Assembly (NCBI GenBank): GCA_013178155.1
Contig: JABLXH010000015.1
Location: 1 to 64,000 of the forward strand
Reading direction: 5' to 3'
DNA: 64,000 nt
Source of the DNA: Armatimonadota bacterium
GTDB lineage: Bacteria > Armatimonadota > Zipacnadia > Zipacnadales > UBA11051
In this document: one piece after another, positions 1 to 64,000 of the stretch
Layout: the number at the start of each line of letters is the position of its first letter
Numbering within the stretch: the stretch's first letter is position 1
Translations under genes and position numbers: made by a program
Notes under the pieces: generated by a model
Database searches by the model: none
Told to the model about the DNA's origin: nothing
Seen by the model: the letters and a program-made list of their open reading frames with translations, nothing else

Positions 1-691
1 TGGCCATGCCAATCCACGCCAGGCGGTTGCGCCAGAAAGCCCCGTCGGGGGCCGTGACACTCAGCGGCACGTAGACGGTGGGAAAGGTGAGACGCTCGCT
101 CTCGATCCACTGATGCCGCAGCAGGTTCACCAGCGACAGCCCGCAGAGCGCGTAGGTCAGCACAAACCCCGACCAGACCAGACTCGGGACCAGCCACATC
201 CCTATCGGGACGGTGTCGCCTCCGTCGAAGAAGCGAGCCAGGAGCCGCTCGTCGCTGGGGCCGATCCAGGGCGGGATGTAGGCAAAGAAGAGGTCCTGCC
301 ACTGATTCTCTGGCGAGGCGAAGTAGTACGGAGCGGCGATGGCGGGGACCAGGAAATGGATCGCGCCGGAGGAGGCCAACACCGTGGCGACTGCGGTCAT
401 GGAGTAGATGACCACCAGCTCGGCCGCACTGAGCTGCCAGCGGCGCCGCAGTCGCCCCAGCGGTCCATTGAGCGCCAGGGCCACGAGCAGGGCAGCGAAG
501 GTGCCCACCGGGATGCTGGTGTTGGCCATGGCCGTATGGCCGCGCGTCCCGCCCAGGACCAGCTCAGCCCAGTGGATCAGCAGCACGGTGGCCGCGATAG
601 CCAGAAGGCCGACGGCTACGCTGCGGCCCGTCACCACCCTCGGCTGCAGCGAGGAGGAGACGCTGGCAGCGGAGACTGTAGCAGTCGCCAA
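1..691 (-). CDS. DUF6785-like multi-pass membrane protein, C-terminus beyond window edge
   Basis: Minus-strand frame reads RSVAVGLLAIAATVLLIHWAELV...RHQWIESERLTFPTVYVPLSV...FWRNRLAWIGMA, parallel to the 57928-59895 protein (RRQWVDNEKLSFPLVQLPVEL...FLRNRLTWLGF). Start tentative (TTG at 691). Confidence 0.6.
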   Translation of the reverse strand, partial: MATATVSAASVSSSLQPRVVTGRSVAVGLLAIAATVLLIHWAELVLGGTRGHTAMANTSIPVGTFAALLVALALNGPLGRLRRRWQLSAAELVVIYSMTAVATVLASSGAIHFLVPAIAAPYYFASPENQWQDLFFAYIPPWIGPSDERLLARFFDGGDTVPIGMWLVPSLVWSGFVLTYALCGLSLVNLLRHQWIESERLTFPTVYVPLSVTAPDGAFWRNRLAWIGMA

Positions 692-804
692 GGTACCTCA
701 CCGCCTGGCACACTACCGCAAGGACCTCACCGCGTCAAGCTTCCCGCAGTCAGGCAGGATTCGCCCGCGCCTTAGACCAACACTTCGGCGGGAGGCCTGC
801 CTCG

Positions 805-2934
805 ATGGGCATGCGAGCCACATTGCCGGCTGCGGTGCTCGTGCTGTCGCTCGGCAGCGCACCTGGCGGGGCGCCGGACCTGCTGGTAGCAGACTTTGAG
901 GGCGGTGACTATGGCGCCTGGACGGCCGAGGGCAGAGCCTTCGGCACAGGGCCAGCGCGGGGTACGCTTCCCGGGCAGATGCCGGTCACGGGCTTTCTGG
1001 GCCGAGGGCTGGTCAACAGCTTCCACGGTGGCGACAGCAGCGTAGGTACCCTCACCAGCCCGCCCTTTCGCATCGAGCGTCGCTACCTGAACTTCCTCAT
1101 CGGCGGTGGGAAGTACCCCGGCGAGACGTGCGTGGACCTGCTGGTCGGCGGGCAAGTCGTGCGCACCGCCACCGGGCCCAATGACCGGCCAGGGGGTAGC
1201 GAGCGCCTGGCTTGGCAGTCCTGGGACCTGGGCGAGCTCGCCGGGCAACAGGCCGTTATCCGCATCGTGGACCGCCGCACCGGCGGGTGGGGGCATATCA
1301 ACGTGGACCACATCGTGCAAAGCGATGTGAGCCTGCAGGAGGTGCCGCGCACCGTGGAGCTGACTCTTACCAGGCGCTATCTGAACTTCCCGGTGGCTAA
1401 CCAGGCCACCATGCGGCGGCTGACCGTGGCCATCGCTGACGGCCCGACCCGGGAGCTTGACATCCAGCTTGCCGAAGGCGAGCCCGACTTCTGGGTCTTC
1501 ATGGACGTGGGTGAGTTTGCCGGCAGGCAGGCGGCCATCACCTCGCCGCTGGCCGAGCCCGACGCCAGCCTGTTGCAGGGCATCACCAACGACGACACGC
1601 TGCGCGGAGCCGAGGACCTGTATCGCGAGCAGTACCGGCCGCAGTTCCACTTCTCCTCGCGGCGAGGCTGGAACAACGACCCCAACGGTCTGGTGTACCA
1701 CCAGGGTGAGTACCATCTCTTCTACCAGCACAACCCCTATGGTTGGGGCTGGGGCAACATGCACTGGGGGCACGCCGTCAGCCGCGACCTGGTGCACTGG
1801 CAGGAGCTGCCAGTGGCGTTGTACCCCGACGCCCTGGGGACCTGCTTCTCCGGCTCGGCGGTGGTGGACACCCACAACACGGCCGGCTTCCAGACCGGCC
1901 CGGAGCCCTCGATCGTGTGCATCTACACGGCGGCGGGAGAACCCTTCACCCAGTGTCTTGCCTACAGCAATGACCGTGGGCGCACCTGGACCAAGTATGA
2001 GGCAAACCCGGTGCTGGGGCACATCGTCGGCTCCAACCGCGACCCCAAGGTCATCTGGTATGAGCCCAGGCGCCAGTGGATCATGGCCTTGTACCTGGAC
2101 GGCGAGGACTACGCGCTCTTCTCCTCGCCGGACCTGAAGCAGTGGACGCGTTTGTCGGACGTGCGCATCGGCGACAGCACCGAGTGTCCGGAGTTCTTCG
2201 AGATGCCGGTAGAGGGCAAGCCCGGCGAGAAGCGCTGGGTCTTCTATGGCGGGAACGGCCGGTATCTGGTTGGGACCTTCGACGGGGTCACCTTCACCCC
2301 GGAGGCGGGGCCGCAGGTGATGCACTATGGCAACTGCTTCTATGCCTCGCAGACCTTCAACGACATTCCCCCCGCCGACGGCCGCCGCATCCTCATCGGC
2401 TGGGGGACGATGGAGATGCCGGGGATGCCCTTCAACCAGATGATGACCTTCCCGGTGGAGTTGACGCTGCGCGAGCGGGCGGAGGGTCCGCGGCTGTTCA
2501 TCAACCCGGTGCGCGAGATCCTGAACCTGCATGGCCGCAAGCACCGGCGCGCCAACCTGCCCCTCCCGGCGACGGAGAACCCGCTGACGGGGATCGAGGG
2601 CGACTGCTTCGATATCAGCGTCGAGCTGGAGCTGCAGGGCGCGACCCAGGTGGGTCTGGACGTCCGGGGCATCCCGGTGGTGTACAACGTGACGGCCCGG
2701 CGCCTGAGCTGTCTGGCCTGCACGGCCCCCCTGGAGACGCCCGGCGGGTTGCTGAAGCTGCGGCTGCTGGTGGACCGGACGTCCATCGAGGTCTTCGCCC
2801 AGGACGGCGAGGTCTACATGCCCGTGGGCGTGATCCCCAGCGACTACATCCGCAGCCTCGACGTCTTCGCCCGCGGCGGCGCGGCCCTGGTGCGCTCCCT
2901 GGAGGTCTGCGAGCTGAAGTCGGCGTGGGGGTAG
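805..2934 (+). CDS. Secreted glycoside hydrolase family 32 (fructan/levan/sucrose hydrolase-like)
   Basis: Signal peptide; GH32 motifs WNNDPNG, NRDPK and TECPEFFE; HLFYQHNPYGWGWGNMHWGHAVSRDLVHW. Confidence 0.92.
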   Translation: MGMRATLPAAVLVLSLGSAPGGAPDLLVADFEGGDYGAWTAEGRAFGTGPARGTLPGQMPVTGFLGRGLVNSFHGGDSSVGTLTSPPFRIERRYLNFLIGGGKYPGETCVDLLVGGQVVRTATGPNDRPGGSERLAWQSWDLGELAGQQAVIRIVDRRTGGWGHINVDHIVQSDVSLQEVPRTVELTLTRRYLNFPVANQATMRRLTVAIADGPTRELDIQLAEGEPDFWVFMDVGEFAGRQAAITSPLAEPDASLLQGITNDDTLRGAEDLYREQYRPQFHFSSRRGWNNDPNGLVYHQGEYHLFYQHNPYGWGWGNMHWGHAVSRDLVHWQELPVALYPDALGTCFSGSAVVDTHNTAGFQTGPEPSIVCIYTAAGEPFTQCLAYSNDRGRTWTKYEANPVLGHIVGSNRDPKVIWYEPRRQWIMALYLDGEDYALFSSPDLKQWTRLSDVRIGDSTECPEFFEMPVEGKPGEKRWVFYGGNGRYLVGTFDGVTFTPEAGPQVMHYGNCFYASQTFNDIPPADGRRILIGWGTMEMPGMPFNQMMTFPVELTLRERAEGPRLFINPVREILNLHGRKHRRANLPLPATENPLTGIEGDCFDISVELELQGATQVGLDVRGIPVVYNVTARRLSCLACTAPLETPGGLLKLRLLVDRTSIEVFAQDGEVYMPVGVIPSDYIRSLDVFARGGAALVRSLEVCELKSAWG

Positions 2935-2948
2935 GGACGCGGCTTAGC

Positions 2949-2976
2949 GGAGAGGCCGGGCCTGCCCGGCCTCTCC
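2949..2976. terminator. Perfect 12-bp inverted repeat GGAGAGGCCGGG-cctg-CCCGGCCTCTCC between convergent genes
   Basis: Seen directly; 3' of GH32 stop, no strong T-tract; also a copy of hairpin repeat family 2. Confidence 0.5.
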
Positions 2977-2993
2977 AGGCCACCGACAGCATC

Positions 2994-3016
2994 GCGCTCT
3001 GGTGAGCGCTCCTACC
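2994..3016. repeat. Hairpin repeat family 1, copy A: GCGCTC-TGGT-GAGCGC-TCCTACC
   Basis: Perfect 6-bp stem, TGGT loop and TCCTACC tail shared with copies at 7000 and 7048; overlaps the stop codon of the minus-strand gene. Confidence 0.7.
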
Positions 3017-5939
3017 TCGCTCGCTTCACCTGCGCGGCGATGTCGCGGGTGAAGTCCGGTGGGGTGAGGGGCAGCCTGCCGTCGGCACAGGTCGCGGGCG
3101 TGGTCGCGACGATCCGGCCCCGGCGGGTGTCCCACCACTCGATCCGGTACTCACCGTCGCGCAGGCCCAGCAGCGTCGTCGCCGCGCCGCGCACCGCCTC
3201 CGGCGTCCGGCCGCGCTTGTCATTGAGCCAGTTGCTCTCCTGGTCATGCAGCCATACGAGCGCGAAGTCCTCGGTGCGCAGGCCGTAAGTGTCCATGAGC
3301 GCATAGCGCGGGTCGCGGCAACCGGTGAAGGTGTAGCTGGTAATCTCCGCCCAGTCCTTACCCGAGTTGGTCACCTCGATGATATGCTCGCCGGCGGGGA
3401 TGGCGATCTCGTAGTCGCGGTCGTAGATGTTTTGCCAGATCTGGTACTGCTCACTCCACCTGGCCTCCTTCCACGGTCCCTGGCCCGCGCCGCAGGGAAG
3501 GTCCTGGCTCCAGACCTCCCGCCCGTCCACGGCCACGTGCAGCACCGCGCCCTGGCTGACCTGGTTGACATGCAGCACCAGCTTGCCACCCTGGGGGAAG
3601 GTGGCGCGGAAACGCAGCGGGGCCACCATCTCCGGTTTGGCGGGCGAGAAGACGATGGCGGAGAAGTCACGGGGGCCGGAGCGCGAGCCGTCAGGGTTCA
3701 GCACGATATCACCTTGCGGCTGCTTCTCCCACCACTTGCCCGGAACCAGCCGGATCTCGCCCCAGGGTGTGCCCTCGGGCACTGGTACGCTCACGGGAGT
3801 GAACTCGGCCAGCTCGGGCTTGAACCGCGTCCAGGGCACCGTGTCCACGAAGCGGCGGATGGCCGTGAACTCTTTGTACTGGTTCAGCGGGTGCACATAG
3901 CCATCCCAGTACCAGATGGCGGCAGTGCCGAAACTGCGGTTCATCACCGAGGCCCACAGGCCGTCGTGCAGGCTGGTGCCGGTACCGTTCGGGTCATGAG
4001 TGGTGTCGCTGGTCTTCCAGTCCACGCCGAACTCGCCGACCATGAAGGGCTTGGCCCACTGGGTCGTGTATGAGCGGCTGTCCGCGGCGATGGCCTGGGC
4101 CGTGTGCGGGCGGTTCTCTTCGGTTCCGTAGGAATGAGACTGAGTGTAGTCCATCTCCTCCAGCCGCCAGACTTCATCGTAACCGTAAGTGGTCGTCGTC
4201 AGATGCCGGTTGGGGTCATGCTGCTGGAGATAGCCGGCCATCTCCCGGACCCACGGGGCAGGCGCGACCACCTCGTTCCACAGTTCCCACGACAGAATCT
4301 GCGGGTCCCAGGCGTAACGGGCGATGTAATAGCGCAGGCGCTGCTGGTATAGCTTGCGGGCCTCCGGGTTGGTCCAGAAGTCGGCGGGCCTGGCGCAGGG
4401 GCCGCCATTGGCCTGGTTGTAGGGATTCTCGTCCCAGCAGTTCTCACCGAAGTAGCCTCGGGTATCCATGAGTTCGCCGTGGTAGCCCAGACAGAGCATG
4501 GGGTGGATGCCATTAGCCCGGGCCTGGTCCAGGACCCAGTCCAGGCGGTAGGCATTGTCCAGGCTGTACTTGCCCAGGCCATAGTACGTGCCACTGCCTC
4601 TGCCGGGCAGCCATTCCAGCCCCATGTTCCAGCGGACCAACCAGATGCGGCAATAGTTGCCGCCAGCCTGGCCGAGGGCCGTGAACCATTCCTTGTACTG
4701 TGCCGGAGTGCCCCAGCAGACGTTCTCGCCCACCGCGAAGTACGGGCGACCACTGTCGTACTGCAGGTAGTAGGGCGTGTCCGGGGCGCGGCGGATGAAG
4801 CCTGGAGAAGGGCTCGGGACGCAGGCAAAGCTGGCCGGCGCGGAGGTGACGCGGCCCGTACGGTCGCGCACAGTGACGCGCACCGACCAGTCGCCCGTCT
4901 CGGTCGGCGCGAAGCGCACCTTCCACACCGGCTCGCCAACGGTCCGCAACCGGCTGAAGGGTTCGGCGCCCCACCACTCATAGGCCTGGTAGAAGAAGCC
5001 GGGCACCCGCATCCGCCGCCCGTCTGGACCGGCGAAGCTGGCGGTGACCTCGATGTCCTCGGGGTCAAAGGGGTTGTCGTAGGTGGCGTCGAGGTCGAGC
5101 GTCAACTCCAGCTTGCCGTACCGGGGCACGCGGGCAGAGCTAAGCCGCACGGCACGCAGCGCCAGCGGCTCAGCCGAAGTGAGCGGCACCTCGAGGGACT
5201 TGGCGATGTCTACCACCCGCTTCCGTTCGGCCTCGTAATGAGCGGCGGTGAAGGGCCGTAGCGTCAAGCCGAACTCGTAGGTCTGCCCGGCCTTGAGGTT
5301 GCGTGTACCGCCGACCGCGAACTGGGCCTCGAAGACGTCGCCACCGAACTGGCGGTTGTCCTGGAAGGACACGCCGGACAGCCCCTGGCCGTCCGGTACC
5401 ATCTGCAGCCCGACACCGCTCGGCAGATGCCAGGCGCACCAGTTCATCCGGGCCGTGCTCGTGATATGGTAAGGATCGGGCAGCGTTGCCGGCAGCCGTG
5501 TTTCGGAGATGGCATCCCCATCGTGGATCAAGAACGACCCCTCGCCGGCGTTGCCGGCCACGGGCAGGTCCACCATGACGACGATGAGCTCGGTCTCCAG
5601 GTCGGCGGTGGGGGTGAGGGCCCAGCGGAGGCGGATTTCCTGAGGTGTGGCCTCCAGGCGCTCGACGAAGGCCACCGGCTTACCTTCGGCGGCGAACTCA
5701 CCGCGAAAGACGCGACCCCCGTCCTCACTGGTCTCCTTAACCATCAGGCCGCCGCCGGCATCCTGCACGCCCCAGGCGCCGTTCCAGGCGGGCTTGACCA
5801 CTCGCACGTGCACACCCTGCCCCACCAGCTTGCCCCCGAGGGTGACCTGGTCCAGGCCGCCGTAGGGGTTGACCGTGGCCGCCAGTTGCGCGTGGGCAAC
5901 GGTGGTGGCGAATGACAGCAACCACAGCGCGTGTCGCAT
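3012..5939 (-). CDS. Secreted GH5-like glycoside hydrolase with DUF5060-type N-terminal domain
   Basis: Signal peptide MRHALWLLSFATTVAHA; SWELWNEV (acid/base) and PFMVGEFGVDW (nucleophile); beta-sandwich C-terminus. Confidence 0.75.
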   Translation of the reverse strand: MRHALWLLSFATTVAHAQLAATVNPYGGLDQVTLGGKLVGQGVHVRVVKPAWNGAWGVQDAGGGLMVKETSEDGGRVFRGEFAAEGKPVAFVERLEATPQEIRLRWALTPTADLETELIVVMVDLPVAGNAGEGSFLIHDGDAISETRLPATLPDPYHITSTARMNWCAWHLPSGVGLQMVPDGQGLSGVSFQDNRQFGGDVFEAQFAVGGTRNLKAGQTYEFGLTLRPFTAAHYEAERKRVVDIAKSLEVPLTSAEPLALRAVRLSSARVPRYGKLELTLDLDATYDNPFDPEDIEVTASFAGPDGRRMRVPGFFYQAYEWWGAEPFSRLRTVGEPVWKVRFAPTETGDWSVRVTVRDRTGRVTSAPASFACVPSPSPGFIRRAPDTPYYLQYDSGRPYFAVGENVCWGTPAQYKEWFTALGQAGGNYCRIWLVRWNMGLEWLPGRGSGTYYGLGKYSLDNAYRLDWVLDQARANGIHPMLCLGYHGELMDTRGYFGENCWDENPYNQANGGPCARPADFWTNPEARKLYQQRLRYYIARYAWDPQILSWELWNEVVAPAPWVREMAGYLQQHDPNRHLTTTTYGYDEVWRLEEMDYTQSHSYGTEENRPHTAQAIAADSRSYTTQWAKPFMVGEFGVDWKTSDTTHDPNGTGTSLHDGLWASVMNRSFGTAAIWYWDGYVHPLNQYKEFTAIRRFVDTVPWTRFKPELAEFTPVSVPVPEGTPWGEIRLVPGKWWEKQPQGDIVLNPDGSRSGPRDFSAIVFSPAKPEMVAPLRFRATFPQGGKLVLHVNQVSQGAVLHVAVDGREVWSQDLPCGAGQGPWKEARWSEQYQIWQNIYDRDYEIAIPAGEHIIEVTNSGKDWAEITSYTFTGCRDPRYALMDTYGLRTEDFALVWLHDQESNWLNDKRGRTPEAVRGAATTLLGLRDGEYRIEWWDTRRGRIVATTPATCADGRLPLTPPDFTRDIAAQVKRAR

Positions 5940-6886
5940 CAGGCTCTTCCTCCTTCTGTCGCCTCCCGCCGAACGCGGCGGGCGCGTGCCAGGTAGTCCA
6001 CCCACGGTTCCAACTGGAACTCCGCGATGATGTGCTCCATGGTCACGTCATCCCTGAGCGACGCGATGGTGCAGTGGGCTTCCGGGTAGTGGCTCTCAAT
6101 CTCCAGTCCGGGGCCGTACTTGGCTAGCATCTGCGGGAACTTGTCCTGGTTCTCCGCGAGATGGAAGAGCACCCGGTCGGTGTTGACGACGGCCGACACG
6201 ATGGGCGGCAGGTGCCCCCAGCGCACCTGTTCATCCTCCTGGCCCGTCGTCGCCAGCACCCCGCCGGCCATGTCCACGATGGTGCTGCGGTTGAGGTCAC
6301 AGGCGATCAGGTAGAAGCCGTAGTCACGGACCCACTGCTGCAGCCGTGCACCCCCCATGTACTGCGAGGGCCAGACCACCACGCGGGCTCCGCTGTCAGC
6401 CAGCATCTGCCCGACCTCGGGGTAGTTCAGGTCGAAGCAGACGGCCGCACCGAGACGGCCGAAGTCGGTCTCGAAGGCCGGCGCTTCCGTGCCAGGCAGC
6501 ACCCCGAGTTCCATCTCCAGGATGGTCGGGTATACCTTGTGGTACTTGCCCAGCAGTTGCCCTGCACGATCGTAGAAGGCGACCGTGTTGCGCAGGTGGT
6601 CACCCTGGCGTTCCAGCAGCGGCACGCACAGGTAGGTGCGATGGCGGGCGGCCAGCTCCGCCATACGGTCAGCGGTGGGGCCGGGAATGGTCTCGGCCAT
6701 GTCTGCCCATTGCTCCACCGGCAGACCGGTAACATTGCAGACCTCAGGGAAGGTCACCAGGTCCGGCCGGGCCTGGGCCGCGGTCTCCAGCAATGCGGCC
6801 ATTCGGTCACGGGTGCGCTCGATCCAGTCGGGCCCGGGCTCGACCGGGGGCATGGCGATGGCGGTAAGACGAGTTAGCCGGGCCAA
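5939..6886 (-). CDS. Carbon-nitrogen hydrolase (nitrilase superfamily)
   Basis: E-K-C triad contexts FPEVCN, LGKYHKVYPT, GAAVCFDLNYPEVG. Confidence 0.85.
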   Translation of the reverse strand: MARLTRLTAIAMPPVEPGPDWIERTRDRMAALLETAAQARPDLVTFPEVCNVTGLPVEQWADMAETIPGPTADRMAELAARHRTYLCVPLLERQGDHLRNTVAFYDRAGQLLGKYHKVYPTILEMELGVLPGTEAPAFETDFGRLGAAVCFDLNYPEVGQMLADSGARVVVWPSQYMGGARLQQWVRDYGFYLIACDLNRSTIVDMAGGVLATTGQEDEQVRWGHLPPIVSAVVNTDRVLFHLAENQDKFPQMLAKYGPGLEIESHYPEAHCTIASLRDDVTMEHIIAEFQLEPWVDYLARARRVRREATEGGRA

Positions 6887-6999
6887 GGGCGGCTCCTTTG
6901 CGCTCGATGATCGGGTGTGTGCGTCCGGACGGAGGCCCTACGACCGGCATCAGCGACCGAAACCGCGCCCGGCGGGATGCGCCCCTAACGGCTGAGGTC

Positions 7000-7022
7000 G
7001 CGGTCTGGTGACCGCTCCTACC
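7000..7022. repeat. Hairpin repeat family 1, copy B: GCGGTC-TGGT-GACCGC-TCCTACC
   Basis: Seen directly; intergenic. Confidence 0.75.
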
Positions 7023-7047
7023 GATGCCTCTGTCCGTGACTCTGATC

Positions 7048-7070
7048 GCGGTCTGGTGACCGCTCCTACC
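7048..7070. repeat. Hairpin repeat family 1, copy C: GCGGTC-TGGT-GACCGC-TCCTACC
   Basis: Seen directly; overlaps the araD-like stop codon at 7066-7068. Confidence 0.75.
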
Positions 7071-7761
7071 GGTTGCCTTGCCCGTAGTAGGCATCTTTGC
7101 CGTGTTTGCGGAGGAAGTGCCTGTCCAGTAACGCCTGGCTGATCGGACCGGCGTTCGGGTCGAGGCTCTCTGTCGCCAGAGCCATCTGCGCCACCTGCTC
7201 CAGGATGATGCTATTCTCCACAGCCCTGGCGGGCGACGTCCCCCAGGTGAAGGGACCATGCCCGGCGACCAGGACAGCGGGGATCTGCAGCGGGTCCAAA
7301 CCTGCGAAGGCCGCGACGATGGCCCGGCCCGTCTCCAGCTCGTAGTCCCCCGCCAGGGCCTCGGGGGTCAAGTCCGCTGTCACGGGCACCGACCCGTAGA
7401 AGCTGTCGGCATGAGTGGTCCCGTAGCAGGGCAAGGCACGCCGGGCCTGGGCCCAGGCAGTGGCGTAAGCCGAGTGGGTATGCGCCACGCCGCGGATGGC
7501 CGGAAAGGCACGATACAGCTCCAGATGGGTGGGCGTATCGGAGGAGGGGCGGAGGTCGCCCTCCACGATGTCGCCCTTCAGGTCCACGATGACCATCTGC
7601 TCGGGCTGCATGGCCTCGTAGCTGACCCCGCTGGGCTTGATGGCGACAAGGCCGTTCTCCGGGTCGAGCCCGCTGACATTGCCCCAGGTGAGGATGACCA
7701 GCCCGGAGTCGCGCAGGGCCAGGTTCGCGGCGCAGACGTCGGCTTTGAGTTGGTCGAGCAT
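7066..7761 (-). CDS. araD: L-ribulose-5-phosphate 4-epimerase / class II aldolase family
   Basis: TWGNVSGLD, KPSGVSYEAM, SSDTPTHLELYRAF, GVAHTHSAYATAWAQA, GHGPFTWG. Confidence 0.9.
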   Translation of the reverse strand: MLDQLKADVCAANLALRDSGLVILTWGNVSGLDPENGLVAIKPSGVSYEAMQPEQMVIVDLKGDIVEGDLRPSSDTPTHLELYRAFPAIRGVAHTHSAYATAWAQARRALPCYGTTHADSFYGSVPVTADLTPEALAGDYELETGRAIVAAFAGLDPLQIPAVLVAGHGPFTWGTSPARAVENSIILEQVAQMALATESLDPNAGPISQALLDRHFLRKHGKDAYYGQGNR

Positions 7762-7787
7762 AGGCAGTGACCTCAGGTTGGACGGCG

Positions 7788-7810
7788 GGCCGGACAGGTC
7801 CGGCCTCTCC
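7788..7810. repeat. Hairpin repeat family 2, second copy (GGCCGGA-cagg-TCCGGCCTCTCC)
   Basis: Reverse complement GGAGAGGCCGGA-CCTG-TCCGGCC matches 2949-2976 with a compensatory G-C to A-T change next to the loop. Confidence 0.5.
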
Positions 7811-7872
7811 ACGAGCACGGTGCCATTCTCCCCCTCCCCGTCCAATAGAGAGAGCCGGGGGGGCGAGGTCTG

Positions 7873-8823
7873 TCAGTACGCGTTCAGGCGGTCCGCCTCG
7901 GCGTGCAGCTCAGCCAGCGTCGTGGGCGTCAACTCCAGGCCCAGCTTCTCCGCCAGGGCGTAACCGACCTCGATGGTGGTCTCGACCGCACGCCGGCGGC
8001 CGCTGGTGCGGTCGGTCACGTCCCATGTGTTGTGCGTCGGGTTGTGCAGGTACAGCACCGGGTGGTCGCGACGTATCTGGTCGCGGACGCTGGCCTCACA
8101 GATGGCCATGGTCTCGTCAAAGCTCAGCTCCGCCTCGGCGCGGCAGTCGGTCACGGTCCAGGTGTCCGGCGCTCCGGCCGGGATGGGCTCCAGGCCCCGG
8201 GTGATGGGGAACTCATAGAGGTCGAGTTCGCCCGGTGCCAGACGGGACTTGCTGCTGCAGTGGCGCGTATGCGGGAAGGCGCCCCACCAGAGGTGACCGA
8301 TCTCGTAGCTCGGGTTCCAGCGACCAGGCGCGGTCACGTAGCACTGCCGAACCCCCAGCTCCGCCAGAATGGGGAAGGTGTAGTCATTGGCCTGGGCACA
8401 GCACGCGCCGAAGCTGTCGGCAGCCATGCCCATGGACTGCTCCCAGTCATCCTTGGCGAGGCGGATCGCCTCAAGCTGCTCGTCGTAATCATACCAGGTC
8501 ATGGGCCGAACCCAGTCGTAGTCCTCGGTCGCTCCCGGCGGCCGGTAGCCGCGCACCTGGAAGTGCAGCGCCTGCCAGCAGCCGTTACGCTCCATCTCCT
8601 GCAGGAGCGCTGACTGCCGTCGGGCGACCTCCGGCTCTGAGCAGAAGCCGAGGCAGTGCTCCAGTCCGCGCTCAGCGAACAGCTCGTACAACCCGCGTAC
8701 GGCCCGCTCCGCCACGTCCCAGGTCTGGTCCGGGGAGCCACCGGGCTTCTGCGGTGTCTGGCAGTCCATGAAGTAGAGGAAGAAGAGCTGTCGCCGGTTC
8801 TGCTGAGTCTGGGTGGGGCGCAC
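7873..8823 (-). CDS. Divergent polysaccharide deacetylase-like protein
   Basis: FFLYFMDCQTPQKPGGSPDQTWDVAERAVRGLYELF parallels TWTMDCETVQEE...MAERSMRGYVQAL of the 13090-13965 protein. Probable GTG start at 8823. Confidence 0.5.
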   Translation of the reverse strand: MRPTQTQQNRRQLFFLYFMDCQTPQKPGGSPDQTWDVAERAVRGLYELFAERGLEHCLGFCSEPEVARRQSALLQEMERNGCWQALHFQVRGYRPPGATEDYDWVRPMTWYDYDEQLEAIRLAKDDWEQSMGMAADSFGACCAQANDYTFPILAELGVRQCYVTAPGRWNPSYEIGHLWWGAFPHTRHCSSKSRLAPGELDLYEFPITRGLEPIPAGAPDTWTVTDCRAEAELSFDETMAICEASVRDQIRRDHPVLYLHNPTHNTWDVTDRTSGRRRAVETTIEVGYALAEKLGLELTPTTLAELHAEADRLNAY

Positions 8824-8918
8824 GTTGCGTCTCCGTTCGTTTGCGATGGGACCCCTCCGCCTCGCCGCTCTGAGTTCGCTCGCAAGCTCCGTCGCGGGGG
8901 GCCCGGGGTGAGGGCGGT

Positions 8919-10034
8919 CTACCACGTCCATTGCGGGCTGGCATAGGCCACAACCACGCGGATGGGGGGACCGACGCGGTTGCAGACGTTGACCCCATGG
9001 GCCTCCAGCACGTTCAGGCCCTCCAGCATCGGCCAGGTGAAGCCCGCTTCGGTGCGCTGCCACGGGCCCCCATCCAGTCGGTATTCAACATGACTGAAAA
9101 AGGGCATGCAGTGCTCGAAGGCCACTTCCAGTCGTGCCCCATGGTCGTCCCATGATGGGCGCATCGTCGGACGAATAAGGTTGACGGTGGGGTAGAGGTC
9201 GGCCTGGTGGGAGCTCAACCTCTGCGCCGCCGTCGGCTGGAAGTGCGCGATGAAGCTGGGAGGGCAACGCTGATCGAGCCACGTCCAGCCGTTGATGCTC
9301 AGACGGGCGTAGTAGTCCATGGCCTGGTGGCGGCCGAAACGGGTCAAGTTGCGGCCGATGCGCTCCTCGGTCCACGTCTGGTCGCCGGTGAAATCGCGCA
9401 GATTCTGGATGGTCTCGCCCCTGGGCAACACGAAGTGCGGCTCCTCCTGGACCACGTCCACCTCATCGGCGACCCCTGACATCCATGCCTCGTGGATCTC
9501 CAGGGCGCTCAGCGGCTCCCCTTCCCACTCGTAATGACAGTTGAGATCCGGGTCCAGAACGACCCACTTACCGAAGTCGTTGGACCAGGCCTCGGGCAGG
9601 GCGTGGCCGACATTCCAGAAGGTGTAGTCGCGGGGAAAGCCACTGTCGCGAAGCCCAATCCCGATGCGCCGTGCCGGCAGGCCCAGGGCGGTGCAGCACT
9701 CGGCGAACACCTGGCCGTAGAACCCGCAGGTGAAGGGCTCGCCATCGGCCGCCAGACGCAGGATGTCCAGGGCGTCCTTGACCTCGCCCCACCGCTTCCC
9801 CCAGCCATGATCCCAGCGCCCCCGCACCCAGCGTTTGAGCGCCAGGAGCTGTTCCCATTCGCTGTCATAGTCCGCTACCACGCTGTCGAGATGGAACTCC
9901 TGGCGCAGGGTGGTCAGCCGCTCGCTCAGGGGATCGCCGTAGTCCTCAGGGCTGAAGCGGCCCTCGAAGTCGCGGACATGGTACTCGACAACGCAAAACT
10001 CGCCCGGCGTGCGGCGGATGGTGTCCAGGTCCAT
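8919..10034 (-). CDS. Transglutaminase-like superfamily protein
   Basis: CGFYGQVFAECCTALGLPARRIGIG ... FWNVGHALPEAWSNDFGKWVVLDPDLN: Cys, His and Asp contexts. Confidence 0.75.
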   Translation of the reverse strand: MDLDTIRRTPGEFCVVEYHVRDFEGRFSPEDYGDPLSERLTTLRQEFHLDSVVADYDSEWEQLLALKRWVRGRWDHGWGKRWGEVKDALDILRLAADGEPFTCGFYGQVFAECCTALGLPARRIGIGLRDSGFPRDYTFWNVGHALPEAWSNDFGKWVVLDPDLNCHYEWEGEPLSALEIHEAWMSGVADEVDVVQEEPHFVLPRGETIQNLRDFTGDQTWTEERIGRNLTRFGRHQAMDYYARLSINGWTWLDQRCPPSFIAHFQPTAAQRLSSHQADLYPTVNLIRPTMRPSWDDHGARLEVAFEHCMPFFSHVEYRLDGGPWQRTEAGFTWPMLEGLNVLEAHGVNVCNRVGPPIRVVVAYASPQWTW

Positions 10035-10039
10035 GGAGT

Positions 10040-11806
10040 TCAGTCCTTCGGTCTGCCAGAGTACGAGACGGTTAAGGAAAGCGGCTCACCAGCGGACACG
10101 TCAACGGTCAGCGCAGTCCAGCCGCCGTCCTCGTATGACACCGACGCCATCGCTACGGTCTTGCCGCCTGCGGTTGCGGCCTGCGGGGGACGGCCGCAGC
10201 AGGGGGGGAGCAGCACGGTCAGTCCCGTGAGGTCGTCGGGCGCGGTGAGGCTGAAGGTCAGCGTTTCGGTCTCCGCCTCCCAGGCATAGTCACTGATCTG
10301 TGTCGCCGCCCGGCTCTCGGTGAACTGGAGCCATTCGCGGGCACTGACGCTGGTGAGACCCAGGTCCCGGGCATGGGCCAGGACGCCCCGGAACCAGTCC
10401 AGGCAGGGCACCGCGCCGCGGCCGGCCAGGTTGATGGGGTGGAAGTACGGATGGAAAACGCCGTGGTACTTGCCGGCCAGGTCGTCCATGAGGCGGCGCG
10501 ACAGCGCCAGGGCCTGCTCCTGGGTCTGCACGGGCAGCAGCACCTTGGGCGTGCCCGCGCCGTCCTCCATCTGCACCGTGCTTTGCTCGTAGCAGTCCAG
10601 TGGCAGGCCCTGGCGGTCGAAGAAGCGAGCCGGCAGGGCGCTGCCGTTGAGGTAACCGCTCTGGTACCGGTAGCCGTTGCAGAAGTTGGTGTCCAGTCGC
10701 AGACCGAGGCCGCTCAGGACGCGGGGGCTCTCGTCCCAACCGGGGAAGATGATGCAGTGGGTGCGCAGAGCGACCGGCGCGAAGCCGAACTTCCGACGGA
10801 AGCGCCCGGTGACGGCACCTACCTCTGCCGCCCACGCTTCCGGCGTGGGTTGAGAGCCCGTCCACGGGTGGGGTCCGAAGTCATGTCCACGGGCTCGCAG
10901 GGCCGCGATGGCCGACGGGTCGAAGGCCTCGATCTCGGCTGTCATCATGTAGAGCGTGTACCTGGCTCCGAACTCCTCGACCGTGCTGATGACCAGCTCC
11001 AGGTCTTCCCAGGTCATGGCGTCGCCGTCACCATCCAGGAAGAGGAGGGCCGGGGCAGCATGGGGGAAGTGCCATAGCCGGGGCAGCGGCGGGCCGTCGG
11101 CGGTCAGGCCGCGGATGACGCGCACCAGCAGGTCACGATGCACATCGGCCTGCGGCACATGGCGCAGGGAGAAGCAGCGCTGGCCCTCGAAGAGGTCGTC
11201 CGCGCAGAACTTGCCATCACGGTTGGCGTCCGGGTCCGTACGATTGGTGGCGAGTTCCGGACGCCCTTGCTGCAGGCGCACCAGCACATCAGCCAGATCA
11301 TAGGTGAAGACCGCCGCGTTGCCATTCACGGCCACGGCCGGATAAGCGCTGCGCTCGCCCGCTTGCCCGGCGGTCCAGGCGAGCACCTGTGCCGTCTGAT
11401 TCGCCCAGACGTGGTTGTGACCGGGGCATTGCAGGTCGAGCCAGGGAAAGTCGGTCGTCCAGGGATGGCCCGGCTCCACGGCGATGAAGGCATCGCGGGC
11501 CACGGCGTAGTTGCCTTGCAGGCGCTGCATCCCCAGCAGTGGACCCCAGTCACCAGGTGGCTGGAAGACGACGAGCTTGCCACCGCTGGCGAGGCAGTCG
11601 GCGGCACGCTGCGACGGTAGCCTCGCGGCCGCACCAGCGGAGACGATGGTCACGGCATAGGCCGCGAGTTCAGCATCCGCCACCCGGCTGTCGCAGTAGT
11701 GATGGCAATGATACCCCTCGGTAATCAGTGCTTCCCGTAAGGCCCGATCAAAGACGTGGGCCTCGTCAGGAGCAGTCAGCAGCAGGACCGGCGAGGCAAC
11801 TGACAT
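10040..11806 (-). CDS. Polysaccharide deacetylase-like domain with N-terminal amidotransferase/ThuA-like region
   Basis: N-term VLLLTAPDEAHVFDRALREALITEGYH...GGKLVVFQPPGDWGPLLG; later ALLFLDGDGDAMTWEDLELVISTVEEFGARYTLYMMTAEIE...GHDFGPHPW. Confidence 0.5.
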   Translation of the reverse strand: MSVASPVLLLTAPDEAHVFDRALREALITEGYHCHHYCDSRVADAELAAYAVTIVSAGAAARLPSQRAADCLASGGKLVVFQPPGDWGPLLGMQRLQGNYAVARDAFIAVEPGHPWTTDFPWLDLQCPGHNHVWANQTAQVLAWTAGQAGERSAYPAVAVNGNAAVFTYDLADVLVRLQQGRPELATNRTDPDANRDGKFCADDLFEGQRCFSLRHVPQADVHRDLLVRVIRGLTADGPPLPRLWHFPHAAPALLFLDGDGDAMTWEDLELVISTVEEFGARYTLYMMTAEIEAFDPSAIAALRARGHDFGPHPWTGSQPTPEAWAAEVGAVTGRFRRKFGFAPVALRTHCIIFPGWDESPRVLSGLGLRLDTNFCNGYRYQSGYLNGSALPARFFDRQGLPLDCYEQSTVQMEDGAGTPKVLLPVQTQEQALALSRRLMDDLAGKYHGVFHPYFHPINLAGRGAVPCLDWFRGVLAHARDLGLTSVSAREWLQFTESRAATQISDYAWEAETETLTFSLTAPDDLTGLTVLLPPCCGRPPQAATAGGKTVAMASVSYEDGGWTALTVDVSAGEPLSLTVSYSGRPKD

Positions 11807-11808
11807 GC

Positions 11809-12972
11809 CTAACCTCTGATCAGCGCGACGCCCTCGCGCACCGCGCCAGTGATGTACTCCAGATCGTCGTCAGTCATCAGCGGATGGATGCTCAGGCAAA
11901 ACAGACGCTCGCCCGTGAGTTCGCTGACGGGGATGGAAGCGGGGTCAAAGCCTAGGGTGGCCAGGTAGGCGTTGTGCTTGTACGTCGGGTTGTTCATGAC
12001 CACCGTGCCCACGCCGCGCTCGTTTTGCAGCCAGTCCATCAACTGCTGCCGCTTGCCGGTGGCCCAGTCCTCGGGCACCATGATGGTGTAGCCGTAGTAG
12101 ACGTGATAGTAGCCTCCGGGCTCCGAGGGAAGGGTAAGCTCCGGGATGTCGGAGAGGAGTTCCGTCATCTTGTGGGCGCGGTCGCGGCGACGAGCGTTCA
12201 TCTCATCCAGCCGGCGGAGCTGGATCAGACCCACCGCGCCCTGCAGGCGAATCATACGGTAGTTAGTGCCCCATAGCGCTTCCCCGGCCCCGAAGGAGCG
12301 ATAGGCCCGGCAACGGCGAGCCACCTCATCGTCATCGGTGGTTACCATGCCCCCCTCGCCCAGTGTGGTCATGTTCTTGCTGGTCTGAAAGGAGAAGATA
12401 TTCATCCAGCCTGCCTTGCCCACTTTGGTGCCCTTGTAGCCGCCGCCACAGGCCCGAGCGGCGTCACCGATGACCTTGGCCGGACCGTGTCGCGGGTTGG
12501 GGTGAGCCTCGGCCACCGCCTGTAGAGCGTCCATGTCGGCGGACAAACCGTTGTTATGCACCGCCAGGATGGCCCGGGTGCGGTCGGTCATGCGCTTCTC
12601 GACATCTGCCGGGTCAATGTTCATGGTTGCCGGGTCTATCTCCGCCATGACCAGCTTGGCGCCCTGGCCGAGGATCGCCAGGTGGGTTGCCGCGTAAGTG
12701 ATGGCCGGGCTAATGACCTCATCGCCGGGCTCCAGGTCCAGACACATCATGGAGGCATCCAGGCCGGTGCCGCAGGAGTTGAAGGCGATGGCGTGCTTGA
12801 CACCACAGTAAGCCGCAAAGGCCTCCTCGAACTGGCCAATCTCCGGTCCACCAAAGCCCTTGCGCCAGTCCATGGAATCGCGCATGCAGGCGACAACGGC
12901 CTCGATCTCCTCCTCGGTGTACCAGCCGCCCAGCGGGGGCAGGCTGGGATAGTTGCGATCTGCAGTGGACAT
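11809..12972 (-). CDS. DegT/DnrJ/EryC1/StrS-family PLP aminotransferase
   Basis: DAARACGGGYKGTKVGKAGWMNIFSFQTSKNMTTLGEGGMVTTDDDE, intact Schiff-base Lys. Confidence 0.9.
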   Translation of the reverse strand: MSTADRNYPSLPPLGGWYTEEEIEAVVACMRDSMDWRKGFGGPEIGQFEEAFAAYCGVKHAIAFNSCGTGLDASMMCLDLEPGDEVISPAITYAATHLAILGQGAKLVMAEIDPATMNIDPADVEKRMTDRTRAILAVHNNGLSADMDALQAVAEAHPNPRHGPAKVIGDAARACGGGYKGTKVGKAGWMNIFSFQTSKNMTTLGEGGMVTTDDDEVARRCRAYRSFGAGEALWGTNYRMIRLQGAVGLIQLRRLDEMNARRRDRAHKMTELLSDIPELTLPSEPGGYYHVYYGYTIMVPEDWATGKRQQLMDWLQNERGVGTVVMNNPTYKHNAYLATLGFDPASIPVSELTGERLFCLSIHPLMTDDDLEYITGAVREGVALIRG

Positions 12973-13089
12973 GGTTACCCTCCTGTCGGGCGTGCGTGCG
13001 AGACTATACGCCGGTCTGTACCGCGCCGGTGGGTCGCTGTGGTTGGGAAAGGCACGGCGGCGGGTTCCAGGCCCCTGCTTTAGAGGGCA

Positions 13090-13965
13090 TCACGGCTCCA
13101 CGGCCGTTCGCACCTCGGCCAACGTGGCCGGCACCAGCTCCAGCCCAAGCTCGCTCGCCGTGGCCTCAATGGCGTCGGCGATGAGCTCCAGGTTCTGGCG
13201 AAACCGATCGGCCGGATCGTCATAGCGCCGCGTGTCATGGGTCATGACTACCACGGACTTCAGCCACCAGTCGTGCTCCACCTGCCAGCGCACGTAGTCA
13301 TGGATGAGCTCGGGCCCCCAGTCCGCGATGCCGCCAAGCTCCAGGCGCAGGTGCCGCGGGTCACAGGGGGCCTCGCGGTGCGGGCCGACCTCGCCAAGAG
13401 CGGCAGCCGTGGGCATATCCAGGAAGCGCTGGTCCGGCCGGCCCTGGCGCCAGTGTGCGAAAGGCACCTCATTGGCCCACACGGCGCCGACTGACGGGGA
13501 GTTGCGACCTGGGAGCATGACGCTCCCCTGCGTGAAGCCCAGGTCCAGCAGGATGGGGAAGGTCTCCCACGTCGCAGAGAAGCAGCCCGAGCGGTAGCTG
13601 GTGGGGACCTGGCCCGTCACCGCCGCAACCCGCTCCTGGCCCTGGGCGAGCAGTTCGCGCTGCGTCGCTGCCGGCAACTGCCCCAGGTGACGGTCATAGC
13701 CTAGATCGGTAGTCTGCGGGTGCATGTGCAGACCCAGGTCCGCCCCGGCGGCGCCCAACTCGCGCACCACTTCGGGCAGCCCCTCCGCCAGGCGCGGAAT
13801 CAGGAACAGGGTGGCCCGGTGCCTTCGGGCTCCCAGGGCCTGGACATAGCCGCGCATGGAACGTTCGGCCATCGCCCAGCTCTCGGCCCCACCACTGACG
13901 GGCGACTCCTCCTGCACGGTCTCGCAGTCCATGGTCCAGGTCACGAAGAGGCGGTTGTCCGTCAT
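13090..13965 (-). CDS. Polysaccharide deacetylase family protein
   Basis: TWTMDCE; GADLGLHMHPQTTD; SYRSGCFSATWETFPILLDLGF. Start MTDNRLF at 13965. Confidence 0.7.
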   Translation of the reverse strand: MTDNRLFVTWTMDCETVQEESPVSGGAESWAMAERSMRGYVQALGARRHRATLFLIPRLAEGLPEVVRELGAAGADLGLHMHPQTTDLGYDRHLGQLPAATQRELLAQGQERVAAVTGQVPTSYRSGCFSATWETFPILLDLGFTQGSVMLPGRNSPSVGAVWANEVPFAHWRQGRPDQRFLDMPTAAALGEVGPHREAPCDPRHLRLELGGIADWGPELIHDYVRWQVEHDWWLKSVVVMTHDTRRYDDPADRFRQNLELIADAIEATASELGLELVPATLAEVRTAVEP

Positions 13966-14086
13966 GGGCCTTTCCCCGTCAGGTATTGCCACCACCCCGG
14001 CAGCCGAGGGTTCGGCAGCGGTCAGGCGGGCACCTGCCGCCCAATGCCAACGAGGAGTCGCTGACTGGCGAGGGAATAGAGCTGAC

Positions 14087-14689
14087 ATGGCCTTCCTCGA
14101 GCTTGCCCGCAAGCGCCGCAGTGTCCGTCACTACCGCCCCGACCCCGTACCGCCGGAGCTCATTGAGCAGGTGCTCGAGGCTGGCCGCTGGGCCCCCAGC
14201 GCCTGTAACAGCCAGCCCTGGGAGTTCATTGTCGTCACGGACCCGCAGGTGCGCGAGGCCATCTACCAACTGGCCAACGTGGTGGGACTGAAGTGGCCCC
14301 ACCTGCGCTCAGCCCCGGTGACTATCGTCGTCTGCGCCCGGCGCCTGACGCCCTACTCCCGCGACGACGCCATCTTCGCCGCCCAGAACATGTTGCTGTG
14401 CGCCACCGACCTGGGCCTGGGGACCTGCTGGATCGGGGGCTTTAATGAAAGCAAGATGAAGCGCCTGCTGTCGGTGCCAGAGAGTTACCTGCTGCCAGGG
14501 ATGTTCACCCTGGGCTATCCTGCCACTGAGCCGGCGCCACCGCCCCGCCGCGAACTGACAGAGATGACTCACACTGAGACCTACCAGCGGCGGGGTCTGG
14601 ACTTGACCAGGCCGCGGTTCGTCTGGTCGGTTCTCAAGAAGCTCTTCCGACTGCAAGTCCGCAAGCCCCGCCCACCGACATCCCCGTGA
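14087..14689 (+). CDS. Nitroreductase family protein
   Basis: ARKRRSVRHYRPDPVPPELIEQVLEAGRWAPSACNSQPWEFIVV; AAQNMLLCATDLGLGTCWIGGF. Confidence 0.9.
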   Translation: MAFLELARKRRSVRHYRPDPVPPELIEQVLEAGRWAPSACNSQPWEFIVVTDPQVREAIYQLANVVGLKWPHLRSAPVTIVVCARRLTPYSRDDAIFAAQNMLLCATDLGLGTCWIGGFNESKMKRLLSVPESYLLPGMFTLGYPATEPAPPPRRELTEMTHTETYQRRGLDLTRPRFVWSVLKKLFRLQVRKPRPPTSP

Positions 14690-14690
14690 T

Positions 14691-17441
14691 TCAGGGCAGC
14701 AAAGTTCCCTCCACCAGTGCCCCCAGAGCCTCGGCTGACAGCGGAGCCACATTGGCGCCTTCGGCCGACAGCAGATAGTCGCAAAACTGTCGCAGCAAGT
14801 AGCGGGCCTCCGGCCAGGACTGGTTCAGGTCCAGCGCCGAGATCAGGAGCCGCCCCTCGCCCACCGAGCCCTCGTAGAGGTAACCCAGCGAGCGTCCAAC
14901 CGGGTAGGAGTGCAGGACACGGATGATGGGTTCTACGGCCGTCAGACCCAGGGGCTCCAGGTCCAGGGGCGGCGCCTGTGCCATCAGGCGGAAGAACTGC
15001 AAGTCTGCCCACCCTTCGTGAGGGAAGTCGCCGAGGGCGCGGTGGTCGGCGATGATTGTGCCGTCATGTCCGTCCTCGTAGGGAGGATAGTTGGCCGGGG
15101 GGGTGAAGTAATAGCGCCCGTCGGTGAGGCCGAGCTTGCCGTCGAAAGGCCTGAGCAGACCCTCGGAGGCTGCCAGCAGAACCCGTCCCCCCCGATGCAG
15201 ATGAGACATGAGTGCGTCGTCGAGGCACTCGGTAAGCACCACGACATCCAGCGGCAAGCTCTCCGACACCGCCTTTGAGACCTCGGTAAGGCTCGCAAGC
15301 CAGGTATGCTGCGGCTCGCCGTAACGGGTCGCCCCCAGCGGCCCGGCGTCGGACGGCAGGAGCCACAGCGCCCACTCATTGCGATAGATCCGCTCGCCCT
15401 CGGTGAGGGAGACGCTCAGCGAAGCCCTTGTTGGCTGCGAGACCGTGGGAACTGCAAGGCTAAGGCGGCCTGCGGCGCAGGTCAGGAAAGGCTCGTGCCC
15501 ATAGGTCAGTTCACCCTGGGCCAACACCTGGCCGGATGCCCGAAGCTCCCAGCGGAGACAGGGCTCTCGCAAGGGAGGGTGGCTGAAGTCGGAAACCCAG
15601 AAGTCAAGGCCCAGCTCGTCCCCTGGCATCAGCACGCGGTCTGCGAAGCCAAGACTGCTCAGAATGACTGTGTCGCCGTTCGTCTGCCGCCAGGTAGCCG
15701 CGTCCACCACCTTTGGTTCATAGAACTCATTGATGATCCCCTGTGGTGACGGATTGGTGTCCATGGCATTGAAGTGACAAATGCCGGCCAGACGCGGGTA
15801 GTCGCGGCGACAAGCCTCCATCTTGGCCTTGGCCTCGGCAAACTGCAGGTGCTGGCTGGTCTCAGCGGCCCGTGGCAGCAGGTGCGCCAGACCGTGTCGA
15901 GCTGCGGCGGCCCACGCAGTCTCAGCGCCGTAAGGTCTCACGGCCCCGTCATAGCGGGACATGAGCCGGACATCAGGGAGTGAACTCCACCAGCGGTACT
16001 CGTGCTGGATCAGCGGCTTCTCACACTCGGCTTCCACACTCGCCTCTGCATTGACGAAATCCTCGGGCAGGGAGTCGTTGTGCCCGCCATCCGTCCAGAT
16101 GATGAAGGCCGTGGGCTTCAGAGCCTTGGTGTCGTGGTAGCACTGCCAGGCGATGCGGGGGAAATGAGTGGAGGATCCCAGCTCGTTGCTCATGCAGTAG
16201 AGGTTCGCTGAGGGGTGATGGACATCACGCGCGACGACGAGGTTCCACTGCTCCCGCAGCAGGCGGCGATAGGCGGGCGTCGGGGGCGGCCAGGCATAGA
16301 CATGCCACTGGGTATGTCCGCCCCAGCCACCGAGCATGCCCATCTCGCTTTGCACCAACAGGCCCACCTCGTCGGCAACATCGTAGTACTCGGGGCCGTA
16401 GACGTAAGACTGGCAGCGGACATAGTTGTAGCCGTAGTCGCGCAGTGTCCGGAGCTTGCGCCGCCACCGGTCGCGATCGGTGTCGGGGCAGCCCGTCTCG
16501 GGGCAGGAGAGGAAATCGCCGGTGCCACGCATGTAGTAAGGGTCACCGTTAATGAGGAAGCGCTTATCCGCCGTTGCCAGCTGCACAAAGCCCACTCTCT
16601 CGACCATTGCGTCCTGCACCCGTTCGCGGGCCACGAGCGCCACCTCCAGCCGGTAGAGGTTGGGACAGTCCGGCGACCAGAGGTGAGGGCCCTGAACACG
16701 CAGCCGGACCTCGTTCTCGCCCGGCGCCACCGGAAACTCGTCGGCAACTACGACCGATCCCGGCTCCGGGCCCAGCGCCAGCCGCAGCCGCAAGGGGGCG
16801 TGTGCCGTTCCCTCGATGGTGGCTCTGACAGTGAGCTCGCCGGTCTTGGCGTCGGCGTGAGTCCAGAGGCGGGCGAGGGTTGCCGTGCCGGTGCCCCGCA
16901 GTTCGACCGGCCGGTAGAGCCCCGACCAGTTGCCCTGCCAGGAGTAAGCAAAGCCCAGTTCCCGGTTGGCCTCGTAGACCCGGACGACCACATCCGCGTC
17001 TCTGCCCGGCTGTACCAGGTCCGTCACCTCGAAAGAGAACGGCACGAAGGGCAGGTCATTGCCGCCTATGCGGTGACCATTGACCCAGACCTCTGCCGAC
17101 GGGTGGGCTCCCCCGAAGTTGAGCCAAAGGCGCTCACCGCACCAGTCAGACGGCGGCCGAACCGTCATGGCATACCAGCCGGTGCCGGTGTACGTGGCGC
17201 GAAAGGTGCGGGCCTCCAGGCGGAAGTCCCACACCATGTCTTTGCTCTCGTTGCCAAACCCCTGGCCCTGCCAGCAGCCGGGTACGGCAATCGGTTCGGC
17301 GATCATGTCCGGACACCGGTACCAGTGCTGAGCCAGGCCGACCTCGTCCGGGTCCAGGCGGAAGCGCCAGTTTGAGTCCAGGGGGCACCGGGTCTCGGAG
17401 TCATGCGCTAACACCGGGTTCACGCGGGCAGGACGGATCAA
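14691..17441 (-). CDS. Glycoside hydrolase family 2
   Basis: WRFRLDPDEVGL, IAVPGCWQGQG, WVNGHRIGGNDLPFVPFSFEVTDLV, YCMSNELGS, PLIQHEYRWW. Confidence 0.85.
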   Translation of the reverse strand: MIRPARVNPVLAHDSETRCPLDSNWRFRLDPDEVGLAQHWYRCPDMIAEPIAVPGCWQGQGFGNESKDMVWDFRLEARTFRATYTGTGWYAMTVRPPSDWCGERLWLNFGGAHPSAEVWVNGHRIGGNDLPFVPFSFEVTDLVQPGRDADVVVRVYEANRELGFAYSWQGNWSGLYRPVELRGTGTATLARLWTHADAKTGELTVRATIEGTAHAPLRLRLALGPEPGSVVVADEFPVAPGENEVRLRVQGPHLWSPDCPNLYRLEVALVARERVQDAMVERVGFVQLATADKRFLINGDPYYMRGTGDFLSCPETGCPDTDRDRWRRKLRTLRDYGYNYVRCQSYVYGPEYYDVADEVGLLVQSEMGMLGGWGGHTQWHVYAWPPPTPAYRRLLREQWNLVVARDVHHPSANLYCMSNELGSSTHFPRIAWQCYHDTKALKPTAFIIWTDGGHNDSLPEDFVNAEASVEAECEKPLIQHEYRWWSSLPDVRLMSRYDGAVRPYGAETAWAAAARHGLAHLLPRAAETSQHLQFAEAKAKMEACRRDYPRLAGICHFNAMDTNPSPQGIINEFYEPKVVDAATWRQTNGDTVILSSLGFADRVLMPGDELGLDFWVSDFSHPPLREPCLRWELRASGQVLAQGELTYGHEPFLTCAAGRLSLAVPTVSQPTRASLSVSLTEGERIYRNEWALWLLPSDAGPLGATRYGEPQHTWLASLTEVSKAVSESLPLDVVVLTECLDDALMSHLHRGGRVLLAASEGLLRPFDGKLGLTDGRYYFTPPANYPPYEDGHDGTIIADHRALGDFPHEGWADLQFFRLMAQAPPLDLEPLGLTAVEPIIRVLHSYPVGRSLGYLYEGSVGEGRLLISALDLNQSWPEARYLLRQFCDYLLSAEGANVAPLSAEALGALVEGTLLP

Positions 17442-17591
17442 TGCTGCTCACTTCTTTCGCTTTGCAGTATGGGGCGCCAATGCCTTCTTCCACAGGTTCC
17501 CGATACCTCTCGGTCCATCTGGTTGGAGGTCTGAAGCTGGCGTTCCCCGAATGTCCCGGCGCATCCATCCCCATAGCCACGAGGTCTGAAC

Positions 17592-18995
17592 ATGACGCGA
17601 CGCTTGGCGTTTGGGCTGTTGCTTCTACTCCTTCTCGTCTCCATCGCGGGAAGCCAGGACACCGCGGTTTCCTGGCCCATTGCCCCCAGCGTGTCCTATA
17701 CGCAGGAGCGGCTGGCGGAGGGGCCGTGGGAGGTGCGCGTGGTGCGTGTGGCCCGCGGACAACCGCTGGTCCGGCTGGACATGGCCCTGGGCCAGGGGCA
17801 ACTGCGCGGGGTCGAACCGTTGTCTCGCCTGGTGGCTCGCGAGACCACTGAAAGCGACTACGTGATCGCCGGGTTCAACGGGGATTTCTTCGTCATGGCC
17901 GGGAACCCCAACGCCGGGCTGTGCAGTGGGCTCTGCATCCGGGGCAACGAACTGATAATGACCGCCCGCGGTAACCCCGCCTTCGCGGTCATGGCCGACG
18001 GCACCCCACAGATCGGGGTGTTTGACACGACCGGCACCGTGCGGACGCCGACCGGTGAACTGCCGATCGGTGGTCTCAACCAGCCGCCGGTCGAGGGCGG
18101 GATCACCGTCTACACTGCCATCCATGGCTGGCCGCAAACCGAGGGGGGCGTCGTAGTCGCGGCGACGGGCCTGCCGCTGACACCCAGCGGCACATGGGAA
18201 GGGCACGTGACCGGGGTTGTCCCCAACGGTACGGAACGGACGGTCGGTGCCGGCGAAGTGTTCCTGCGGGGAGCCGGGGTGAATGAACTCAAGGTCGGCG
18301 ATGCCGTGACCCTCGAACTGCGGACGCCCGGTCTGCCGGGCCCGGTCGCCATGGCTGTAGGGGGCAACCGGGTGCTCATGCGCGACGGTCAGGTGCTGAC
18401 CAGTCCGGCCGACGAAGACCCGCGCCACCCGCGCACCCTGGTGGGCTACAACGGGAAAGAGATTATCCTGGTGACCGTGGATGGCCGCCAGCCCGGGTGG
18501 AGCGTGGGTATGCGGTACCACGAGCTGGCTCTGCTCATGCAACGCCTGGGTTGCACCGATGCCCTCAACCTGGATGGTGGGGGGTCAACTACCGCCTGGG
18601 TGCGCGGGGAAGTGCGTAACCGCCCCTCGGGCGGCATCGAGCGCTGGATCGCCAACGCGGTGTTGGTCCGCTGCAGTGCTCCCCGGGGGCCGCTGGCCCG
18701 GTGGATCATCCGTCCCGAACGTCTCGACGGCCCGTCTCCCCTGCGGGAGCCGCTGACCATCATCGCCACCGACCGCTGGTACAACCCGGTGCCGCTGGAC
18801 CTGTCCGGTCTGCAGGTCCGGGCCGAAAGACGCAGCGGCTGGGGTCTGGTCACCGCGAGGATTGCTGACGGAGTGTTGCGAGTGTCCGGCGGACCGGGGG
18901 AGGCAGTGCTGCATCTGAGCCTCCCAGGCGGTCGTGAGATCGGGGCCATACCGGTGCGGCTGCGACCTGCGCCTGGGGGGCCGAGGCATGAGTGA
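17592..18995 (+). CDS. Secreted phosphodiester glycosidase (NAGPA/DUF2233-type)
   Basis: Signal peptide; VIAGFNGDFF; DALNLDGGGSTTAWVRGEVRNRPSGG. Confidence 0.85.
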   Translation: MTRRLAFGLLLLLLLVSIAGSQDTAVSWPIAPSVSYTQERLAEGPWEVRVVRVARGQPLVRLDMALGQGQLRGVEPLSRLVARETTESDYVIAGFNGDFFVMAGNPNAGLCSGLCIRGNELIMTARGNPAFAVMADGTPQIGVFDTTGTVRTPTGELPIGGLNQPPVEGGITVYTAIHGWPQTEGGVVVAATGLPLTPSGTWEGHVTGVVPNGTERTVGAGEVFLRGAGVNELKVGDAVTLELRTPGLPGPVAMAVGGNRVLMRDGQVLTSPADEDPRHPRTLVGYNGKEIILVTVDGRQPGWSVGMRYHELALLMQRLGCTDALNLDGGGSTTAWVRGEVRNRPSGGIERWIANAVLVRCSAPRGPLARWIIRPERLDGPSPLREPLTIIATDRWYNPVPLDLSGLQVRAERRSGWGLVTARIADGVLRVSGGPGEAVLHLSLPGGREIGAIPVRLRPAPGGPRHE

Positions 18996-20043
18996 TACGA
19001 TCTACCGTGCCGCGGTCATCGGCCTGGGGTTCATCGGCGCCGGCGACGAGGTGCGCGCCGAGGAAATCGGCCAGCGCGTCGTGGACCTGTGCGGCTCGGT
19101 GCACAGCGACGTGCTGCAGGCACACCCCCGCACGATGCTGGTGGCCGGAGCCAGCCGCGATGCAGGCCGCCGTGAACGCTTTGCACGACGCTTCCCCGCC
19201 ACCAGGGCCTATGCCGACTACCGCGAGATGCTGCGGGCTGAGCATCTCGATGTGGTCAGCGTGGCCGCCAACACGCCGGCTCACGCTGAGCTCACTGTGG
19301 CCTGCGCCGAGGCCGGCGTGCGCTGCGTCTTTTGCGAGAAGCCGCTGGCCACCTCGCTGGCCGACGCAGATCGGATGCTTGCCACCTGCGCGGCCCACGG
19401 CACGATGCTGGTCGTGAACCACAACCGGCGCTGGCATCCAACTTATCACGCCGCGCGCCAGGCGCTGGCCGACGGCGCAATTGGCGACGTGGTCTGCGTC
19501 TACGCCCACTGGCCCAGCGGGCGGCTCGGAAACGTGGGAACCCATGTCTTCGACGCGCTGCACCTGGTGATGCGAGAGCGTATCATCGCCGTCAGCGGCA
19601 CTCTGGACCGGACGGGTCGGCCCGACTGTCGCGGGGCGCAGTACCACGATCCCGGCGGCTGGGGGATCGTGCGCTTCGCCGGTGGCACGCACGGCTTTGT
19701 CGAGGCCTCCGAGACGCTCCCGGCGCAGGTTGGCCTCGGGCTAAGGTTCGTGGGGAACACCGGTGAAATGGCGCTCAGCGACCGGGGCTGCCTTGTCACG
19801 GTCCATCGCGGCGAGACCGTGCAGGTCGCCGGCCCGGCTGATGACGTGGTCACGATGCGGCTGGCAGTGGACGAGATCGTGAACGCACTGGACATGGGAA
19901 CACCACCGACGTCCACCGGGGAGGACGGCCGCGCCGCGCTGGAAGTCATCATCGGCTTCCACGCCTCCGACCGGCGACAGGGGCAGTGGGTGGACCTGCC
20001 GCTCACGGGGCAGGATCGGCAGATAGAGGTCCAGATTGGTTAG
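18988..20043 (+). CDS. Gfo/Idh/MocA-family oxidoreductase
   Basis: AAVIGLGFIGAGDE; CEKPLATSLADADRML; overlaps the preceding gene by 8 nt. Confidence 0.88.
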   Translation: MSDTIYRAAVIGLGFIGAGDEVRAEEIGQRVVDLCGSVHSDVLQAHPRTMLVAGASRDAGRRERFARRFPATRAYADYREMLRAEHLDVVSVAANTPAHAELTVACAEAGVRCVFCEKPLATSLADADRMLATCAAHGTMLVVNHNRRWHPTYHAARQALADGAIGDVVCVYAHWPSGRLGNVGTHVFDALHLVMRERIIAVSGTLDRTGRPDCRGAQYHDPGGWGIVRFAGGTHGFVEASETLPAQVGLGLRFVGNTGEMALSDRGCLVTVHRGETVQVAGPADDVVTMRLAVDEIVNALDMGTPPTSTGEDGRAALEVIIGFHASDRRQGQWVDLPLTGQDRQIEVQIG

Positions 20044-22793
20044 CGCTCGAGCCTCAGCTCCACGGGCTTCCAGATGCCCGCCGCCCAGTTGTCCTTCTTC
20101 ACCTTGACCGTTAGCCGCTGAGTCCGCCCCGGCTTGAGCAGCGGCGTCACCTCCAGGGCGAAGGGCTTGTCCCACATCAGCCCCACGTCCTGCGTCTGCG
20201 CGCCCACCCGCTGCCCATCCAGCCACACCCAGCAGTTACCATCCACCGCCCCGAAGAGCAGCCAGGCCTTTCGTCCCGCCGGGACCGCTGGTGTCTGCAA
20301 CTCGGTCGTGTACCAGGCCACGCCGTGGTAGTTGTGGCCCTGGTCCACCCAGGAGGCATCGGTGCGGATGTCGGTCCAGTTGCCGTCCGGCACGGCGGAC
20401 GCCCAGCCCGCCGCCTCGCCTGCGTCCTCGGGGTCGGTGCGGAACTTCCAGACCAGCGGCAGCGTGACCAGCAGGTCGCCGGTCATGACGCTTAGCGGCG
20501 GGCGGTAATCGCGCCCCAGGCGGTCGTAATACCCTACCACCGGCTCGATCTTGTGCTGGTCCACCAGCGCCCAGATGCGGTCCTGCAGCTCCGCCTGGCG
20601 CAGGTAGAGGGAGGGGTCCTTCTCGGCGGCCGCAGTCACCTGGTCCAGCTCGGCGAAGAGCAATGAGTAGCGGAGACGCGCCAGTCGGCCGCGCACGGCG
20701 TCATCGTCGGCCAGCGCCTCGGCGCGGTCGAGGCAGGCGTGGCCGTAGCGCAGAACAGCGGGAGTGAAGCGCGTCATGTCGTTGAAGGAGACGTGGGCGG
20801 ACGCGGCGTCGCGCACCGACCGCTCCAGCCGTCGCCAGTACCGCTCCACCTCGGGGCCGGCCTTCCCGTAGACCCGGCGGCAGAAGTCGCTGATGTAGGC
20901 GTCCACGTCGGTGTTGACGTCCCACTCCAGCCTGGCTCGCAGGTTCAGCAGCAGCGGTGAGGCGGTGAAGGTGGTGTCCCACTCGTCGCTCAGCCAGCGG
21001 CAGCCGCCGGCGTGGGCCGTGCGCAGGATGTCGGCCTCGGCTTGGAAGAACGGGCCGGGCGACTCCATGTGGTGATAGTCCAGATAGCGGTACAGCGCCA
21101 CCGGCGCCAGGCGGCTCCAGCCCTGGAAGCGCTCCATGCCCTTGGCGTTTGTCGGGCACGAGCGGTCCCTCATGCCATGCCTGAAGCACTGGTCCCACCA
21201 GGTCAGCTCGATCATCACATTCCGGCGCGGGAGCACCCGGTACGGCAACTCACGCGTCGAACCATAGGCGAAGGTCGCGATCCAGCGATCCGGGTACTGC
21301 TCCTCAACCAGCTCGGCCACCCGGTTAATGAAGGTCAGCCAGCGGTCGGTCAGGTGCAGACACTCCAGTCCGTTCTTGCTCCAGTCCTGCGGCACCGGGT
21401 CGAGGGCTTTGCAGGCCTCACATTCGCACCAGTAGTCCGGCTCGTCCTCGGCATTGATGCAGTAGCGCAGGGCCTGCGGGTGGCTGGCGAAGAAGTCACA
21501 GATCGCCTCGGCGAAGATGTGCGGCAGGTCGGGGTTGGAGACGCAGATCTCCGCCGCGCGGCCACTGGAGTGCAGGTGGGTACGCCGGCCCTGCACCAGC
21601 GGATAGTACTCGGGATGGCTGGCAAACCACTTCTCCGGAGGGAGGATGTGGTACAGCGAGTGCCCCGCCACCTCGTCCCGGCTGCCTCCGCGGATGGCGC
21701 CGTAGTCCCAGGTGGTGGCATAGGACGCCTTGAGGCGATTCATGCGGTTGCGTGCCGCCCAATCTATCCACTCCTCCTCGTTGCAGTGCTTCACCGTCCA
21801 GTCCGGAGGCGTATGGAAGGCCTGGATGATGTGGCCACCGCGCAGCTCAAAGCTGGGGCGGTGGACGATGAGTGTCGGAGGCAAGGACAGCTTCTCCACC
21901 TTGGGGATGACCTCGCCCAGCGGACCGGGCCAGCACCAGCGGCAACCCAGGACATGGAAAAGCTCCTGCACCGCGTAGTAAACGCCGCGGGGGCTGTTGC
22001 CCAGGCAGACCACGGCCTCCGGGCCGATGTCCAGGACAATGCCCTCCTCGCCCGCCTCACGAAGCTGCGGACTGTAGTTGCGGCCGGGCGGCACGACGCC
22101 CACCCAGACGTAGCGTCCGAAGGTGCCTGATGGAGCCGCAGACGCCGCCAGAACCGGCGGGGTCTGTCCGGTCATGGCCTGAAAGACGCGCTGCAGTTCC
22201 TGGGCCAGGTAACCGTGGTGGGCCAGGGCACCATCGGGGATCACGATGCCGCTGATGGGCGGACCGTCGGTCGGGACCTGCCATACGGTGGCGGGCGGCG
22301 GCGCCTGGGCCAACTCGACGCTGATGTCGTCGTAGTAGACGGTGCCCCCGCCCCGGTTCTGCAGGTAGAGGCCGTGTCGCCCGGTGCGGCTGACCGTGAA
22401 GTCACGCTCAAAGAGGGTCCATTCGGGCAAGTCCGACAGGCCTTGGCTGAAGCCCCGGTCGTCGCTGGGCACCCATAGCTGGGCAATGCCCCCACCCTCG
22501 GTTCGGACCCAGGCCCGCAGGCGGTAGACCGCCCCCTCCAGCAGATACAGGTCCGTGGTGTACCAGCGCGCCCAGCCCTCGGTCACGCCCTCCCTGGCAC
22601 GGATGGCGAGACAACGCTTACCCGAGTGGGCCTGGTCGCTGATCAGGAATTCGTAGTCGCCCTCCGCGATGTGGTTCTGCCAGCCCAGCGGGCTTTGCCT
22701 GCCGCCTGTTTCGATGTCACCGTTGGCGATGATGTTCTGGGCCCAGGCGGAGACGGCGCACGCCAGGCCGAGCATGACCGCGACTGCACGCAT
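20040..22793 (-). CDS. Secreted DUF4838 domain protein (GH67-like N-terminal fold)
   Basis: Signal peptide MRAVAVMLGLACAVSAWAQ; SPRGVYYAVQELFHVLGCRWCWPGPLGEVIP; INAEDEPDYWCECEACKALDP. Confidence 0.75.
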   Translation of the reverse strand: MRAVAVMLGLACAVSAWAQNIIANGDIETGGRQSPLGWQNHIAEGDYEFLISDQAHSGKRCLAIRAREGVTEGWARWYTTDLYLLEGAVYRLRAWVRTEGGGIAQLWVPSDDRGFSQGLSDLPEWTLFERDFTVSRTGRHGLYLQNRGGGTVYYDDISVELAQAPPPATVWQVPTDGPPISGIVIPDGALAHHGYLAQELQRVFQAMTGQTPPVLAASAAPSGTFGRYVWVGVVPPGRNYSPQLREAGEEGIVLDIGPEAVVCLGNSPRGVYYAVQELFHVLGCRWCWPGPLGEVIPKVEKLSLPPTLIVHRPSFELRGGHIIQAFHTPPDWTVKHCNEEEWIDWAARNRMNRLKASYATTWDYGAIRGGSRDEVAGHSLYHILPPEKWFASHPEYYPLVQGRRTHLHSSGRAAEICVSNPDLPHIFAEAICDFFASHPQALRYCINAEDEPDYWCECEACKALDPVPQDWSKNGLECLHLTDRWLTFINRVAELVEEQYPDRWIATFAYGSTRELPYRVLPRRNVMIELTWWDQCFRHGMRDRSCPTNAKGMERFQGWSRLAPVALYRYLDYHHMESPGPFFQAEADILRTAHAGGCRWLSDEWDTTFTASPLLLNLRARLEWDVNTDVDAYISDFCRRVYGKAGPEVERYWRRLERSVRDAASAHVSFNDMTRFTPAVLRYGHACLDRAEALADDDAVRGRLARLRYSLLFAELDQVTAAAEKDPSLYLRQAELQDRIWALVDQHKIEPVVGYYDRLGRDYRPPLSVMTGDLLVTLPLVWKFRTDPEDAGEAAGWASAVPDGNWTDIRTDASWVDQGHNYHGVAWYTTELQTPAVPAGRKAWLLFGAVDGNCWVWLDGQRVGAQTQDVGLMWDKPFALEVTPLLKPGRTQRLTVKVKKDNWAAGIWKPVELRLER

Positions 22794-22815
22794 GGTGGCT
22801 CTCCTCGATTGTCTG

Positions 22816-25161
22816 TCATTGCCCTGCAATGGGCGCGAAGGTGATGCTGATCTCTTCGTCGTGGTCGCCGAAGACGAAAGGCTGGCGGATGATCAGGGAG
22901 CTGTCATTGGCGTCCCTGGCGATGTAGAGGCCTCGGGGATTCGTAACGCACAGGCCCGGCGGAGCAGCGATGAACACACTACCCGTCTCGCCAGCCGGGC
23001 GCCTGGCGCGGCCGGCGAGGGTCATGCTGGCCGCGTCCCAGGTGATGCCACTGAGCTCCACCGCCCCCTGCCAGACGTGCATGTCCGTCCCCACGACCCA
23101 CGGATGGTCAGTATACGCGCTGACGCGGTACAGTCTCGCCGATCGCGGCGGGACCACCGCCCGCAGCTCACCGGTGATGACGCCCAGGTACTGCTCGTTC
23201 CAAAACTCCCAGAGGCGGTACTGCCCGGCGAGGTCCAGACCCAGTCGCGCCAGAGCGACTGGCAGCACCAGCGGGTCATCGCCGTAGTTCAGGACGCCGA
23301 GCAACTCCCACTGGCCCCAGTCGGTGGCGACGTGTTGCCAAAAGAGCTTCGGGTAGTCGTTGGGGGCAAGCGATTCGAAGAGGTCCAGCGGCTTTGCGCA
23401 GTCCGTAGTGCGCGGAAACACCTTCCGGATCAGCGCCAGGCGCTCTTCCGAAATGGTGTCGAAGTCATCGCCCAGCATCACTGGTCCGCCGCCCAGGCCG
23501 AAGATGGTGGCCACGATCTGGGCCTCGCAGACCGGGATGGGCTGGTCGAGGGTTAGCACGTTGCCCGAATCGTTAACATACAGCTTGCGGTGGGTAAAGT
23601 AGCTGCCGGCCATGTTGCTGGAAGCGTACTTGTGGGAGGTCCAGAAGTTGGCCGAGTTGATGACGAAGGTCGCCGGGTAGAAGTACGAGTTGGGATACAG
23701 CGCCCGGCCCTCGCCGTAATCGTTGCCCACTCGCGCGGCATTGATATAGCCCGTGTTCTGGAAGGTGGGACCACTGCTGGAAAGCAGATACGTGTCAGCC
23801 CCGGCCGCTTCGCGCACCACGGCGAGGCCCCGTCGCAGCACCGCCGGCCCCGGCGGTACGGACCGGTCATGGTACCCGTCATAGGGGAAGCCCTCGCACG
23901 ACCCCGAGACCGCGTTCAGGAAGTCCACCATATAGTAGCGGATGCCCCACTCGCGGTACGTGGCAAAGACGTTGGCCACAAACTCCTTGGTCCGCGGGTG
24001 GGTGGGGTCCAGCGAGTAGAGCTTCGGGCGCTGCCCGGGCGGCAGTTCGCCCGACTTGCCATATTGCCATTCGCCCCGGGAGACCACCGGCTCGCCACCG
24101 TAAGTCAGGAACATCTCCCGCATGGCGGCGAAGCGCTCCGGGTCGGCGTCGGTCAGCCAGAACGGGGCACACCAGAAGCCGAGCTTGAAGCCCAGCTTGC
24201 CGAGTTCGCTGACCAGATACCCGGGTCCACCGGGGAAGTTGCTGTAATCCCATTCCAGCCAGTTGCCGGGAAGTCCGTCCCGGATGTTACCGATGCTCAC
24301 CCAGACGTACTCGATGTCATGCCCCGGCAGTCGCCGGCGAATGGCTCGGCAGTTGCGCAGGACGACATCCTCATACCGCTCGCAGTTGAAGGCATCCACC
24401 CAGGCCCAGCCCAGCCAGCCCCCCGTGCTCTTGGGCCAGACCGGCGGCCTGTAATGCGCCTGGACCCGGTCGGCCCAGCGTTCCAGCCCCATGAAGAAGT
24501 CGTCAGCGACCTCGATGGTCAGCGTCTCCGTGGCCACCCACTCGCCCGGGGGGAGCTTCCAGTCCTCGAAATCACAGACGCACTCAAGAGACGCGAAGCC
24601 GTCGGGGCCATAGCTGAAACGGTGCACCGTGGTCTGGCGGTCGAAGGTGGCAAACGCCAGGGTCAGGGCGCGCCGAGCCTCGTGGCTGACGACATGCAGG
24701 ATCGTGCGGGCGAAGCCCTCACCGTCGTTACAGCGGTGCACCAACGCTGGGCCCGTGGCGCCCATGGACTTCAGGTACACGGCCTGCCCCACATCGCCCT
24801 GCAACGCGATTTCACCACGGTGCGCGGCGATGTGCAGCAGACGACAGGCGCCCAGCGCAATCGGCTGCGTCCCCCGGTTGGTGATGCTGGACGTCACGGT
24901 CACTGTCCGCGCGTCGGCGGAGCGAGTGACGCTCAGTTGCCAGTCCAACTCGGCCATCCAGTAGTGGATGTGCAGTTCGCCTCCGTCAGGCCCAATGGCG
25001 CCGTCAACCGAGGCTTGCTCCAGGGACAGGTCACGGCCGTCGGCCTGCAAAGAGACCTGGGCCGCGAGAGACACGCGACCATCGGCAGAGGCGATCCGCA
25101 GAAGACGCTTCACCGCGTCGAGTTCCAGTGGGGCCCAGGTGTCAGCGGCGACTTCAGTCAT
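22816..25161 (-). CDS. GH36-like alpha-galactosidase family protein
   Basis: EYVWVSIGNIRDGLPGNWLEWDYSNFPGG; KLGFWCAPFWLTD; YYMVDFLNAVSG. Confidence 0.7.
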   Translation of the reverse strand: MTEVAADTWAPLELDAVKRLLRIASADGRVSLAAQVSLQADGRDLSLEQASVDGAIGPDGGELHIHYWMAELDWQLSVTRSADARTVTVTSSITNRGTQPIALGACRLLHIAAHRGEIALQGDVGQAVYLKSMGATGPALVHRCNDGEGFARTILHVVSHEARRALTLAFATFDRQTTVHRFSYGPDGFASLECVCDFEDWKLPPGEWVATETLTIEVADDFFMGLERWADRVQAHYRPPVWPKSTGGWLGWAWVDAFNCERYEDVVLRNCRAIRRRLPGHDIEYVWVSIGNIRDGLPGNWLEWDYSNFPGGPGYLVSELGKLGFKLGFWCAPFWLTDADPERFAAMREMFLTYGGEPVVSRGEWQYGKSGELPPGQRPKLYSLDPTHPRTKEFVANVFATYREWGIRYYMVDFLNAVSGSCEGFPYDGYHDRSVPPGPAVLRRGLAVVREAAGADTYLLSSSGPTFQNTGYINAARVGNDYGEGRALYPNSYFYPATFVINSANFWTSHKYASSNMAGSYFTHRKLYVNDSGNVLTLDQPIPVCEAQIVATIFGLGGGPVMLGDDFDTISEERLALIRKVFPRTTDCAKPLDLFESLAPNDYPKLFWQHVATDWGQWELLGVLNYGDDPLVLPVALARLGLDLAGQYRLWEFWNEQYLGVITGELRAVVPPRSARLYRVSAYTDHPWVVGTDMHVWQGAVELSGITWDAASMTLAGRARRPAGETGSVFIAAPPGLCVTNPRGLYIARDANDSSLIIRQPFVFGDHDEEISITFAPIAGQ

Positions 25162-25745
25162 CGGTTTGGCTCCTCGCTGCCGGCGGGCGGACGGTCTGCC
25201 CTGACCCAGTTCCGCCGCTGCCAGAGGTAACGCGTGTCCTCGTCCACGCGCGGCGCCGCCGCCAGCAGCACGATTCCTTCGAGCAGGGCGTAGGTCAGCG
25301 TGCCGAAGGTGATCCACATGGCGACCACCTTCACCCCGAAGGTGAAGGTGTAGAGCAAGAAGGCCGCCAGGATCCAGGCCGTGGCCTTGTTCGCATACGT
25401 GTGCAGCGGTGCGCGGCGACGATACTGCAAGATCATTGAGACGGCAAACAGCGCGAACAGCAGCGCGATGAGGTACCAGTAGTGGGTGTAGAGCTCGCGC
25501 CGGAGCAGATACACCCACCCCAACATCGAGACCTGCACCGAGTTGTCGGCGACGCTGTCCAGCTTGGCACCGAACTTGCTCTCGCCGCCGAACCTGCGGG
25601 CGATGGCCCCATCAATGGCGTCAGTGAACCAGGTGAAGGCCAGCGCGCCCGCAAACCACGCGTGGCTGCCCATGAGGGCGATGACCCACAAGGCCGGGAT
25701 CATCGCGATGCGGATCACACACAGGGCGTTCGGTACGTGCTTCAT
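25158..25745 (-). CDS. CDP-alcohol phosphatidyltransferase family protein
   Basis: TDAIDGAIARRFGGESKFGAKLDSVADN (DG..AR...G..D...D motif); ATGA overlap with the downstream gene. Confidence 0.85.
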   Translation of the reverse strand: MKHVPNALCVIRIAMIPALWVIALMGSHAWFAGALAFTWFTDAIDGAIARRFGGESKFGAKLDSVADNSVQVSMLGWVYLLRRELYTHYWYLIALLFALFAVSMILQYRRRAPLHTYANKATAWILAAFLLYTFTFGVKVVAMWITFGTLTYALLEGIVLLAAAPRVDEDTRYLWQRRNWVRADRPPAGSEEPNR

Positions 25746-25870
25746 GACGCACCTCGGCTGCGTGACGCCCAGGACTGTCCAGCAATCGCCACTGCACGGC
25801 GGGTGCCACAGCCAGCTTCGCTGGCAGTGCGGCCGTCACGTCCAGGAGGCCTGGCCGTGTCACCCCCTCC

Positions 25871-27001
25871 TCAGGGCCGGGGGCGGCTGGTGCGCAGAAT
25901 CACAGCGTTCAGCGGCGGGTGGCGGTTGGCAGCCAGCAGAAAGAGCTCGCCACCCACTTCCAGCAGGTAATCGCACATGAACTCCTCCCCGGACCGGGCG
26001 GGAATGTCCAGGCGCGAGAAGGCCCGACGGCGCGGGTCAAAGACCGTGAGGGTGCCCAGGAAATGGTGTGGCTGGCCGTCAATGGAGTCCGTCCCGCCGA
26101 TCCAGGTGGAGTGCACAAAGTAGAACAGTCCCCGGTAGTACCAGCCGCCGCTGACGTAGCCGAACCACTCGCCATACCCCGGCACCGGGATAGGCTCCTC
26201 CCAGACGCCGTCGGCGACCCGAAAGGGGATGATGCGGCCATTGAGGTGGTCGGCCACATACAACCGCCCATCTACCACCTCGTTCGAGGGGGTCGGGGTG
26301 GTGTTGGGGTAAGGGCACTTCCAGTGGCCGGTCCACTGCCGGGCCTTGACGTCGAACCGCACCAGGTCGTTGCCCGTGTAGGTGCTGCCCCAGACCTCTC
26401 CCCGGCCATCGTCCAGGAAGGTCATGTACAGGTCGCCGGACAGCGTGTAAGGGCAGACGAAGGCCTCGCCCTGATGTCGCGCCGGGTCCCACTCAATGAC
26501 CGCCCCGCCCTGACCCTCCTTGCCACAGGTATACAGGTAGACGCGCGCGCGCCGGGGTGAGGCGAAGCCGCCGTAGATGTGCTCAGCCCGTGCCGGGGCA
26601 GCGTACCTGGCGATGGTCCGTGTGTCCTGGTCATAGACCAGCAGGTAGTCCTTGTCAGGCACGCAGAGATAGACCTCGCTGCCGTACGCTACCGGCCACA
26701 GGTGCCCGCTCCATGGCTCGTCCGGTTCCAGTTCCCTGAGCTGGAGGCGCTCCAGCTCGCCGGTGGCGGTGGCATAGCGCCAGAGGGTCCAGTCCACGAT
26801 GGGCGTGGTCCAGATGTTCCCGCGCGTGTCGGCCGACGGCTCATGAAGGCGTCCAGGGGTCGGCCCGACATCGTGCCGAAAGAAGACTGGCCCGCGCACC
26901 TCGCCGCGCGGGGTGGCGGTCAGCAGTCCCTCGTTGGCCATAGCGGTTACCCCGAGCGAGAGCACGCCAAGCATCGCGAAAGCGGCACGCAGAATGTGCA
27001 C
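25871..27001 (-). CDS. Secreted beta-propeller-like protein of unknown function
   Basis: Signal peptide; repeated SGDLYMTFLDDGRGEVWGSTYTGNDLVRFD-type blades. Confidence 0.55.
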   Translation of the reverse strand: MHILRAAFAMLGVLSLGVTAMANEGLLTATPRGEVRGPVFFRHDVGPTPGRLHEPSADTRGNIWTTPIVDWTLWRYATATGELERLQLRELEPDEPWSGHLWPVAYGSEVYLCVPDKDYLLVYDQDTRTIARYAAPARAEHIYGGFASPRRARVYLYTCGKEGQGGAVIEWDPARHQGEAFVCPYTLSGDLYMTFLDDGRGEVWGSTYTGNDLVRFDVKARQWTGHWKCPYPNTTPTPSNEVVDGRLYVADHLNGRIIPFRVADGVWEEPIPVPGYGEWFGYVSGGWYYRGLFYFVHSTWIGGTDSIDGQPHHFLGTLTVFDPRRRAFSRLDIPARSGEEFMCDYLLEVGGELFLLAANRHPPLNAVILRTSRPRP

Positions 27002-27002
27002 C

Positions 27003-27944
27003 TCAGAAATGGATCTTCCCGATCTTCAGGCGGGCCGAGCGGGTCATGTTGACCATCAGGGCCGCCGTGGCGATGGAGTAGAGCTTGGCCTGGGCCGAAT
27101 CGGCTCGCGAGGTCAGCACCACCGGCGCCAGCGCCCCGACCAGTACGCCCGCCACATTGCCACCGGCCAGGAAGGCAAAGGACTTGGCCAGGATGTTGCC
27201 GCTCTCGATGTCGGGGCAGACCAGGATGTCGCACTTCCCGCCAATCTCGCTCTTAATGCCCTTGACCTGGGCCGCCAGCTCATCCACGGCGTTGTCGAGG
27301 GCAAAGGGTCCGTCCACGGTGCAGTTGGGGAACTGCCCGCGCGTCTCCATGGTCGCCAGAGCCGCGGCGTCCAGCGTCGCCGGCATCTTCGGGTCCACCA
27401 GCTCCACCGCTGCCAGAATGCCCACCGCCGGGCACTCCAGCCCGAACACGTTGGCCAGGTAGACCGCGTTCATGATGATGTCAGCCTTGGTCACGAGGTC
27501 CGGGGCAATGTTCATGGCCCCGTCCGTGACGAAAGTGAACTTGCCCCTTGCGGTAGTCTCCAGGATGAAGACATGGCTCATGATGCTGCCCGTGCGCAGG
27601 CCCTTCTCCTTGTCCAGGATGGCGCGCAGGAAGTCGTCGGTGTGGATGTGGCCCTTCATGAGGATGTCTGCGCGCCCCTCACGCACCGCCAGGACGGCGC
27701 TCGCGGCGGCCTTCAGGTCGTCGGCCTCATCATGGATTTCGGCAGTACTGAGGTCCAGGCCCACCTTTGCTGCCTTGGCCTCGATCTCCGCCCCGCAGCC
27801 AAAGAGCAGCGGCCGGGCGATGTTGGCTGCCACGGCATCCCGCACCGATTCCAGTACACTCTCCTTCTCGGCGACCGCCACGGCGACCGTCCGCACCGGC
27901 TCCTGGCGCGTGGCCGCAATGACCTGCTCGAAAGTCGTCAGCAT
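27003..27944 (-). CDS. ptb: Phosphate acetyl/butyryltransferase family protein
   Basis: GRADILMKGHIHTDDFLRAILDKEKGLRTGSIMSHVFILE; TDGAMNIAPDLVTKADIIMNAV. Confidence 0.85.
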   Translation of the reverse strand: MLTTFEQVIAATRQEPVRTVAVAVAEKESVLESVRDAVAANIARPLLFGCGAEIEAKAAKVGLDLSTAEIHDEADDLKAAASAVLAVREGRADILMKGHIHTDDFLRAILDKEKGLRTGSIMSHVFILETTARGKFTFVTDGAMNIAPDLVTKADIIMNAVYLANVFGLECPAVGILAAVELVDPKMPATLDAAALATMETRGQFPNCTVDGPFALDNAVDELAAQVKGIKSEIGGKCDILVCPDIESGNILAKSFAFLAGGNVAGVLVGALAPVVLTSRADSAQAKLYSIATAALMVNMTRSARLKIGKIHF

Positions 27945-27960
27945 GTGTGCCTCCGGTATC

Positions 27961-29066
27961 TCAGGTGTTCCGTCCGCGCGCCGCGATGCGCCAGACATCG
28001 CGCACCACCCCGTCCTGCGCGACTACCATCCAGTCATACAGGTTCAGGCAGGTGCAGATCCGTGGCGGGATGATGCGGACCTTGTCGGCGACCCGCAGCG
28101 ACCCGGCGCGCGCGTCCAGATAGCCGTGTTCATCATTGATCTTCACCACGCTGGCCTCGGGCGGGTCCACCAGCCAGCCATAGCCCTCCGTCAGTTTCCC
28201 CACCTGCTGGTCCAGGGCCTTGGTCCCAGCGTCCAGGATCGCGCGATCGGGGGCAGGGCGGCTGATGACCGTGGCCAGCACCGTCGCCGCCACCTGCTCA
28301 CGGGTACAGGTGCCCAGGTCCACCTGGTTGTGGTCGTTGAGACAATACGTCCCGGAGCGGATCTCCGTGAGGCCGCAGCCCGGCTCATAGCACGGCCCGG
28401 ACGGCGTCGAGCCGCCGCTGACTCGCGCAATGTCATGGCCGTCAGCCCGCAGCTCCTGGGCGAGGGCGGCCAGCTCCGCGGCTTCCTGGCGGCAGAAGGC
28501 CCGACGCTGCTCCAGGTCCCCTACGTACGACCGCGCCGCATAGGCCATCAGGCCCACGAGACGCAGCCCGGGCAGGACGGCCAGTTCGCGGGCGAAGGGC
28601 ACGACACGCTCTGGAAGCACGCCGCAGCGGGCTGCGCCGGTGTCCACCTCGATGAGCACATCAAGGGTCAGCCCCGCCGCCGCGCAGGCGGCACCGATGG
28701 GCCGGGCGACCTCCAGGCTGTCTACCGCCACCGACAGCTTCGGCACGCGCCGCGCCAGGGCCACCAGCCGCCGCACCTTCGTCTCGCCCACGATCTGGTT
28801 AGCGATGAAGATGTCCTCGATGCCCGCGGTCGCCATGACCTCGGCCTCGCCGAGCTTGGCACAGGTTACCCCGACGGCCCCCAGGCGAAGCTGCAGGTGG
28901 GCGATCTCCGGCGTCTTGTGGGCCTTGATGTGGGGCCGAAGCTGCAGCCCCGCGGCATCTGCCGCCCTCTGCAGTCGCGTCAGGTTGTCCAGGAGGATGT
29001 CGTAGTCCACCACCAGCGCCGGGGTGTCTACGGCGTCAAGGGGTTGACCGGGAAGGGGTAGCAGCA
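27961..29066 (-). CDS. D-threonine aldolase / D-serine dehydratase-like (alanine racemase N-terminal fold)
   Basis: DTPALVVDYDILLDNLTRLQ...LRPHIKAHKTPEIAHLQL; GGSTPS; HNQVDLGTC. Confidence 0.85.
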
Positions 29067-29102
29067 TCCGTAGCCTCCGGTAGCCGTTTCGGCAGGGCAG
29101 CA

Positions 29103-29134
29103 CAGGCCCACCTCGGCGAACCGAGGTGGGCCTG
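29103..29134 (-). terminator. Perfect 14-bp hairpin (minus-strand loop TTCG)
   Basis: CAGGCCCACCTCGG-cgaa-CCGAGGTGGGCCTG, between stop of 29161-29792 gene and start of the 29066 gene. Confidence 0.6.
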
Positions 29135-29160
29135 CAAGGCGGGCAAGCTCTGCGGCCTCC

Positions 29161-29792
29161 CTAGCGGTTGGTGGCAGCCTGAATCAGCCAGCTCACGACG
29201 TTCAGAGCGATGCTGACCAGGAAGATGATCAGGCCCCACAGGTTCCAGGCCTTCATGGTCTCCTGGAACTGCTGGAGGCTGTCAAAGCGACGGTTCTGCC
29301 AGGCCAGTTTGTGCCCGCTGATGCCCAGCCAGATGGCGATGAAGATGTTCACGCAGGGGATCAGCGCCAGCAGGCCGATCCAGGTCTTGTTGGCAATGGC
29401 CCAGATCCAGTTGAGGCCAAAGCCGCCCCAACTCCAGCCCATTGCCTCGACCTCGGGCGGTACGGCGGCCGCCGGCCCCCCGCCGGAGGTGTTGCCAACG
29501 GCGTAGCCGGGTGTGGCGGCCGGAGGGCCGTAGGTCGGAGGAGCGGTGACTGGCTGGGTCGGGGGGCGTAGGCGGGAGGCTGGGCTGGTTGGGCGGCTGG
29601 TGGCGTCGCTGGCATGGCGGCGGGCGGGGCGGCGGGTGCGGGCTCACCAAAGACCTCCGGCAGCATCTGGTCTACCATGGCGGCATCCCAGCCCCCGCTG
29701 ATAAGGCCCTCCCGCACCTGCTCATAGGACATCCCGGCAGCTTTGGCTTTCTCGACGTAGTCGGTCAGCGCGGCGCGATGCTCGTCGCTCAT
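29161..29792 (-). pseudogene. Small membrane protein with N-terminal CUE/UBA-like segment and Pro-rich linker; ORF interrupted by apparent frameshift
   Basis: Frame 1 (MSDEHRAALTDYVEKAKAAGMSYEQVREGL...PAQPPAYAP) joins frame 2 (TQPVTAPPTYGPPAATPGYAVGN...EVEAMGWSWGGFGLNWIWAIANKTW) at the G6 run 29561-29566. Confidence 0.7.
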
Positions 29793-29848
29793 CTGCCATC
29801 TCCTTTCATGCGGGCCCGCAGGCCTGCCTTGGGGAATGCGACCTCGTC

Positions 29849-31129
29849 TCAGCTCTGTCTGATGTCCGACTGTTGCTCTCCACCCCCTGCCTCCCCCGGC
29901 GGCAGGTGCACGAACTCTAACTTCGCCACGAGCACCGTAGTCGCCTGCTCACTGACCGGCAGGCGCTTCAGCCGCAGGCACGGTCGCTGGCTCTCGTGCT
30001 CGCTGGGAAGCAGGTCTACCGCCCACTGGACCGGCTCCCCTGTGTTCAGCATTATAGCAGACTTCGGTTCGATTGCCAGAGGCTTGAGCTTGACGGCGTC
30101 ACAGACCGGATCGCCCACCAGGTGCACATAGAGCGTGTTGCCCCTTCGCGTCAGCAGCACGTCCCGGTTGTCCGTCAGATGAGAGCACGGCTCGACGTCC
30201 ACCAGGGCCTCCCTCACTCGCGCGTACCAGTCTCCGAGTCGCCGCAGCACCGCCCGTGCCCTGGTCGGGATGAGGCCCTGGGCTGTGGGCCCCACGTTCA
30301 GCAGGTAGTTGGCTCCCCGGGCCAGGTACCTGGTCATGCTGCGCTGCAGGTGCCGGTCCGTGTAGTAATCCTCGTCCTCACGATACCCCCAGCTCTCCAC
30401 GCCCACTGACTGGCAGGCTTCGGTGGGTCGGTCGAAGGGCTGGGCTGGGTCGCCCTCCGTACCTGACTCGCGCTCGGGCGTGCCGAAGTCGCCCTCGTCA
30501 AAGCCCCGGTTATTGATGACCGCCGCCGGCTGCAACTCGCGGATCATGGCGTTGACCGAGGGGTCCCCGTGCTCGGGCACATTCATGTCCCACCAGAAGG
30601 CATGGATGGGCCCGTAGTTGGTGCACAGCTCTCGCACCTGCCCGCGCAAGAAATCCATGTAGGCGTCCCAGTCGGGTTGGTCGCCGGGCTTGGGACGGGG
30701 CAGTTCGTGGTGGCGGCCCTGGTTGGGGTAGTTCGGGTGGTGCCAGTCAACGATGGAGTAGTACAGTCCGAGCGGGAAGTCCCTGCGGTGGCAAGCCTCG
30801 GCCAGCATCCCCACGATGTCGCGCCCGTAGGGTGTGTGCATCGTGTTGTAGTCGGTCAGCTTCGTGTCCCACAGGCAGAAGCCGTCGTGGTGCTTGGTGG
30901 TGAAGACGAGGTACTCCATCCCCACCTCCTCCGCGAGGTCCAGCCACTCTTCCGGATCGAAGGCCGTGGGATTCCACTGCTCGCGCAGGTTCTGGTACTC
31001 CACGGCGGGCACCCGCCGGCGCCACTGCTCCTGCTCGTGCCAGCCGTGCAGAGCATACAGCCCCCAGTGAATGAAGAGCCCAAAGCGCTTCCGGAAGAAC
31101 CAGTCGCGGGCATCACCGAAGCGACGCAT
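29849..31129 (-). CDS. Alpha-L-fucosidase, GH29
   Basis: KRFGLFIHWGLYAL; FTTKHHDGFCLWDTKLTDYN; GPIHAFWWDMN. Confidence 0.92.
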   Translation of the reverse strand: MRRFGDARDWFFRKRFGLFIHWGLYALHGWHEQEQWRRRVPAVEYQNLREQWNPTAFDPEEWLDLAEEVGMEYLVFTTKHHDGFCLWDTKLTDYNTMHTPYGRDIVGMLAEACHRRDFPLGLYYSIVDWHHPNYPNQGRHHELPRPKPGDQPDWDAYMDFLRGQVRELCTNYGPIHAFWWDMNVPEHGDPSVNAMIRELQPAAVINNRGFDEGDFGTPERESGTEGDPAQPFDRPTEACQSVGVESWGYREDEDYYTDRHLQRSMTRYLARGANYLLNVGPTAQGLIPTRARAVLRRLGDWYARVREALVDVEPCSHLTDNRDVLLTRRGNTLYVHLVGDPVCDAVKLKPLAIEPKSAIMLNTGEPVQWAVDLLPSEHESQRPCLRLKRLPVSEQATTVLVAKLEFVHLPPGEAGGGEQQSDIRQS

Positions 31130-31253
31130 CTTGTCACCTCGCAAGCAGGGGGCACAGCATATCGCCCTAGGGAGGGGCGTCACCATTTCATTGCCCCCGC
31201 ACTCTGCACCTGCCCGGTATTCCGCAGGAACAAAGGAGGAAGAACAGGCGTCG

Positions 31254-31304
31254 ATGAGGAAGAAACCAACCGTGATCGTGACCGCGGACCTTGACAATAG
31301 CTGA
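31254..31304 (+). CDS. Possible 16-codon leader peptide MRKKPTVIVTADLDNS
   Basis: ATG preceded by AAAGGAGGAA; ends 18 nt before the ATG of the prepilin-like gene. Confidence 0.3.
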   Translation: MRKKPTVIVTADLDNS

Positions 31305-31322
31305 AAGGAGTGACGTACAGGC

Positions 31323-31976
31323 ATGAGTCGCAGAGGCTTCACTTTGATCGAGCTTCTGGTAGTGATCGCCATCATCGCCATTCTCGCGGCCATCTTGTTC
31401 CCAGTGTTCGCGAAGGCTCGCGAGAAGGCAAGGCAGGCATCCTGTGCCTCCAACGTCAAGCAGATCTCACTCGGCTTGCTCATGTACGCGCAAGACTACG
31501 ACGACCGCTTCATGAACGTTCGCCAGGGACCAGGGGGTTGGGTGCAAAACGTCCAGCCCTACACCAAGAACTGGCAGCTATTCACCTGTCCCAGCATTGA
31601 CGCCTACCTGCGGACCTGTGGCCCGGCCACGAGCCACGGCAACGCCGCCGCGGCGCCGGCCTCCAATCCGTTGGGAGTGGGGGTCTTTGAGGGCGGTTAC
31701 ATGATGTGTGGCTGGGAGATCTGCTGCTGGCCCGGCCCCAAGCTCTCGGTGTTCTCTCGTCCGGCCGAGACCTATCTGATTGTCGAGGGGGACTGCATGG
31801 GAGCCTACTGGGGCGCCTTTGTCACCGATGGCGCGCCGTGGAGCCACCACAAGTACCGCCACAACGACGGCCTGAATGTGGGCTATGTTGACGGGCACGT
31901 CAAGTGGACCAACAAGACCAAGGCCGAGTACAACACGACGAATGGTGTCGTGAACTACTCGCTGCCAGGGTACTAG
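31323..31976 (+). CDS. Prepilin-like DUF1559 / H-X9-DG protein
   Basis: Type IV methylation motif [41 protein letters not shown]-term [26 protein letters not shown]. Confidence 0.9.
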
Positions 31977-32028
31977 TCAGACTTAAGACGTATGCCGACT
32001 GCCGTGACGACACGCGGGCACGATCACC

Positions 32029-32059
32029 AACGCCGCGAGGGAGCTACCCTCGCGGCGTT
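32029..32059 (+). terminator. 13-bp perfect hairpin
   Basis: AACGCCGCGAGGG-agcta-CCCTCGCGGCGTT downstream of the prepilin-like gene. Confidence 0.65.
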
Positions 32060-32081
32060 GTACTTCGCCCCGAACTATGCC

Positions 32082-33032
32082 CTAACGTACCAGGCCGCGC
32101 AGATACCGCGCATAGCCTTCGTACAGCTCGCGTTGCGCTGGACCGCGCTGCGGGCTCATGTAGTGGCTGAACTCAAAGATGACAAAGCGCTGCACATGCG
32201 GCTGCTGCCCGCGTAGTTGCTCGATGACCTCGGCGATAGGTGCGGGTGACCACTGGCGGGGGATGCGGAAGACCTCCAGGTCCGACCAGAAACGCGTGTT
32301 GCTGGCCCGGCAGGCCTCGGCCATGGCTGCGAAGTAGGGCACCACGTTCTCCGGCGTGAGGTCGCGGTCGCAGCCGACGCCGTCCTGCAGCATCAGGATG
32401 TCCACCTTGACCTTCGCCAGGATCTTGGTCCAGGCCTCGCGGAAGGCCTCCGGAGTCGGCTGCAGGCCGAAGTAGGGGGCGATGCCCACGGGCTTGCCGG
32501 GCGTGCGGGCATGGCACCAGGCGGCCGTGGCGGCGTAGGTCTTGACCACCGGGCTGGTGATATGGGGGCAGTTGGAGGCCTCCTGGGGAATGTACCAACC
32601 GTAGAAGGCCGGGCAGTCACCGTACCGCGCCAGTAGCTCCTCGGCCATGCGGAGGTTGGCCTCGGTCATCTTCTCGGCCGTGCCCCAACCGCTATGTAGC
32701 CCCAGAAAGACCCGCATCCGCCGCTGCGCCGCCTGGTCCAGGACGGTCCGCACGGCATCGGTCTCCGCTGCGCCGGGGAAAGGCTCGAAGGCCTGCGAGG
32801 GGTAGAAGGCCTTCCCATCAGCTCCACAGTACTGGATGAGGATGATCTCCAGCCCCACGTCCCGCATGGAGTTGAGTTCCTGGCTCCACTGCTCCTCCGT
32901 CCATGCCAGCATGGCGCCATTCAGTTGCAGAAACGTCCCCTCAAAGCGCGGCGGCGCGGCAGCGGCTTGCGAGGTCAAGGCAATCACCCCGAGGGAGAGG
33001 AGGAGTAGGATGGTTCTGTGATGGGTGGGCAT
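32082..33032 (-). CDS. Secreted DUF4434-type protein
   Basis: Signal peptide; FLQLNGAMLAWTEEQWSQELNSMRDVGLEIILIQYCG; FYGWYIPQEASNCP. Confidence 0.7.
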   Translation of the reverse strand: MPTHHRTILLLLSLGVIALTSQAAAAPPRFEGTFLQLNGAMLAWTEEQWSQELNSMRDVGLEIILIQYCGADGKAFYPSQAFEPFPGAAETDAVRTVLDQAAQRRMRVFLGLHSGWGTAEKMTEANLRMAEELLARYGDCPAFYGWYIPQEASNCPHITSPVVKTYAATAAWCHARTPGKPVGIAPYFGLQPTPEAFREAWTKILAKVKVDILMLQDGVGCDRDLTPENVVPYFAAMAEACRASNTRFWSDLEVFRIPRQWSPAPIAEVIEQLRGQQPHVQRFVIFEFSHYMSPQRGPAQRELYEGYARYLRGLVR

Positions 33033-33104
33033 GGTGCAGAGCCTTGGGCTGACGAACGCGGGACGACCCGTCCCTGCCAACGGCGTCCGCAGTGGCTGGA
33101 GGTA

Positions 33105-34247
33105 TCACCAATCGATCTCCGGCACTTCCACCAGCCCCCCGCCCGACCTCATGCTTTCGGCCCCCGCGCAGCCGGCGGCGACACTCATGCGGCCCGCAAT
33201 GGGGGTCGCCAGGGGCTCCTTGCCCTCGATGACCATGTCCAGGAAGTCCTCGGTGATGACCGGGTCGGCGCCGCCGTGGCCGCCCATGGCCGGACGGATC
33301 TCGTAGGTGCGGTCGGCCAGCTCTTTCCAGGTGTGCGCCCGGCGCATCTTCACCCAGACCTTGTTCTCCGGCTCGGAGTTCTCCACCCGCCCCTCGGTGC
33401 CGATGACCACGTAGTTGCGGTGGTAATCCGGGGTGAAGTGGCACTGCAGGTAGCTGGCCTTGATACCGCCGTCCAGCTCCATGATCATCACATTGTTGTC
33501 CTCGACATCCACCTCCTGACGGAAGCAGCACTGGTTGCGCGGGCAATCGGGGTCAGCCGCTTCCCAGCAGGTGTCCTGGAGTTCGCAGTCGGGACAGCGC
33601 AAGTCGTTGGGCCTGTCGCCACCGAACATGTCGAGGCTGCCGAAGGCTGCGACCTTCCTGGTGTACTGCCCGGTCAGCCAATGGATCATGTCCAGGTCAT
33701 GGCTGCCCTTCTGGAGCAGCAGGGAGTAGCTGCCCCGGCGGGTGGCGTGCCAGTCTTGGTAGTAGAAGGTGCGCCCATACCCCACGAAGTGCCGGCACCA
33801 GACGGCCTTCGGCTCGCCGATGGTCCCGGTGTCAATGATCTCCTTCATCACCCGGAAGATGTTCATATACCGCATGTTGAAGCCGACCATCAGGTGCTTG
33901 CCCGAGGCTTTCCAGGTACGCAGGATGTGGTCACATCCGGCGGTGGAGATGGCCAGGGGCTTCTCGCAGAATACGTGCTTGCCGGCCTCCAGCGCCGCAC
34001 ACGCGTGCTCCTCGTGGACGAAGTCCGGCGAGGTGACGGCGATGGCGTCCACGTCGTCGCGGTCCAGCAGTTCGCGGTACTCCTTGGTGACAAACACGTC
34101 GTCGCCCATGCGGCGGCGGAAGTCCGCCAGGGCCGCATCGCTGACATCCGCTCCTCCGACGACCATGGCGCGCTTGTTGTCGCGCCAGTTGTTGGCGATG
34201 CCTCCGCGTCCGCAGACGCCGATCACCCCGATGCGTAGCTTGCCCAA
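33105..34247 (-). CDS. Gfo/Idh/MocA-family oxidoreductase
   Basis: LRIGVIGVCGRGG; CEKPLAISTAGC; TTG start 34247 preceded by AAGGAGG. Confidence 0.88.
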   Translation of the reverse strand: MGKLRIGVIGVCGRGGIANNWRDNKRAMVVGGADVSDAALADFRRRMGDDVFVTKEYRELLDRDDVDAIAVTSPDFVHEEHACAALEAGKHVFCEKPLAISTAGCDHILRTWKASGKHLMVGFNMRYMNIFRVMKEIIDTGTIGEPKAVWCRHFVGYGRTFYYQDWHATRRGSYSLLLQKGSHDLDMIHWLTGQYTRKVAAFGSLDMFGGDRPNDLRCPDCELQDTCWEAADPDCPRNQCCFRQEVDVEDNNVMIMELDGGIKASYLQCHFTPDYHRNYVVIGTEGRVENSEPENKVWVKMRRAHTWKELADRTYEIRPAMGGHGGADPVITEDFLDMVIEGKEPLATPIAGRMSVAAGCAGAESMRSGGGLVEVPEIDW

Positions 34248-34367
34248 GTGCAGCAACCTCCTTACGTACGGCTCGACATGATGCCGGGCAGTTCGCTGCC
34301 AGTGCCGCCGGACCTGCCCGGAGTATTGCCTCTTGCCTGCGGTTAGTGTATCCTCCGCCCACAAGGG

Positions 34368-36635
34368 GTGCCACTAGCCGCAATGACCACACTCTCGCGC
34401 CAGCAGACTGCTCACGCCCTGCGCCACTTCAACATTTGTGGGAGCCTCTGGGCTATCTATGGGCCCAACGCGACCGCCGCTGGAGCCATCTTCTCGGGTC
34501 TGGCGCTCCACATGGGCCTCACCGAGGCGCAAATCGCGTTCCTCGTCAGTCTTTCGAGCCTGGCCGGGGCCTGGCAGCTCTTCAGCTTCTACGTCACCCG
34601 TGGCGTGCGCAGCAAGGCCCGCTTCATGATGGTCTTTGGGGCCCTGGAGATCACCTTCGCCAGTGCGGTCGTGCTCGTCTACTACCTGCCGCCGGCCTGG
34701 CGCTTTCCCCTGACGGCAGTGTTGCTCATCGGCGCCTATGTCCTGGGGAACACCAACAGCCCGCTGTTTGCCAACTGGTTCTCCAACGTGCTGCCGGAGG
34801 ACACGCGCGCCAGTTTCCTCGGACGCCGCTGGTTCATCATCACCCTGGTGAGCATGGTGTACCTGTATGCGGCCAGCCGCTGGCTGGACTTCATGGGCAA
34901 GACCCACGAGGCCTTCATGACGGTCTTTTTCGTGGGCTGGATCACCGGCATCATGGGCTATGGGATGCTCATGCTCACGCCTCATCCCGAACTGGCCGAG
35001 GCCGAACGCCGCGGCTTTGCCCGCAGCCTGCTGGCGCCCTTCCGCAACCGGGCCTTCGTCCGGCTTTCGGTGTATCAGTTCACGCGCACCATGTCCTACA
35101 TGCTTGCTGGCGCCTTCTATGGCGTCTACATGATCAAGTACCTGGAGCTAAGCTACAGCCAGATCGCCATCTACACTAACATCACGCTGTTCATGATGGT
35201 GGTCGGGTACCTGGCCGTCGGCAACCTGGCCCAACGGTACGGCAGCAAGCCCATCTTGCAGTTGCTCATTGTCCCGGCGCTGGCCGTGCCCGCCCTCTTC
35301 GCCCTGACCACCGGCGACAACTACCGGCTGCTCCTGCCCATTGCCTCCTTCATCAACGGCCTGTGCATCGCGGGGCTGGACATCGCAGTGAGCACCCTGC
35401 TGTACAAGACCCTCCCCGGCGGTGAGGAGAACAGCGTCTACTTCGCCAACTGGAACAGCATCATCTCGGCCGCTGCGGCCTTCGGCCCCTTTGTGGGCGG
35501 CCTGCTCAAAACCTACCTGCCCGCCACTATGGTCGTGGCCGGGGTGGAGCTCAGCAACCTGCGGGTCATCTTCGCTCTGGCGACCGCCGTCTCGCTGATC
35601 CCTCTGGTGCTGTCGGCCTTCCTCCAGGAGGGCGAGGCCATCTCGCCCATCTACGTGCTTGGGCAGTTCCGTGGCAATCTGTTGTCGCTGGCCTACAACT
35701 ACGGCCTGTTCACGATGGCCCGCAGCCATGAACTGCGGGCCGAGGCGCTGCTGCGCCTGGGGCGCACGCGGTCCCCACTGGCCGTGGATCGGCTCCTGCG
35801 CGGCCTCAACGATGTCAGCCACGAGGTACGCGCCAAGGCCGCCCGCGCTCTTGGTGAAGGCCGCTTTGCCGAGGCGGTCGAGCCGTTGACCCGGGAACTA
35901 CTGGACAAGGAGTCTGACATCCGCCCCGAGGCCGCCGAGGCGCTTGGCAAGATTGGGGCCGCTCCGGCGGTGCTGCTGGAGGCCCTGCGCGATGAGGACA
36001 ACCGTGTCCGCGTCAGCGCCGCTGTCGCCCTGGGCGAGCTGCACACACCGGAGGCCCAGGAGGCGCTGCTGGAGGCCCTGCGCGGCGAGTTCGACCGGAA
36101 CCTGTTCCCCACCCTGGTGGATGCCGCGAGTCGCGACGGCGACCTGCGGCTGCTGTTGCCGGCCCTGGAGGGGTTGACCAAACTGCATGCGCCTATCGTC
36201 CGCCTGCAGGTGATCAACGGGATCTGTCGTGTGCTGGGCGAAAAGAACCACTACTATCGGCTGGCGACAGCCGATGAGCTGACGCAGGGGCGCATGCGCG
36301 AGAAGATGATGGAGCGCATCCGCCGGCTGCTGAGCCGCTCGCGCTACGGCAACGAGGAGCAGAAGCAAGCCCTGGCGGACCTTGGTGTGCGTCTGGAGGC
36401 AGCGCTTGACCGCGATGACCTGGACACCTTCGCCGGGCTGGCCCTGGAGGTGGCGGGGATCGTGCGGCAACTGGACCTTGACCGCCCCATTCCGCACCAC
36501 GCCGCCCTGGCGATCCAGCACTACCTGGCGCACATCGCGGACGACACGCCGCCTGATGAGGTGATCGTCTTCCTGGTCACGCTGCTGACAGCCCTGGCCC
36601 GCGGCGTGGCCGAACCCACCCCGGCGCGGACCTGA
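34368..36635 (+). CDS. MFS-type transporter fused to C-terminal HEAT-like repeats
   Basis: About 12 hydrophobic segments, then DVSHEVRAKAARALGEGRF...DIRPEAAEALGKIGAAPAVLLEALRDEDNRVRVSAAVALGEL. Confidence 0.8.
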   Translation: MPLAAMTTLSRQQTAHALRHFNICGSLWAIYGPNATAAGAIFSGLALHMGLTEAQIAFLVSLSSLAGAWQLFSFYVTRGVRSKARFMMVFGALEITFASAVVLVYYLPPAWRFPLTAVLLIGAYVLGNTNSPLFANWFSNVLPEDTRASFLGRRWFIITLVSMVYLYAASRWLDFMGKTHEAFMTVFFVGWITGIMGYGMLMLTPHPELAEAERRGFARSLLAPFRNRAFVRLSVYQFTRTMSYMLAGAFYGVYMIKYLELSYSQIAIYTNITLFMMVVGYLAVGNLAQRYGSKPILQLLIVPALAVPALFALTTGDNYRLLLPIASFINGLCIAGLDIAVSTLLYKTLPGGEENSVYFANWNSIISAAAAFGPFVGGLLKTYLPATMVVAGVELSNLRVIFALATAVSLIPLVLSAFLQEGEAISPIYVLGQFRGNLLSLAYNYGLFTMARSHELRAEALLRLGRTRSPLAVDRLLRGLNDVSHEVRAKAARALGEGRFAEAVEPLTRELLDKESDIRPEAAEALGKIGAAPAVLLEALRDEDNRVRVSAAVALGELHTPEAQEALLEALRGEFDRNLFPTLVDAASRDGDLRLLLPALEGLTKLHAPIVRLQVINGICRVLGEKNHYYRLATADELTQGRMREKMMERIRRLLSRSRYGNEEQKQALADLGVRLEAALDRDDLDTFAGLALEVAGIVRQLDLDRPIPHHAALAIQHYLAHIADDTPPDEVIVFLVTLLTALARGVAEPTPART

Positions 36636-36699
36636 CGTACCGGGTCCCGACAATGCTTTACACCGGCGCGCGGGTCTGCTATACTTCCTGCCCCGGAGT

Positions 36700-36775
36700 G
36701 CGCGCTTAGTTCAGTGGCTAGAACGCTACCTTGACACGGTAGAGGCCGGTGGTTCAATTCCACCAGCGCGCACCA
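36700..36775 (+). tRNA. tRNA-Val (anticodon GAC), CCA encoded
   Basis: Acceptor GCGCGCT/AGCGCGC, anticodon arm CTACC-TTGACAC-GGTAG, T-arm GGTGG-TTCAATT-CCACC, 3' ACCA. Confidence 0.95.
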
Positions 36776-36898
36776 TCCAGAGACTACCGCCGGCAGGAGG
36801 CAGACGGTGTCCGCACATTCAGGAGCCGTTGTGCGCTGCACTACGCCGGTCGCATAGCGCGGCCGCCTTCCCAAGGCGTCTCATACCTGGTCGTAACC

Positions 36899-36931
36899 CG
36901 CCGCGTCGGAAGCATCACGACGCGGCGTTTT
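36899..36931 (+). terminator. Intrinsic terminator between tRNA-Val and thrS
   Basis: CGCCGCGTCG-gaagcatca-CGACGCGGCG-TTTT. Confidence 0.75.
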
Positions 36932-36964
36932 GCTGTGTAAGGTCATCGCGAAGGAGAGCTCACC

Positions 36965-38959
36965 ATGAGCGACGAGATCACCTTGACACTCCCGGACGGG
37001 TCAGAGAAGCGGGTCGCGGCGGGCACGACTCCCCTGCAGGTGGCCGAGCAGATCGGCCCGCGCCTGGCCCAGGCGGCCGTGGCGGCCAAGCTCAACGGAG
37101 CGGTGATCGGACTGGGCACTCCGCTGCAGCAGGGCGGCGAGTTCTCCATCCTGACCTTCAAGGACCCCGAAGGGCGGGACGTCTATTGGCACTCAGCGGC
37201 CCATGTCATGGCTGACGCCGTCGTGCGCCTTTTCCCGCAGGCCAAGCCCACCATCGGCCCCGCCATCGAGGAGGGCTTCTATTACGATTTCCACATGGAC
37301 CGACCCTTCACCGACGATGACCTGGCGCGCATTGAGGCCGAGATGCAGCGCATTGTCGCTGCCGATGAGCCCTTCACCTGCGCCTATCTGAGCGCTGCCG
37401 AGGCCCGGCGGCGGTACGAGGCCCTGGGCAATGAGTACAAGACCGAACTGGTGGCCGACATCGTGGCTCTGGAGAACGGCCTGGAGCCCCCCCGGGGGCG
37501 AGAAGCTATCGAACGGTTCGAGGCGGAGCACGAACGCGAGTACGAGCAGGTTCGGGTCAGCATCTACGACCACGGCCAGTTCAGCGACCTCTGCCGCGGC
37601 CCCCATATCCCTTCCACCGGCCGCCTGAAAGCGTTCAAGCTTACCTCCACCTCGGGGGCCTACTGGCGCGGGTCAGAGATGAACCCAATGCTGCAGCGCA
37701 TCTATGGCATTGCTTACCCCGACCAGAAGCTTCTCGACGAGTACCTGGAAAGACTGGAGCAGGCCAGACAGCGCGACCACCGCAAGCTCGGGCGCGAACT
37801 GGATCTGTTCTCCTTCCACGAGGAGGCCGGCGCGGGGCTGCCCTACTATCATCCCAAGGGCGCCATGCTGCGCTACCTGGTGACCGAGTTCGCAACCCGT
37901 GAACACCTCAAGCGAGGGTACCAGCTCCTGCGCACCCCCCACCTCATCAAATCAGACATCTGGTACATCTCCGGCCATGCCCAGCAGGGCTATCCGATGT
38001 ACTATACCGAGATTGAGGGCCAGTCTTACGGCATCAAGCCCATGAACTGCCCGGGCCACATTCTCATCTACAAGACCCACAAGCGCTCCTACCGCGAACT
38101 GCCGCTGCGGTACTTCGAGCTGGGCACGGTCTACCGCCACGAGCGCAGCGGTGTGCTGCACGGTCTGCTGCGGGTGCGGGGGTTCACGCAGGACGACGCC
38201 CACATCTTCTGCACGCCTGGCCAGCTCAATGCCGAGATCATCGGGGTCATCGACTTCGCTGACTTCATGCTGCGGACGTTTGGCTTTGAGCACTTCCAGG
38301 TCTATCTGTCCACGCGGCCGGAGAAGTCCGTCGGCAGCGACGAGCAGTGGGAGATGGCCACTAACGCCCTCATCTCGGCGCTCAATGAGAAGGGCCTGGA
38401 GTTTGACATTGACGAGGGCGGCGGCGCCTTCTATGGGCCAAAGATCGACGTCAAGGTCCGCGACGCCATCGGCCGCATGTGGCAATGCGCCACCATCCAG
38501 TGCGACTTCACCCAGCCCGAGCGCTTTGATGTGACCTACGTCGGCGAGGACGGCCAGGAGCACCGCCCGGTGATGATCCACCGCGTCGTGCTGGCCGGCA
38601 TCGAGCGGTTCCTGGGTATCATGATCGAGAACTACGGCGGGGCCTTCCCCGTGTGGCTGGCGCCGGTGCAGGCCCGAGTGCTGCCCATCACCGACAAGCA
38701 ACTCGACTACGCCGCTGAGGTCACGCGCACCCTCCGTGATGCGGGCTTTCGGGTAGAGTTGGACGAGAGCAGCAGCACCCTCGGCGCCAAGATCCGCGAC
38801 GCCGAGCTGCAGAAGCTGCCCTACAGCCTCATCGTTGGCGCCAAGGAAGCCGAGGCCGGCACGGTGGCCGTGCGCCATCGCGAACAGGGCGACCTCGGCC
38901 CGGTACCCCTGGCGGACTTCATGGCGCGACTGGCCGAGGAGAACGCGCCGGGGAAGTAG
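36965..38959 (+). CDS. thrS: Threonyl-tRNA synthetase
   Basis: TGS domain, WHSAAHVMADAV, SIYDHGQFSDLCRGPH, MNCPGHILIYK, RVRGFTQDDAHIFC, anticodon-binding C-terminus. Confidence 0.98.
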   Translation: MSDEITLTLPDGSEKRVAAGTTPLQVAEQIGPRLAQAAVAAKLNGAVIGLGTPLQQGGEFSILTFKDPEGRDVYWHSAAHVMADAVVRLFPQAKPTIGPAIEEGFYYDFHMDRPFTDDDLARIEAEMQRIVAADEPFTCAYLSAAEARRRYEALGNEYKTELVADIVALENGLEPPRGREAIERFEAEHEREYEQVRVSIYDHGQFSDLCRGPHIPSTGRLKAFKLTSTSGAYWRGSEMNPMLQRIYGIAYPDQKLLDEYLERLEQARQRDHRKLGRELDLFSFHEEAGAGLPYYHPKGAMLRYLVTEFATREHLKRGYQLLRTPHLIKSDIWYISGHAQQGYPMYYTEIEGQSYGIKPMNCPGHILIYKTHKRSYRELPLRYFELGTVYRHERSGVLHGLLRVRGFTQDDAHIFCTPGQLNAEIIGVIDFADFMLRTFGFEHFQVYLSTRPEKSVGSDEQWEMATNALISALNEKGLEFDIDEGGGAFYGPKIDVKVRDAIGRMWQCATIQCDFTQPERFDVTYVGEDGQEHRPVMIHRVVLAGIERFLGIMIENYGGAFPVWLAPVQARVLPITDKQLDYAAEVTRTLRDAGFRVELDESSSTLGAKIRDAELQKLPYSLIVGAKEAEAGTVAVRHREQGDLGPVPLADFMARLAEENAPGK

Positions 38960-38980
38960 AAGTCCAAGCACCTCCGAATG

Positions 38981-39014
38981 GCAGCAGGGCGGCTAATTTA
39001 CACCGCCCCGCTGC
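38981..39014. terminator. Hairpin after thrS, shared with convergent AIPR-like gene
   Basis: GCAGC-a-GGGCGG-ctaatttaca-CCGCCC-c-GCTGC. Confidence 0.6.
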
Positions 39015-39051
39015 TTCGTCGACGGACGAGCGCGTAGAAGTGTTCTGCCTA

Positions 39052-40242
39052 CTACCTCCGCTTCTTGAGTTCGTCCTCAAGATACCACCGACGCACTTCG
39101 GAGTATACGGCCGCGTACACCGACTCATCGCGGCCCACCAAGTGAGGGTCACCGTTCCTATTATCACTAGCGGTCATCACAGTGTCTACAAGGCGCTTGC
39201 CATGAGCGTCGAAGAACAGCCGCGGGTCGGTCGTCCATTGGAAGCTGTCGTCAGGTCCCGGAATGAGCAGAGCTCTGAACCCAGCGAGAACCGGGAAAGC
39301 TAGCCCCTTCTCCACTGGGTACCTGCCCTCCTTACCGATGAAGTGGTACGTCGCCACCGACTTACGCCCACGCTTCCGTCGATTGGCCTCTATAGTCTTG
39401 CCATACTTACCACGCTCACCGGTCTCATCCGGCGCGTTGTAGAGATCGGGCCACCTATACCTTATGTAGTCATAGAGTTCACACACGTCGACCGCGACAC
39501 GCGCGAGTTTTCGGTATCCCCAGCGATCTCCCGGCTCTAGCGACCAGTCCAAGCACTTGGCTGCGTTCCTATAGGCGTCAACGGGATGATCATTGTCGCT
39601 GAACCGCGTGGGATTGACACAAGTCAGCATTTGCAGGATCTCTAGGACCAGAACGGGTTCGGGGTCGTTCTCGCTAAACCGGACAAGCTTTGCCTTGTCG
39701 CCGAGCGCCTTTATCAGCCACTCGAAGCTTCCCTTCTTGTTCTCCAAGCTGAACGTCTTGAGACTCATTGAGTAGTTGCGTGCCTGAGCAATATCGAGCA
39801 GGTGTTCCTCGACACCAAGCATGATTTCCAGGCGCACGCGCTGGTCAGCCTCGTCGCGTGCAGGCATCGATTCGCTGTCCTCAACTACCACGCTCTTGAT
39901 GGAGTGAAAGGTATGTCCTCCGTCGATTATCCCATAGCGAGGATCGTCGTTAGGGATGTCAAGAACCAGCTTTGCGGTCTTGGGGTCGTAGTCCACAGAC
40001 CGCGCCGAGATCGTTATTCCCCGGTTCAGCAAATGGAAGCGCCCATCCCAACGCCGCAGCGACTCCTGTATACGCTTGACGACCGGCGTCTTCGGCTTGG
40101 GGATACGTGGGTCCGGCCCCATGTCTAGGTCATGCGGCACATCGCGGACGGATAGCAGGACGTAGTAAGTCTTGGAACCCCTAGTAAAGGGATCGGGAAT
40201 GGAGCGGACCGAATCGCTGGGAACGGAGAGGGTGTACTGCAT
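39052..40242 (-). CDS. AIPR-like (abortive infection phage resistance) protein
   Basis: FHLLNRGITISARSVDYDPKTAKLVLDIPNDDPRYGIIDGGHTFHSIK resembles the AIPR core (NNGITI ... IVNGxQT). Visibly lower GC than flanks. Confidence 0.55.
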   Translation of the reverse strand: MQYTLSVPSDSVRSIPDPFTRGSKTYYVLLSVRDVPHDLDMGPDPRIPKPKTPVVKRIQESLRRWDGRFHLLNRGITISARSVDYDPKTAKLVLDIPNDDPRYGIIDGGHTFHSIKSVVVEDSESMPARDEADQRVRLEIMLGVEEHLLDIAQARNYSMSLKTFSLENKKGSFEWLIKALGDKAKLVRFSENDPEPVLVLEILQMLTCVNPTRFSDNDHPVDAYRNAAKCLDWSLEPGDRWGYRKLARVAVDVCELYDYIRYRWPDLYNAPDETGERGKYGKTIEANRRKRGRKSVATYHFIGKEGRYPVEKGLAFPVLAGFRALLIPGPDDSFQWTTDPRLFFDAHGKRLVDTVMTASDNRNGDPHLVGRDESVYAAVYSEVRRWYLEDELKKRR

Positions 40243-40332
40243 GGCTATATCATCCTTTCGGGCCGCAACGCCGCTGCGATTGCGCCCACATTCATTGATA
40301 GCTGCGAGGGTCGCCCGCTCGAGCTGCCGAAG

Positions 40333-40362
40333 ATACTACACTGTGGGGGAACTGTCTGTCAA
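40333..40362 (-). promoter_or_regulatory. Sigma70-like promoter for the AIPR-like gene
   Basis: Minus strand TTGACA-N18-TAGTAT, about 90 bp upstream of the ATG at 40242; AAAGGA RBS. Confidence 0.6.
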
Positions 40363-40650
40363 GCCCCGAGCCTATCTTCAAAATGCGCGCTTCGTCTTGA
40401 GTCCCGCCTTGCTGGGACGAAGTCTTTGTGACTCGGTCGCCGAAGCGAGAACTACGGTCGTGCACGCGACTTACACAGTTACACTTGGAGACAGGATGGG
40501 GTTCCGGTCGAAGGGCGGGGGTAGCGGCAACGGCGTAACTTCGTCAAGACCGAAGATGGGACTGATGACCCGGGCCAAGGCTGCTCCCCCTGTAAGCTGG
40601 TACTGTGCTCCCCAGCGCGATGCCTGGGCATACAGGATAGGATGGATGGC

Positions 40651-41625
40651 TCAAGGTCCAAGGGGTACATTGCTCAAGCTGCGTCCATGGTCCCGCCGCG
40701 GTCTCGCTGGCCGGGTGAGATACCTGTCTACCGTTGCCCATTTGGCGCAGCGCGCTAGCGCATACAGTGCCCGCCCGTAGCTCAAGTGGGTGGCTCGTCT
40801 CACCGGTCGGTCTCCCGGCGAGTTCTGCTCTCCGGCGCTGAGCTGCCGCTGGGGCACACGGCGTCCCAGCCAGCCGAGACAGTAGCGGCACGCCTCCAGT
40901 GGCTGGCGGGCAAACAGGTACTCGCGCACCCGCGCCAACAGATCCCCCGGAGCATGCAGGTCCACCCCATCGGCGGACGGGGTATAGCCGTCAAGCCCCA
41001 GTCGGTCCAGGTATCCCGGCAGGTTCACCGGCATGCTGCACTTGTACAGCCACCCGTCACTGAACATGTGGCAGTGCTGCCGGTGCGCGACCCCGCAAGT
41101 GGAGTAGATGATCCGCGTCCAGAGGTCCATCGGATGGGGAGAGGTGACAGCGGCCGTGCGGAACTCGCGAACCTGCTCCACGATGAGGCGTACACGATGA
41201 GTGCGGGCCTGCGCCGCGGCGGCCTCCAGGACCGCCTCGCTCGGCGGCGTCTGTGGGTAGAGACTGACCCGGACAACGTCTACATAGCGCCAGAGATCGT
41301 CAGTCACTGTGGGCAGCAGCAGACCGTTGGTGGTCACGGTGACCGTCCTGGCGATGCCCGATTCACGGGCCAGCCGCGCCATCGCGGGAAGCTCCGGGTT
41401 CAGCAACGGTTCGCCACCCAGCAGCACGAGGGTCCGCGCCCGGATCACCGTGGCAAGCTGCTGGAGATGGGCCGCAAAGCTTTTGGCGGAGGGCAACCGC
41501 CGGGGGACGTAGGGCGACAGATGGGAGCAGTGGGCACAGCGCAGATTGCAGTGGTGCGCGGCAGAAAACTGAATGGCTACGGTGTGTATCCGGCCATCTC
41601 TGAACTCGTAGAGCACTCCCCGCAT
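40651..41625 (-). CDS. Radical SAM protein with SPASM-like C-terminal cysteines
   Basis: FSAAHHCNLRCAHCSHL (CxxxCxxC); LLGGEPLLNPELPAM; later C residues in YSTCGVAHRQHC...YKCSMP...CRYC. Confidence 0.85.
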   Translation of the reverse strand: MRGVLYEFRDGRIHTVAIQFSAAHHCNLRCAHCSHLSPYVPRRLPSAKSFAAHLQQLATVIRARTLVLLGGEPLLNPELPAMARLARESGIARTVTVTTNGLLLPTVTDDLWRYVDVVRVSLYPQTPPSEAVLEAAAAQARTHRVRLIVEQVREFRTAAVTSPHPMDLWTRIIYSTCGVAHRQHCHMFSDGWLYKCSMPVNLPGYLDRLGLDGYTPSADGVDLHAPGDLLARVREYLFARQPLEACRYCLGWLGRRVPQRQLSAGEQNSPGDRPVRRATHLSYGRALYALARCAKWATVDRYLTRPARPRRDHGRSLSNVPLGP

Positions 41626-42707
41626 GTCACCCCCTTGGCCCGCGACGAAGCTACGCCGCCCAAGCCTCCCCGGAGCCGCCAGGTCTGTCGGCGGAGCGAC
41701 TGAACCGAACGCATGCAGGAGCGGACAACGTGCGGTGGCAGCAGAAGCGAGGCGCACGCGACATGGGCGGTGAGGGACCGTGGCTCTACGTCCAGAGCCG
41801 CGTCGAAGGCAGCCCCGGCTTCCTGTCGCTGCCCGGCGCCAAGGTAGAGAAGCCCCCGGGTACAGTGATATGCGACCACCTTGGAGCGAGCCCGACGTTG
41901 CAGCTGCGGATCACTGGACAGTCGCTCAAGGGCCGTCTGGAGGTCAAACTCGCCGCCGTTGCCATCGGCCTGGGCACGCTCCCAGGCCAGCGCCGAGTAG
42001 ATCACCTGATCGTGGCGACGAGCGTAAGTGAGTTGCGCGCAGTGCACGCGATGATGCACCAGCGGTGTCTGAAGGTAGCCGAAGCGCGCTCGTGCGGCCG
42101 CGAGGCGCACAAACAGGTCGTAGTCACAGGAGACCGGGAAGAACGGATCGTAGCCGCCAATGCCGCGCAGGGCCTCGGTGCGGATCATGGTAGAGGAGTG
42201 CACCAGCGGCAGTGACTGTCGCGCCAGGGTCTGCCGCAAGGGGGCCTTCGCCAGGCCACAGGCCCGTCCCCAGATGACCTCCCCCTGGTCATTGATGAGA
42301 GCCGCTCCGCTGCCGACCACGCTCAGGCCGGGGTCGGCGGCGAAGGCCCGCAGACTGAACTCCAGGCGAGTGGGCACCGACACGTCGTCGCAGTCGTGGA
42401 TCGCCACAAAGTCTCCGCTTGCCGCGGCCAGGCCCCGGTTCAGCGCTCCGCCCGGCCCCATCCGGGTGGTGTTACGCAGCAGCCGTATTCGCTTGTCGCT
42501 TGCTGCCAGCCCTGCTACCACCGCCGCCGTGGCGTCTTCCGAGGCATCGTCTATGCAGATGAGTTCCCAGTGCTGGTAGGTCTGCGCCTGGACGCTACGG
42601 AGGGCGGCCTCCAGGAAGCGGACACCGTTGCGAGCGGGCATCAGCACCGACACGAGTGGGGTCCTCAGTTCGGGCACAGGGATGGTTTCGCCAGACTGTG
42701 TGACCAC
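41577..42707 (-). CDS. Glycosyltransferase family 2
   Basis: PLVSVLMPARNGVRFLEAALRSVQAQTYQHWELICIDDASEDAT; DFVAIHDCDDVSVPTRLE. Tentative GTG start; 3' end overlaps the radical SAM start by 49 nt. Confidence 0.88.
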   Translation of the reverse strand: MVTQSGETIPVPELRTPLVSVLMPARNGVRFLEAALRSVQAQTYQHWELICIDDASEDATAAVVAGLAASDKRIRLLRNTTRMGPGGALNRGLAAASGDFVAIHDCDDVSVPTRLEFSLRAFAADPGLSVVGSGAALINDQGEVIWGRACGLAKAPLRQTLARQSLPLVHSSTMIRTEALRGIGGYDPFFPVSCDYDLFVRLAAARARFGYLQTPLVHHRVHCAQLTYARRHDQVIYSALAWERAQADGNGGEFDLQTALERLSSDPQLQRRARSKVVAYHCTRGLLYLGAGQRQEAGAAFDAALDVEPRSLTAHVACASLLLPPHVVRSCMRSVQSLRRQTWRLRGGLGGVASSRAKGVTCGECSTSSEMAGYTP

Positions 42708-42995
42708 CCCTGCCGAACACTCGTAACTGCAGGCAGGTCCACAGCTCCCAGTATGCCGGCGGCTGACGCCGACCAGACACTCCCGGCCAGGCTCTGAGGG
42801 CAGCCGAGGGCGGTCCGGAGCCCGCGAGGCTGCGCCGGGGGAGTTGGGATCGCCACGGCCGCTGGAGCGCGCGTTGGCGAGTAACCGTCTCTCTGCTGTG
42901 GCCCGCTCGCCCTTGACCACGTCCGTCCGCGCCTGCTAAGGTGTATCCTGCGGGCGGGTCGGGGGCCACCCGCGGACGTCACAGGAGATGCCCCA

Positions 42996-44657
42996 ATGCC
43001 CTCTAACCCCAGGCTCGCGGCCCGCTTTGCCGGCATGAGTCCGTATCTTTTCCGGGACGTTCTCATCGGCCATGCGCGACTGACCCGCGGACAGGACGCA
43101 CCGCTGCTGGACGCCACCCGCGAGGCACCAAACTGGCAGCAACGCGACGTACAGCTGGCCTGGCATGTGCTGGGGCTTTACTGCGACTACGTCTACGGCG
43201 TAGTGGGCGATCCCGGGAACGTTCGGCTGCTGCCCAGGGCTGCGCCGCTGGACCATACCGCCGCCTTTGGCCGGTTCGCCGACGGCCTGATGGACCTCCG
43301 TGAGAGCCTGGCTGTCGGCATAGACTTCCTGTCGGAGCTGTGGCCCTATCTGGCCCAGAAGGTGCTCCCTGACCGCACGGAAAGCGAGATCATTGACGCC
43401 TTCACTCAGGCCATGAGCGGGGGCATCTACCCTTCGCCGCCCACCCTGGAGTTCGTCACACCCATCGTCCGGCGGTACCTGGCTGGCAAGCTCTTCCGCG
43501 GCGATACCAGCCTGGCCGACGAGTTCAGCGTCCACCTCACAGCGGGCGCCAGCGCTGGCTGGGTCCAGATTGCCCAGACGCTGACGGCCAACCACCTGCT
43601 CACCCCGGGCGACAAAGTTGCCCTCTTCTTGCCCACCTATCAGCCGCTCGCGGAGCTGTTCGCCCGCCAACTTGGCTGTGAGATCGTCGGCCTGGTCAGC
43701 GACCCTGGGGGGAGCTCTGCGCCGGATGCGGAGGACCTGGCGAAGCTGTCTGACCCCGCGGTGAAGCTGCTGGCGTTCATGTCGCCAAATGACCCGACCT
43801 CGGTCGCCATGGCCCCCGAGACTCTGGCCCGTCTGGAGCCCCTGGTGCGCAGCCGCCCCGACCTGCTGGTAGTCGCCGACTATTCGGGCGCCAATCTCCT
43901 GTCCAGCCCCCGGTTGACCGCCCTGCAGCGCTGGCCACGACAGACCATCGGGCTCTACGGCTTTGCTCACGACTTCGGCCTGGCCGGGGCGCGTCTGGGG
44001 GCCGTGGTCATACATCGTGAATGCGCTGCCGACCGCTTGCTCGCCAACCTGCCGGCCGAAACGCAGGCCCGGGTCAGCGCCCGTTACGCCGGCCGACTCG
44101 TACAGCCCACGACGGCCTCCTTCCAGGCGCGCCTCACCGAGGAATCCGCCGGAGTGGCCTTCGGACATCTGGCGGGGCTTGCCCCTGCCCTGCAGGTGCT
44201 GCTTTGTCTCTGCGCTTCCTACGAGGCTATCGCGGAGCCGGCCGGAGCCACCTACCACGAATGGGTGCGACAGGAGCTCAGTCGGCGTCGCGCCGCCCTC
44301 TACCGGGGACTGGGAGGATCGCCGCCGGACCTGGGGCCCGCGGCCGCAAATCATTGCGTGCTGCTGGACCTGCAGACTTTGGCCCTGGGCGTGGACCCTG
44401 CGCTCGCCATCGGCTTGGAGCATACTGACATCTGGACCGCGCTGCTGCACCTCGCGCACGCCACCGGTGTCATCGTCATGCCCGCCCTGCCTTGCGGAGC
44501 GGGGCTGTGGTCTGTGCGGATACCCCTGGTGGGCCTGGGCGAGAGCGACTGCCTGGCCACGGGCAAGGCCATCCGGTCTTGTCTGCAGGCGCTGGGCACC
44601 GACACGCCGTGCCCGGCTTGCGATGATCTGAACCGCCTGGGGGCTTCAGAGGACTGA
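42996..44657 (+). CDS. Aspartate 4-decarboxylase (AspD)-like fold-type-I PLP protein with atypical active site
   Basis: DATREAPNWQ, MSGGIYPSPP, HLTAGASAGWVQIAQTLTANHLLTPGDKVALFLPTYQP, FMSPNDPTSVAM, YGFAHDFGLAGARLG. Confidence 0.65.
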   Translation: MPSNPRLAARFAGMSPYLFRDVLIGHARLTRGQDAPLLDATREAPNWQQRDVQLAWHVLGLYCDYVYGVVGDPGNVRLLPRAAPLDHTAAFGRFADGLMDLRESLAVGIDFLSELWPYLAQKVLPDRTESEIIDAFTQAMSGGIYPSPPTLEFVTPIVRRYLAGKLFRGDTSLADEFSVHLTAGASAGWVQIAQTLTANHLLTPGDKVALFLPTYQPLAELFARQLGCEIVGLVSDPGGSSAPDAEDLAKLSDPAVKLLAFMSPNDPTSVAMAPETLARLEPLVRSRPDLLVVADYSGANLLSSPRLTALQRWPRQTIGLYGFAHDFGLAGARLGAVVIHRECAADRLLANLPAETQARVSARYAGRLVQPTTASFQARLTEESAGVAFGHLAGLAPALQVLLCLCASYEAIAEPAGATYHEWVRQELSRRRAALYRGLGGSPPDLGPAAANHCVLLDLQTLALGVDPALAIGLEHTDIWTALLHLAHATGVIVMPALPCGAGLWSVRIPLVGLGESDCLATGKAIRSCLQALGTDTPCPACDDLNRLGASED

Positions 44658-44755
44658 GTCTCTGCGGGCCCGACGTGCAACTACGGCGGCATTTTCTCAT
44701 AACTAAGCTATAGAAGAAATGACTCAAAAAGCCCACAAGAACCGGTCGAAGGGGG

Positions 44756-44783
44756 TTGACAGGCAGGCGGCGTTTGCTATTAT
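44756..44783 (+). promoter_or_regulatory. Strong sigma70-like promoter TTGACA-N16-TATTAT
   Basis: -35 at 44756-44761, -10 at 44778-44783. Confidence 0.75.
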
Positions 44784-44789
44784 GCACAC

Positions 44790-44889
44790 GGACAGAGCCT
44801 AAATACAGGCATGAACGGTCCTTGCGACCGTTTTGTGCCGGGCCAGCCACATGCGGCCACCCCCCGGGACGCGCGCTGGCCCGTTTTTT
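44790..44889 (+). ncRNA. Candidate ~100-nt structured RNA (sRNA or cis-regulatory attenuator) ending at intrinsic terminator
   Basis: Hairpins GCCT-aaatac-AGGC (44797-44810) and AACGGTC-cttgc-GACCGTT (44814-44832), then CGGGCCAGC...GCTGGCCCG-TTTTTT. Confidence 0.5.
44839..44889 (+). terminator. Intrinsic terminator with T6
   Basis: CGGGCCAGC (44839-44847) pairs with GCTGGCCCG (44875-44883), followed by TTTTTT. Confidence 0.7.
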
Positions 44890-45016
44890 GTTAGCGTCAT
44901 GCATCTGTATAACTCCACTATTATATAACCCACGTCCAGAGCCTTGGCTCCGCCCTCTCCGGAAGGTATCCATCACCTCGGTGCCGAAGTCTGTATGGCC
45001 CAAGGGAGGGTTAGCC

Positions 45017-47263
45017 ATGGCGCAGCCAATCGACCCGCTGACCTATCTGGAACGCCAGGACAAGTGGTACCTCGGCGGCGGCCGGGCCACTTGCTTCGCG
45101 CCGCCTTTCCCACTGCATCTCGATGCTCTTGGCTTTTGGGACGAGGCCCACTTCTGCGAAGTCCCGCTCCCGCGCCTTTTCACCTGCTTCGTGGTTGGGC
45201 CCACTGGTTCCCCTCTGCGTCTGCGCCGCCTCTCACGCTCATGGCGGCCGGACCGTCTGCGGCAGACGTTCGAGTGCGAGGGTGACGTCGAGCTGCAGGT
45301 GCGAGAGCAGAAAGTAGTACTGCAGGATGATGTGTTTGCCAGCCAGCTCACCTTCCTCAACCGCAGCGAAGAGCCGCGGGAGCTGGATGTGCTGGTGTGG
45401 AGCCTTCGCACACGGTTCTGTGGCGAAGACGGCGGCACCGGTCTGTTGACTTGCGAGTGCGAGGATGGGTGCGTCCATTTTGACGAAGTGGTGGCCGGAG
45501 GCGGTAGGCTGTACCTCTGCCTGGGCGCCAACCAGGCTCCAGTGTCCATGGCGGTCAACCTCTGCGAGCCCAGCGCGCAACTGCCCTGGTACGCTATCTC
45601 CACTCTCCCGGAGAAGTTCCGCAACGGTCACCTGGCCGAGAACCGCAAGCTTGAGGTGGGCTCCACCCCGGCTGGCGATGTCCACATTGCCCTGCACTAC
45701 CACATCGTGGTCCCCCCCCATGAGCGACGGGAGCTGGCGGTGGCCTGCGCCGTGGCCGCCACGCAGGAGCAGGCCCGTGCCTGTCACAGCAGCGCGGTGC
45801 AGATGGATGTGGTGGCCGCAGCCGTCAGCCAGTGGCGTCAGTTCTTTGAAGGCATCCCTTACTTCTCTTGCAGCGATCCCTTCCTGACCCGGTACTACTG
45901 GTACCGATGGTTTGGCCTCAGGCTGTGCATGGTGGACGCGGGCGCTGGATTCCTGCCCTGGCCCTGCGTCTTTGAGGGAATCGGCGGCTTCCGACAGCAC
46001 ATCTCGTATTCCGCCCAGTGCCACATGCTGGAGTGCGCCTGGATGCACGACCCGTCCTATGCCCAGGGCAGCCTGTTGGGCTTTCTGGACAGTCAGCTGG
46101 ACTCCGGCCAGCTACGGGGACACCTGGGGTTATTTCAGGCCGACGAAGGCTTCTACCACGCCAACTGGGGCGCCCATGCCCTGGACCTGCTGGCCATCCA
46201 TCCCGACGCGGACTTTGCCGCCCGTATCTACGAACCACTCTGTCGCTATGCGCAGTATTTTGACCGGGAGCGAGACCCGGAGCAGTCGGGCCTCTACGAT
46301 GTGCTGAATCAGGGTGAGACCGGGCAGGAGTACATGCCCCGCTATCTGGCTGTGGACCCCGAGGCCGACCAGTGGAAGCCCATCCGTCTGAAGGGCGTGG
46401 ATGCCACGGTCTACATGTACCAGCTCAAGCGGGCGCTGGCCAAGCTCGCCGCCGACCTGGGCCGGCCGGATGAGGCCAGGGAATGGTCGCGCCAGGCCGA
46501 TCTTGTGGGCCAGGCGATTCTGCAGCACATGTGGGATCCCGACCGTGAGATGTTCTATGACTGCGATCCTGAGACCCTCAAGCCCACGGGGGCTGCGGCG
46601 GCAGTGGGGTTCTACCCCTTCCTGACCGACCTCTGCAACGAAGCGCACCGCGGGGCGTTGCGCCACCGTCTGCTCAACCCGCGCGAGTTCTGGCTGCCGT
46701 GTGGACCACCGTCCACCAGCGCCGACGATGGTCTGTATTCGGCCCAGGCTGAATGGAAGGGCAAACGGATGAACTGCCCGTGGAACGGGCGCATGTGGCC
46801 CATGACGGCCAGTCATCTCTGTGCCGCGCTGGCACGGGCCGCCAAGACCCACTCGCCCTTGCTGCGCCTGCAGGCAGCCGAGCTTATCCGCCGCTTCGTC
46901 CACACCATGTTCTTTGAGCAGGACCCGGAGCGGCCCAACTGCTTTGAGCATTACAACCCGGTCACCGGCGAACCCTCCGCCTACCGGGGCATTGATGATT
47001 ACCAGCACTCCTGGGTCGTGGACCTCATCATCCGCCACGTCGCCGGCCTGGAACCACGCCACGACGACCTGTTGGTGGTAGACCCGCTGGACTTCGACCT
47101 CCGGGAGTTCGAGCTGCGCCGGGTCCACTATCGGGGCCATGTCGTGGACATCGTGTACGGTCCTGTAGACCCGGAACGGGCACCGATGCTGCAGGTCTTT
47201 GTGGACGGTGCGGAGCGCGCCTCGCGCGAGGGCCTGGGTCGTATCGAGATACAGCTACCCTAG
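45017..47263 (+). CDS. GH63/MGH1-like six-hairpin glycosidase
   Basis: GLYDVLNQGETGQEYMPRYLAVDP; VYMYQLKRALAKLAADLGRPDEAREW; MNCPWNGRMWPMTASHLC. RBS GGGAGGG. Confidence 0.7.
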   Translation: MAQPIDPLTYLERQDKWYLGGGRATCFAPPFPLHLDALGFWDEAHFCEVPLPRLFTCFVVGPTGSPLRLRRLSRSWRPDRLRQTFECEGDVELQVREQKVVLQDDVFASQLTFLNRSEEPRELDVLVWSLRTRFCGEDGGTGLLTCECEDGCVHFDEVVAGGGRLYLCLGANQAPVSMAVNLCEPSAQLPWYAISTLPEKFRNGHLAENRKLEVGSTPAGDVHIALHYHIVVPPHERRELAVACAVAATQEQARACHSSAVQMDVVAAAVSQWRQFFEGIPYFSCSDPFLTRYYWYRWFGLRLCMVDAGAGFLPWPCVFEGIGGFRQHISYSAQCHMLECAWMHDPSYAQGSLLGFLDSQLDSGQLRGHLGLFQADEGFYHANWGAHALDLLAIHPDADFAARIYEPLCRYAQYFDRERDPEQSGLYDVLNQGETGQEYMPRYLAVDPEADQWKPIRLKGVDATVYMYQLKRALAKLAADLGRPDEAREWSRQADLVGQAILQHMWDPDREMFYDCDPETLKPTGAAAAVGFYPFLTDLCNEAHRGALRHRLLNPREFWLPCGPPSTSADDGLYSAQAEWKGKRMNCPWNGRMWPMTASHLCAALARAAKTHSPLLRLQAAELIRRFVHTMFFEQDPERPNCFEHYNPVTGEPSAYRGIDDYQHSWVVDLIIRHVAGLEPRHDDLLVVDPLDFDLREFELRRVHYRGHVVDIVYGPVDPERAPMLQVFVDGAERASREGLGRIEIQLP

Positions 47264-47300
47264 GCTGACACTTGCCACATCTGTCAGACTGCCAGAGACC

Positions 47301-48257
47301 ATGCCAGCCGCCACGCCGCCAACTACCACCGCCTCGCACCGCCGCCGCCTGGACTGGAGCGGCTACCTGTTCCTGCTGCCCAACGCCGCCGGGTTCCTGA
47401 CCTTTACGCTGCTGCCCGTCCTGGCCGCCTTCTTGCTGTCCTTCACTCGGTGGGACGCAGTGGAGTCGTGGCGCGGTATCCATTTCGTCGGTCTGGACAA
47501 CTATGTGGATATCCTGGGTTTCACCCGCGACGCCAACGGTGTGACGCCGCGGGACGTGTACTTCTGGCGCTACATGTACAACACCGTCTTCCTGATGCTG
47601 GGCATTCCCATCGGCATGGCGCTGTCGTTCTTCTGCGCTTTGCTGATGAACCAGAACCTGCGCGGCATCACGTTCTATCGGGTCATCTACTTCCTGCCGA
47701 CGGTCTGCTCGACGGTGGCGGTGGCTGTGGTGTGGCGGTGGATCTATGACGCCGACTGGGGCCTGCTGAACCAGGGCCTGCAGTTGCTGGGTGTTGACAA
47801 CCCGCCCCGGTGGCTGCAAGACCCGTCGTGGGCGAAGCCAGCCCTCATTCTGATGGGGCTGTGGATGGGCGTTGGCGGCTACAACTGCGTCCTCTACCTG
47901 GCCGGCCTGCAAAACATCCCCCAGGAGCTGTATGAGGCTGCCGAGCTGGATGGCGCCAACTGGTGGCACCGCGTACGGAGTATCACTTGGCCCATGCTGG
48001 CGCCGACCACGTTCTTCATCCTGGTGATGTCGCTGATCTCGGGCTTCCAGGGGCATTTCGTGGCCATCCACATCCTCACCGCCGGCGGACCGGCGGGAGC
48101 GACGACCAACCTGCTTTACTACATCTACCAATCCGCCTTCAACCACCAGAAAATGGGCTATGCCTGCGCCCTGGCCATGGTCCTGTTCGCGCTCATCTTC
48201 GCCTGCACCATGGTGCAATGGCGCCTGGGCAAGCGGTCCACGGAAGTATCGCTGTGA
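47301..48257 (+). CDS. ABC sugar transporter permease, MalF/UgpA-like
   Basis: EAA loop YEAAELDGANWWHRVRSITWPML; multi-pass. Confidence 0.92.
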   Translation: MPAATPPTTTASHRRRLDWSGYLFLLPNAAGFLTFTLLPVLAAFLLSFTRWDAVESWRGIHFVGLDNYVDILGFTRDANGVTPRDVYFWRYMYNTVFLMLGIPIGMALSFFCALLMNQNLRGITFYRVIYFLPTVCSTVAVAVVWRWIYDADWGLLNQGLQLLGVDNPPRWLQDPSWAKPALILMGLWMGVGGYNCVLYLAGLQNIPQELYEAAELDGANWWHRVRSITWPMLAPTTFFILVMSLISGFQGHFVAIHILTAGGPAGATTNLLYYIYQSAFNHQKMGYACALAMVLFALIFACTMVQWRLGKRSTEVSL

Positions 48258-48272
48258 GGAGGCTCGCCACCC

Positions 48273-48992
48273 ATGTCCGAGGACTTGACCAGCTATCCGG
48301 AGCCGCAGCAGTACTACCGTGTCAACATGACCGCGTTGACCTGGGCTGAGATCTACCGGGCTTCGGGCAACCCGCTCAGCTTCATCCTGGCGCTGCCGTT
48401 CCTCGGTGTCATCAAGCTGCTGAACCTCACCGTGGCGACGACAGTGATGCCCAAGGAGGTGACTTTCCGACCGCTGAGCCAGGCCCTGGCGCCCGGCACT
48501 GCGCGGCGCTTGCAGGCCATCGTGGACGGCCTGGAGAGTCTGGGCTTCCAGCCCTTCAGCACCTTCGAGTTGCCCGAGATGCCCTACCGCGCGGCGATCT
48601 TCGCGCTGGTGCACGAGTCGGGCACCGCCTACGCCGATGTCACCTACCTGCAGGCGCGCGACCTCCACTACTTTGAGTTTGTGAGCCGCTTTCCCGACGG
48701 CGCCTCCCTGACCACCGTCAACCGCCGGGACGGCGTGGCGATCGAGACTCCGCCGGGAAAGGTGCACCAGTACGTGGGTACCCAGGATGCCCGCGTGCTC
48801 TGGGAGCAGCACCAGGCCAAAGTGCAGGAGATGGCCGCCCTGCACGGGCCGCCGCTCTCCAACCTCAGCGCCGACAGCTTCTTTGGTCACTTCCGGCAGG
48901 CACTCCGCGAGATGGCTCTCTTCCAGGCCCAGCGCGGCGTCTTTCAGCCGACGCCGCCACCCATTTCCGCACCGGGGTCCTGGCAGAAATGA
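48273..48992 (+). CDS. Hypothetical protein encoded between two ABC permease genes
   Basis: Continuous 239-aa ORF, overlaps the next gene by 4 nt; no recognised family. Confidence 0.75.
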   Translation: MSEDLTSYPEPQQYYRVNMTALTWAEIYRASGNPLSFILALPFLGVIKLLNLTVATTVMPKEVTFRPLSQALAPGTARRLQAIVDGLESLGFQPFSTFELPEMPYRAAIFALVHESGTAYADVTYLQARDLHYFEFVSRFPDGASLTTVNRRDGVAIETPPGKVHQYVGTQDARVLWEQHQAKVQEMAALHGPPLSNLSADSFFGHFRQALREMALFQAQRGVFQPTPPPISAPGSWQK

Positions 48993-50155
48993 GCGTTCCT
49001 CGCCGGGCGCGTCGCGTGCCTCTGTCGGCGGTACTGACCCACGTGGCCCTGGGCCTCGGCGGGGCGACGATGCTGCTGCCGCTGCTGTGGATGATCAGCA
49101 CCTCTCTCAAGGAACCGGGAGAGGCCATGACCTTTCCGCCCGAGTTCCTGCCCCGCGCGCCCGTGACCTGGACCGACCCAAAGACAGGGCGAGAGCTACC
49201 GGTCTTCCGGTGCAACATTCAGGGCACGCCCTGTCAGGTGGCGCGTCTGGGCACCCGTGAGGGTCAAGCGGAGGTCATTGTGCTGGCGCCCCAGGTTATG
49301 GCCGGGCAGCGGGTGGGCGTGCCGTTGACCATCACGGTGGACGGCCGTCCGCGCCGGGCGCTGGAGCCGGTCAAGCGCCTGGCCTTCCGCTGGCAGAACT
49401 TCCCCGATGCCTGGAACGCCCTGAAGCTGCAGCGTAACTGGATGGCCTGGGAGTGGCCCTATCGTCTGCAGCTCGGTCCCTTGCGCCTCGGCCCGTTCCG
49501 GTCTTCGGGGCTACCCCTTCGCAACGCCTTCCTGGCGTTCTACCTGAACTCTCTGATCGTCACCTGCGTGGTCACCGTCGGAGCGGTGTTCACCTCCAGC
49601 CTCGCGGCCTTTGCCTTCGCGCGGCTGCGCTTTCCGGGGCGTGACAAGCTGTTCGTCGGTTACCTGGGCACCATGATGGTCCCGGCTGTGGTCACCATGA
49701 TCCCGGTCTTCGTTCTGACCAAGCTGCTGGGCATCCACGACACCTACCTGGCACTCATCCTGCCGCCGATGTTCACGGCTTATGGTACGTTCCTGCTGCG
49801 CCAGTTCTTCCTGAGCATCCCCGGCGAGCTAGAGGACGCAGCCCGCATGGACGGTTGCGGCCTCTGGGGCATCTACCGCCACGTCATCCTGCCGCTCTCC
49901 CGTCCGGCCCTGGCGACCCTGACCACCTTCGAGTTCCTGTCCACCTGGAACAGCTTCATGTGGCCGCTCATCGTCATTGACAGCATGGAGAAGAAGCCGC
50001 TGATGGTCGGCCTGTATGCCTTCATGGGCCAGTACAACACCGAATGGACACTGCTGATGGCGGCCTCGCTGATGGTCATGGCCCCGGTGGTCATCGTCTT
50101 CATCCTGGGCCAGCGGTACTTCGTCAAGGGGATCGTGCTGAGCGGCATGAAGTAG
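48989..50155 (+). CDS. ABC sugar transporter permease, MalG-like, with enlarged first extracytoplasmic loop
   Basis: EDAARMDGCGLWGIYRHVILPLSRP; about 130-150 aa between TM1 and TM2. Confidence 0.92.
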   Translation: MSVPRRARRVPLSAVLTHVALGLGGATMLLPLLWMISTSLKEPGEAMTFPPEFLPRAPVTWTDPKTGRELPVFRCNIQGTPCQVARLGTREGQAEVIVLAPQVMAGQRVGVPLTITVDGRPRRALEPVKRLAFRWQNFPDAWNALKLQRNWMAWEWPYRLQLGPLRLGPFRSSGLPLRNAFLAFYLNSLIVTCVVTVGAVFTSSLAAFAFARLRFPGRDKLFVGYLGTMMVPAVVTMIPVFVLTKLLGIHDTYLALILPPMFTAYGTFLLRQFFLSIPGELEDAARMDGCGLWGIYRHVILPLSRPALATLTTFEFLSTWNSFMWPLIVIDSMEKKPLMVGLYAFMGQYNTEWTLLMAASLMVMAPVVIVFILGQRYFVKGIVLSGMK

Positions 50156-50177
50156 CGATACCTACAGGAGAAGAGAT

Positions 50178-50744
50178 ATGCCCAAGGACCTTCTGCTCTT
50201 CGATACGCCGGGCCCAACCAACACGGCGCAGACCCTGGCGGCGGCCGTAGCTCGCGCCGAGGAACTGGGGCTTCGTTATCTGGTCGTGGCCTCCACGACC
50301 GGCGACACGGCCGAGGCCCTCCGCCGCGAAGTTGGCGAACGCGACATGCAGGTCGTCTGCGTCAGCTACCATGCCGAGTTCAGGGGCGGTGATGAGGTGA
50401 TGCCCAGGGAACGCCGGGTTGAGCTCCGGGAACAGGGGATCGAGGTCGTCATCGGCTCACACGCGCTAAGCGGCGTCGAGCGCGCCATCTACAACAAGTT
50501 TGGCACCATCGGGCCCGTGGAGCTGATGGCCCACTGCCTGCGCTGCTTCGGGCAGGGCATCAAGGTCGCCGTTGAGGTGGCGGTGATGGCGGCCGACAGC
50601 GCCGCTGCCCCCACCTCAGAGGACATTGTCGCCATCGGCGGCTCGGGGAAGGGCGCGGACGCCGCGGTGGTCATCCGGGCCGCGCACCAGAACAACTTCT
50701 TCGACCTGCGGGTCCGCGAGATCATCGCCATGGTGCGCGGCTAA
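50178..50744 (+). CDS. Stand-alone pyruvate-kinase alpha/beta (C-terminal) domain-like protein
   Basis: TNTAQTLAAAVARAEELGLRYLVVASTTGDTAEALRRE...VAIGGSGKGADAAVVIRAAHQNNFFDLRVREIIAM. Confidence 0.7.
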   Translation: MPKDLLLFDTPGPTNTAQTLAAAVARAEELGLRYLVVASTTGDTAEALRREVGERDMQVVCVSYHAEFRGGDEVMPRERRVELREQGIEVVIGSHALSGVERAIYNKFGTIGPVELMAHCLRCFGQGIKVAVEVAVMAADSAAAPTSEDIVAIGGSGKGADAAVVIRAAHQNNFFDLRVREIIAMVRG

Positions 50745-51874
50745 CGGCCGATGGGGTATGTCCCCACCTTCCGCAGTTCGTCTATCGCCGCCAGGTAGTT
50801 CTCTGCCTTGGCGCTGACGGTCACCGAGTGCGAAGTCCCCAGAATGAGGCCACCGCCCGGGGCGCAGCCGTAGATCGTCTCCCGCACTTGCTGGCGGATC
50901 TCCTCCGGGGTTCCTACTACCATCGTATGGGTCGAGAACCCGCCCCACAAGGCCAGCCGATGGCCCCAGGTGCGGCGCAGGCCCACGATGTCCTCCTCGG
51001 GCTGGATGGCCTGGTAGCAGTCAATGCCCGCCTCAATCATCTGATCAATGAGCAAGCGGTTGTCACCACAGGCATGCCATAACACGGGCACGCCGTGGCG
51101 GTGCACTCGCTCGCACAGAATCCTGATCGAAGGCATGTGGACTTCGCGGAAGGTCTTCGGCGACATGAAGGGGCCGTGGTTGTGGCCAAAATCCTCACCG
51201 ATGGCGACGTTGTCGCAGCCCCGCTCAAAGTACATGCTGAAGTCGGTAGCCTCTGCGCCGCGCAAGCGCTCCTCGCGCACCTTGTCTGGCTCCTCAGCCA
51301 GTCGCAGCATCATCGGCTCCCAGTCCAGCGCTGAGGGGTAGCCACAGGCCAGCCGCCGGCCGGGACGCGCCACGACGTAGTGGGTCGCCCCTAGCTCCTG
51401 CAGCGCGTAGTCAATGATCTCCCATTCGGACTCGTCCACCTCCGCCGGCGGCTCCCACAGGTCCGGGGCCGGCTGGGGGTCCAGGCCCCCGAGCTGGAAG
51501 AGCATCAGGTCATGGGTCAGGGCGCTGTAGCGATACAGGTTGCCGCGCCAGTCGCGCCAGGTCTCGTGGTCCAGTTGCTGCAGCTTCTCGGGCTGGAAGC
51601 CCTTCGGGTAGGCCAGGTTGACGGCCAGGCCGTCCTGGTTGAACTCGCGGGCGAAGTCCACGATGTCGCGCTTCTGGCTGGCCACGACCTCGTCGCGCCC
51701 GCCGTCCCATAGCGCCTGCAGCTCCTTGAGCTTGGCCCGCCAGAAGGTCGGCCGACCCAGCAGGTCCTCGATCATGGTGTAGTCTATGGCGAACTCCATC
51801 ATCGGAACGATGTCGGGTTCCTCGTGCCGCAGGGCCGCTGCCACTCGATCCTTGGATGTCATGGTGCAGGTCAC
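50741..51874 (-). CDS. Uroporphyrinogen-decarboxylase-family (URO-D) methyltransferase-like protein
   Basis: TSKDRVAAALRHEEPDIVPMMEF; VLWHACGDNRLLIDQMIEAGIDCYQAIQP (HxCG). Confidence 0.82.
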   Translation of the reverse strand: MTCTMTSKDRVAAALRHEEPDIVPMMEFAIDYTMIEDLLGRPTFWRAKLKELQALWDGGRDEVVASQKRDIVDFAREFNQDGLAVNLAYPKGFQPEKLQQLDHETWRDWRGNLYRYSALTHDLMLFQLGGLDPQPAPDLWEPPAEVDESEWEIIDYALQELGATHYVVARPGRRLACGYPSALDWEPMMLRLAEEPDKVREERLRGAEATDFSMYFERGCDNVAIGEDFGHNHGPFMSPKTFREVHMPSIRILCERVHRHGVPVLWHACGDNRLLIDQMIEAGIDCYQAIQPEEDIVGLRRTWGHRLALWGGFSTHTMVVGTPEEIRQQVRETIYGCAPGGGLILGTSHSVTVSAKAENYLAAIDELRKVGTYPIGR

Positions 51875-53349
51875 CTCAGCCGGGTTGTGACGATACGGTC
51901 ATCGCCATGGTGGTCGAGGACGCAGGTCTGCACCCAGAGCTCCTCGCCGGGGATCTCAGTCATCTGCAAGGTCACGTCAGCACTGCTCAGTCCACGCACC
52001 GGCGCGATGGCATGACCCAGTTGGCGGGTCAAGAGCGTCACCGGCCGGTCGAAGGTCGCTCGCGGAGCGGCGGCGCGTTCCGGGTTGCCGTTGTAGACCA
52101 CCACCAGTGCGCGCTCGATGTCGAAGACGCCGCGGTTCCGCAGCCGGACCCGAAGCGCCGGCTGGGGACTCCGAGTCCCTGCCTGGCGTTCCGCCAGGAG
52201 GTGGCATCCTGCCACCTCGACGCGCAGGCTCTGGGCGAGTTCGGTGGGGCGCAGCTTCACGGCTGCTGCCGCGTCCAGTATGCCCCAGCCCAGCTTGCTG
52301 TCCCACTCCTGGCTCAGGCCCGTAGGGAAAGACTTCGGTCGGTCTGTGCGTTCCGCGCTGGACCGGCTGGAACCAGTCGCTCGCGTACCATCGCGCCCTC
52401 CGGCGCGGCCGGAAGCCATGCCTGCCGGACCATGCCGTGCAGCGGTGTTCCGGAGCACCTGCCGTAGCTGGTCGTTGGTCAGCTTCGGGAAACGCGACCA
52501 CACCAGCGCCGCGACACCGCCGGCGAAGCCTGCAGCCATGCAACCGCCCTCCGAGGCCACGTACTTGCCGTTGCCGCCGGTGGACCACACGCGGTCCAGT
52601 TCGTCGCCAGTGCCCCTGTCACCAGCCGGAGCCGCCACCTCAACGTAGTCGGCATCGGGGGCGATATCGGCAGGGCCCCCGTGGCGGCTGCTGGAGCCCA
52701 CCGCCACCACGCAGTCCAGGGCTGTGGTGGCGAAAGCCGCGCGCCGGCCACGGTTGTCTATGACCCCGCAGCAGATGAGGCAGCCCGCGTCATAGGCCGC
52801 CTCCAGCGCCTGCCGCAAGCGAGGGTTGTCCACCGGGGCGCCGAAGTCCGTCCCACGGTAGAAGAGCGGCACCGGCGAAGCGGTCCGTCCATGGCTGATG
52901 AAGCCATGCGGCATGACCAGCACCTGTGCCCCGTGCTCGACTGCGTACTCGATGCCTCGCGCCCAGTTGTCCTTGGGCGCACGGTAGCCCACCCGCACCG
53001 CCATGACGCGGCACTCCGGCGCACAGGCGATGACTTCGCCGACGATGAAGGAGTGGTGGTCGCGGTAGTAGGGGGTGTCTGCTCCCGGCCCCGCAGGCTC
53101 CAGGGTGGCATCGTCGTCCGCGCAGTCCCAGCCGTGCAAGTCGCCCCGGCGCGGCCGCGGGTTCACCCACAGGTGCCCGGCATGGTGTGGGTGCGGGTTG
53201 TAGCCCAGGTCAATGACCGCGACGACCACATCGGGGTTGCCCCGGATGACCCTATGGGCCTGCGGCACCCGCAGCTGCCGCAGGGGCCAGCCATAGGGCG
53301 TGCGGTGGAGAGTATCCAGGTGCAGGCTGGGGCTCAACTTGCCGCCCAT
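51871..53349 (-). CDS. S8 subtilase-family protein with Cys at the nucleophile position
   Basis: VVVAVIDLGYNPHPHHAGHL (Asp), DHHSFIVGEVIA (His), ASEGGCMAAGFAGGVAALVWSRFPKLTNDQLRQVLRNTA (Cys for Ser). No signal peptide apparent. Confidence 0.8.
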   Translation of the reverse strand: MGGKLSPSLHLDTLHRTPYGWPLRQLRVPQAHRVIRGNPDVVVAVIDLGYNPHPHHAGHLWVNPRPRRGDLHGWDCADDDATLEPAGPGADTPYYRDHHSFIVGEVIACAPECRVMAVRVGYRAPKDNWARGIEYAVEHGAQVLVMPHGFISHGRTASPVPLFYRGTDFGAPVDNPRLRQALEAAYDAGCLICCGVIDNRGRRAAFATTALDCVVAVGSSSRHGGPADIAPDADYVEVAAPAGDRGTGDELDRVWSTGGNGKYVASEGGCMAAGFAGGVAALVWSRFPKLTNDQLRQVLRNTAARHGPAGMASGRAGGRDGTRATGSSRSSAERTDRPKSFPTGLSQEWDSKLGWGILDAAAAVKLRPTELAQSLRVEVAGCHLLAERQAGTRSPQPALRVRLRNRGVFDIERALVVVYNGNPERAAAPRATFDRPVTLLTRQLGHAIAPVRGLSSADVTLQMTEIPGEELWVQTCVLDHHGDDRIVTTRLR

Positions 53350-54374
53350 CAGCCGTACACCCCAAACTCGGCGATGGCGTCCGCCATCGCGCGGACGTTC
53401 TCGTCCTTCATGTCGGCGGTCAGGCTGTTGGAGGAGGAGATGATGTAGCCACCTCCTGCGCCGATGTGCTCGATGCGGTCGCGGACCTGCTCCCGGATGT
53501 CATGGGGCTGCTTGTGCACGAGATCATCCATGAAGATGTTGCCCACCAGGCAAAGGCGGTCGCCATACCGGGCCTTGACCGCGTTGATGTCCATTACGTC
53601 GGGCTGGAGGGGATGAATGGCGGCCTGTCCCAGTTGCAGCCAGTCCTCCAGGATGGGCGTCATGTCTCCGTCGCTGTGGGTGATCAGCGGCAGCTCCAGC
53701 GCCGCCGCGGCGCGTTGCTGTACCGGCAGCACGACCTCCCGGTAGAAGGCTGGCGAGAACATGGGGCCGTTGTTGAAGGCCACGTCATCGAAAGCCCAGA
53801 AGACATCGAAGCCGATCTCGGCCAGCCGCGGCCCCAGGCGGATGGTCCAGTCGGCGTAACGTTCCATGATTTCGACAATCAGCTCCGGGTCATCCGCCAT
53901 GGCGTAGGAGAAAGCTTCCAGGCCCATGCTCATCAGTGTGGCGCCGATGCCCAGGCGGATGCAGGCAATGGCGCAGAAGTCCTCCTTGTGGGCGATGAAC
54001 TCCCGCGCGCTGTCCAGGAAGCCCGGGGCGTCCATATCCGGAAACTGCATCTTCGCCAGGTCGTCGCGGGTGTGGATAAGCCCCTCACCGACGACCACGA
54101 CGCCCTGCAGGCTGGTGCGACCCGCGTAGACGGGCGCGAAGGCATTGTAGTTGATGTTGTCCTTGCCGAGCGCCCGGCAGACCTTCTTCTGCTGCTCGGC
54201 CAGGAACGCGCCCGAGGCCACGGGCGTGCCGTCCGGAGCGATGTCCCAGTTCACCTCAATCTTCTCTCCGCACAGCCGGGTCGCCAGCTCGTCGCTGACG
54301 ATGCCCTCAATCCAGGGCACGCGGTCCGGGATCTCACGCCGCAAGGCAGCCAACACGCGCTCTCGTGAGGTCAT
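53349..54374 (-). CDS. URO-D family protein
   Basis: TSRERVLAALRREIPDRVPWIEG; LITHSDGDMTPILEDWLQLGQAAIHPLQP. Confidence 0.8.
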   Translation of the reverse strand: MTSRERVLAALRREIPDRVPWIEGIVSDELATRLCGEKIEVNWDIAPDGTPVASGAFLAEQQKKVCRALGKDNINYNAFAPVYAGRTSLQGVVVVGEGLIHTRDDLAKMQFPDMDAPGFLDSAREFIAHKEDFCAIACIRLGIGATLMSMGLEAFSYAMADDPELIVEIMERYADWTIRLGPRLAEIGFDVFWAFDDVAFNNGPMFSPAFYREVVLPVQQRAAAALELPLITHSDGDMTPILEDWLQLGQAAIHPLQPDVMDINAVKARYGDRLCLVGNIFMDDLVHKQPHDIREQVRDRIEHIGAGGGYIISSSNSLTADMKDENVRAMADAIAEFGVYG

Positions 54375-54411
54375 CGGTGGCTTCTCTCCGTTCGTGTAAC
54401 GTCGGGCGCCG

Positions 54412-55368
54412 CTAGCGGCACTCCACGCGCTGACCCGTAGCTGCCGCCTCCGTGGCCCACAAGGCCAGCCGATTGGCTCGCAGCGACGCTTCCTGCGGGA
54501 TCAGGTCGCCCCCGGCCAGCCAGTCGGCGACCACGGACGTCGCCGGTGGCAGCGTCTCGAGTACCTGGCCCTCACCGCTCGGGTCCGTGACGGTGACGCG
54601 GCTGGCGGTCATATCGAGGTCGGCAAAGCCCCGCGTACCGGCCACAGTGACGCGGTAGTCCGATCCCCGGGTGTCTGGCAACATGCGCTGGCCCTCGCAG
54701 ACCGCAGCGGCACCCTCCAGCTCACAGAAGACACTGGCATGATCGCGCAGGTGCCGCTCGTCGGGGTAGCCCAGGTTGCCGGTGACGGCCGATACGGCGA
54801 CCGTCTTCTGACCCGTAAGCCATTCGACGTAGTCCAGGCCGTGGATCAGCAGGTCCAGGAAGAGCCCGCCAGAACGCCGCACATCGAGAAACCAGGGGGG
54901 TCGCGCGGCGCGCTTGAGCTGAACAGCCATGCGCACATGGACGAACGCCGGCGTACCGAGACGCCCTGACTGCACCACGCCTCGCAACCCGGCCCAGAGG
55001 GGATGGCCACGGAGGGTCAGGAGATTCAGTAGCTTGCGACCGGAAGCGGCGACTGCCTCCTCCACGGCTCGCTGCTGGTCCCAGGTGACGGCCAGGGGCT
55101 TGTCGCAGACGACGTCACAGCCGGCGTGCAGGGCGGCCACGATCGTCTCGGCTCGCAGGTCGTTTTCATTGGCGACGGCCACCAGGTCGGGCTGGAAACG
55201 TTGTAAGAGTTCCTGGTAGCCCACCACCACCGGGCAGCCGAACTGCTCGGCGGCTTGAGCGGCCTGGTCGGCACGCACCGCGGCGCCCACGATCTCCAGT
55301 TGTTGCCCGCGGAGGGCGGTGATCTCGCTGATGTGGGTCTCGCCGCCGACGATCCCGACCCGTCGCAT
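54412..55368 (-). CDS. Gfo/Idh/MocA-family oxidoreductase
   Basis: RRVGIVGGETHISEI; DVVCDKPLAVTWDQQRAV; start MRRVGIVGG at 55368. Confidence 0.85.
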   Translation of the reverse strand: MRRVGIVGGETHISEITALRGQQLEIVGAAVRADQAAQAAEQFGCPVVVGYQELLQRFQPDLVAVANENDLRAETIVAALHAGCDVVCDKPLAVTWDQQRAVEEAVAASGRKLLNLLTLRGHPLWAGLRGVVQSGRLGTPAFVHVRMAVQLKRAARPPWFLDVRRSGGLFLDLLIHGLDYVEWLTGQKTVAVSAVTGNLGYPDERHLRDHASVFCELEGAAAVCEGQRMLPDTRGSDYRVTVAGTRGFADLDMTASRVTVTDPSGEGQVLETLPPATSVVADWLAGGDLIPQEASLRANRLALWATEAAATGQRVECR

Positions 55369-55498
55369 GGGCTTCCTCCGGTGCTGGTCTGAGACCGGAA
55401 TATAGACCGGGGCGACGTTGTTCTCCTTCCCGAGATAACCCGCCACGCAGGTCGACCGGGGCTGCAGACGGAAGCACGCGGCCAACCATTGCCGGGAG

Positions 55499-56593
55499 GT
55501 GGCCGGGGCCATGCGACCCGCAACCAGGCTGCGACAGGCCATGTCACGGGCGATCCGCGAGGGGCAGACGCCGGGCGTAGTGGTGCTGGTGGGAAAGGGT
55601 GACGACGTGCTCTTCCATGAGGCGGTCGGCGAGCGGATGGCCGTTCCCGACCACCGACCGATGGAGCTGGACACCGTCTTCGACCTGGCCTCACTGACCA
55701 AGCCGGTCGCCACGGCCACGGTCGTGATGCAGCTTATCGAACGAGGGGTGCTGGGACTGCGAGACCCGGTGCGACAATGGCTGCCCGAGTACACGGGCTC
55801 CGGACGCGACCACACCACGCTTTGGCACCTGCTGACCCACTGCTCGGGCCTCCCCGCCTACAAGCAGTACGCCGACGCCCTGGGGCCCCGCGTGCCCAGG
55901 GCCCGGCGGCGGCCGGAGGTCGTCGCCGACATTTGCCGGCTGCCGCTGCAGCACGCCCCGGGCAAAGGGTTCATCTACTCGTGCCTGGGCTACATCCTGC
56001 TGGCCTCGGTCGTGGAGCGGGCCACCGGGCAGCCGCTGGACCGCTGCTTCCGCGACCAGGTGGCGCGGCCGCTGGGGTTGTATGACACGATGTTCTGCCC
56101 GTCGCCGGCGCGAGTGGCTCGCTGCGCCGCCACCGAGCAGCTCCCCTCGGGGGTGCTCCTGGGCGTGGTCCATGATGAGAACGCCCGGTACCTGAACGGG
56201 GTCGGCGGCAACGCCGGGCTTTTCAGTACGGCCCCGGACCTGTCGCGGTTCATGCGGATGCTGCTGGGCGGCGGGATGCTGGGGGGCGTGCGCATCCTGG
56301 AGCGCAGGACCGTGAAGGCGATGCTGTCGCCCCAACTCAGGCTCCCGGGTTGCGTGCGCGGACTGGGATGGGACGTAGACTCCGACTACTCGCCCTCCCT
56401 GCGTGGCGACCGCTTTCCGAAGGGCGCCAGCATCGGCCACAGTGGCTACACGGGCACCTCGATCTGGGCTGACCCGGCGCAGCGCCTGTATGTCATCATC
56501 CTGACCAACCGGGTGCACTACGGGCGGGACAAGGATGTGCAGAAACTGCGGCGACAGGTGGCGGATGCGGCGTGGGAGTTGGCGCTAGACTGA
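55499..56593 (+). CDS. Serine hydrolase, class C beta-lactamase/esterase family
   Basis: FDLASLTKPVATATVVMQLIERG (SxxK); LLTHCSGLPAY; IGHSGYTGTSIW. Confidence 0.9.
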   Translation: MAGAMRPATRLRQAMSRAIREGQTPGVVVLVGKGDDVLFHEAVGERMAVPDHRPMELDTVFDLASLTKPVATATVVMQLIERGVLGLRDPVRQWLPEYTGSGRDHTTLWHLLTHCSGLPAYKQYADALGPRVPRARRRPEVVADICRLPLQHAPGKGFIYSCLGYILLASVVERATGQPLDRCFRDQVARPLGLYDTMFCPSPARVARCAATEQLPSGVLLGVVHDENARYLNGVGGNAGLFSTAPDLSRFMRMLLGGGMLGGVRILERRTVKAMLSPQLRLPGCVRGLGWDVDSDYSPSLRGDRFPKGASIGHSGYTGTSIWADPAQRLYVIILTNRVHYGRDKDVQKLRRQVADAAWELALD

Positions 56594-56595
56594 CC

Positions 56596-57873
56596 TCACC
56601 CTTGGCCGATGCAGAACAGGTGCTTCTCACCCCGCACGAACATGCGGCCTGCGGCGAAGGCCGGGGTGGAGTAGACCGCCTCGCCCAGGCGCCCCGACCC
56701 CAACTGCCGGAACTCGCGAGCCGCGGCCACCACGAAGGCGTCGCCGGTCTCGCTGAACAGGACAAGCTTGTCCCCGGCCAGGGCTGGGGATGACCGGAAC
56801 CTCCCCTCCAGGTTCTCTGTCCAGAGCAGTTCGCCCTGTGCGGCATCGTAACAGCTCAACAGACCGTCCGAGGCGAGGGTGAAGACAAGCTTGCCGTCGC
56901 TGAGCGGGCTGCAGATGTCCGGCAGCTGCCCTCTCACCGACCAGGCCACGTGGCTGTCGGTGACGTCTCCCTGACCGTCGGGCCGAATGGCAGTTAGCTC
57001 CGCGTAGATGTTGGCGACGATGACCAGGCCATTGGCGAAGATGGGCGAGGGCGCGGAGTCCCCCTCGATGCAGTTCACCCGCCAGTACTCCTCGCCGCTG
57101 ACCGGGTTGTAGGCGATGACCCAGGGCTTGGCGCTGGTGATGAGTTCCTCGCGCTGGCCGGTGTTGATGACAATCGGGGTGGTCCATGAGCCCTGCACCG
57201 GGCGGGGGATGTCCCAGACGGTCTGCCCGGTGAGCCGATCGAGGGCCACCAGATGGGACTTGCCGATGTCGGGCTTGCCCAGGTCGATCTGGACATAGAG
57301 CAGATCGCCATGCACCACGGGCGAGGATGCATGTCCGTAGATGTCCTCGTGCATGGGAAAGTGGCGCTGCCAGACCAGGGCGCCGGAGAAGTCCAGTGCG
57401 ACCACATGGCCGGTGGGGAAGACGGCGTAGAAACGCTCACCGTCGGTGGCTCCCGTGGGCGCCGCGTAGCCGGTCATCTCGTGAAGGCGCAGGGGCGGGT
57501 CGGTCGCCTCGCCGGGCGCGACAGCGGTTGTCCACAGGCGGCGACCGCTGCCGGTGTCGAGGCAGTAGACTTCCCGGGCGTTCGCGTCAGCCCCGGTCGC
57601 AAAGAGATGATCGCCCCAGATGACCGGGGAGTTGGCGCCCGGCAGCGGCAGCGCGGCCTGCCAAAGGATACCTTCGCCCGACGCTGCGTCCCAGTCTGGC
57701 GGGAGGCTGACGTCCGGAGCGATGCCGGAGCCGTCGGCGCCGCGGAACCGTGGCCAGTAGTCTGCCGGGGGCTGCGCGGGAGCCAGAACCACGAAAGCTA
57801 GCAGTCCGAGCACGAAGCTGCAGGCCGCAGCGAAGCCGCGGCCCGACCAGTGGCACCGAGTGGTTCTTGCCAT
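56596..57873 (-). CDS. Secreted PQQ-like beta-propeller protein
   Basis: WPRFRGADGSGIAPDVSLPPDWD; repeated LDTGSGRRLWTT, LDRLTGQTVWDIP, YDAAQGELLWTE blades. Confidence 0.88.
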   Translation of the reverse strand: MARTTRCHWSGRGFAAACSFVLGLLAFVVLAPAQPPADYWPRFRGADGSGIAPDVSLPPDWDAASGEGILWQAALPLPGANSPVIWGDHLFATGADANAREVYCLDTGSGRRLWTTAVAPGEATDPPLRLHEMTGYAAPTGATDGERFYAVFPTGHVVALDFSGALVWQRHFPMHEDIYGHASSPVVHGDLLYVQIDLGKPDIGKSHLVALDRLTGQTVWDIPRPVQGSWTTPIVINTGQREELITSAKPWVIAYNPVSGEEYWRVNCIEGDSAPSPIFANGLVIVANIYAELTAIRPDGQGDVTDSHVAWSVRGQLPDICSPLSDGKLVFTLASDGLLSCYDAAQGELLWTENLEGRFRSSPALAGDKLVLFSETGDAFVVAAAREFRQLGSGRLGEAVYSTPAFAAGRMFVRGEKHLFCIGQG

Positions 57874-57927
57874 CTCACCACCTCCAGAGTGGGTCCCCTG
57901 ACCGCTGCCAGCACTCGACCTGTGGCC

Positions 57928-59895
57928 TTAGGGCCAGGGGAAAAACGGCGCGGGGACGCGCCAGATGCTGGCAATGGCGGCCCAGATGACGGCCAGCAGG
58001 AACTCCCCGAGAATCAGACCCAGGAAGAAGGGCCGCAGGTTCAGATAGACCTTCATGCCTCCGTAGCGGAGGATGACCGACTTGACGATCCAGGCAACGA
58101 GGATCGGCCACCAGAAGACGATCATGCTCCAGGAGCCCGAGAGCGCGAAACCCAGGGGCGAGAACGGCCACCAGACGTGCTGGGTGCGCATGTAGGCCAG
58201 GAAGGTCGCAAACCCGATGCCGGCCAGGAAGAAGATGGGTAGCCGGAAGTCGTACTTGTCAGGCGTCTCCATGACCGGCTGGAAGTAGGTGAAGCCGGCG
58301 AAGGCATTCCACTTGTAGGAGTAACCGTAGAGTGTCACCGCGCCCTTGTGGTAGGGCAGGACGAGCTGGATGATGCCTCCCGCTATCAGCGCGACGCCGA
58401 AGGCAGCCGCCACCGACCAGAAGAGCTGACGCCGGTCCAGCTTCGTCAGGTCAGCCATCTTCAGGCCGTCAAGGAACGTGGACAGCAGATTGCCGCGCAG
58501 ATCGCGGGTGAAGACAGCATCTACCATGGCCAGCGCCGTCAGGGTGCTGCCACCGAGGGCGCGCTGGGTGGTGAACACGCGGATCAGGTCCACGGGCCGG
58601 AAGCTGGTCTCGGTCATCAGCATCCCGGCTTCCGAGACACTGCGGGCCATGACCAGCACGACGAGGAACAGAAAGACCCCGATCTCCACTGCGGCCATCC
58701 ACAGGCTCATGCCCAGCAGATGGCACCAGTACACCGCGGTGATGACGGAGATGATCAGCCCGAAGACTGCGGTGCGCGGCGAAAGGAACTCCGAGCGCCC
58801 CTCGGCGGGCTGGTTGCTCACGGCGCGCCGCCAGAAGTCTCGCAGGTGCGGCAGGGCTGACTTCACCAGGTACGCGCTCAGAACCACGTAGGCTCCGGTG
58901 ACGTGGTAGCCATTCCAGAGGCTGGTGGGGTACAGCGACATGGGCTGCAGGCTCTGACCAAACAGGGAGAAGACGATGTTTTCGGCCCGGCAGAGCAGGA
59001 ACATGGACCACAGCGAGACCAGAACCTGAGAGGGAAGGAAGTAGCTGAAGCCGACGGCCGCCAAGGAGCAGTAGGCCACCGTGTAGTCCAGGTCAGTCCA
59101 CGGCTTGGCGTGCATGTACTGGTTCAGCGGATACTGCAGCGGGATCATGGGAATGGCGGGATACAGGCCGTGCAGACCGTTGAGCGTGAAGACGAAGGCC
59201 GGGATGGAAAAGCCCAGCCAGGTGAGACGGTTGCGGAGGAAGGAGTCCGGCACCGACTGGTCGCGCGAAAGCTCGACCGGGAGCTGCACCAGCGGAAAAC
59301 TGAGTTTCTCGTTATCCACCCACTGCCGGCGCAGGATGGCCGCCAGGCAGGCGTAGGCAAAGGTAAGGGCCAGGATGACCACGAGCCAGGCGGCGATAGG
59401 GCCCAGCCAGGGCCTCCAGGGGATGCTGCCATACGGCGGCAGGCCCTCGTAGAAGTCCACGACCAGCTTCTGACGACCCACCCCCTTGACGTCGAAGGGG
59501 ACCGCCCACTGCGGAATATGCTGGTAGTAAGTCTTCTCCCAGTGATTGGCCTCAGTGGTGTGATAGTTGACCGCGACGAGGGTGGGGAGCCAGCGCTCCA
59601 TCAGCCCCCGGGAGGTGGTCAGCGCGGCCACCAGGACCATCATGTAGATGACGATGATCTCATGGGCCGCCAGGCCAAGCCGACTTGGGACGGCCCGCAC
59701 GGCCATGTTCAGCAAGACCAACAGGAAGAACAGCCCGATGGCGGCAGGCGCGAACTGGCAGATGGCGATCTGGATGGAGGTGACCACCAGTTCGGCCCAA
59801 CTGACAACAAAACACACCGCCGCCGCGCCGATGAGCCCGATCACGATGGCGACCGGGCGAACGCGGTAGAGGGTCAGCGTGGTGCTCTCCGCCAT
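57928..59895 (-). CDS. DUF6785-like multi-pass membrane protein
   Basis: 655 aa, about 14 hydrophobic segments; parallels the partial protein at 1-691. Confidence 0.75.
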   Translation of the reverse strand: MAESTTLTLYRVRPVAIVIGLIGAAAVCFVVSWAELVVTSIQIAICQFAPAAIGLFFLLVLLNMAVRAVPSRLGLAAHEIIVIYMMVLVAALTTSRGLMERWLPTLVAVNYHTTEANHWEKTYYQHIPQWAVPFDVKGVGRQKLVVDFYEGLPPYGSIPWRPWLGPIAAWLVVILALTFAYACLAAILRRQWVDNEKLSFPLVQLPVELSRDQSVPDSFLRNRLTWLGFSIPAFVFTLNGLHGLYPAIPMIPLQYPLNQYMHAKPWTDLDYTVAYCSLAAVGFSYFLPSQVLVSLWSMFLLCRAENIVFSLFGQSLQPMSLYPTSLWNGYHVTGAYVVLSAYLVKSALPHLRDFWRRAVSNQPAEGRSEFLSPRTAVFGLIISVITAVYWCHLLGMSLWMAAVEIGVFLFLVVLVMARSVSEAGMLMTETSFRPVDLIRVFTTQRALGGSTLTALAMVDAVFTRDLRGNLLSTFLDGLKMADLTKLDRRQLFWSVAAAFGVALIAGGIIQLVLPYHKGAVTLYGYSYKWNAFAGFTYFQPVMETPDKYDFRLPIFFLAGIGFATFLAYMRTQHVWWPFSPLGFALSGSWSMIVFWWPILVAWIVKSVILRYGGMKVYLNLRPFFLGLILGEFLLAVIWAAIASIWRVPAPFFPWP

Positions 59896-59913
59896 GCCTT
59901 GGCTGCTCCAGCG

Positions 59914-61413
59914 TTAGTCCGTGAATCGGAAGGCGTAGAGGTCGGCGTCGCAGAGCTCAAAGCGCAGGCGCACCGGCTTGCCGGCCAACGCCGCCAGCGC
60001 CGCCGGGTCCCTGAACGGCACGACCCGCGCCAGGTCATCACCGAAGACCTCCGGGCAATCCGCCAGCGTCAGCCCCGGCAGAGGCTGCCCGGCCTCGTCC
60101 TGCACCTCTACCCGGATACGACCGGCCGCGCCGGTGGAGAAGTTCAGCACCAGCTTGCCCCCGCTGAACACCAGCGGCTTTGTAACCAGTTCCCCACCAC
60201 TCAGGGGCGCCTGCACCGACACAAAACCATCTGTCCGCAGTGTGTACCGCCGCAGCCAGCACTTGTCGCCCTGCAGGGTTCCTTCGGTCACATAGATGGA
60301 CAACTCGTCCGGGGCGCCGACGATGGTGGACGGTGTCTCGACCAGTCCCCAGTTCTGATAGTTGTCGCCGTAGAACCAGCTGTACTCGGTGCGTAGGCCC
60401 GGCCGGATGAACGATTCGGGCCAGATGCGGAAGTGCAATCCATCGCGGCTGGCCATGAACATGCCGTCGGTGATAGCCGTTCCCTCGCGCTGGGAGATAG
60501 CAGCGCGCAACTGGCGGTACTCAAGCTGCGGCAGGGCCTCCGTCGAGGGCGACCAGCCGCGGTCGAGGTAGCGTGTCGGGAAGCCCAGGAACAGGTGCGG
60601 CGCGCGGTGGTAGGGCGTGATCTGGTTGGTGTACAACTCGCTGGTGCGGCCGGGCGTGTACTCCAGGAAGACCGGGGCGGTCCAGTTGACGAAGTCCTTC
60701 GACGTGCAGGTCATGATATCGCGACCGTCGCGGAAGCTGCGATGGTACTCCCGGTATTCGCCCCGCAGCGAGTCCCAGAAGGCCAGGTTCTGAGAGTCAA
60801 ACGCACCCTCCGTGATGACCGGCTTGTCGTGGAGAAGGGACCAGTGCACGCCGTCGGGCGACTTGAAGACCCATAAACCTCCGCCCTCGCCTCCCAAACC
60901 TCCGAGAGCCTTATAACGCGCCTCCGGCGGGCAAGCTGGGTTCGTGTCTCTGAAGGGCGTGAAGTTGTGAGATGCATGCCTGGTGGTCTCGTTGCCCATC
61001 CACACGATGTTGTTGTCGCGCGAGCCCGCGAACTCAAAGAGCCCCAACCGGGGCTTGACCCAGTGGATGCCGTCGGCGCTGACAGCCATGCAGGTCACTT
61101 CAGGGTTAGGCGAAGTGATGCTGTCACGAGCGTAGGTGACCTGCACGCCGCGATAGTACATCCGGTACAGTTCGCCGTCGCGGAAAACGGTCACATAGTT
61201 GGTCGCATTGCCCTCCCAGGGCTCGTCGCAGACAAGGGCCACATCCTGTGGCGCCGGGTGGTGCAGAACCTGTCGCGCGCCGCCGCTAAGGGTATCAATC
61301 AGGGCATCGTCCACCAGCAGCTCCAGGCGCGAGCCGATGTTGAGCGGCTCCTGCGCTTGCGCCCCCAGACCGGTGAGACCAATGGCCAGCAGAATGGACA
61401 TGAGACCCATCAC
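59914..61413 (-). CDS. Secreted GH32/43-superfamily-like five-bladed propeller protein
   Basis: Signal peptide; YRMYYRG; SADGIHWVKP; SPDGVHWSLL. Confidence 0.6.
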   Translation of the reverse strand: MMGLMSILLAIGLTGLGAQAQEPLNIGSRLELLVDDALIDTLSGGARQVLHHPAPQDVALVCDEPWEGNATNYVTVFRDGELYRMYYRGVQVTYARDSITSPNPEVTCMAVSADGIHWVKPRLGLFEFAGSRDNNIVWMGNETTRHASHNFTPFRDTNPACPPEARYKALGGLGGEGGGLWVFKSPDGVHWSLLHDKPVITEGAFDSQNLAFWDSLRGEYREYHRSFRDGRDIMTCTSKDFVNWTAPVFLEYTPGRTSELYTNQITPYHRAPHLFLGFPTRYLDRGWSPSTEALPQLEYRQLRAAISQREGTAITDGMFMASRDGLHFRIWPESFIRPGLRTEYSWFYGDNYQNWGLVETPSTIVGAPDELSIYVTEGTLQGDKCWLRRYTLRTDGFVSVQAPLSGGELVTKPLVFSGGKLVLNFSTGAAGRIRVEVQDEAGQPLPGLTLADCPEVFGDDLARVVPFRDPAALAALAGKPVRLRFELCDADLYAFRFTD

Positions 61414-61441
61414 TCACTTCCTCCTGGGATTCCCCGGCCCG

Positions 61442-62725
61442 TCAACCCTCTGACCGGGCGGACCGGAACTTGAAGAAGTAGACCCTGGGCGGGTTACTCC
61501 ACTGGTCGGTGCAACTGCCGATGACATGGCCGTCGGGGGTAACCTCGGGGCAGCCGCCGATGGCGTAGAGGCTGCCGAAGGTGTGTCGCGACTGGGCATA
61601 GTCGTGCCAGGTGGCGCCGTTGTCGTAGCTGATGATGGCGGTGACGCGGTTCGAGGTCGAGGAGGAGTTGCCGATGCAGTACAACGGGCTTCCCGGGTCG
61701 CGGTCATCCGAGGCGAAGAAGCCGTCCAGGCGGCACATCGGCAGGGCCTCGCCCCCGAAGCGGGGGGCGATGTCCAGGTCCGGTCGGGCGGTCCGCAGGT
61801 CGTAACGCACATAGCGCTGCGTAGCCTCGGGCCGTCCCTGGATCTGATAGGTGAAGTGCAGCTTCCCGGCCTTGGCCAGCAGGCTCCATAGCCAGGAGTG
61901 GACCTCGAACTCCTCCGGGCGGCTGATGAGGTCCGTCGGGCCGCTATCGTCGGCGGCGAAGGGCGGCGTGAGCGGGGTGCCGTCGAGCCTGAGCCAGGTC
62001 CGCCCGCCATCCACGGACTTCATGCAGTGGATATCCCAGTACAGGTAGACGTCCTTCTTCTGGGTCGTCCAGGCGGCGTACAGCGTGCCATCGGTATCCA
62101 GGTCCAGGTAGGTGTACTGCAGCCAGGCGTGCTCCCCTGGTTGCATGAGCCGCGCCTGATGCCGGACCTTGCCATCGAGGCCGATGACGAAGAACCACTC
62201 GTTGGCGCTGAAGAAGTAGAGCTGTCCCCGGCGCTCGTCTATCTCCAGGGCGTACTTGCCGTGCACGCTGCCCGGGACCTCGGTGATGATCGGGTCGCGG
62301 TAGTCGCGTTCCGCCAGGAAGCGGTAGAGATACGACATGTTATTGCTCCACTGGGCATCGCCCCAGTCCGGCCGCATCAGGTAGACGTTGTCCCGGGAGT
62401 CCGTCTCCAGCACCGCCGGGTTGGTGGCATTGGTGGCCTCGTGCAGGACGGTCCAGTTGCGCCCACCATCCTGGCTCCAGATCAGCCGCCACTGCTGGGC
62501 GGTATACGCCTCGTTGCGCGAACGGATGTAGGCCATGAAGTACCCGCGCCGGTTGCTGACCACCTTCTGGTTGTTGCTCTGGAAGGTGGCGTAGCCGGTG
62601 GCGTTCTCGTCCACGCACCGGGTCCAGATTGTCTTTAGCTTCGGGGCCTCTGCCATGGCGAAGCCACTCCCCGTCAGCGCAGTGAGTATCAGCAGGGCCA
62701 GTCCTCGGCGCAGCCAGTGGTTCAC
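61442..62725 (-). CDS. Sialidase/BNR-like exo-family protein with signal peptide
   Basis: SQDGGRNWTVLHEATNATNPAV; SVDGGRTWLRLDGTPL; SYDNGATWHDYA Asp-box motifs. Confidence 0.75.
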   Translation of the reverse strand: MNHWLRRGLALLILTALTGSGFAMAEAPKLKTIWTRCVDENATGYATFQSNNQKVVSNRRGYFMAYIRSRNEAYTAQQWRLIWSQDGGRNWTVLHEATNATNPAVLETDSRDNVYLMRPDWGDAQWSNNMSYLYRFLAERDYRDPIITEVPGSVHGKYALEIDERRGQLYFFSANEWFFVIGLDGKVRHQARLMQPGEHAWLQYTYLDLDTDGTLYAAWTTQKKDVYLYWDIHCMKSVDGGRTWLRLDGTPLTPPFAADDSGPTDLISRPEEFEVHSWLWSLLAKAGKLHFTYQIQGRPEATQRYVRYDLRTARPDLDIAPRFGGEALPMCRLDGFFASDDRDPGSPLYCIGNSSSTSNRVTAIISYDNGATWHDYAQSRHTFGSLYAIGGCPEVTPDGHVIGSCTDQWSNPPRVYFFKFRSARSEG

Positions 62726-62739
62726 AGGTCACTCTCCTG

Positions 62740-63975
62740 TCAGCCGTCACGGCGGCGCGCGCCGGGGATGCGAATGAAATGGACGTGGGCCGGGTCCACA
62801 CCCCGGTCGGTGAGGGACCCGATGACATCGCCTTCGGGTGTCAGTTCGCGGCAGCCGCCAATGGCATAGGGCTCGACGATGGGAGAGCGGCTCACCGCAT
62901 GGTCGTGCCAGGTCGCGCCGTTGTCGTGGCTGACCAGACAGACCAGTTGGGAGCCATTGGCCCCCACGTAGTACAGCGGGCTTTCAGGCTGCTCCGCAGC
63001 GGCGGCGAAGAAGCCGTCGAACCAGGTAGCCTCCAGCTTTTCGCCCCCAAAGCGTGGCGTCAGGTCCATGTCCCGCGCCCCGGTCGCGAGGTCGTACCGC
63101 ATGTAGTGGAACCGCGGCGGGTCGGTGTTGGCCCGGTACGCGAAGTGCAGCTTGCCGCCCTTGGCCACGAAGCTGTGCAGCCAGGTGTGCACCTCCAACT
63201 CGTCGTCCAGACTGATGCGGTCGGCGGTGCTGGCGTCATCGGCGACGACGGGCAGCTCCAGCGGTGTGCCATCCAGCTTATGCCAGTGGACACCGCCGTC
63301 CGGCGACTTGGCTACATGAATGTCCCAGTACAGGTAGCGGTCGTGATAGGAGGTCGTCCAGGCCGCATAGAGCGTGCCAGCGGCGTCAAGGCAGAGGTGT
63401 GGGTACTGCGTGATGGCATTCGCTCCCGCCGTCGTAAGGCGACAGGTGCGCAGGAGATGGCCCTCGAGGTCAAGCGTGAAGAGGCTGTCCTTGTTGTGGG
63501 AGAAGTAGTGCAACTCCCGCCGTCCGGCGTCAAAGAGCGCGCAGAACTTGCCAGCCATGCTGTGCGGGGTGACGGAGATGACCGGCGGGGCCTCGAGGTC
63601 GCCGGCAGCGAAACGGTAGAGATACGAGTGGTCGTCCACAAAGTCCGGCCGAATCAGATAGACAGTGCCAGCCTCGTCTGCCTCCAGCACCGGCGGGTTG
63701 GTGGCATTGGTCTCCTCGTGCAGGACGCGCCACGTCTCGCCGCCATCGGCGCTGTGCATGAGCCGCCACTGCTGGGCCGTGTACTCCTCGTTGCGGCTGC
63801 GCAGATAGGTCATGAACAGCCCGCCGGGGGTGTGGATGACCTTCTGGTTGTGGCTCTGGAAGGTCCCGTAGTAGGTGGCCTTCGCATCCACGCAACGCAT
63901 CGCAATGGCCTGAATCCCGTCGCCAGGCGTCCGGGGCGGGGTCGGCATCGGGCGCCTCCTCCGGTGAATGGGCAC
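62740..63975 (-). CDS. Sialidase/BNR-like paralog lacking an evident signal peptide
   Basis: SADGGETWRVLHEETNATNPPV; SPDGGVHWHKLDGTPL; SHDNGATWHDHA; side-by-side paralog of 61442-62725. Confidence 0.75.
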   Translation of the reverse strand: MPIHRRRRPMPTPPRTPGDGIQAIAMRCVDAKATYYGTFQSHNQKVIHTPGGLFMTYLRSRNEEYTAQQWRLMHSADGGETWRVLHEETNATNPPVLEADEAGTVYLIRPDFVDDHSYLYRFAAGDLEAPPVISVTPHSMAGKFCALFDAGRRELHYFSHNKDSLFTLDLEGHLLRTCRLTTAGANAITQYPHLCLDAAGTLYAAWTTSYHDRYLYWDIHVAKSPDGGVHWHKLDGTPLELPVVADDASTADRISLDDELEVHTWLHSFVAKGGKLHFAYRANTDPPRFHYMRYDLATGARDMDLTPRFGGEKLEATWFDGFFAAAAEQPESPLYYVGANGSQLVCLVSHDNGATWHDHAVSRSPIVEPYAIGGCRELTPEGDVIGSLTDRGVDPAHVHFIRIPGARRRDG

Positions 63976-64000
63976 GCCGGCGAAGACTTCGCGTCGCTCA

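Follow-up and report, generated by a model that had tools for sequence, protein, structure and literature searches.

Does a protein that keeps the fold of a pyridoxal 5'-phosphate (PLP) enzyme, and has lost the lysine that forms the Schiff base with the cofactor, still act as an enzyme? The question is raised by a gene in a 64,000-nucleotide stretch of DNA (the window) from a sediment bacterium of the Armatimonadota, class Zipacnadia, whose product carries histidine, His325, at the lysine position; one genome carries the His325 protein. In nature, fold-type I proteins seldom lose the PLP lysine, and those that do are informative; the known cases are switches to histidine chemistry (ColD/E1) or subunits and pseudoenzymes (SPT1). 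A limited search of the open-access literature returned no report of such a loss in the aspartate 4-decarboxylase (AspD) branch, and exact phrases on lysine-less aminotransferases likewise returned nothing.

The gene and the fold of its product

The gene is an intact open reading frame of 553 codons, from ATG to stop, with an AGGAG Shine-Dalgarno-like stretch immediately 5' of the ATG and a normal codon-position GC composition (0.72/0.51/0.81). Its product matches the Pfam profile Aminotran_1_2 (PF00155) at 42.4 bits, above the gathering cut-off of 19.7, and this is the only Pfam match at E<=1. The nearest NCBIfam models are those of AspD (TIGR03801 and NF006755), with 211/435 and 227/321 bits, below both equivalog cut-offs. 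The sequences of the AspD crystal structures 2zy2 and 3fdd align end to end with the protein (E ~1e-47). An AlphaFold2 model built from 14 sequences reached a pLDDT of 84.3 and a pTM of 0.86, and a Foldseek search with this model returned AspD entries as top matches, with TM-scores of 0.79-0.81 (query) and 0.84-0.87 (target) over ~500-550 columns. The N-terminal and C-terminal extensions of AspD are present as well (TM 0.81/0.87). As modeled, the window protein is a full-length AspD-fold protein, and the label 'AspD-like' in the initial annotation is right for the fold, although the whole clade to which the protein belongs fails the tests for AspD itself.

We rejected AspD identity for the window protein on account of the absent lysine, the scores below the cut-offs and the absence of the AspT antiporter family (PF06826) from 41/41 genomes of the order; aspT adjoins aspD in five reference plasmid loci. 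What a catalytic class I/II aminotransferase (PF00155) possesses, a lysine together with Asn and Tyr contacting O3' of the cofactor, is likewise missing (K325H, N266D, Y298G).

Table 1. Position of the gene and of its active-site codons in the window.
Feature	Coordinates	Strand	Basis
AspD-fold PLP-family protein, 553 aa, without Schiff-base Lys	42996..44657	+	ORF, profiles, alignment, model
Arg42, AspD Arg37 position, retained	43119..43121	+	alignment
Asp266, GAC, replacing invariant Asn (AAT Asn194 equivalent)	43791..43793	+	alignment
Asp295, PLP pyridine-N1 Asp (AAT Asp222 equivalent), retained	43878..43880	+	alignment
Gly298, GGC, replacing invariant Tyr (AAT Tyr225 equivalent)	43887..43889	+	alignment
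Ala324-His325, GCT CAC, replacing invariant Ser-Lys (Schiff-base Lys; AAT Lys258 / AspD Lys315 equivalent)	43965..43970	+	alignment
Arg333, PLP-phosphate Arg (AAT Arg266 equivalent), retained	43992..43994	+	alignment
Arg508, alpha-carboxylate Arg (AAT Arg386 equivalent), retained	44517..44519	+	alignment

Active-site residues lost and kept

The window motif YGFAHDFGLAGARLG aligns with YSFSKYFGATGWRLG of AspD (2zy2, 3fdd), and His325 (CAC, 43968-43970) falls on the lysine of both structures. The Zipacnadia homologues read YSVSKDFGLAGxRLG or YAPSKDFGLAGxRIG here, and 13/13 contain SKDFGLAG or SKDLGLVG, with SPGNP and DYVY, and keep the lysine. The initial annotation had placed His325 at the Schiff-base position and had pointed to drift in two more motifs, NPxNPT (read as SPNDPTS) and DxxY; all three observations hold against AspD and the 13 homologues. 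The N266D change is real because SPNDP aligns with SPGNP of the homologues and NPSNP of AspD, and the alignment of ADYSG with DYVY (homologues) and DDVY (AspD) indicates that the tyrosine has become Gly298 with the aspartate kept. In aspartate aminotransferase, the O3' of PLP is contacted by Asn194 and Tyr225.

The lysine, the serine before it, the asparagine and the tyrosine are identical in 21/21 other sequences (the 13 homologues and eight AspD references, seven from plasmid records plus 3fdd), and all four are changed only in the window protein (K325H, S324A, N266D, Y298G). Given this invariance, the alignment indicates that the loss of four residues is more than chance. The protein has six lysines (122, 165, 207, 250, 257 and 524), all outside the active-site motifs, and we discarded an alternative Schiff-base lysine on these grounds; a conserved lysine elsewhere, named by the initial annotation as evidence that would count against it, was not found. 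A sequencing slip or frameshift artefact is also unlikely, since the flanking residues stay in frame in the alignment and the changes in several codons involve two or more bases; starting from the usual codons, at least two base changes are needed for K to H and as many for Y to G.

Other parts of the site are preserved. Compared with AspD (2zy2-2zy5, 3fdd), the window protein preserves the positions of R37 and Y134, of the N1-Asp, and of the arginines for the phosphate and the carboxylate. In its own numbering R42, Y145, H391 and R379 are kept, and G184 and R333 remain in the phosphate cup. The initial annotation stated that the PLP aspartate and both substrate-arginine contexts are kept. D295, R333 and R508 are indeed retained, but the arginine of GARLG is the PLP-phosphate arginine, and only R508 (WSVRIPL) is the substrate-carboxylate arginine. 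A further difference from AspD lies at Arg487, the active-site arginine mutated in 2zy5: this position holds Leu498 in the window protein and Pro or Glu in the homologues, and Val, Thr, Lys and Gly are also seen in AspD-annotated sequences, so the arginine is not strictly defining. As judged by alignment, then, the residues that would form and tune the internal aldimine (positions Lys325, Ser324, Asn266 and Tyr298) are absent, and those contacting the phosphate, the ring nitrogen and the carboxylate remain. At positions otherwise universal in the relatives, the window protein has gained Asp266, His325, His453 and Cys500 (from Asn, Lys, Tyr and Phe, respectively).

Relatives and rate of evolution

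Searching 291 genomes of the phylum yielded 13 clear homologues, with 39-43% identity in the search and 37-42% over alignment A1. All belong to the order of the window, where they come from a single genus of its own family and from a second family. The protein family is patchily present, in 14/41 genomes of the order; the same 13 loci occur in records named Armatimonadota, Candidatus Zipacnadia and candidate division WS1. The 14 Armatimonadota proteins group together apart from AspD (support 100/100) and have a D-F-G-L-A-G signature and features of the C-terminus in common; this clade is so far known from one order of Armatimonadota. The 13 homologues too score below the AspD equivalog cut-offs; by these curated criteria the whole Zipacnadia/WS1 clade is not AspD. 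Its lysine-bearing members sit in two distinct conserved neighbourhoods (L033, L034, L037, L039 and L045; L035, L036, L038 and L040-L044), both different from that of the window gene.

No second species with the same four changes was found in the phylum search (291 genomes) or in the scans of GTDB genomes, in which window-specific peptides retrieved no relative and the family alignment retrieved only the 13 loci already known. The search of viral contigs found no homologues. Retention of the lysine in orthologs had been listed by the initial annotation as a refutation; the 13 relatives do retain it, which shows that the loss is lineage-specific and does not undo the observation. The four changes are thus best read, among the sequences searched, as derived in the window lineage and not as marks of a conserved histidine family. 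ThrS encoded on the same contig is 83% identical to that of a same-family genome and 68-72% to those of the genus carrying homologues, which fits the lineage.

In the tree the window protein stands on a branch by itself (length 1.08), and its grouping with the same-family proteins is weakly supported (76/52). Its patristic distance to AspD (4.89) falls inside the range of the lysine-bearing relatives (4.51-5.08), indicating no overall acceleration. By contrast, of the columns conserved between AspD and both other lineages, 28% are lost in the window protein versus 9-18% in the relatives, measured alike. Loss of conserved columns is therefore about twofold in excess, and constraint has shifted locally. 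Changes at 13/43 universal sites have a joint P of at most ~0.004 under neutral drift without any stop, a count that overstates the contrast owing to the long window branch and that the matched comparison reduces to the twofold excess. The figures for the changed protein come from the single sequence that carries the changes.

Genome context and possible functions

In the related genus, the gene comes after a block of thioesterase-like, RqcH-like and metallophosphatase genes (names inferred from sequence). In the genome of the window this block lies on another contig, C136, and has no adjoining AspD-like gene. The window gene is instead flanked by a divergent glycosyltransferase-2/radical-SAM pair and by a glycoside hydrolase (MGH1-like) with ABC sugar permeases. 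We discarded an operon-based assignment: the glycosyltransferase upstream is divergent, the hydrolase downstream is preceded by a promoter-like site of its own (44756-44783), and the neighbours thus indicate no pathway. This site belongs to an element at 44756-44895 (+) in which a strong promoter-like sequence, TTGACA-16-TATTAT (11/12), precedes ~100 nt of structured GC-rich sequence that ends in a stem and T6, 5' of the hydrolase gene; the element has no Rfam match, is single-copy in the genome and is a candidate attenuated leader or small RNA. Elsewhere in the window, positions 57928-59895 (-) encode a member of a DUF6785/DUF6784 membrane protein family that is strongly expanded in the genome of the window, G000 (~45 matches among the matches listed). 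An AIPR-domain protein (PF10592, abortive-infection/phage-resistance type) at 39052-40242 (-) has a GC3 of 0.69, lower than its neighbours, and may be an acquired defence gene. A DegT/DnrJ/EryC1 aminotransferase at 11809-12972 (-) keeps its lysine (SFQTSKN), in contrast to the His325 protein.

The gene could have been recently inactivated and be in early decay, with no stops or frameshifts yet. This would account for the loss of universally conserved catalytic residues, the position outside the conserved neighbourhood of related genomes and the patchy spread, but we consider it unlikely: the 553-codon frame is intact, neither the overall rate nor the codon-position composition is unusual, and neutral drift sufficient to remove 13/43 universal sites goes far beyond what is compatible with an uninterrupted frame, although a relaxed but non-zero constraint may act. 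Somewhat less likely still is a PLP/PMP enzyme in which PMP would be bound non-covalently and His325 would act as general acid/base in dehydration, elimination or single-turnover transamination. His-assisted chemistry is conceivable by analogy, as the engineered aspartate aminotransferase K258H (Malashkevich et al. 1995) reportedly retains catalytic activity. A natural precedent is offered by ColD/E1, fold-type I, DegT-family 3-dehydratases with histidine at the same position, in which Lys to His alone is the main change from aminotransferases (PMC8987622). The window protein matches them in the exact placement of His, and it retains its N1-Asp, phosphate Arg and carboxylate Arg; however, it has also lost the pre-lysine Ser and both residues that contact O3', Asn and Tyr, which the precedent does not call for, and 13/13 relatives keep the lysine, so the histidine belongs to no wider family among the sequences searched. 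We also rejected DegT membership, since PF00155, and not the PF01041 of ColD/E1, is the sole profile match and the protein could not be aligned meaningfully with the DegT protein encoded in the window. No nucleotide-sugar enzyme was present among the neighbours checked with Pfam, although the divergent glycosyltransferase adjoins. The analogy to ColD drawn by the initial annotation is accordingly weak.

More doubtful again is a rebuilt pocket, in which the gained Asp266, His325, His453 and Cys500 would join the retained Asp295 and His391 in a catalytic or metal-binding site of a PLP-independent or His-based, PMP-dependent enzyme. AspD forms oligomers, and the window protein might in principle be the inactive subunit of a pair that requires a lysine-bearing paralogue. 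Such an arrangement has a precedent in SPT1 (LCB1), another natural loss of the PLP lysine within an otherwise preserved fold-type I fold, which is without the PLP-binding motif and needs SPT2 in serine palmitoyltransferase (PMC6148460). A second, lysine-bearing AspD-like gene was not found in the 95.6% complete genome of the window, where the next-best matches are ordinary aminotransferases (28% over ~145 aa); the partner would have to sit in the missing ~4%, which makes this reading highly improbable. As no sibling was found in the genome, the window protein most likely acts alone rather than as the inactive subunit of a heterodimer.

We favour, with a probability of about 0.55, a lineage-specific PLP-fold pseudoenzyme or a strongly repurposed member of the AspD-like clade, which belongs to the fold-type I, class I/II aminotransferases. 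The phrase 'neofunctionalised or non-catalytic PLP protein' used by the initial annotation survives in this general form, four catalytic residues having been lost and the frame, fold and overall rate kept. Such a protein would be unable to make an internal aldimine but would still fold and assemble like AspD, and the old cofactor/substrate pocket may hold a ligand, putatively an amino acid or a keto acid, whether or not PLP or PMP is also bound non-covalently. Transamination and beta-decarboxylation would not run at enzyme-like rates, classical PLP chemistry being probably lost or very slow, and the role may be one of binding, sensing, scaffolding or a different, PLP-independent reaction.

The finding also exposes an uncharacterised, lysine-bearing AspD-like clade, and the 13 lysine-bearing relatives, together with four defined derived changes, make the protein a tractable case for testing how the chemistry of a PLP enzyme is lost or altered.

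What the first reader, a model, noticed from the sequence alone, without database searches (positions are those of the whole stretch)
51871..53349. Natural Cys-nucleophile subtilase with subtiligase-like substitutions (S221C and P225G equivalents)
Seen: the nucleophile motif GTSMAAPHVAGAAAL is replaced by GGCMAAGFAGGVAAL (Cys270, TGC codon, + strand 52540-52542). The Asp motif (VAVIDLGYNP) and the first His of HGTHVAG (here HHSFIVG) are retained. Known: in subtilisin BPN' S221C abolishes most proteolysis while allowing acyl transfer, and S221C/P225A is the engineered peptide ligase subtiligase. Here the Pro225 equivalent is Gly. No signal peptide or propeptide is apparent, fitting a cytoplasmic protein with a thiol nucleophile. 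The canonical oxyanion Asn context (AAGN) reads CCGV-IDN, so the protein could also be a pseudoenzyme. Inference: possible thiol-subtilase acyltransferase/ligase, or a non-catalytic binding protein.
Basis: partly seen in the sequence, partly recalled or inferred. Interest (0 to 1): 0.82.

Follow-up and report, generated by a model that had tools for sequence, protein, structure and literature searches.

The report
Natural cysteine-nucleophile subtilisin family
Several little-known bacterial phyla share a subtilisin-like protein whose catalytic serine has been replaced by cysteine, together with the small-residue change that engineers used to turn subtilisin into a peptide-joining enzyme, and it sits in a conserved metabolic gene cluster rather than among secreted digestive proteases.

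Summary
Asp47, His98, Asn199 and Cys270 align with subtilisin Asp32, His64, Asn155 and Ser221, and Gly274 with Pro225. Cys is not drift: all 11 full-length family rows, plus one genome found without any Cys-based pattern, carry GGCMAxGF with Asp, His, Asn and Gly invariant, while every other subtilase compared, including paralogues in the same genome, has GTS. The Cys proteins form one clade (100/100); dN/dS between the two nearest relatives is about 0.23. The family is rare, single-copy and scattered (Armatimonadota, Planctomycetota, Verrucomicrobiota/Kiritimatiellota, one Bathyarchaeota MAG). It lacks a propeptide and usually a signal peptide, and sits with Gfo/Idh/MocA, UroD-like, NodB-like and DegT genes; in the window it is start/stop-coupled to a UroD-like gene. 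Best reading: a natural thiol-subtilase doing acyl-enzyme (thioester) chemistry on a specific, mostly intracellular substrate; hydrolase versus acyltransferase/ligase is undecided, and a non-catalytic binder is not excluded. No description of such a family was found in the open literature searched. New variant of a known kind.

The parts
51871..53349 (-). Cys-nucleophile subtilase, 492 aa (D47, H98, N199, C270, G274)
52540..52542 (-). Cys270 codon TGC (subtilisin Ser221 position)
   Evidence: alignments
52528..52530 (-). Gly274 codon (subtilisin Pro225 position)
   Evidence: invariant Gly in the family
51874..52254 (-). C-terminal beta-sandwich domain (aa 366-492), Ig/Fn3-like, no Pfam family
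52312..52437 (-). 42-aa insert (about aa 305-346) found only in the window's copy, absent from all relatives, single copy in the genome
53349..54374 (-). UroD-like protein 1; its stop overlaps the subtilase start (TGATG)
   Evidence: same group at other family loci; 92% identical copy in G016
50741..51862 (-). UroD-like protein 2, ATG 8 bases past the subtilase stop
54412..55368 (-). Gfo/Idh/MocA-type oxidoreductase (start at MRRVGIVGG chosen by homology), upstream gene of the run

Best explanation
A natural thiol-subtilase. Shown: a subtilisin fold in which the Ser nucleophile is replaced by Cys in every known member of a single clade, with Asp, His, oxyanion Asn and Gly at position 225 conserved, no I9 propeptide, purifying selection, and a recurring metabolic gene neighbourhood. 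Inferred: Cys270, activated by His98/Asp47, attacks a carbonyl of a specific, probably acidic substrate (invariant NRGRR at and after the oxyanion Asn; a family-specific insert FYxGTDFxYPxDN after the S1-wall segment PHG), forms a thioester acyl-enzyme stabilised by Asn199, and passes the acyl group to water or to an amine in the pathway run by the neighbouring Gfo/Idh/MocA, UroD-like, DegT and NodB-like enzymes. Gly274 gives room for the larger sulfur, as small residues at 225 do in engineered ligases.
For: Invariant D47/H98/N199/C270/G274 in all 11 full-length rows and Cys/Gly in G1061, found by an unbiased whole-genome search; alignment to subtilisin 1gns, which has Cys at 221; subtilisin fold; clade support 100/100 with no mixing with Ser rows; dN/dS about 0.14/0.61 between the two nearest relatives; TGT/TGC synonymous use; Ser, and mostly Pro225, in all other subtilases compared; start/stop overlap TGATG with the UroD-like gene; recurring neighbours in several phyla; co-occurrence with a specific NodB-like protein (7 and 6 of 61 genomes carry each, 5 both; hypergeometric P 2e-5, uncorrected for kinship). 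Literature: P225A restores activity of S221C subtilisin, and Gly at 225 gave better synthesis than Ala in peptiligase (PMC7921005).
Against: No activity data. Thr220 is Gly and several substrate-site segments are changed beyond recognition. AF2 confidence is only moderate (mean pLDDT 69, below 50 at 197-213 and 227-246), so triad geometry is untested. The cluster exists without the subtilase in G016, so the pathway does not always need it. The genome-contig scan used a GGCMA pattern, so Cys invariance among those rows is partly selected.
Confidence: 0.58

Rival explanations
1. A dedicated natural peptide ligase/acyltransferase (aminolysis preferred over hydrolysis), nature's counterpart of subtiligase, joining an acyl donor from the cluster to an amine such as an amino sugar. 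This is a special case of the best explanation.
For: Cys plus Gly225, the same double change that engineers use, with Gly among the better residues at 225; neighbours include a DegT aminotransferase and a NodB-like deacetylase that could make or expose an amine.
Against: No acyl donor or precursor peptide identified; neighbours look at least as catabolic (isochorismatase-like, amidohydrolase, arginase-family, M14). S221C/P225A ligases work on activated esters and no source of one is visible.
Confidence: 0.22
2. A pseudoprotease: the fold is a ligand sensor or scaffold for the cluster enzymes, and the Cys is structural, redox-active or metal-binding.
For: Subtilase pseudoproteases exist (CspA/CspC of C. 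difficile); strong conservation outside the active site; G016 has the cluster without it.
Against: CspC lost two triad residues (Ser to Gly, His to Thr), whereas here Asp, His and oxyanion Asn are all invariant and Pro225 is co-substituted by a residue that makes room for sulfur.
Confidence: 0.25
3. Drift, sequencing error or misalignment at the nucleophile column.
For: None found.
Against: Cys in all relatives from independent assemblies, one clade, both Cys codons.
Confidence: 0.01

Closest known systems
Subtilisins / Pfam PF00082 Peptidase_S8
   Same: Fold; order of Asp, His, oxyanion Asn and nucleophile motifs
   Different: Cys for Ser221, Gly for Thr220 and Pro225, no I9 propeptide, insert after the S1-wall segment, extra C-terminal beta-sandwich, mostly without signal peptide, metabolic operon
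Subtiligase / peptiligase / omniligase (engineered S221C with small residue at 225)
   Same: Cys nucleophile and small residue at 225
   Different: Engineered from a secreted protease; here natural and only about 20% identical in sequence; ligase activity untested
CspA/CspC subtilase pseudoproteases
   Same: Non-Ser subtilases with a specialised role
   Different: They lost two triad residues; here the triad is complete with Cys
Mycosins (NCBIfam TIGR03921)
   Same: Best NCBIfam match (97 bits)
   Different: Far below the cut-off of 278.75; no type VII secretion genes noted nearby

Membership tests
Peptidase_S8 fold family (PF00082) | Profile match above gathering score and subtilisin fold | tested here: met
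   53.8 bits vs 21.8; Foldseek E 2e-16, TMt up to 0.81
Catalytic serine subtilases | Ser nucleophile in GTSMAxP | tested here: not met
   GGCMAxG in every family member
Catalytic subtilases | Asp, His and oxyanion Asn at the right columns | tested here: met
   D47, H98, N199 invariant
Catalytic subtilases | Triad within bonding distance in a structure | not testable with these tools
Subtiligase-like enzymes | Cys221 with small residue at 225 | tested here: met
   C270, G274 invariant
Subtiligase-like enzymes | Aminolysis favoured over hydrolysis | not testable with these tools
   needs an enzyme assay
Subtilase pseudoproteases (CspA/CspC type) | Loss of triad residues | tested here: not met
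   Asp and His kept, nucleophile is Cys; CspC has G485/T170
Mycosin TIGR03921 | Score above curated cut-off | tested here: not met
   97 vs 278.75 bits
Anti-phage defence proteins | PADLOC model match | tested here: not met
   no match for it or six cluster proteins

The most novel reading that the evidence does not exclude
A natural subtilisin-fold acyltransferase/peptide ligase: evolution arrived at the same Cys plus small-225 solution as subtiligase and uses it in a conserved pathway of unknown product.
Probability: 0.22. Interest if true: 0.9.

Novelty: new variant of a known kind. Interest (0 to 1): 0.72.

Why it matters
Thiol-subtilisins are known as laboratory constructs. A conserved natural family with the same paired change would show that the Ser-to-Cys switch is viable in this fold, give a natural starting point for ligases, and point to an undescribed metabolic cluster in uncultured phyla.

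Tried and rejected
Viral contigs and plasmids: no relatives. PADLOC: no match. PHROGs: only a weak generic protease match. That the window-specific 42-aa insert is a repeat element: single copy in the genome. DegT as a specific marker of the family: rejected, it is widespread in relatives (20 of 51). NodB as an absolute partner: G016 and G006 have it with no Cys-subtilase found, and G055 has only a 37% one. Identity of the C-terminal domain: generic Ig/Fn3-like sandwich only. Literature searches gave no natural Cys subtilase; most subscription journals are not covered.

Full report
What is there. The minus-strand ORF 53349–51871 codes for 492 residues. Pfam gives Peptidase_S8, 53.8 bits against a cut-off of 21.8. 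phmmer against PDB chains finds subtilisins, best the entry 1gns, which itself has Cys at 221, and a profile of the family aligns Asp, His, Asn155 and Cys221 in register. An AF2 model from 12 orthologues (mean pLDDT 69, pTM 0.77) matches subtilisins in Foldseek (TMt 0.7–0.81 for most).

Is the cysteine real and kept? Whole-genome searches of 61 relatives and then 291 genomes of the phylum found close relatives (51–65% identity over the whole protein) in G002, G004, G025 and G055, with fragments in G005 and G035. A scan of GTDB contigs gave 12 loci. One of its two patterns contained GGCMA, so it favours Cys. Searches without that bias in Planctomycetota (393 genomes), Verrucomicrobiota (390, twice with different queries) and the archaeal phylum of L023 (350) found G1061 as a further member, also Cys, and otherwise only ordinary GTS subtilases at 29–37% identity. 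There is a wide gap between full-length family members (E below 1e-100) and the rest. Across the 11 full-length rows 84 positions never change, among them D47, H98, N199, G268, G269, C270 and G274. In a tree of 26 catalytic domains the Cys rows form one group with 100/100 support on a long stem. The Cys codon is TGC or TGT with varying flanking codons. Between L026 and L047 dN is 0.14 and dS 0.61.

Anatomy. The N-terminus starts at the mature catalytic domain and lacks an I9 propeptide. Most members have no signal peptide; L021 appears to have one (sequence reading). Between the PHG segment (subtilisin 125–127) and the next helix lies a family-specific insert ending FYxGTDFxYPxDN, and the oxyanion Asn is followed by invariant RGRR. 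Because residues 156 and 166 shape the S1 pocket of subtilisin (general knowledge), I infer a basic, narrow pocket for an acidic group. The last 127 residues are a beta-sandwich of Ig/Fn3 type (pLDDT 90) with no Pfam family. The window's copy alone has a 42-residue insert near 305–346, single copy in the genome.

Position 225. In S221C subtilisin, P225A relieves crowding by the sulfur and gives subtiligase; in the peptiligase background Asn, Asp, Ser, Cys and Gly at 225 gave better synthesis than Ala (PMC7921005). The natural family has Gly at this place without exception. This is a striking parallel but not proof of ligation.

Neighbourhood. In the window the order is Gfo/Idh/MocA – UroD-like – Cys-subtilase – UroD-like on one strand; the first UroD stop overlaps the subtilase start (TGATG), and the second UroD ATG lies 8 bases past the subtilase stop. 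Across loci the same protein groups recur: Gfo in 7, NodB-like deacetylase in 7, UroD-like in 4, DegT aminotransferase in 3 (plus L049), an M14-like protein in 3, with isochorismatase-like, amidohydrolase, arginase-family and AraC genes at some. In G016 the run AraC – Gfo – DegT – UroD – NodB is present without the subtilase; its UroD is 92% identical to the window's. In G000 the NodB gene lies on another contig, next to an isochorismatase-like gene. NodB at 57% identity or more is in 7 of 61 relatives, the Cys-subtilase in 6, both in 5 (P 2e-5 by hypergeometric, not corrected for kinship). DegT is too widespread to be informative. So the subtilase is an accessory member of a mobile metabolic cluster whose proteins mostly look cytosolic. 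Its product is unknown to me.

Mechanism. Shown: a conserved catalytic set with Cys. Inferred: a thioester acyl-enzyme and acyl transfer to water or amine. Pseudoproteases of this fold such as CspC have lost His and Ser; this family keeps every other catalytic residue. I put 0.58 on a catalytic thiol enzyme of either kind (the ligase reading, 0.22, is part of that), 0.25 on a binder, the rest open.

Caveats. Every named record found is a MAG; the taxonomic labels of L022 ('Paceibacterota', though its phylum search drew the same genomes as the Verrucomicrobiota one) and L023 (Bathyarchaeota, 1 of 350) may reflect binning errors or gene transfer. L027 is a 3' fragment only. Gene maps of the other loci come from a simple ORF chooser, not an annotated record.

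Noticed in passing
L075 (G016:C9:327000-345000) 4651-9955; window 53349-55368: A conserved run AraC - Gfo/Idh/MocA - DegT aminotransferase - UroD-like - NodB-like deacetylase recurs across Armatimonadota and Verrucomicrobiota/Kiritimatiellota, with or without the Cys-subtilase; product unknown.
   Followed up: partly
window 52312-52437: In-frame 42-residue low-complexity insert in the window's subtilase, absent from all relatives and single copy in the genome.
   Followed up: partly
L027 10001-10615: Only the 3' part of a Cys-subtilase gene (just before the Cys motif onward) remains, with no homologous N-terminus upstream: a remnant or an assembly junction.
   Followed up: partly
L007 1459-1671 and L014 (G035:C100, C161): A Cys-subtilase gene start lies beside transposase-like sequence and both contigs end inside the gene after the same 57 residues, suggesting a repeat-caused assembly break.
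   Followed up: no
L017 8824-9984, L019 2-1159, L028 461-1606: M14-like protein without obvious signal peptide directly upstream of the Cys-subtilase in three loci, weak Pfam M14 match (1e-6).
   Followed up: no
window 53013-53011 (residue C113 of the subtilase): A second invariant cysteine (PxC) in the family, outside the active-site motifs.
   Followed up: no
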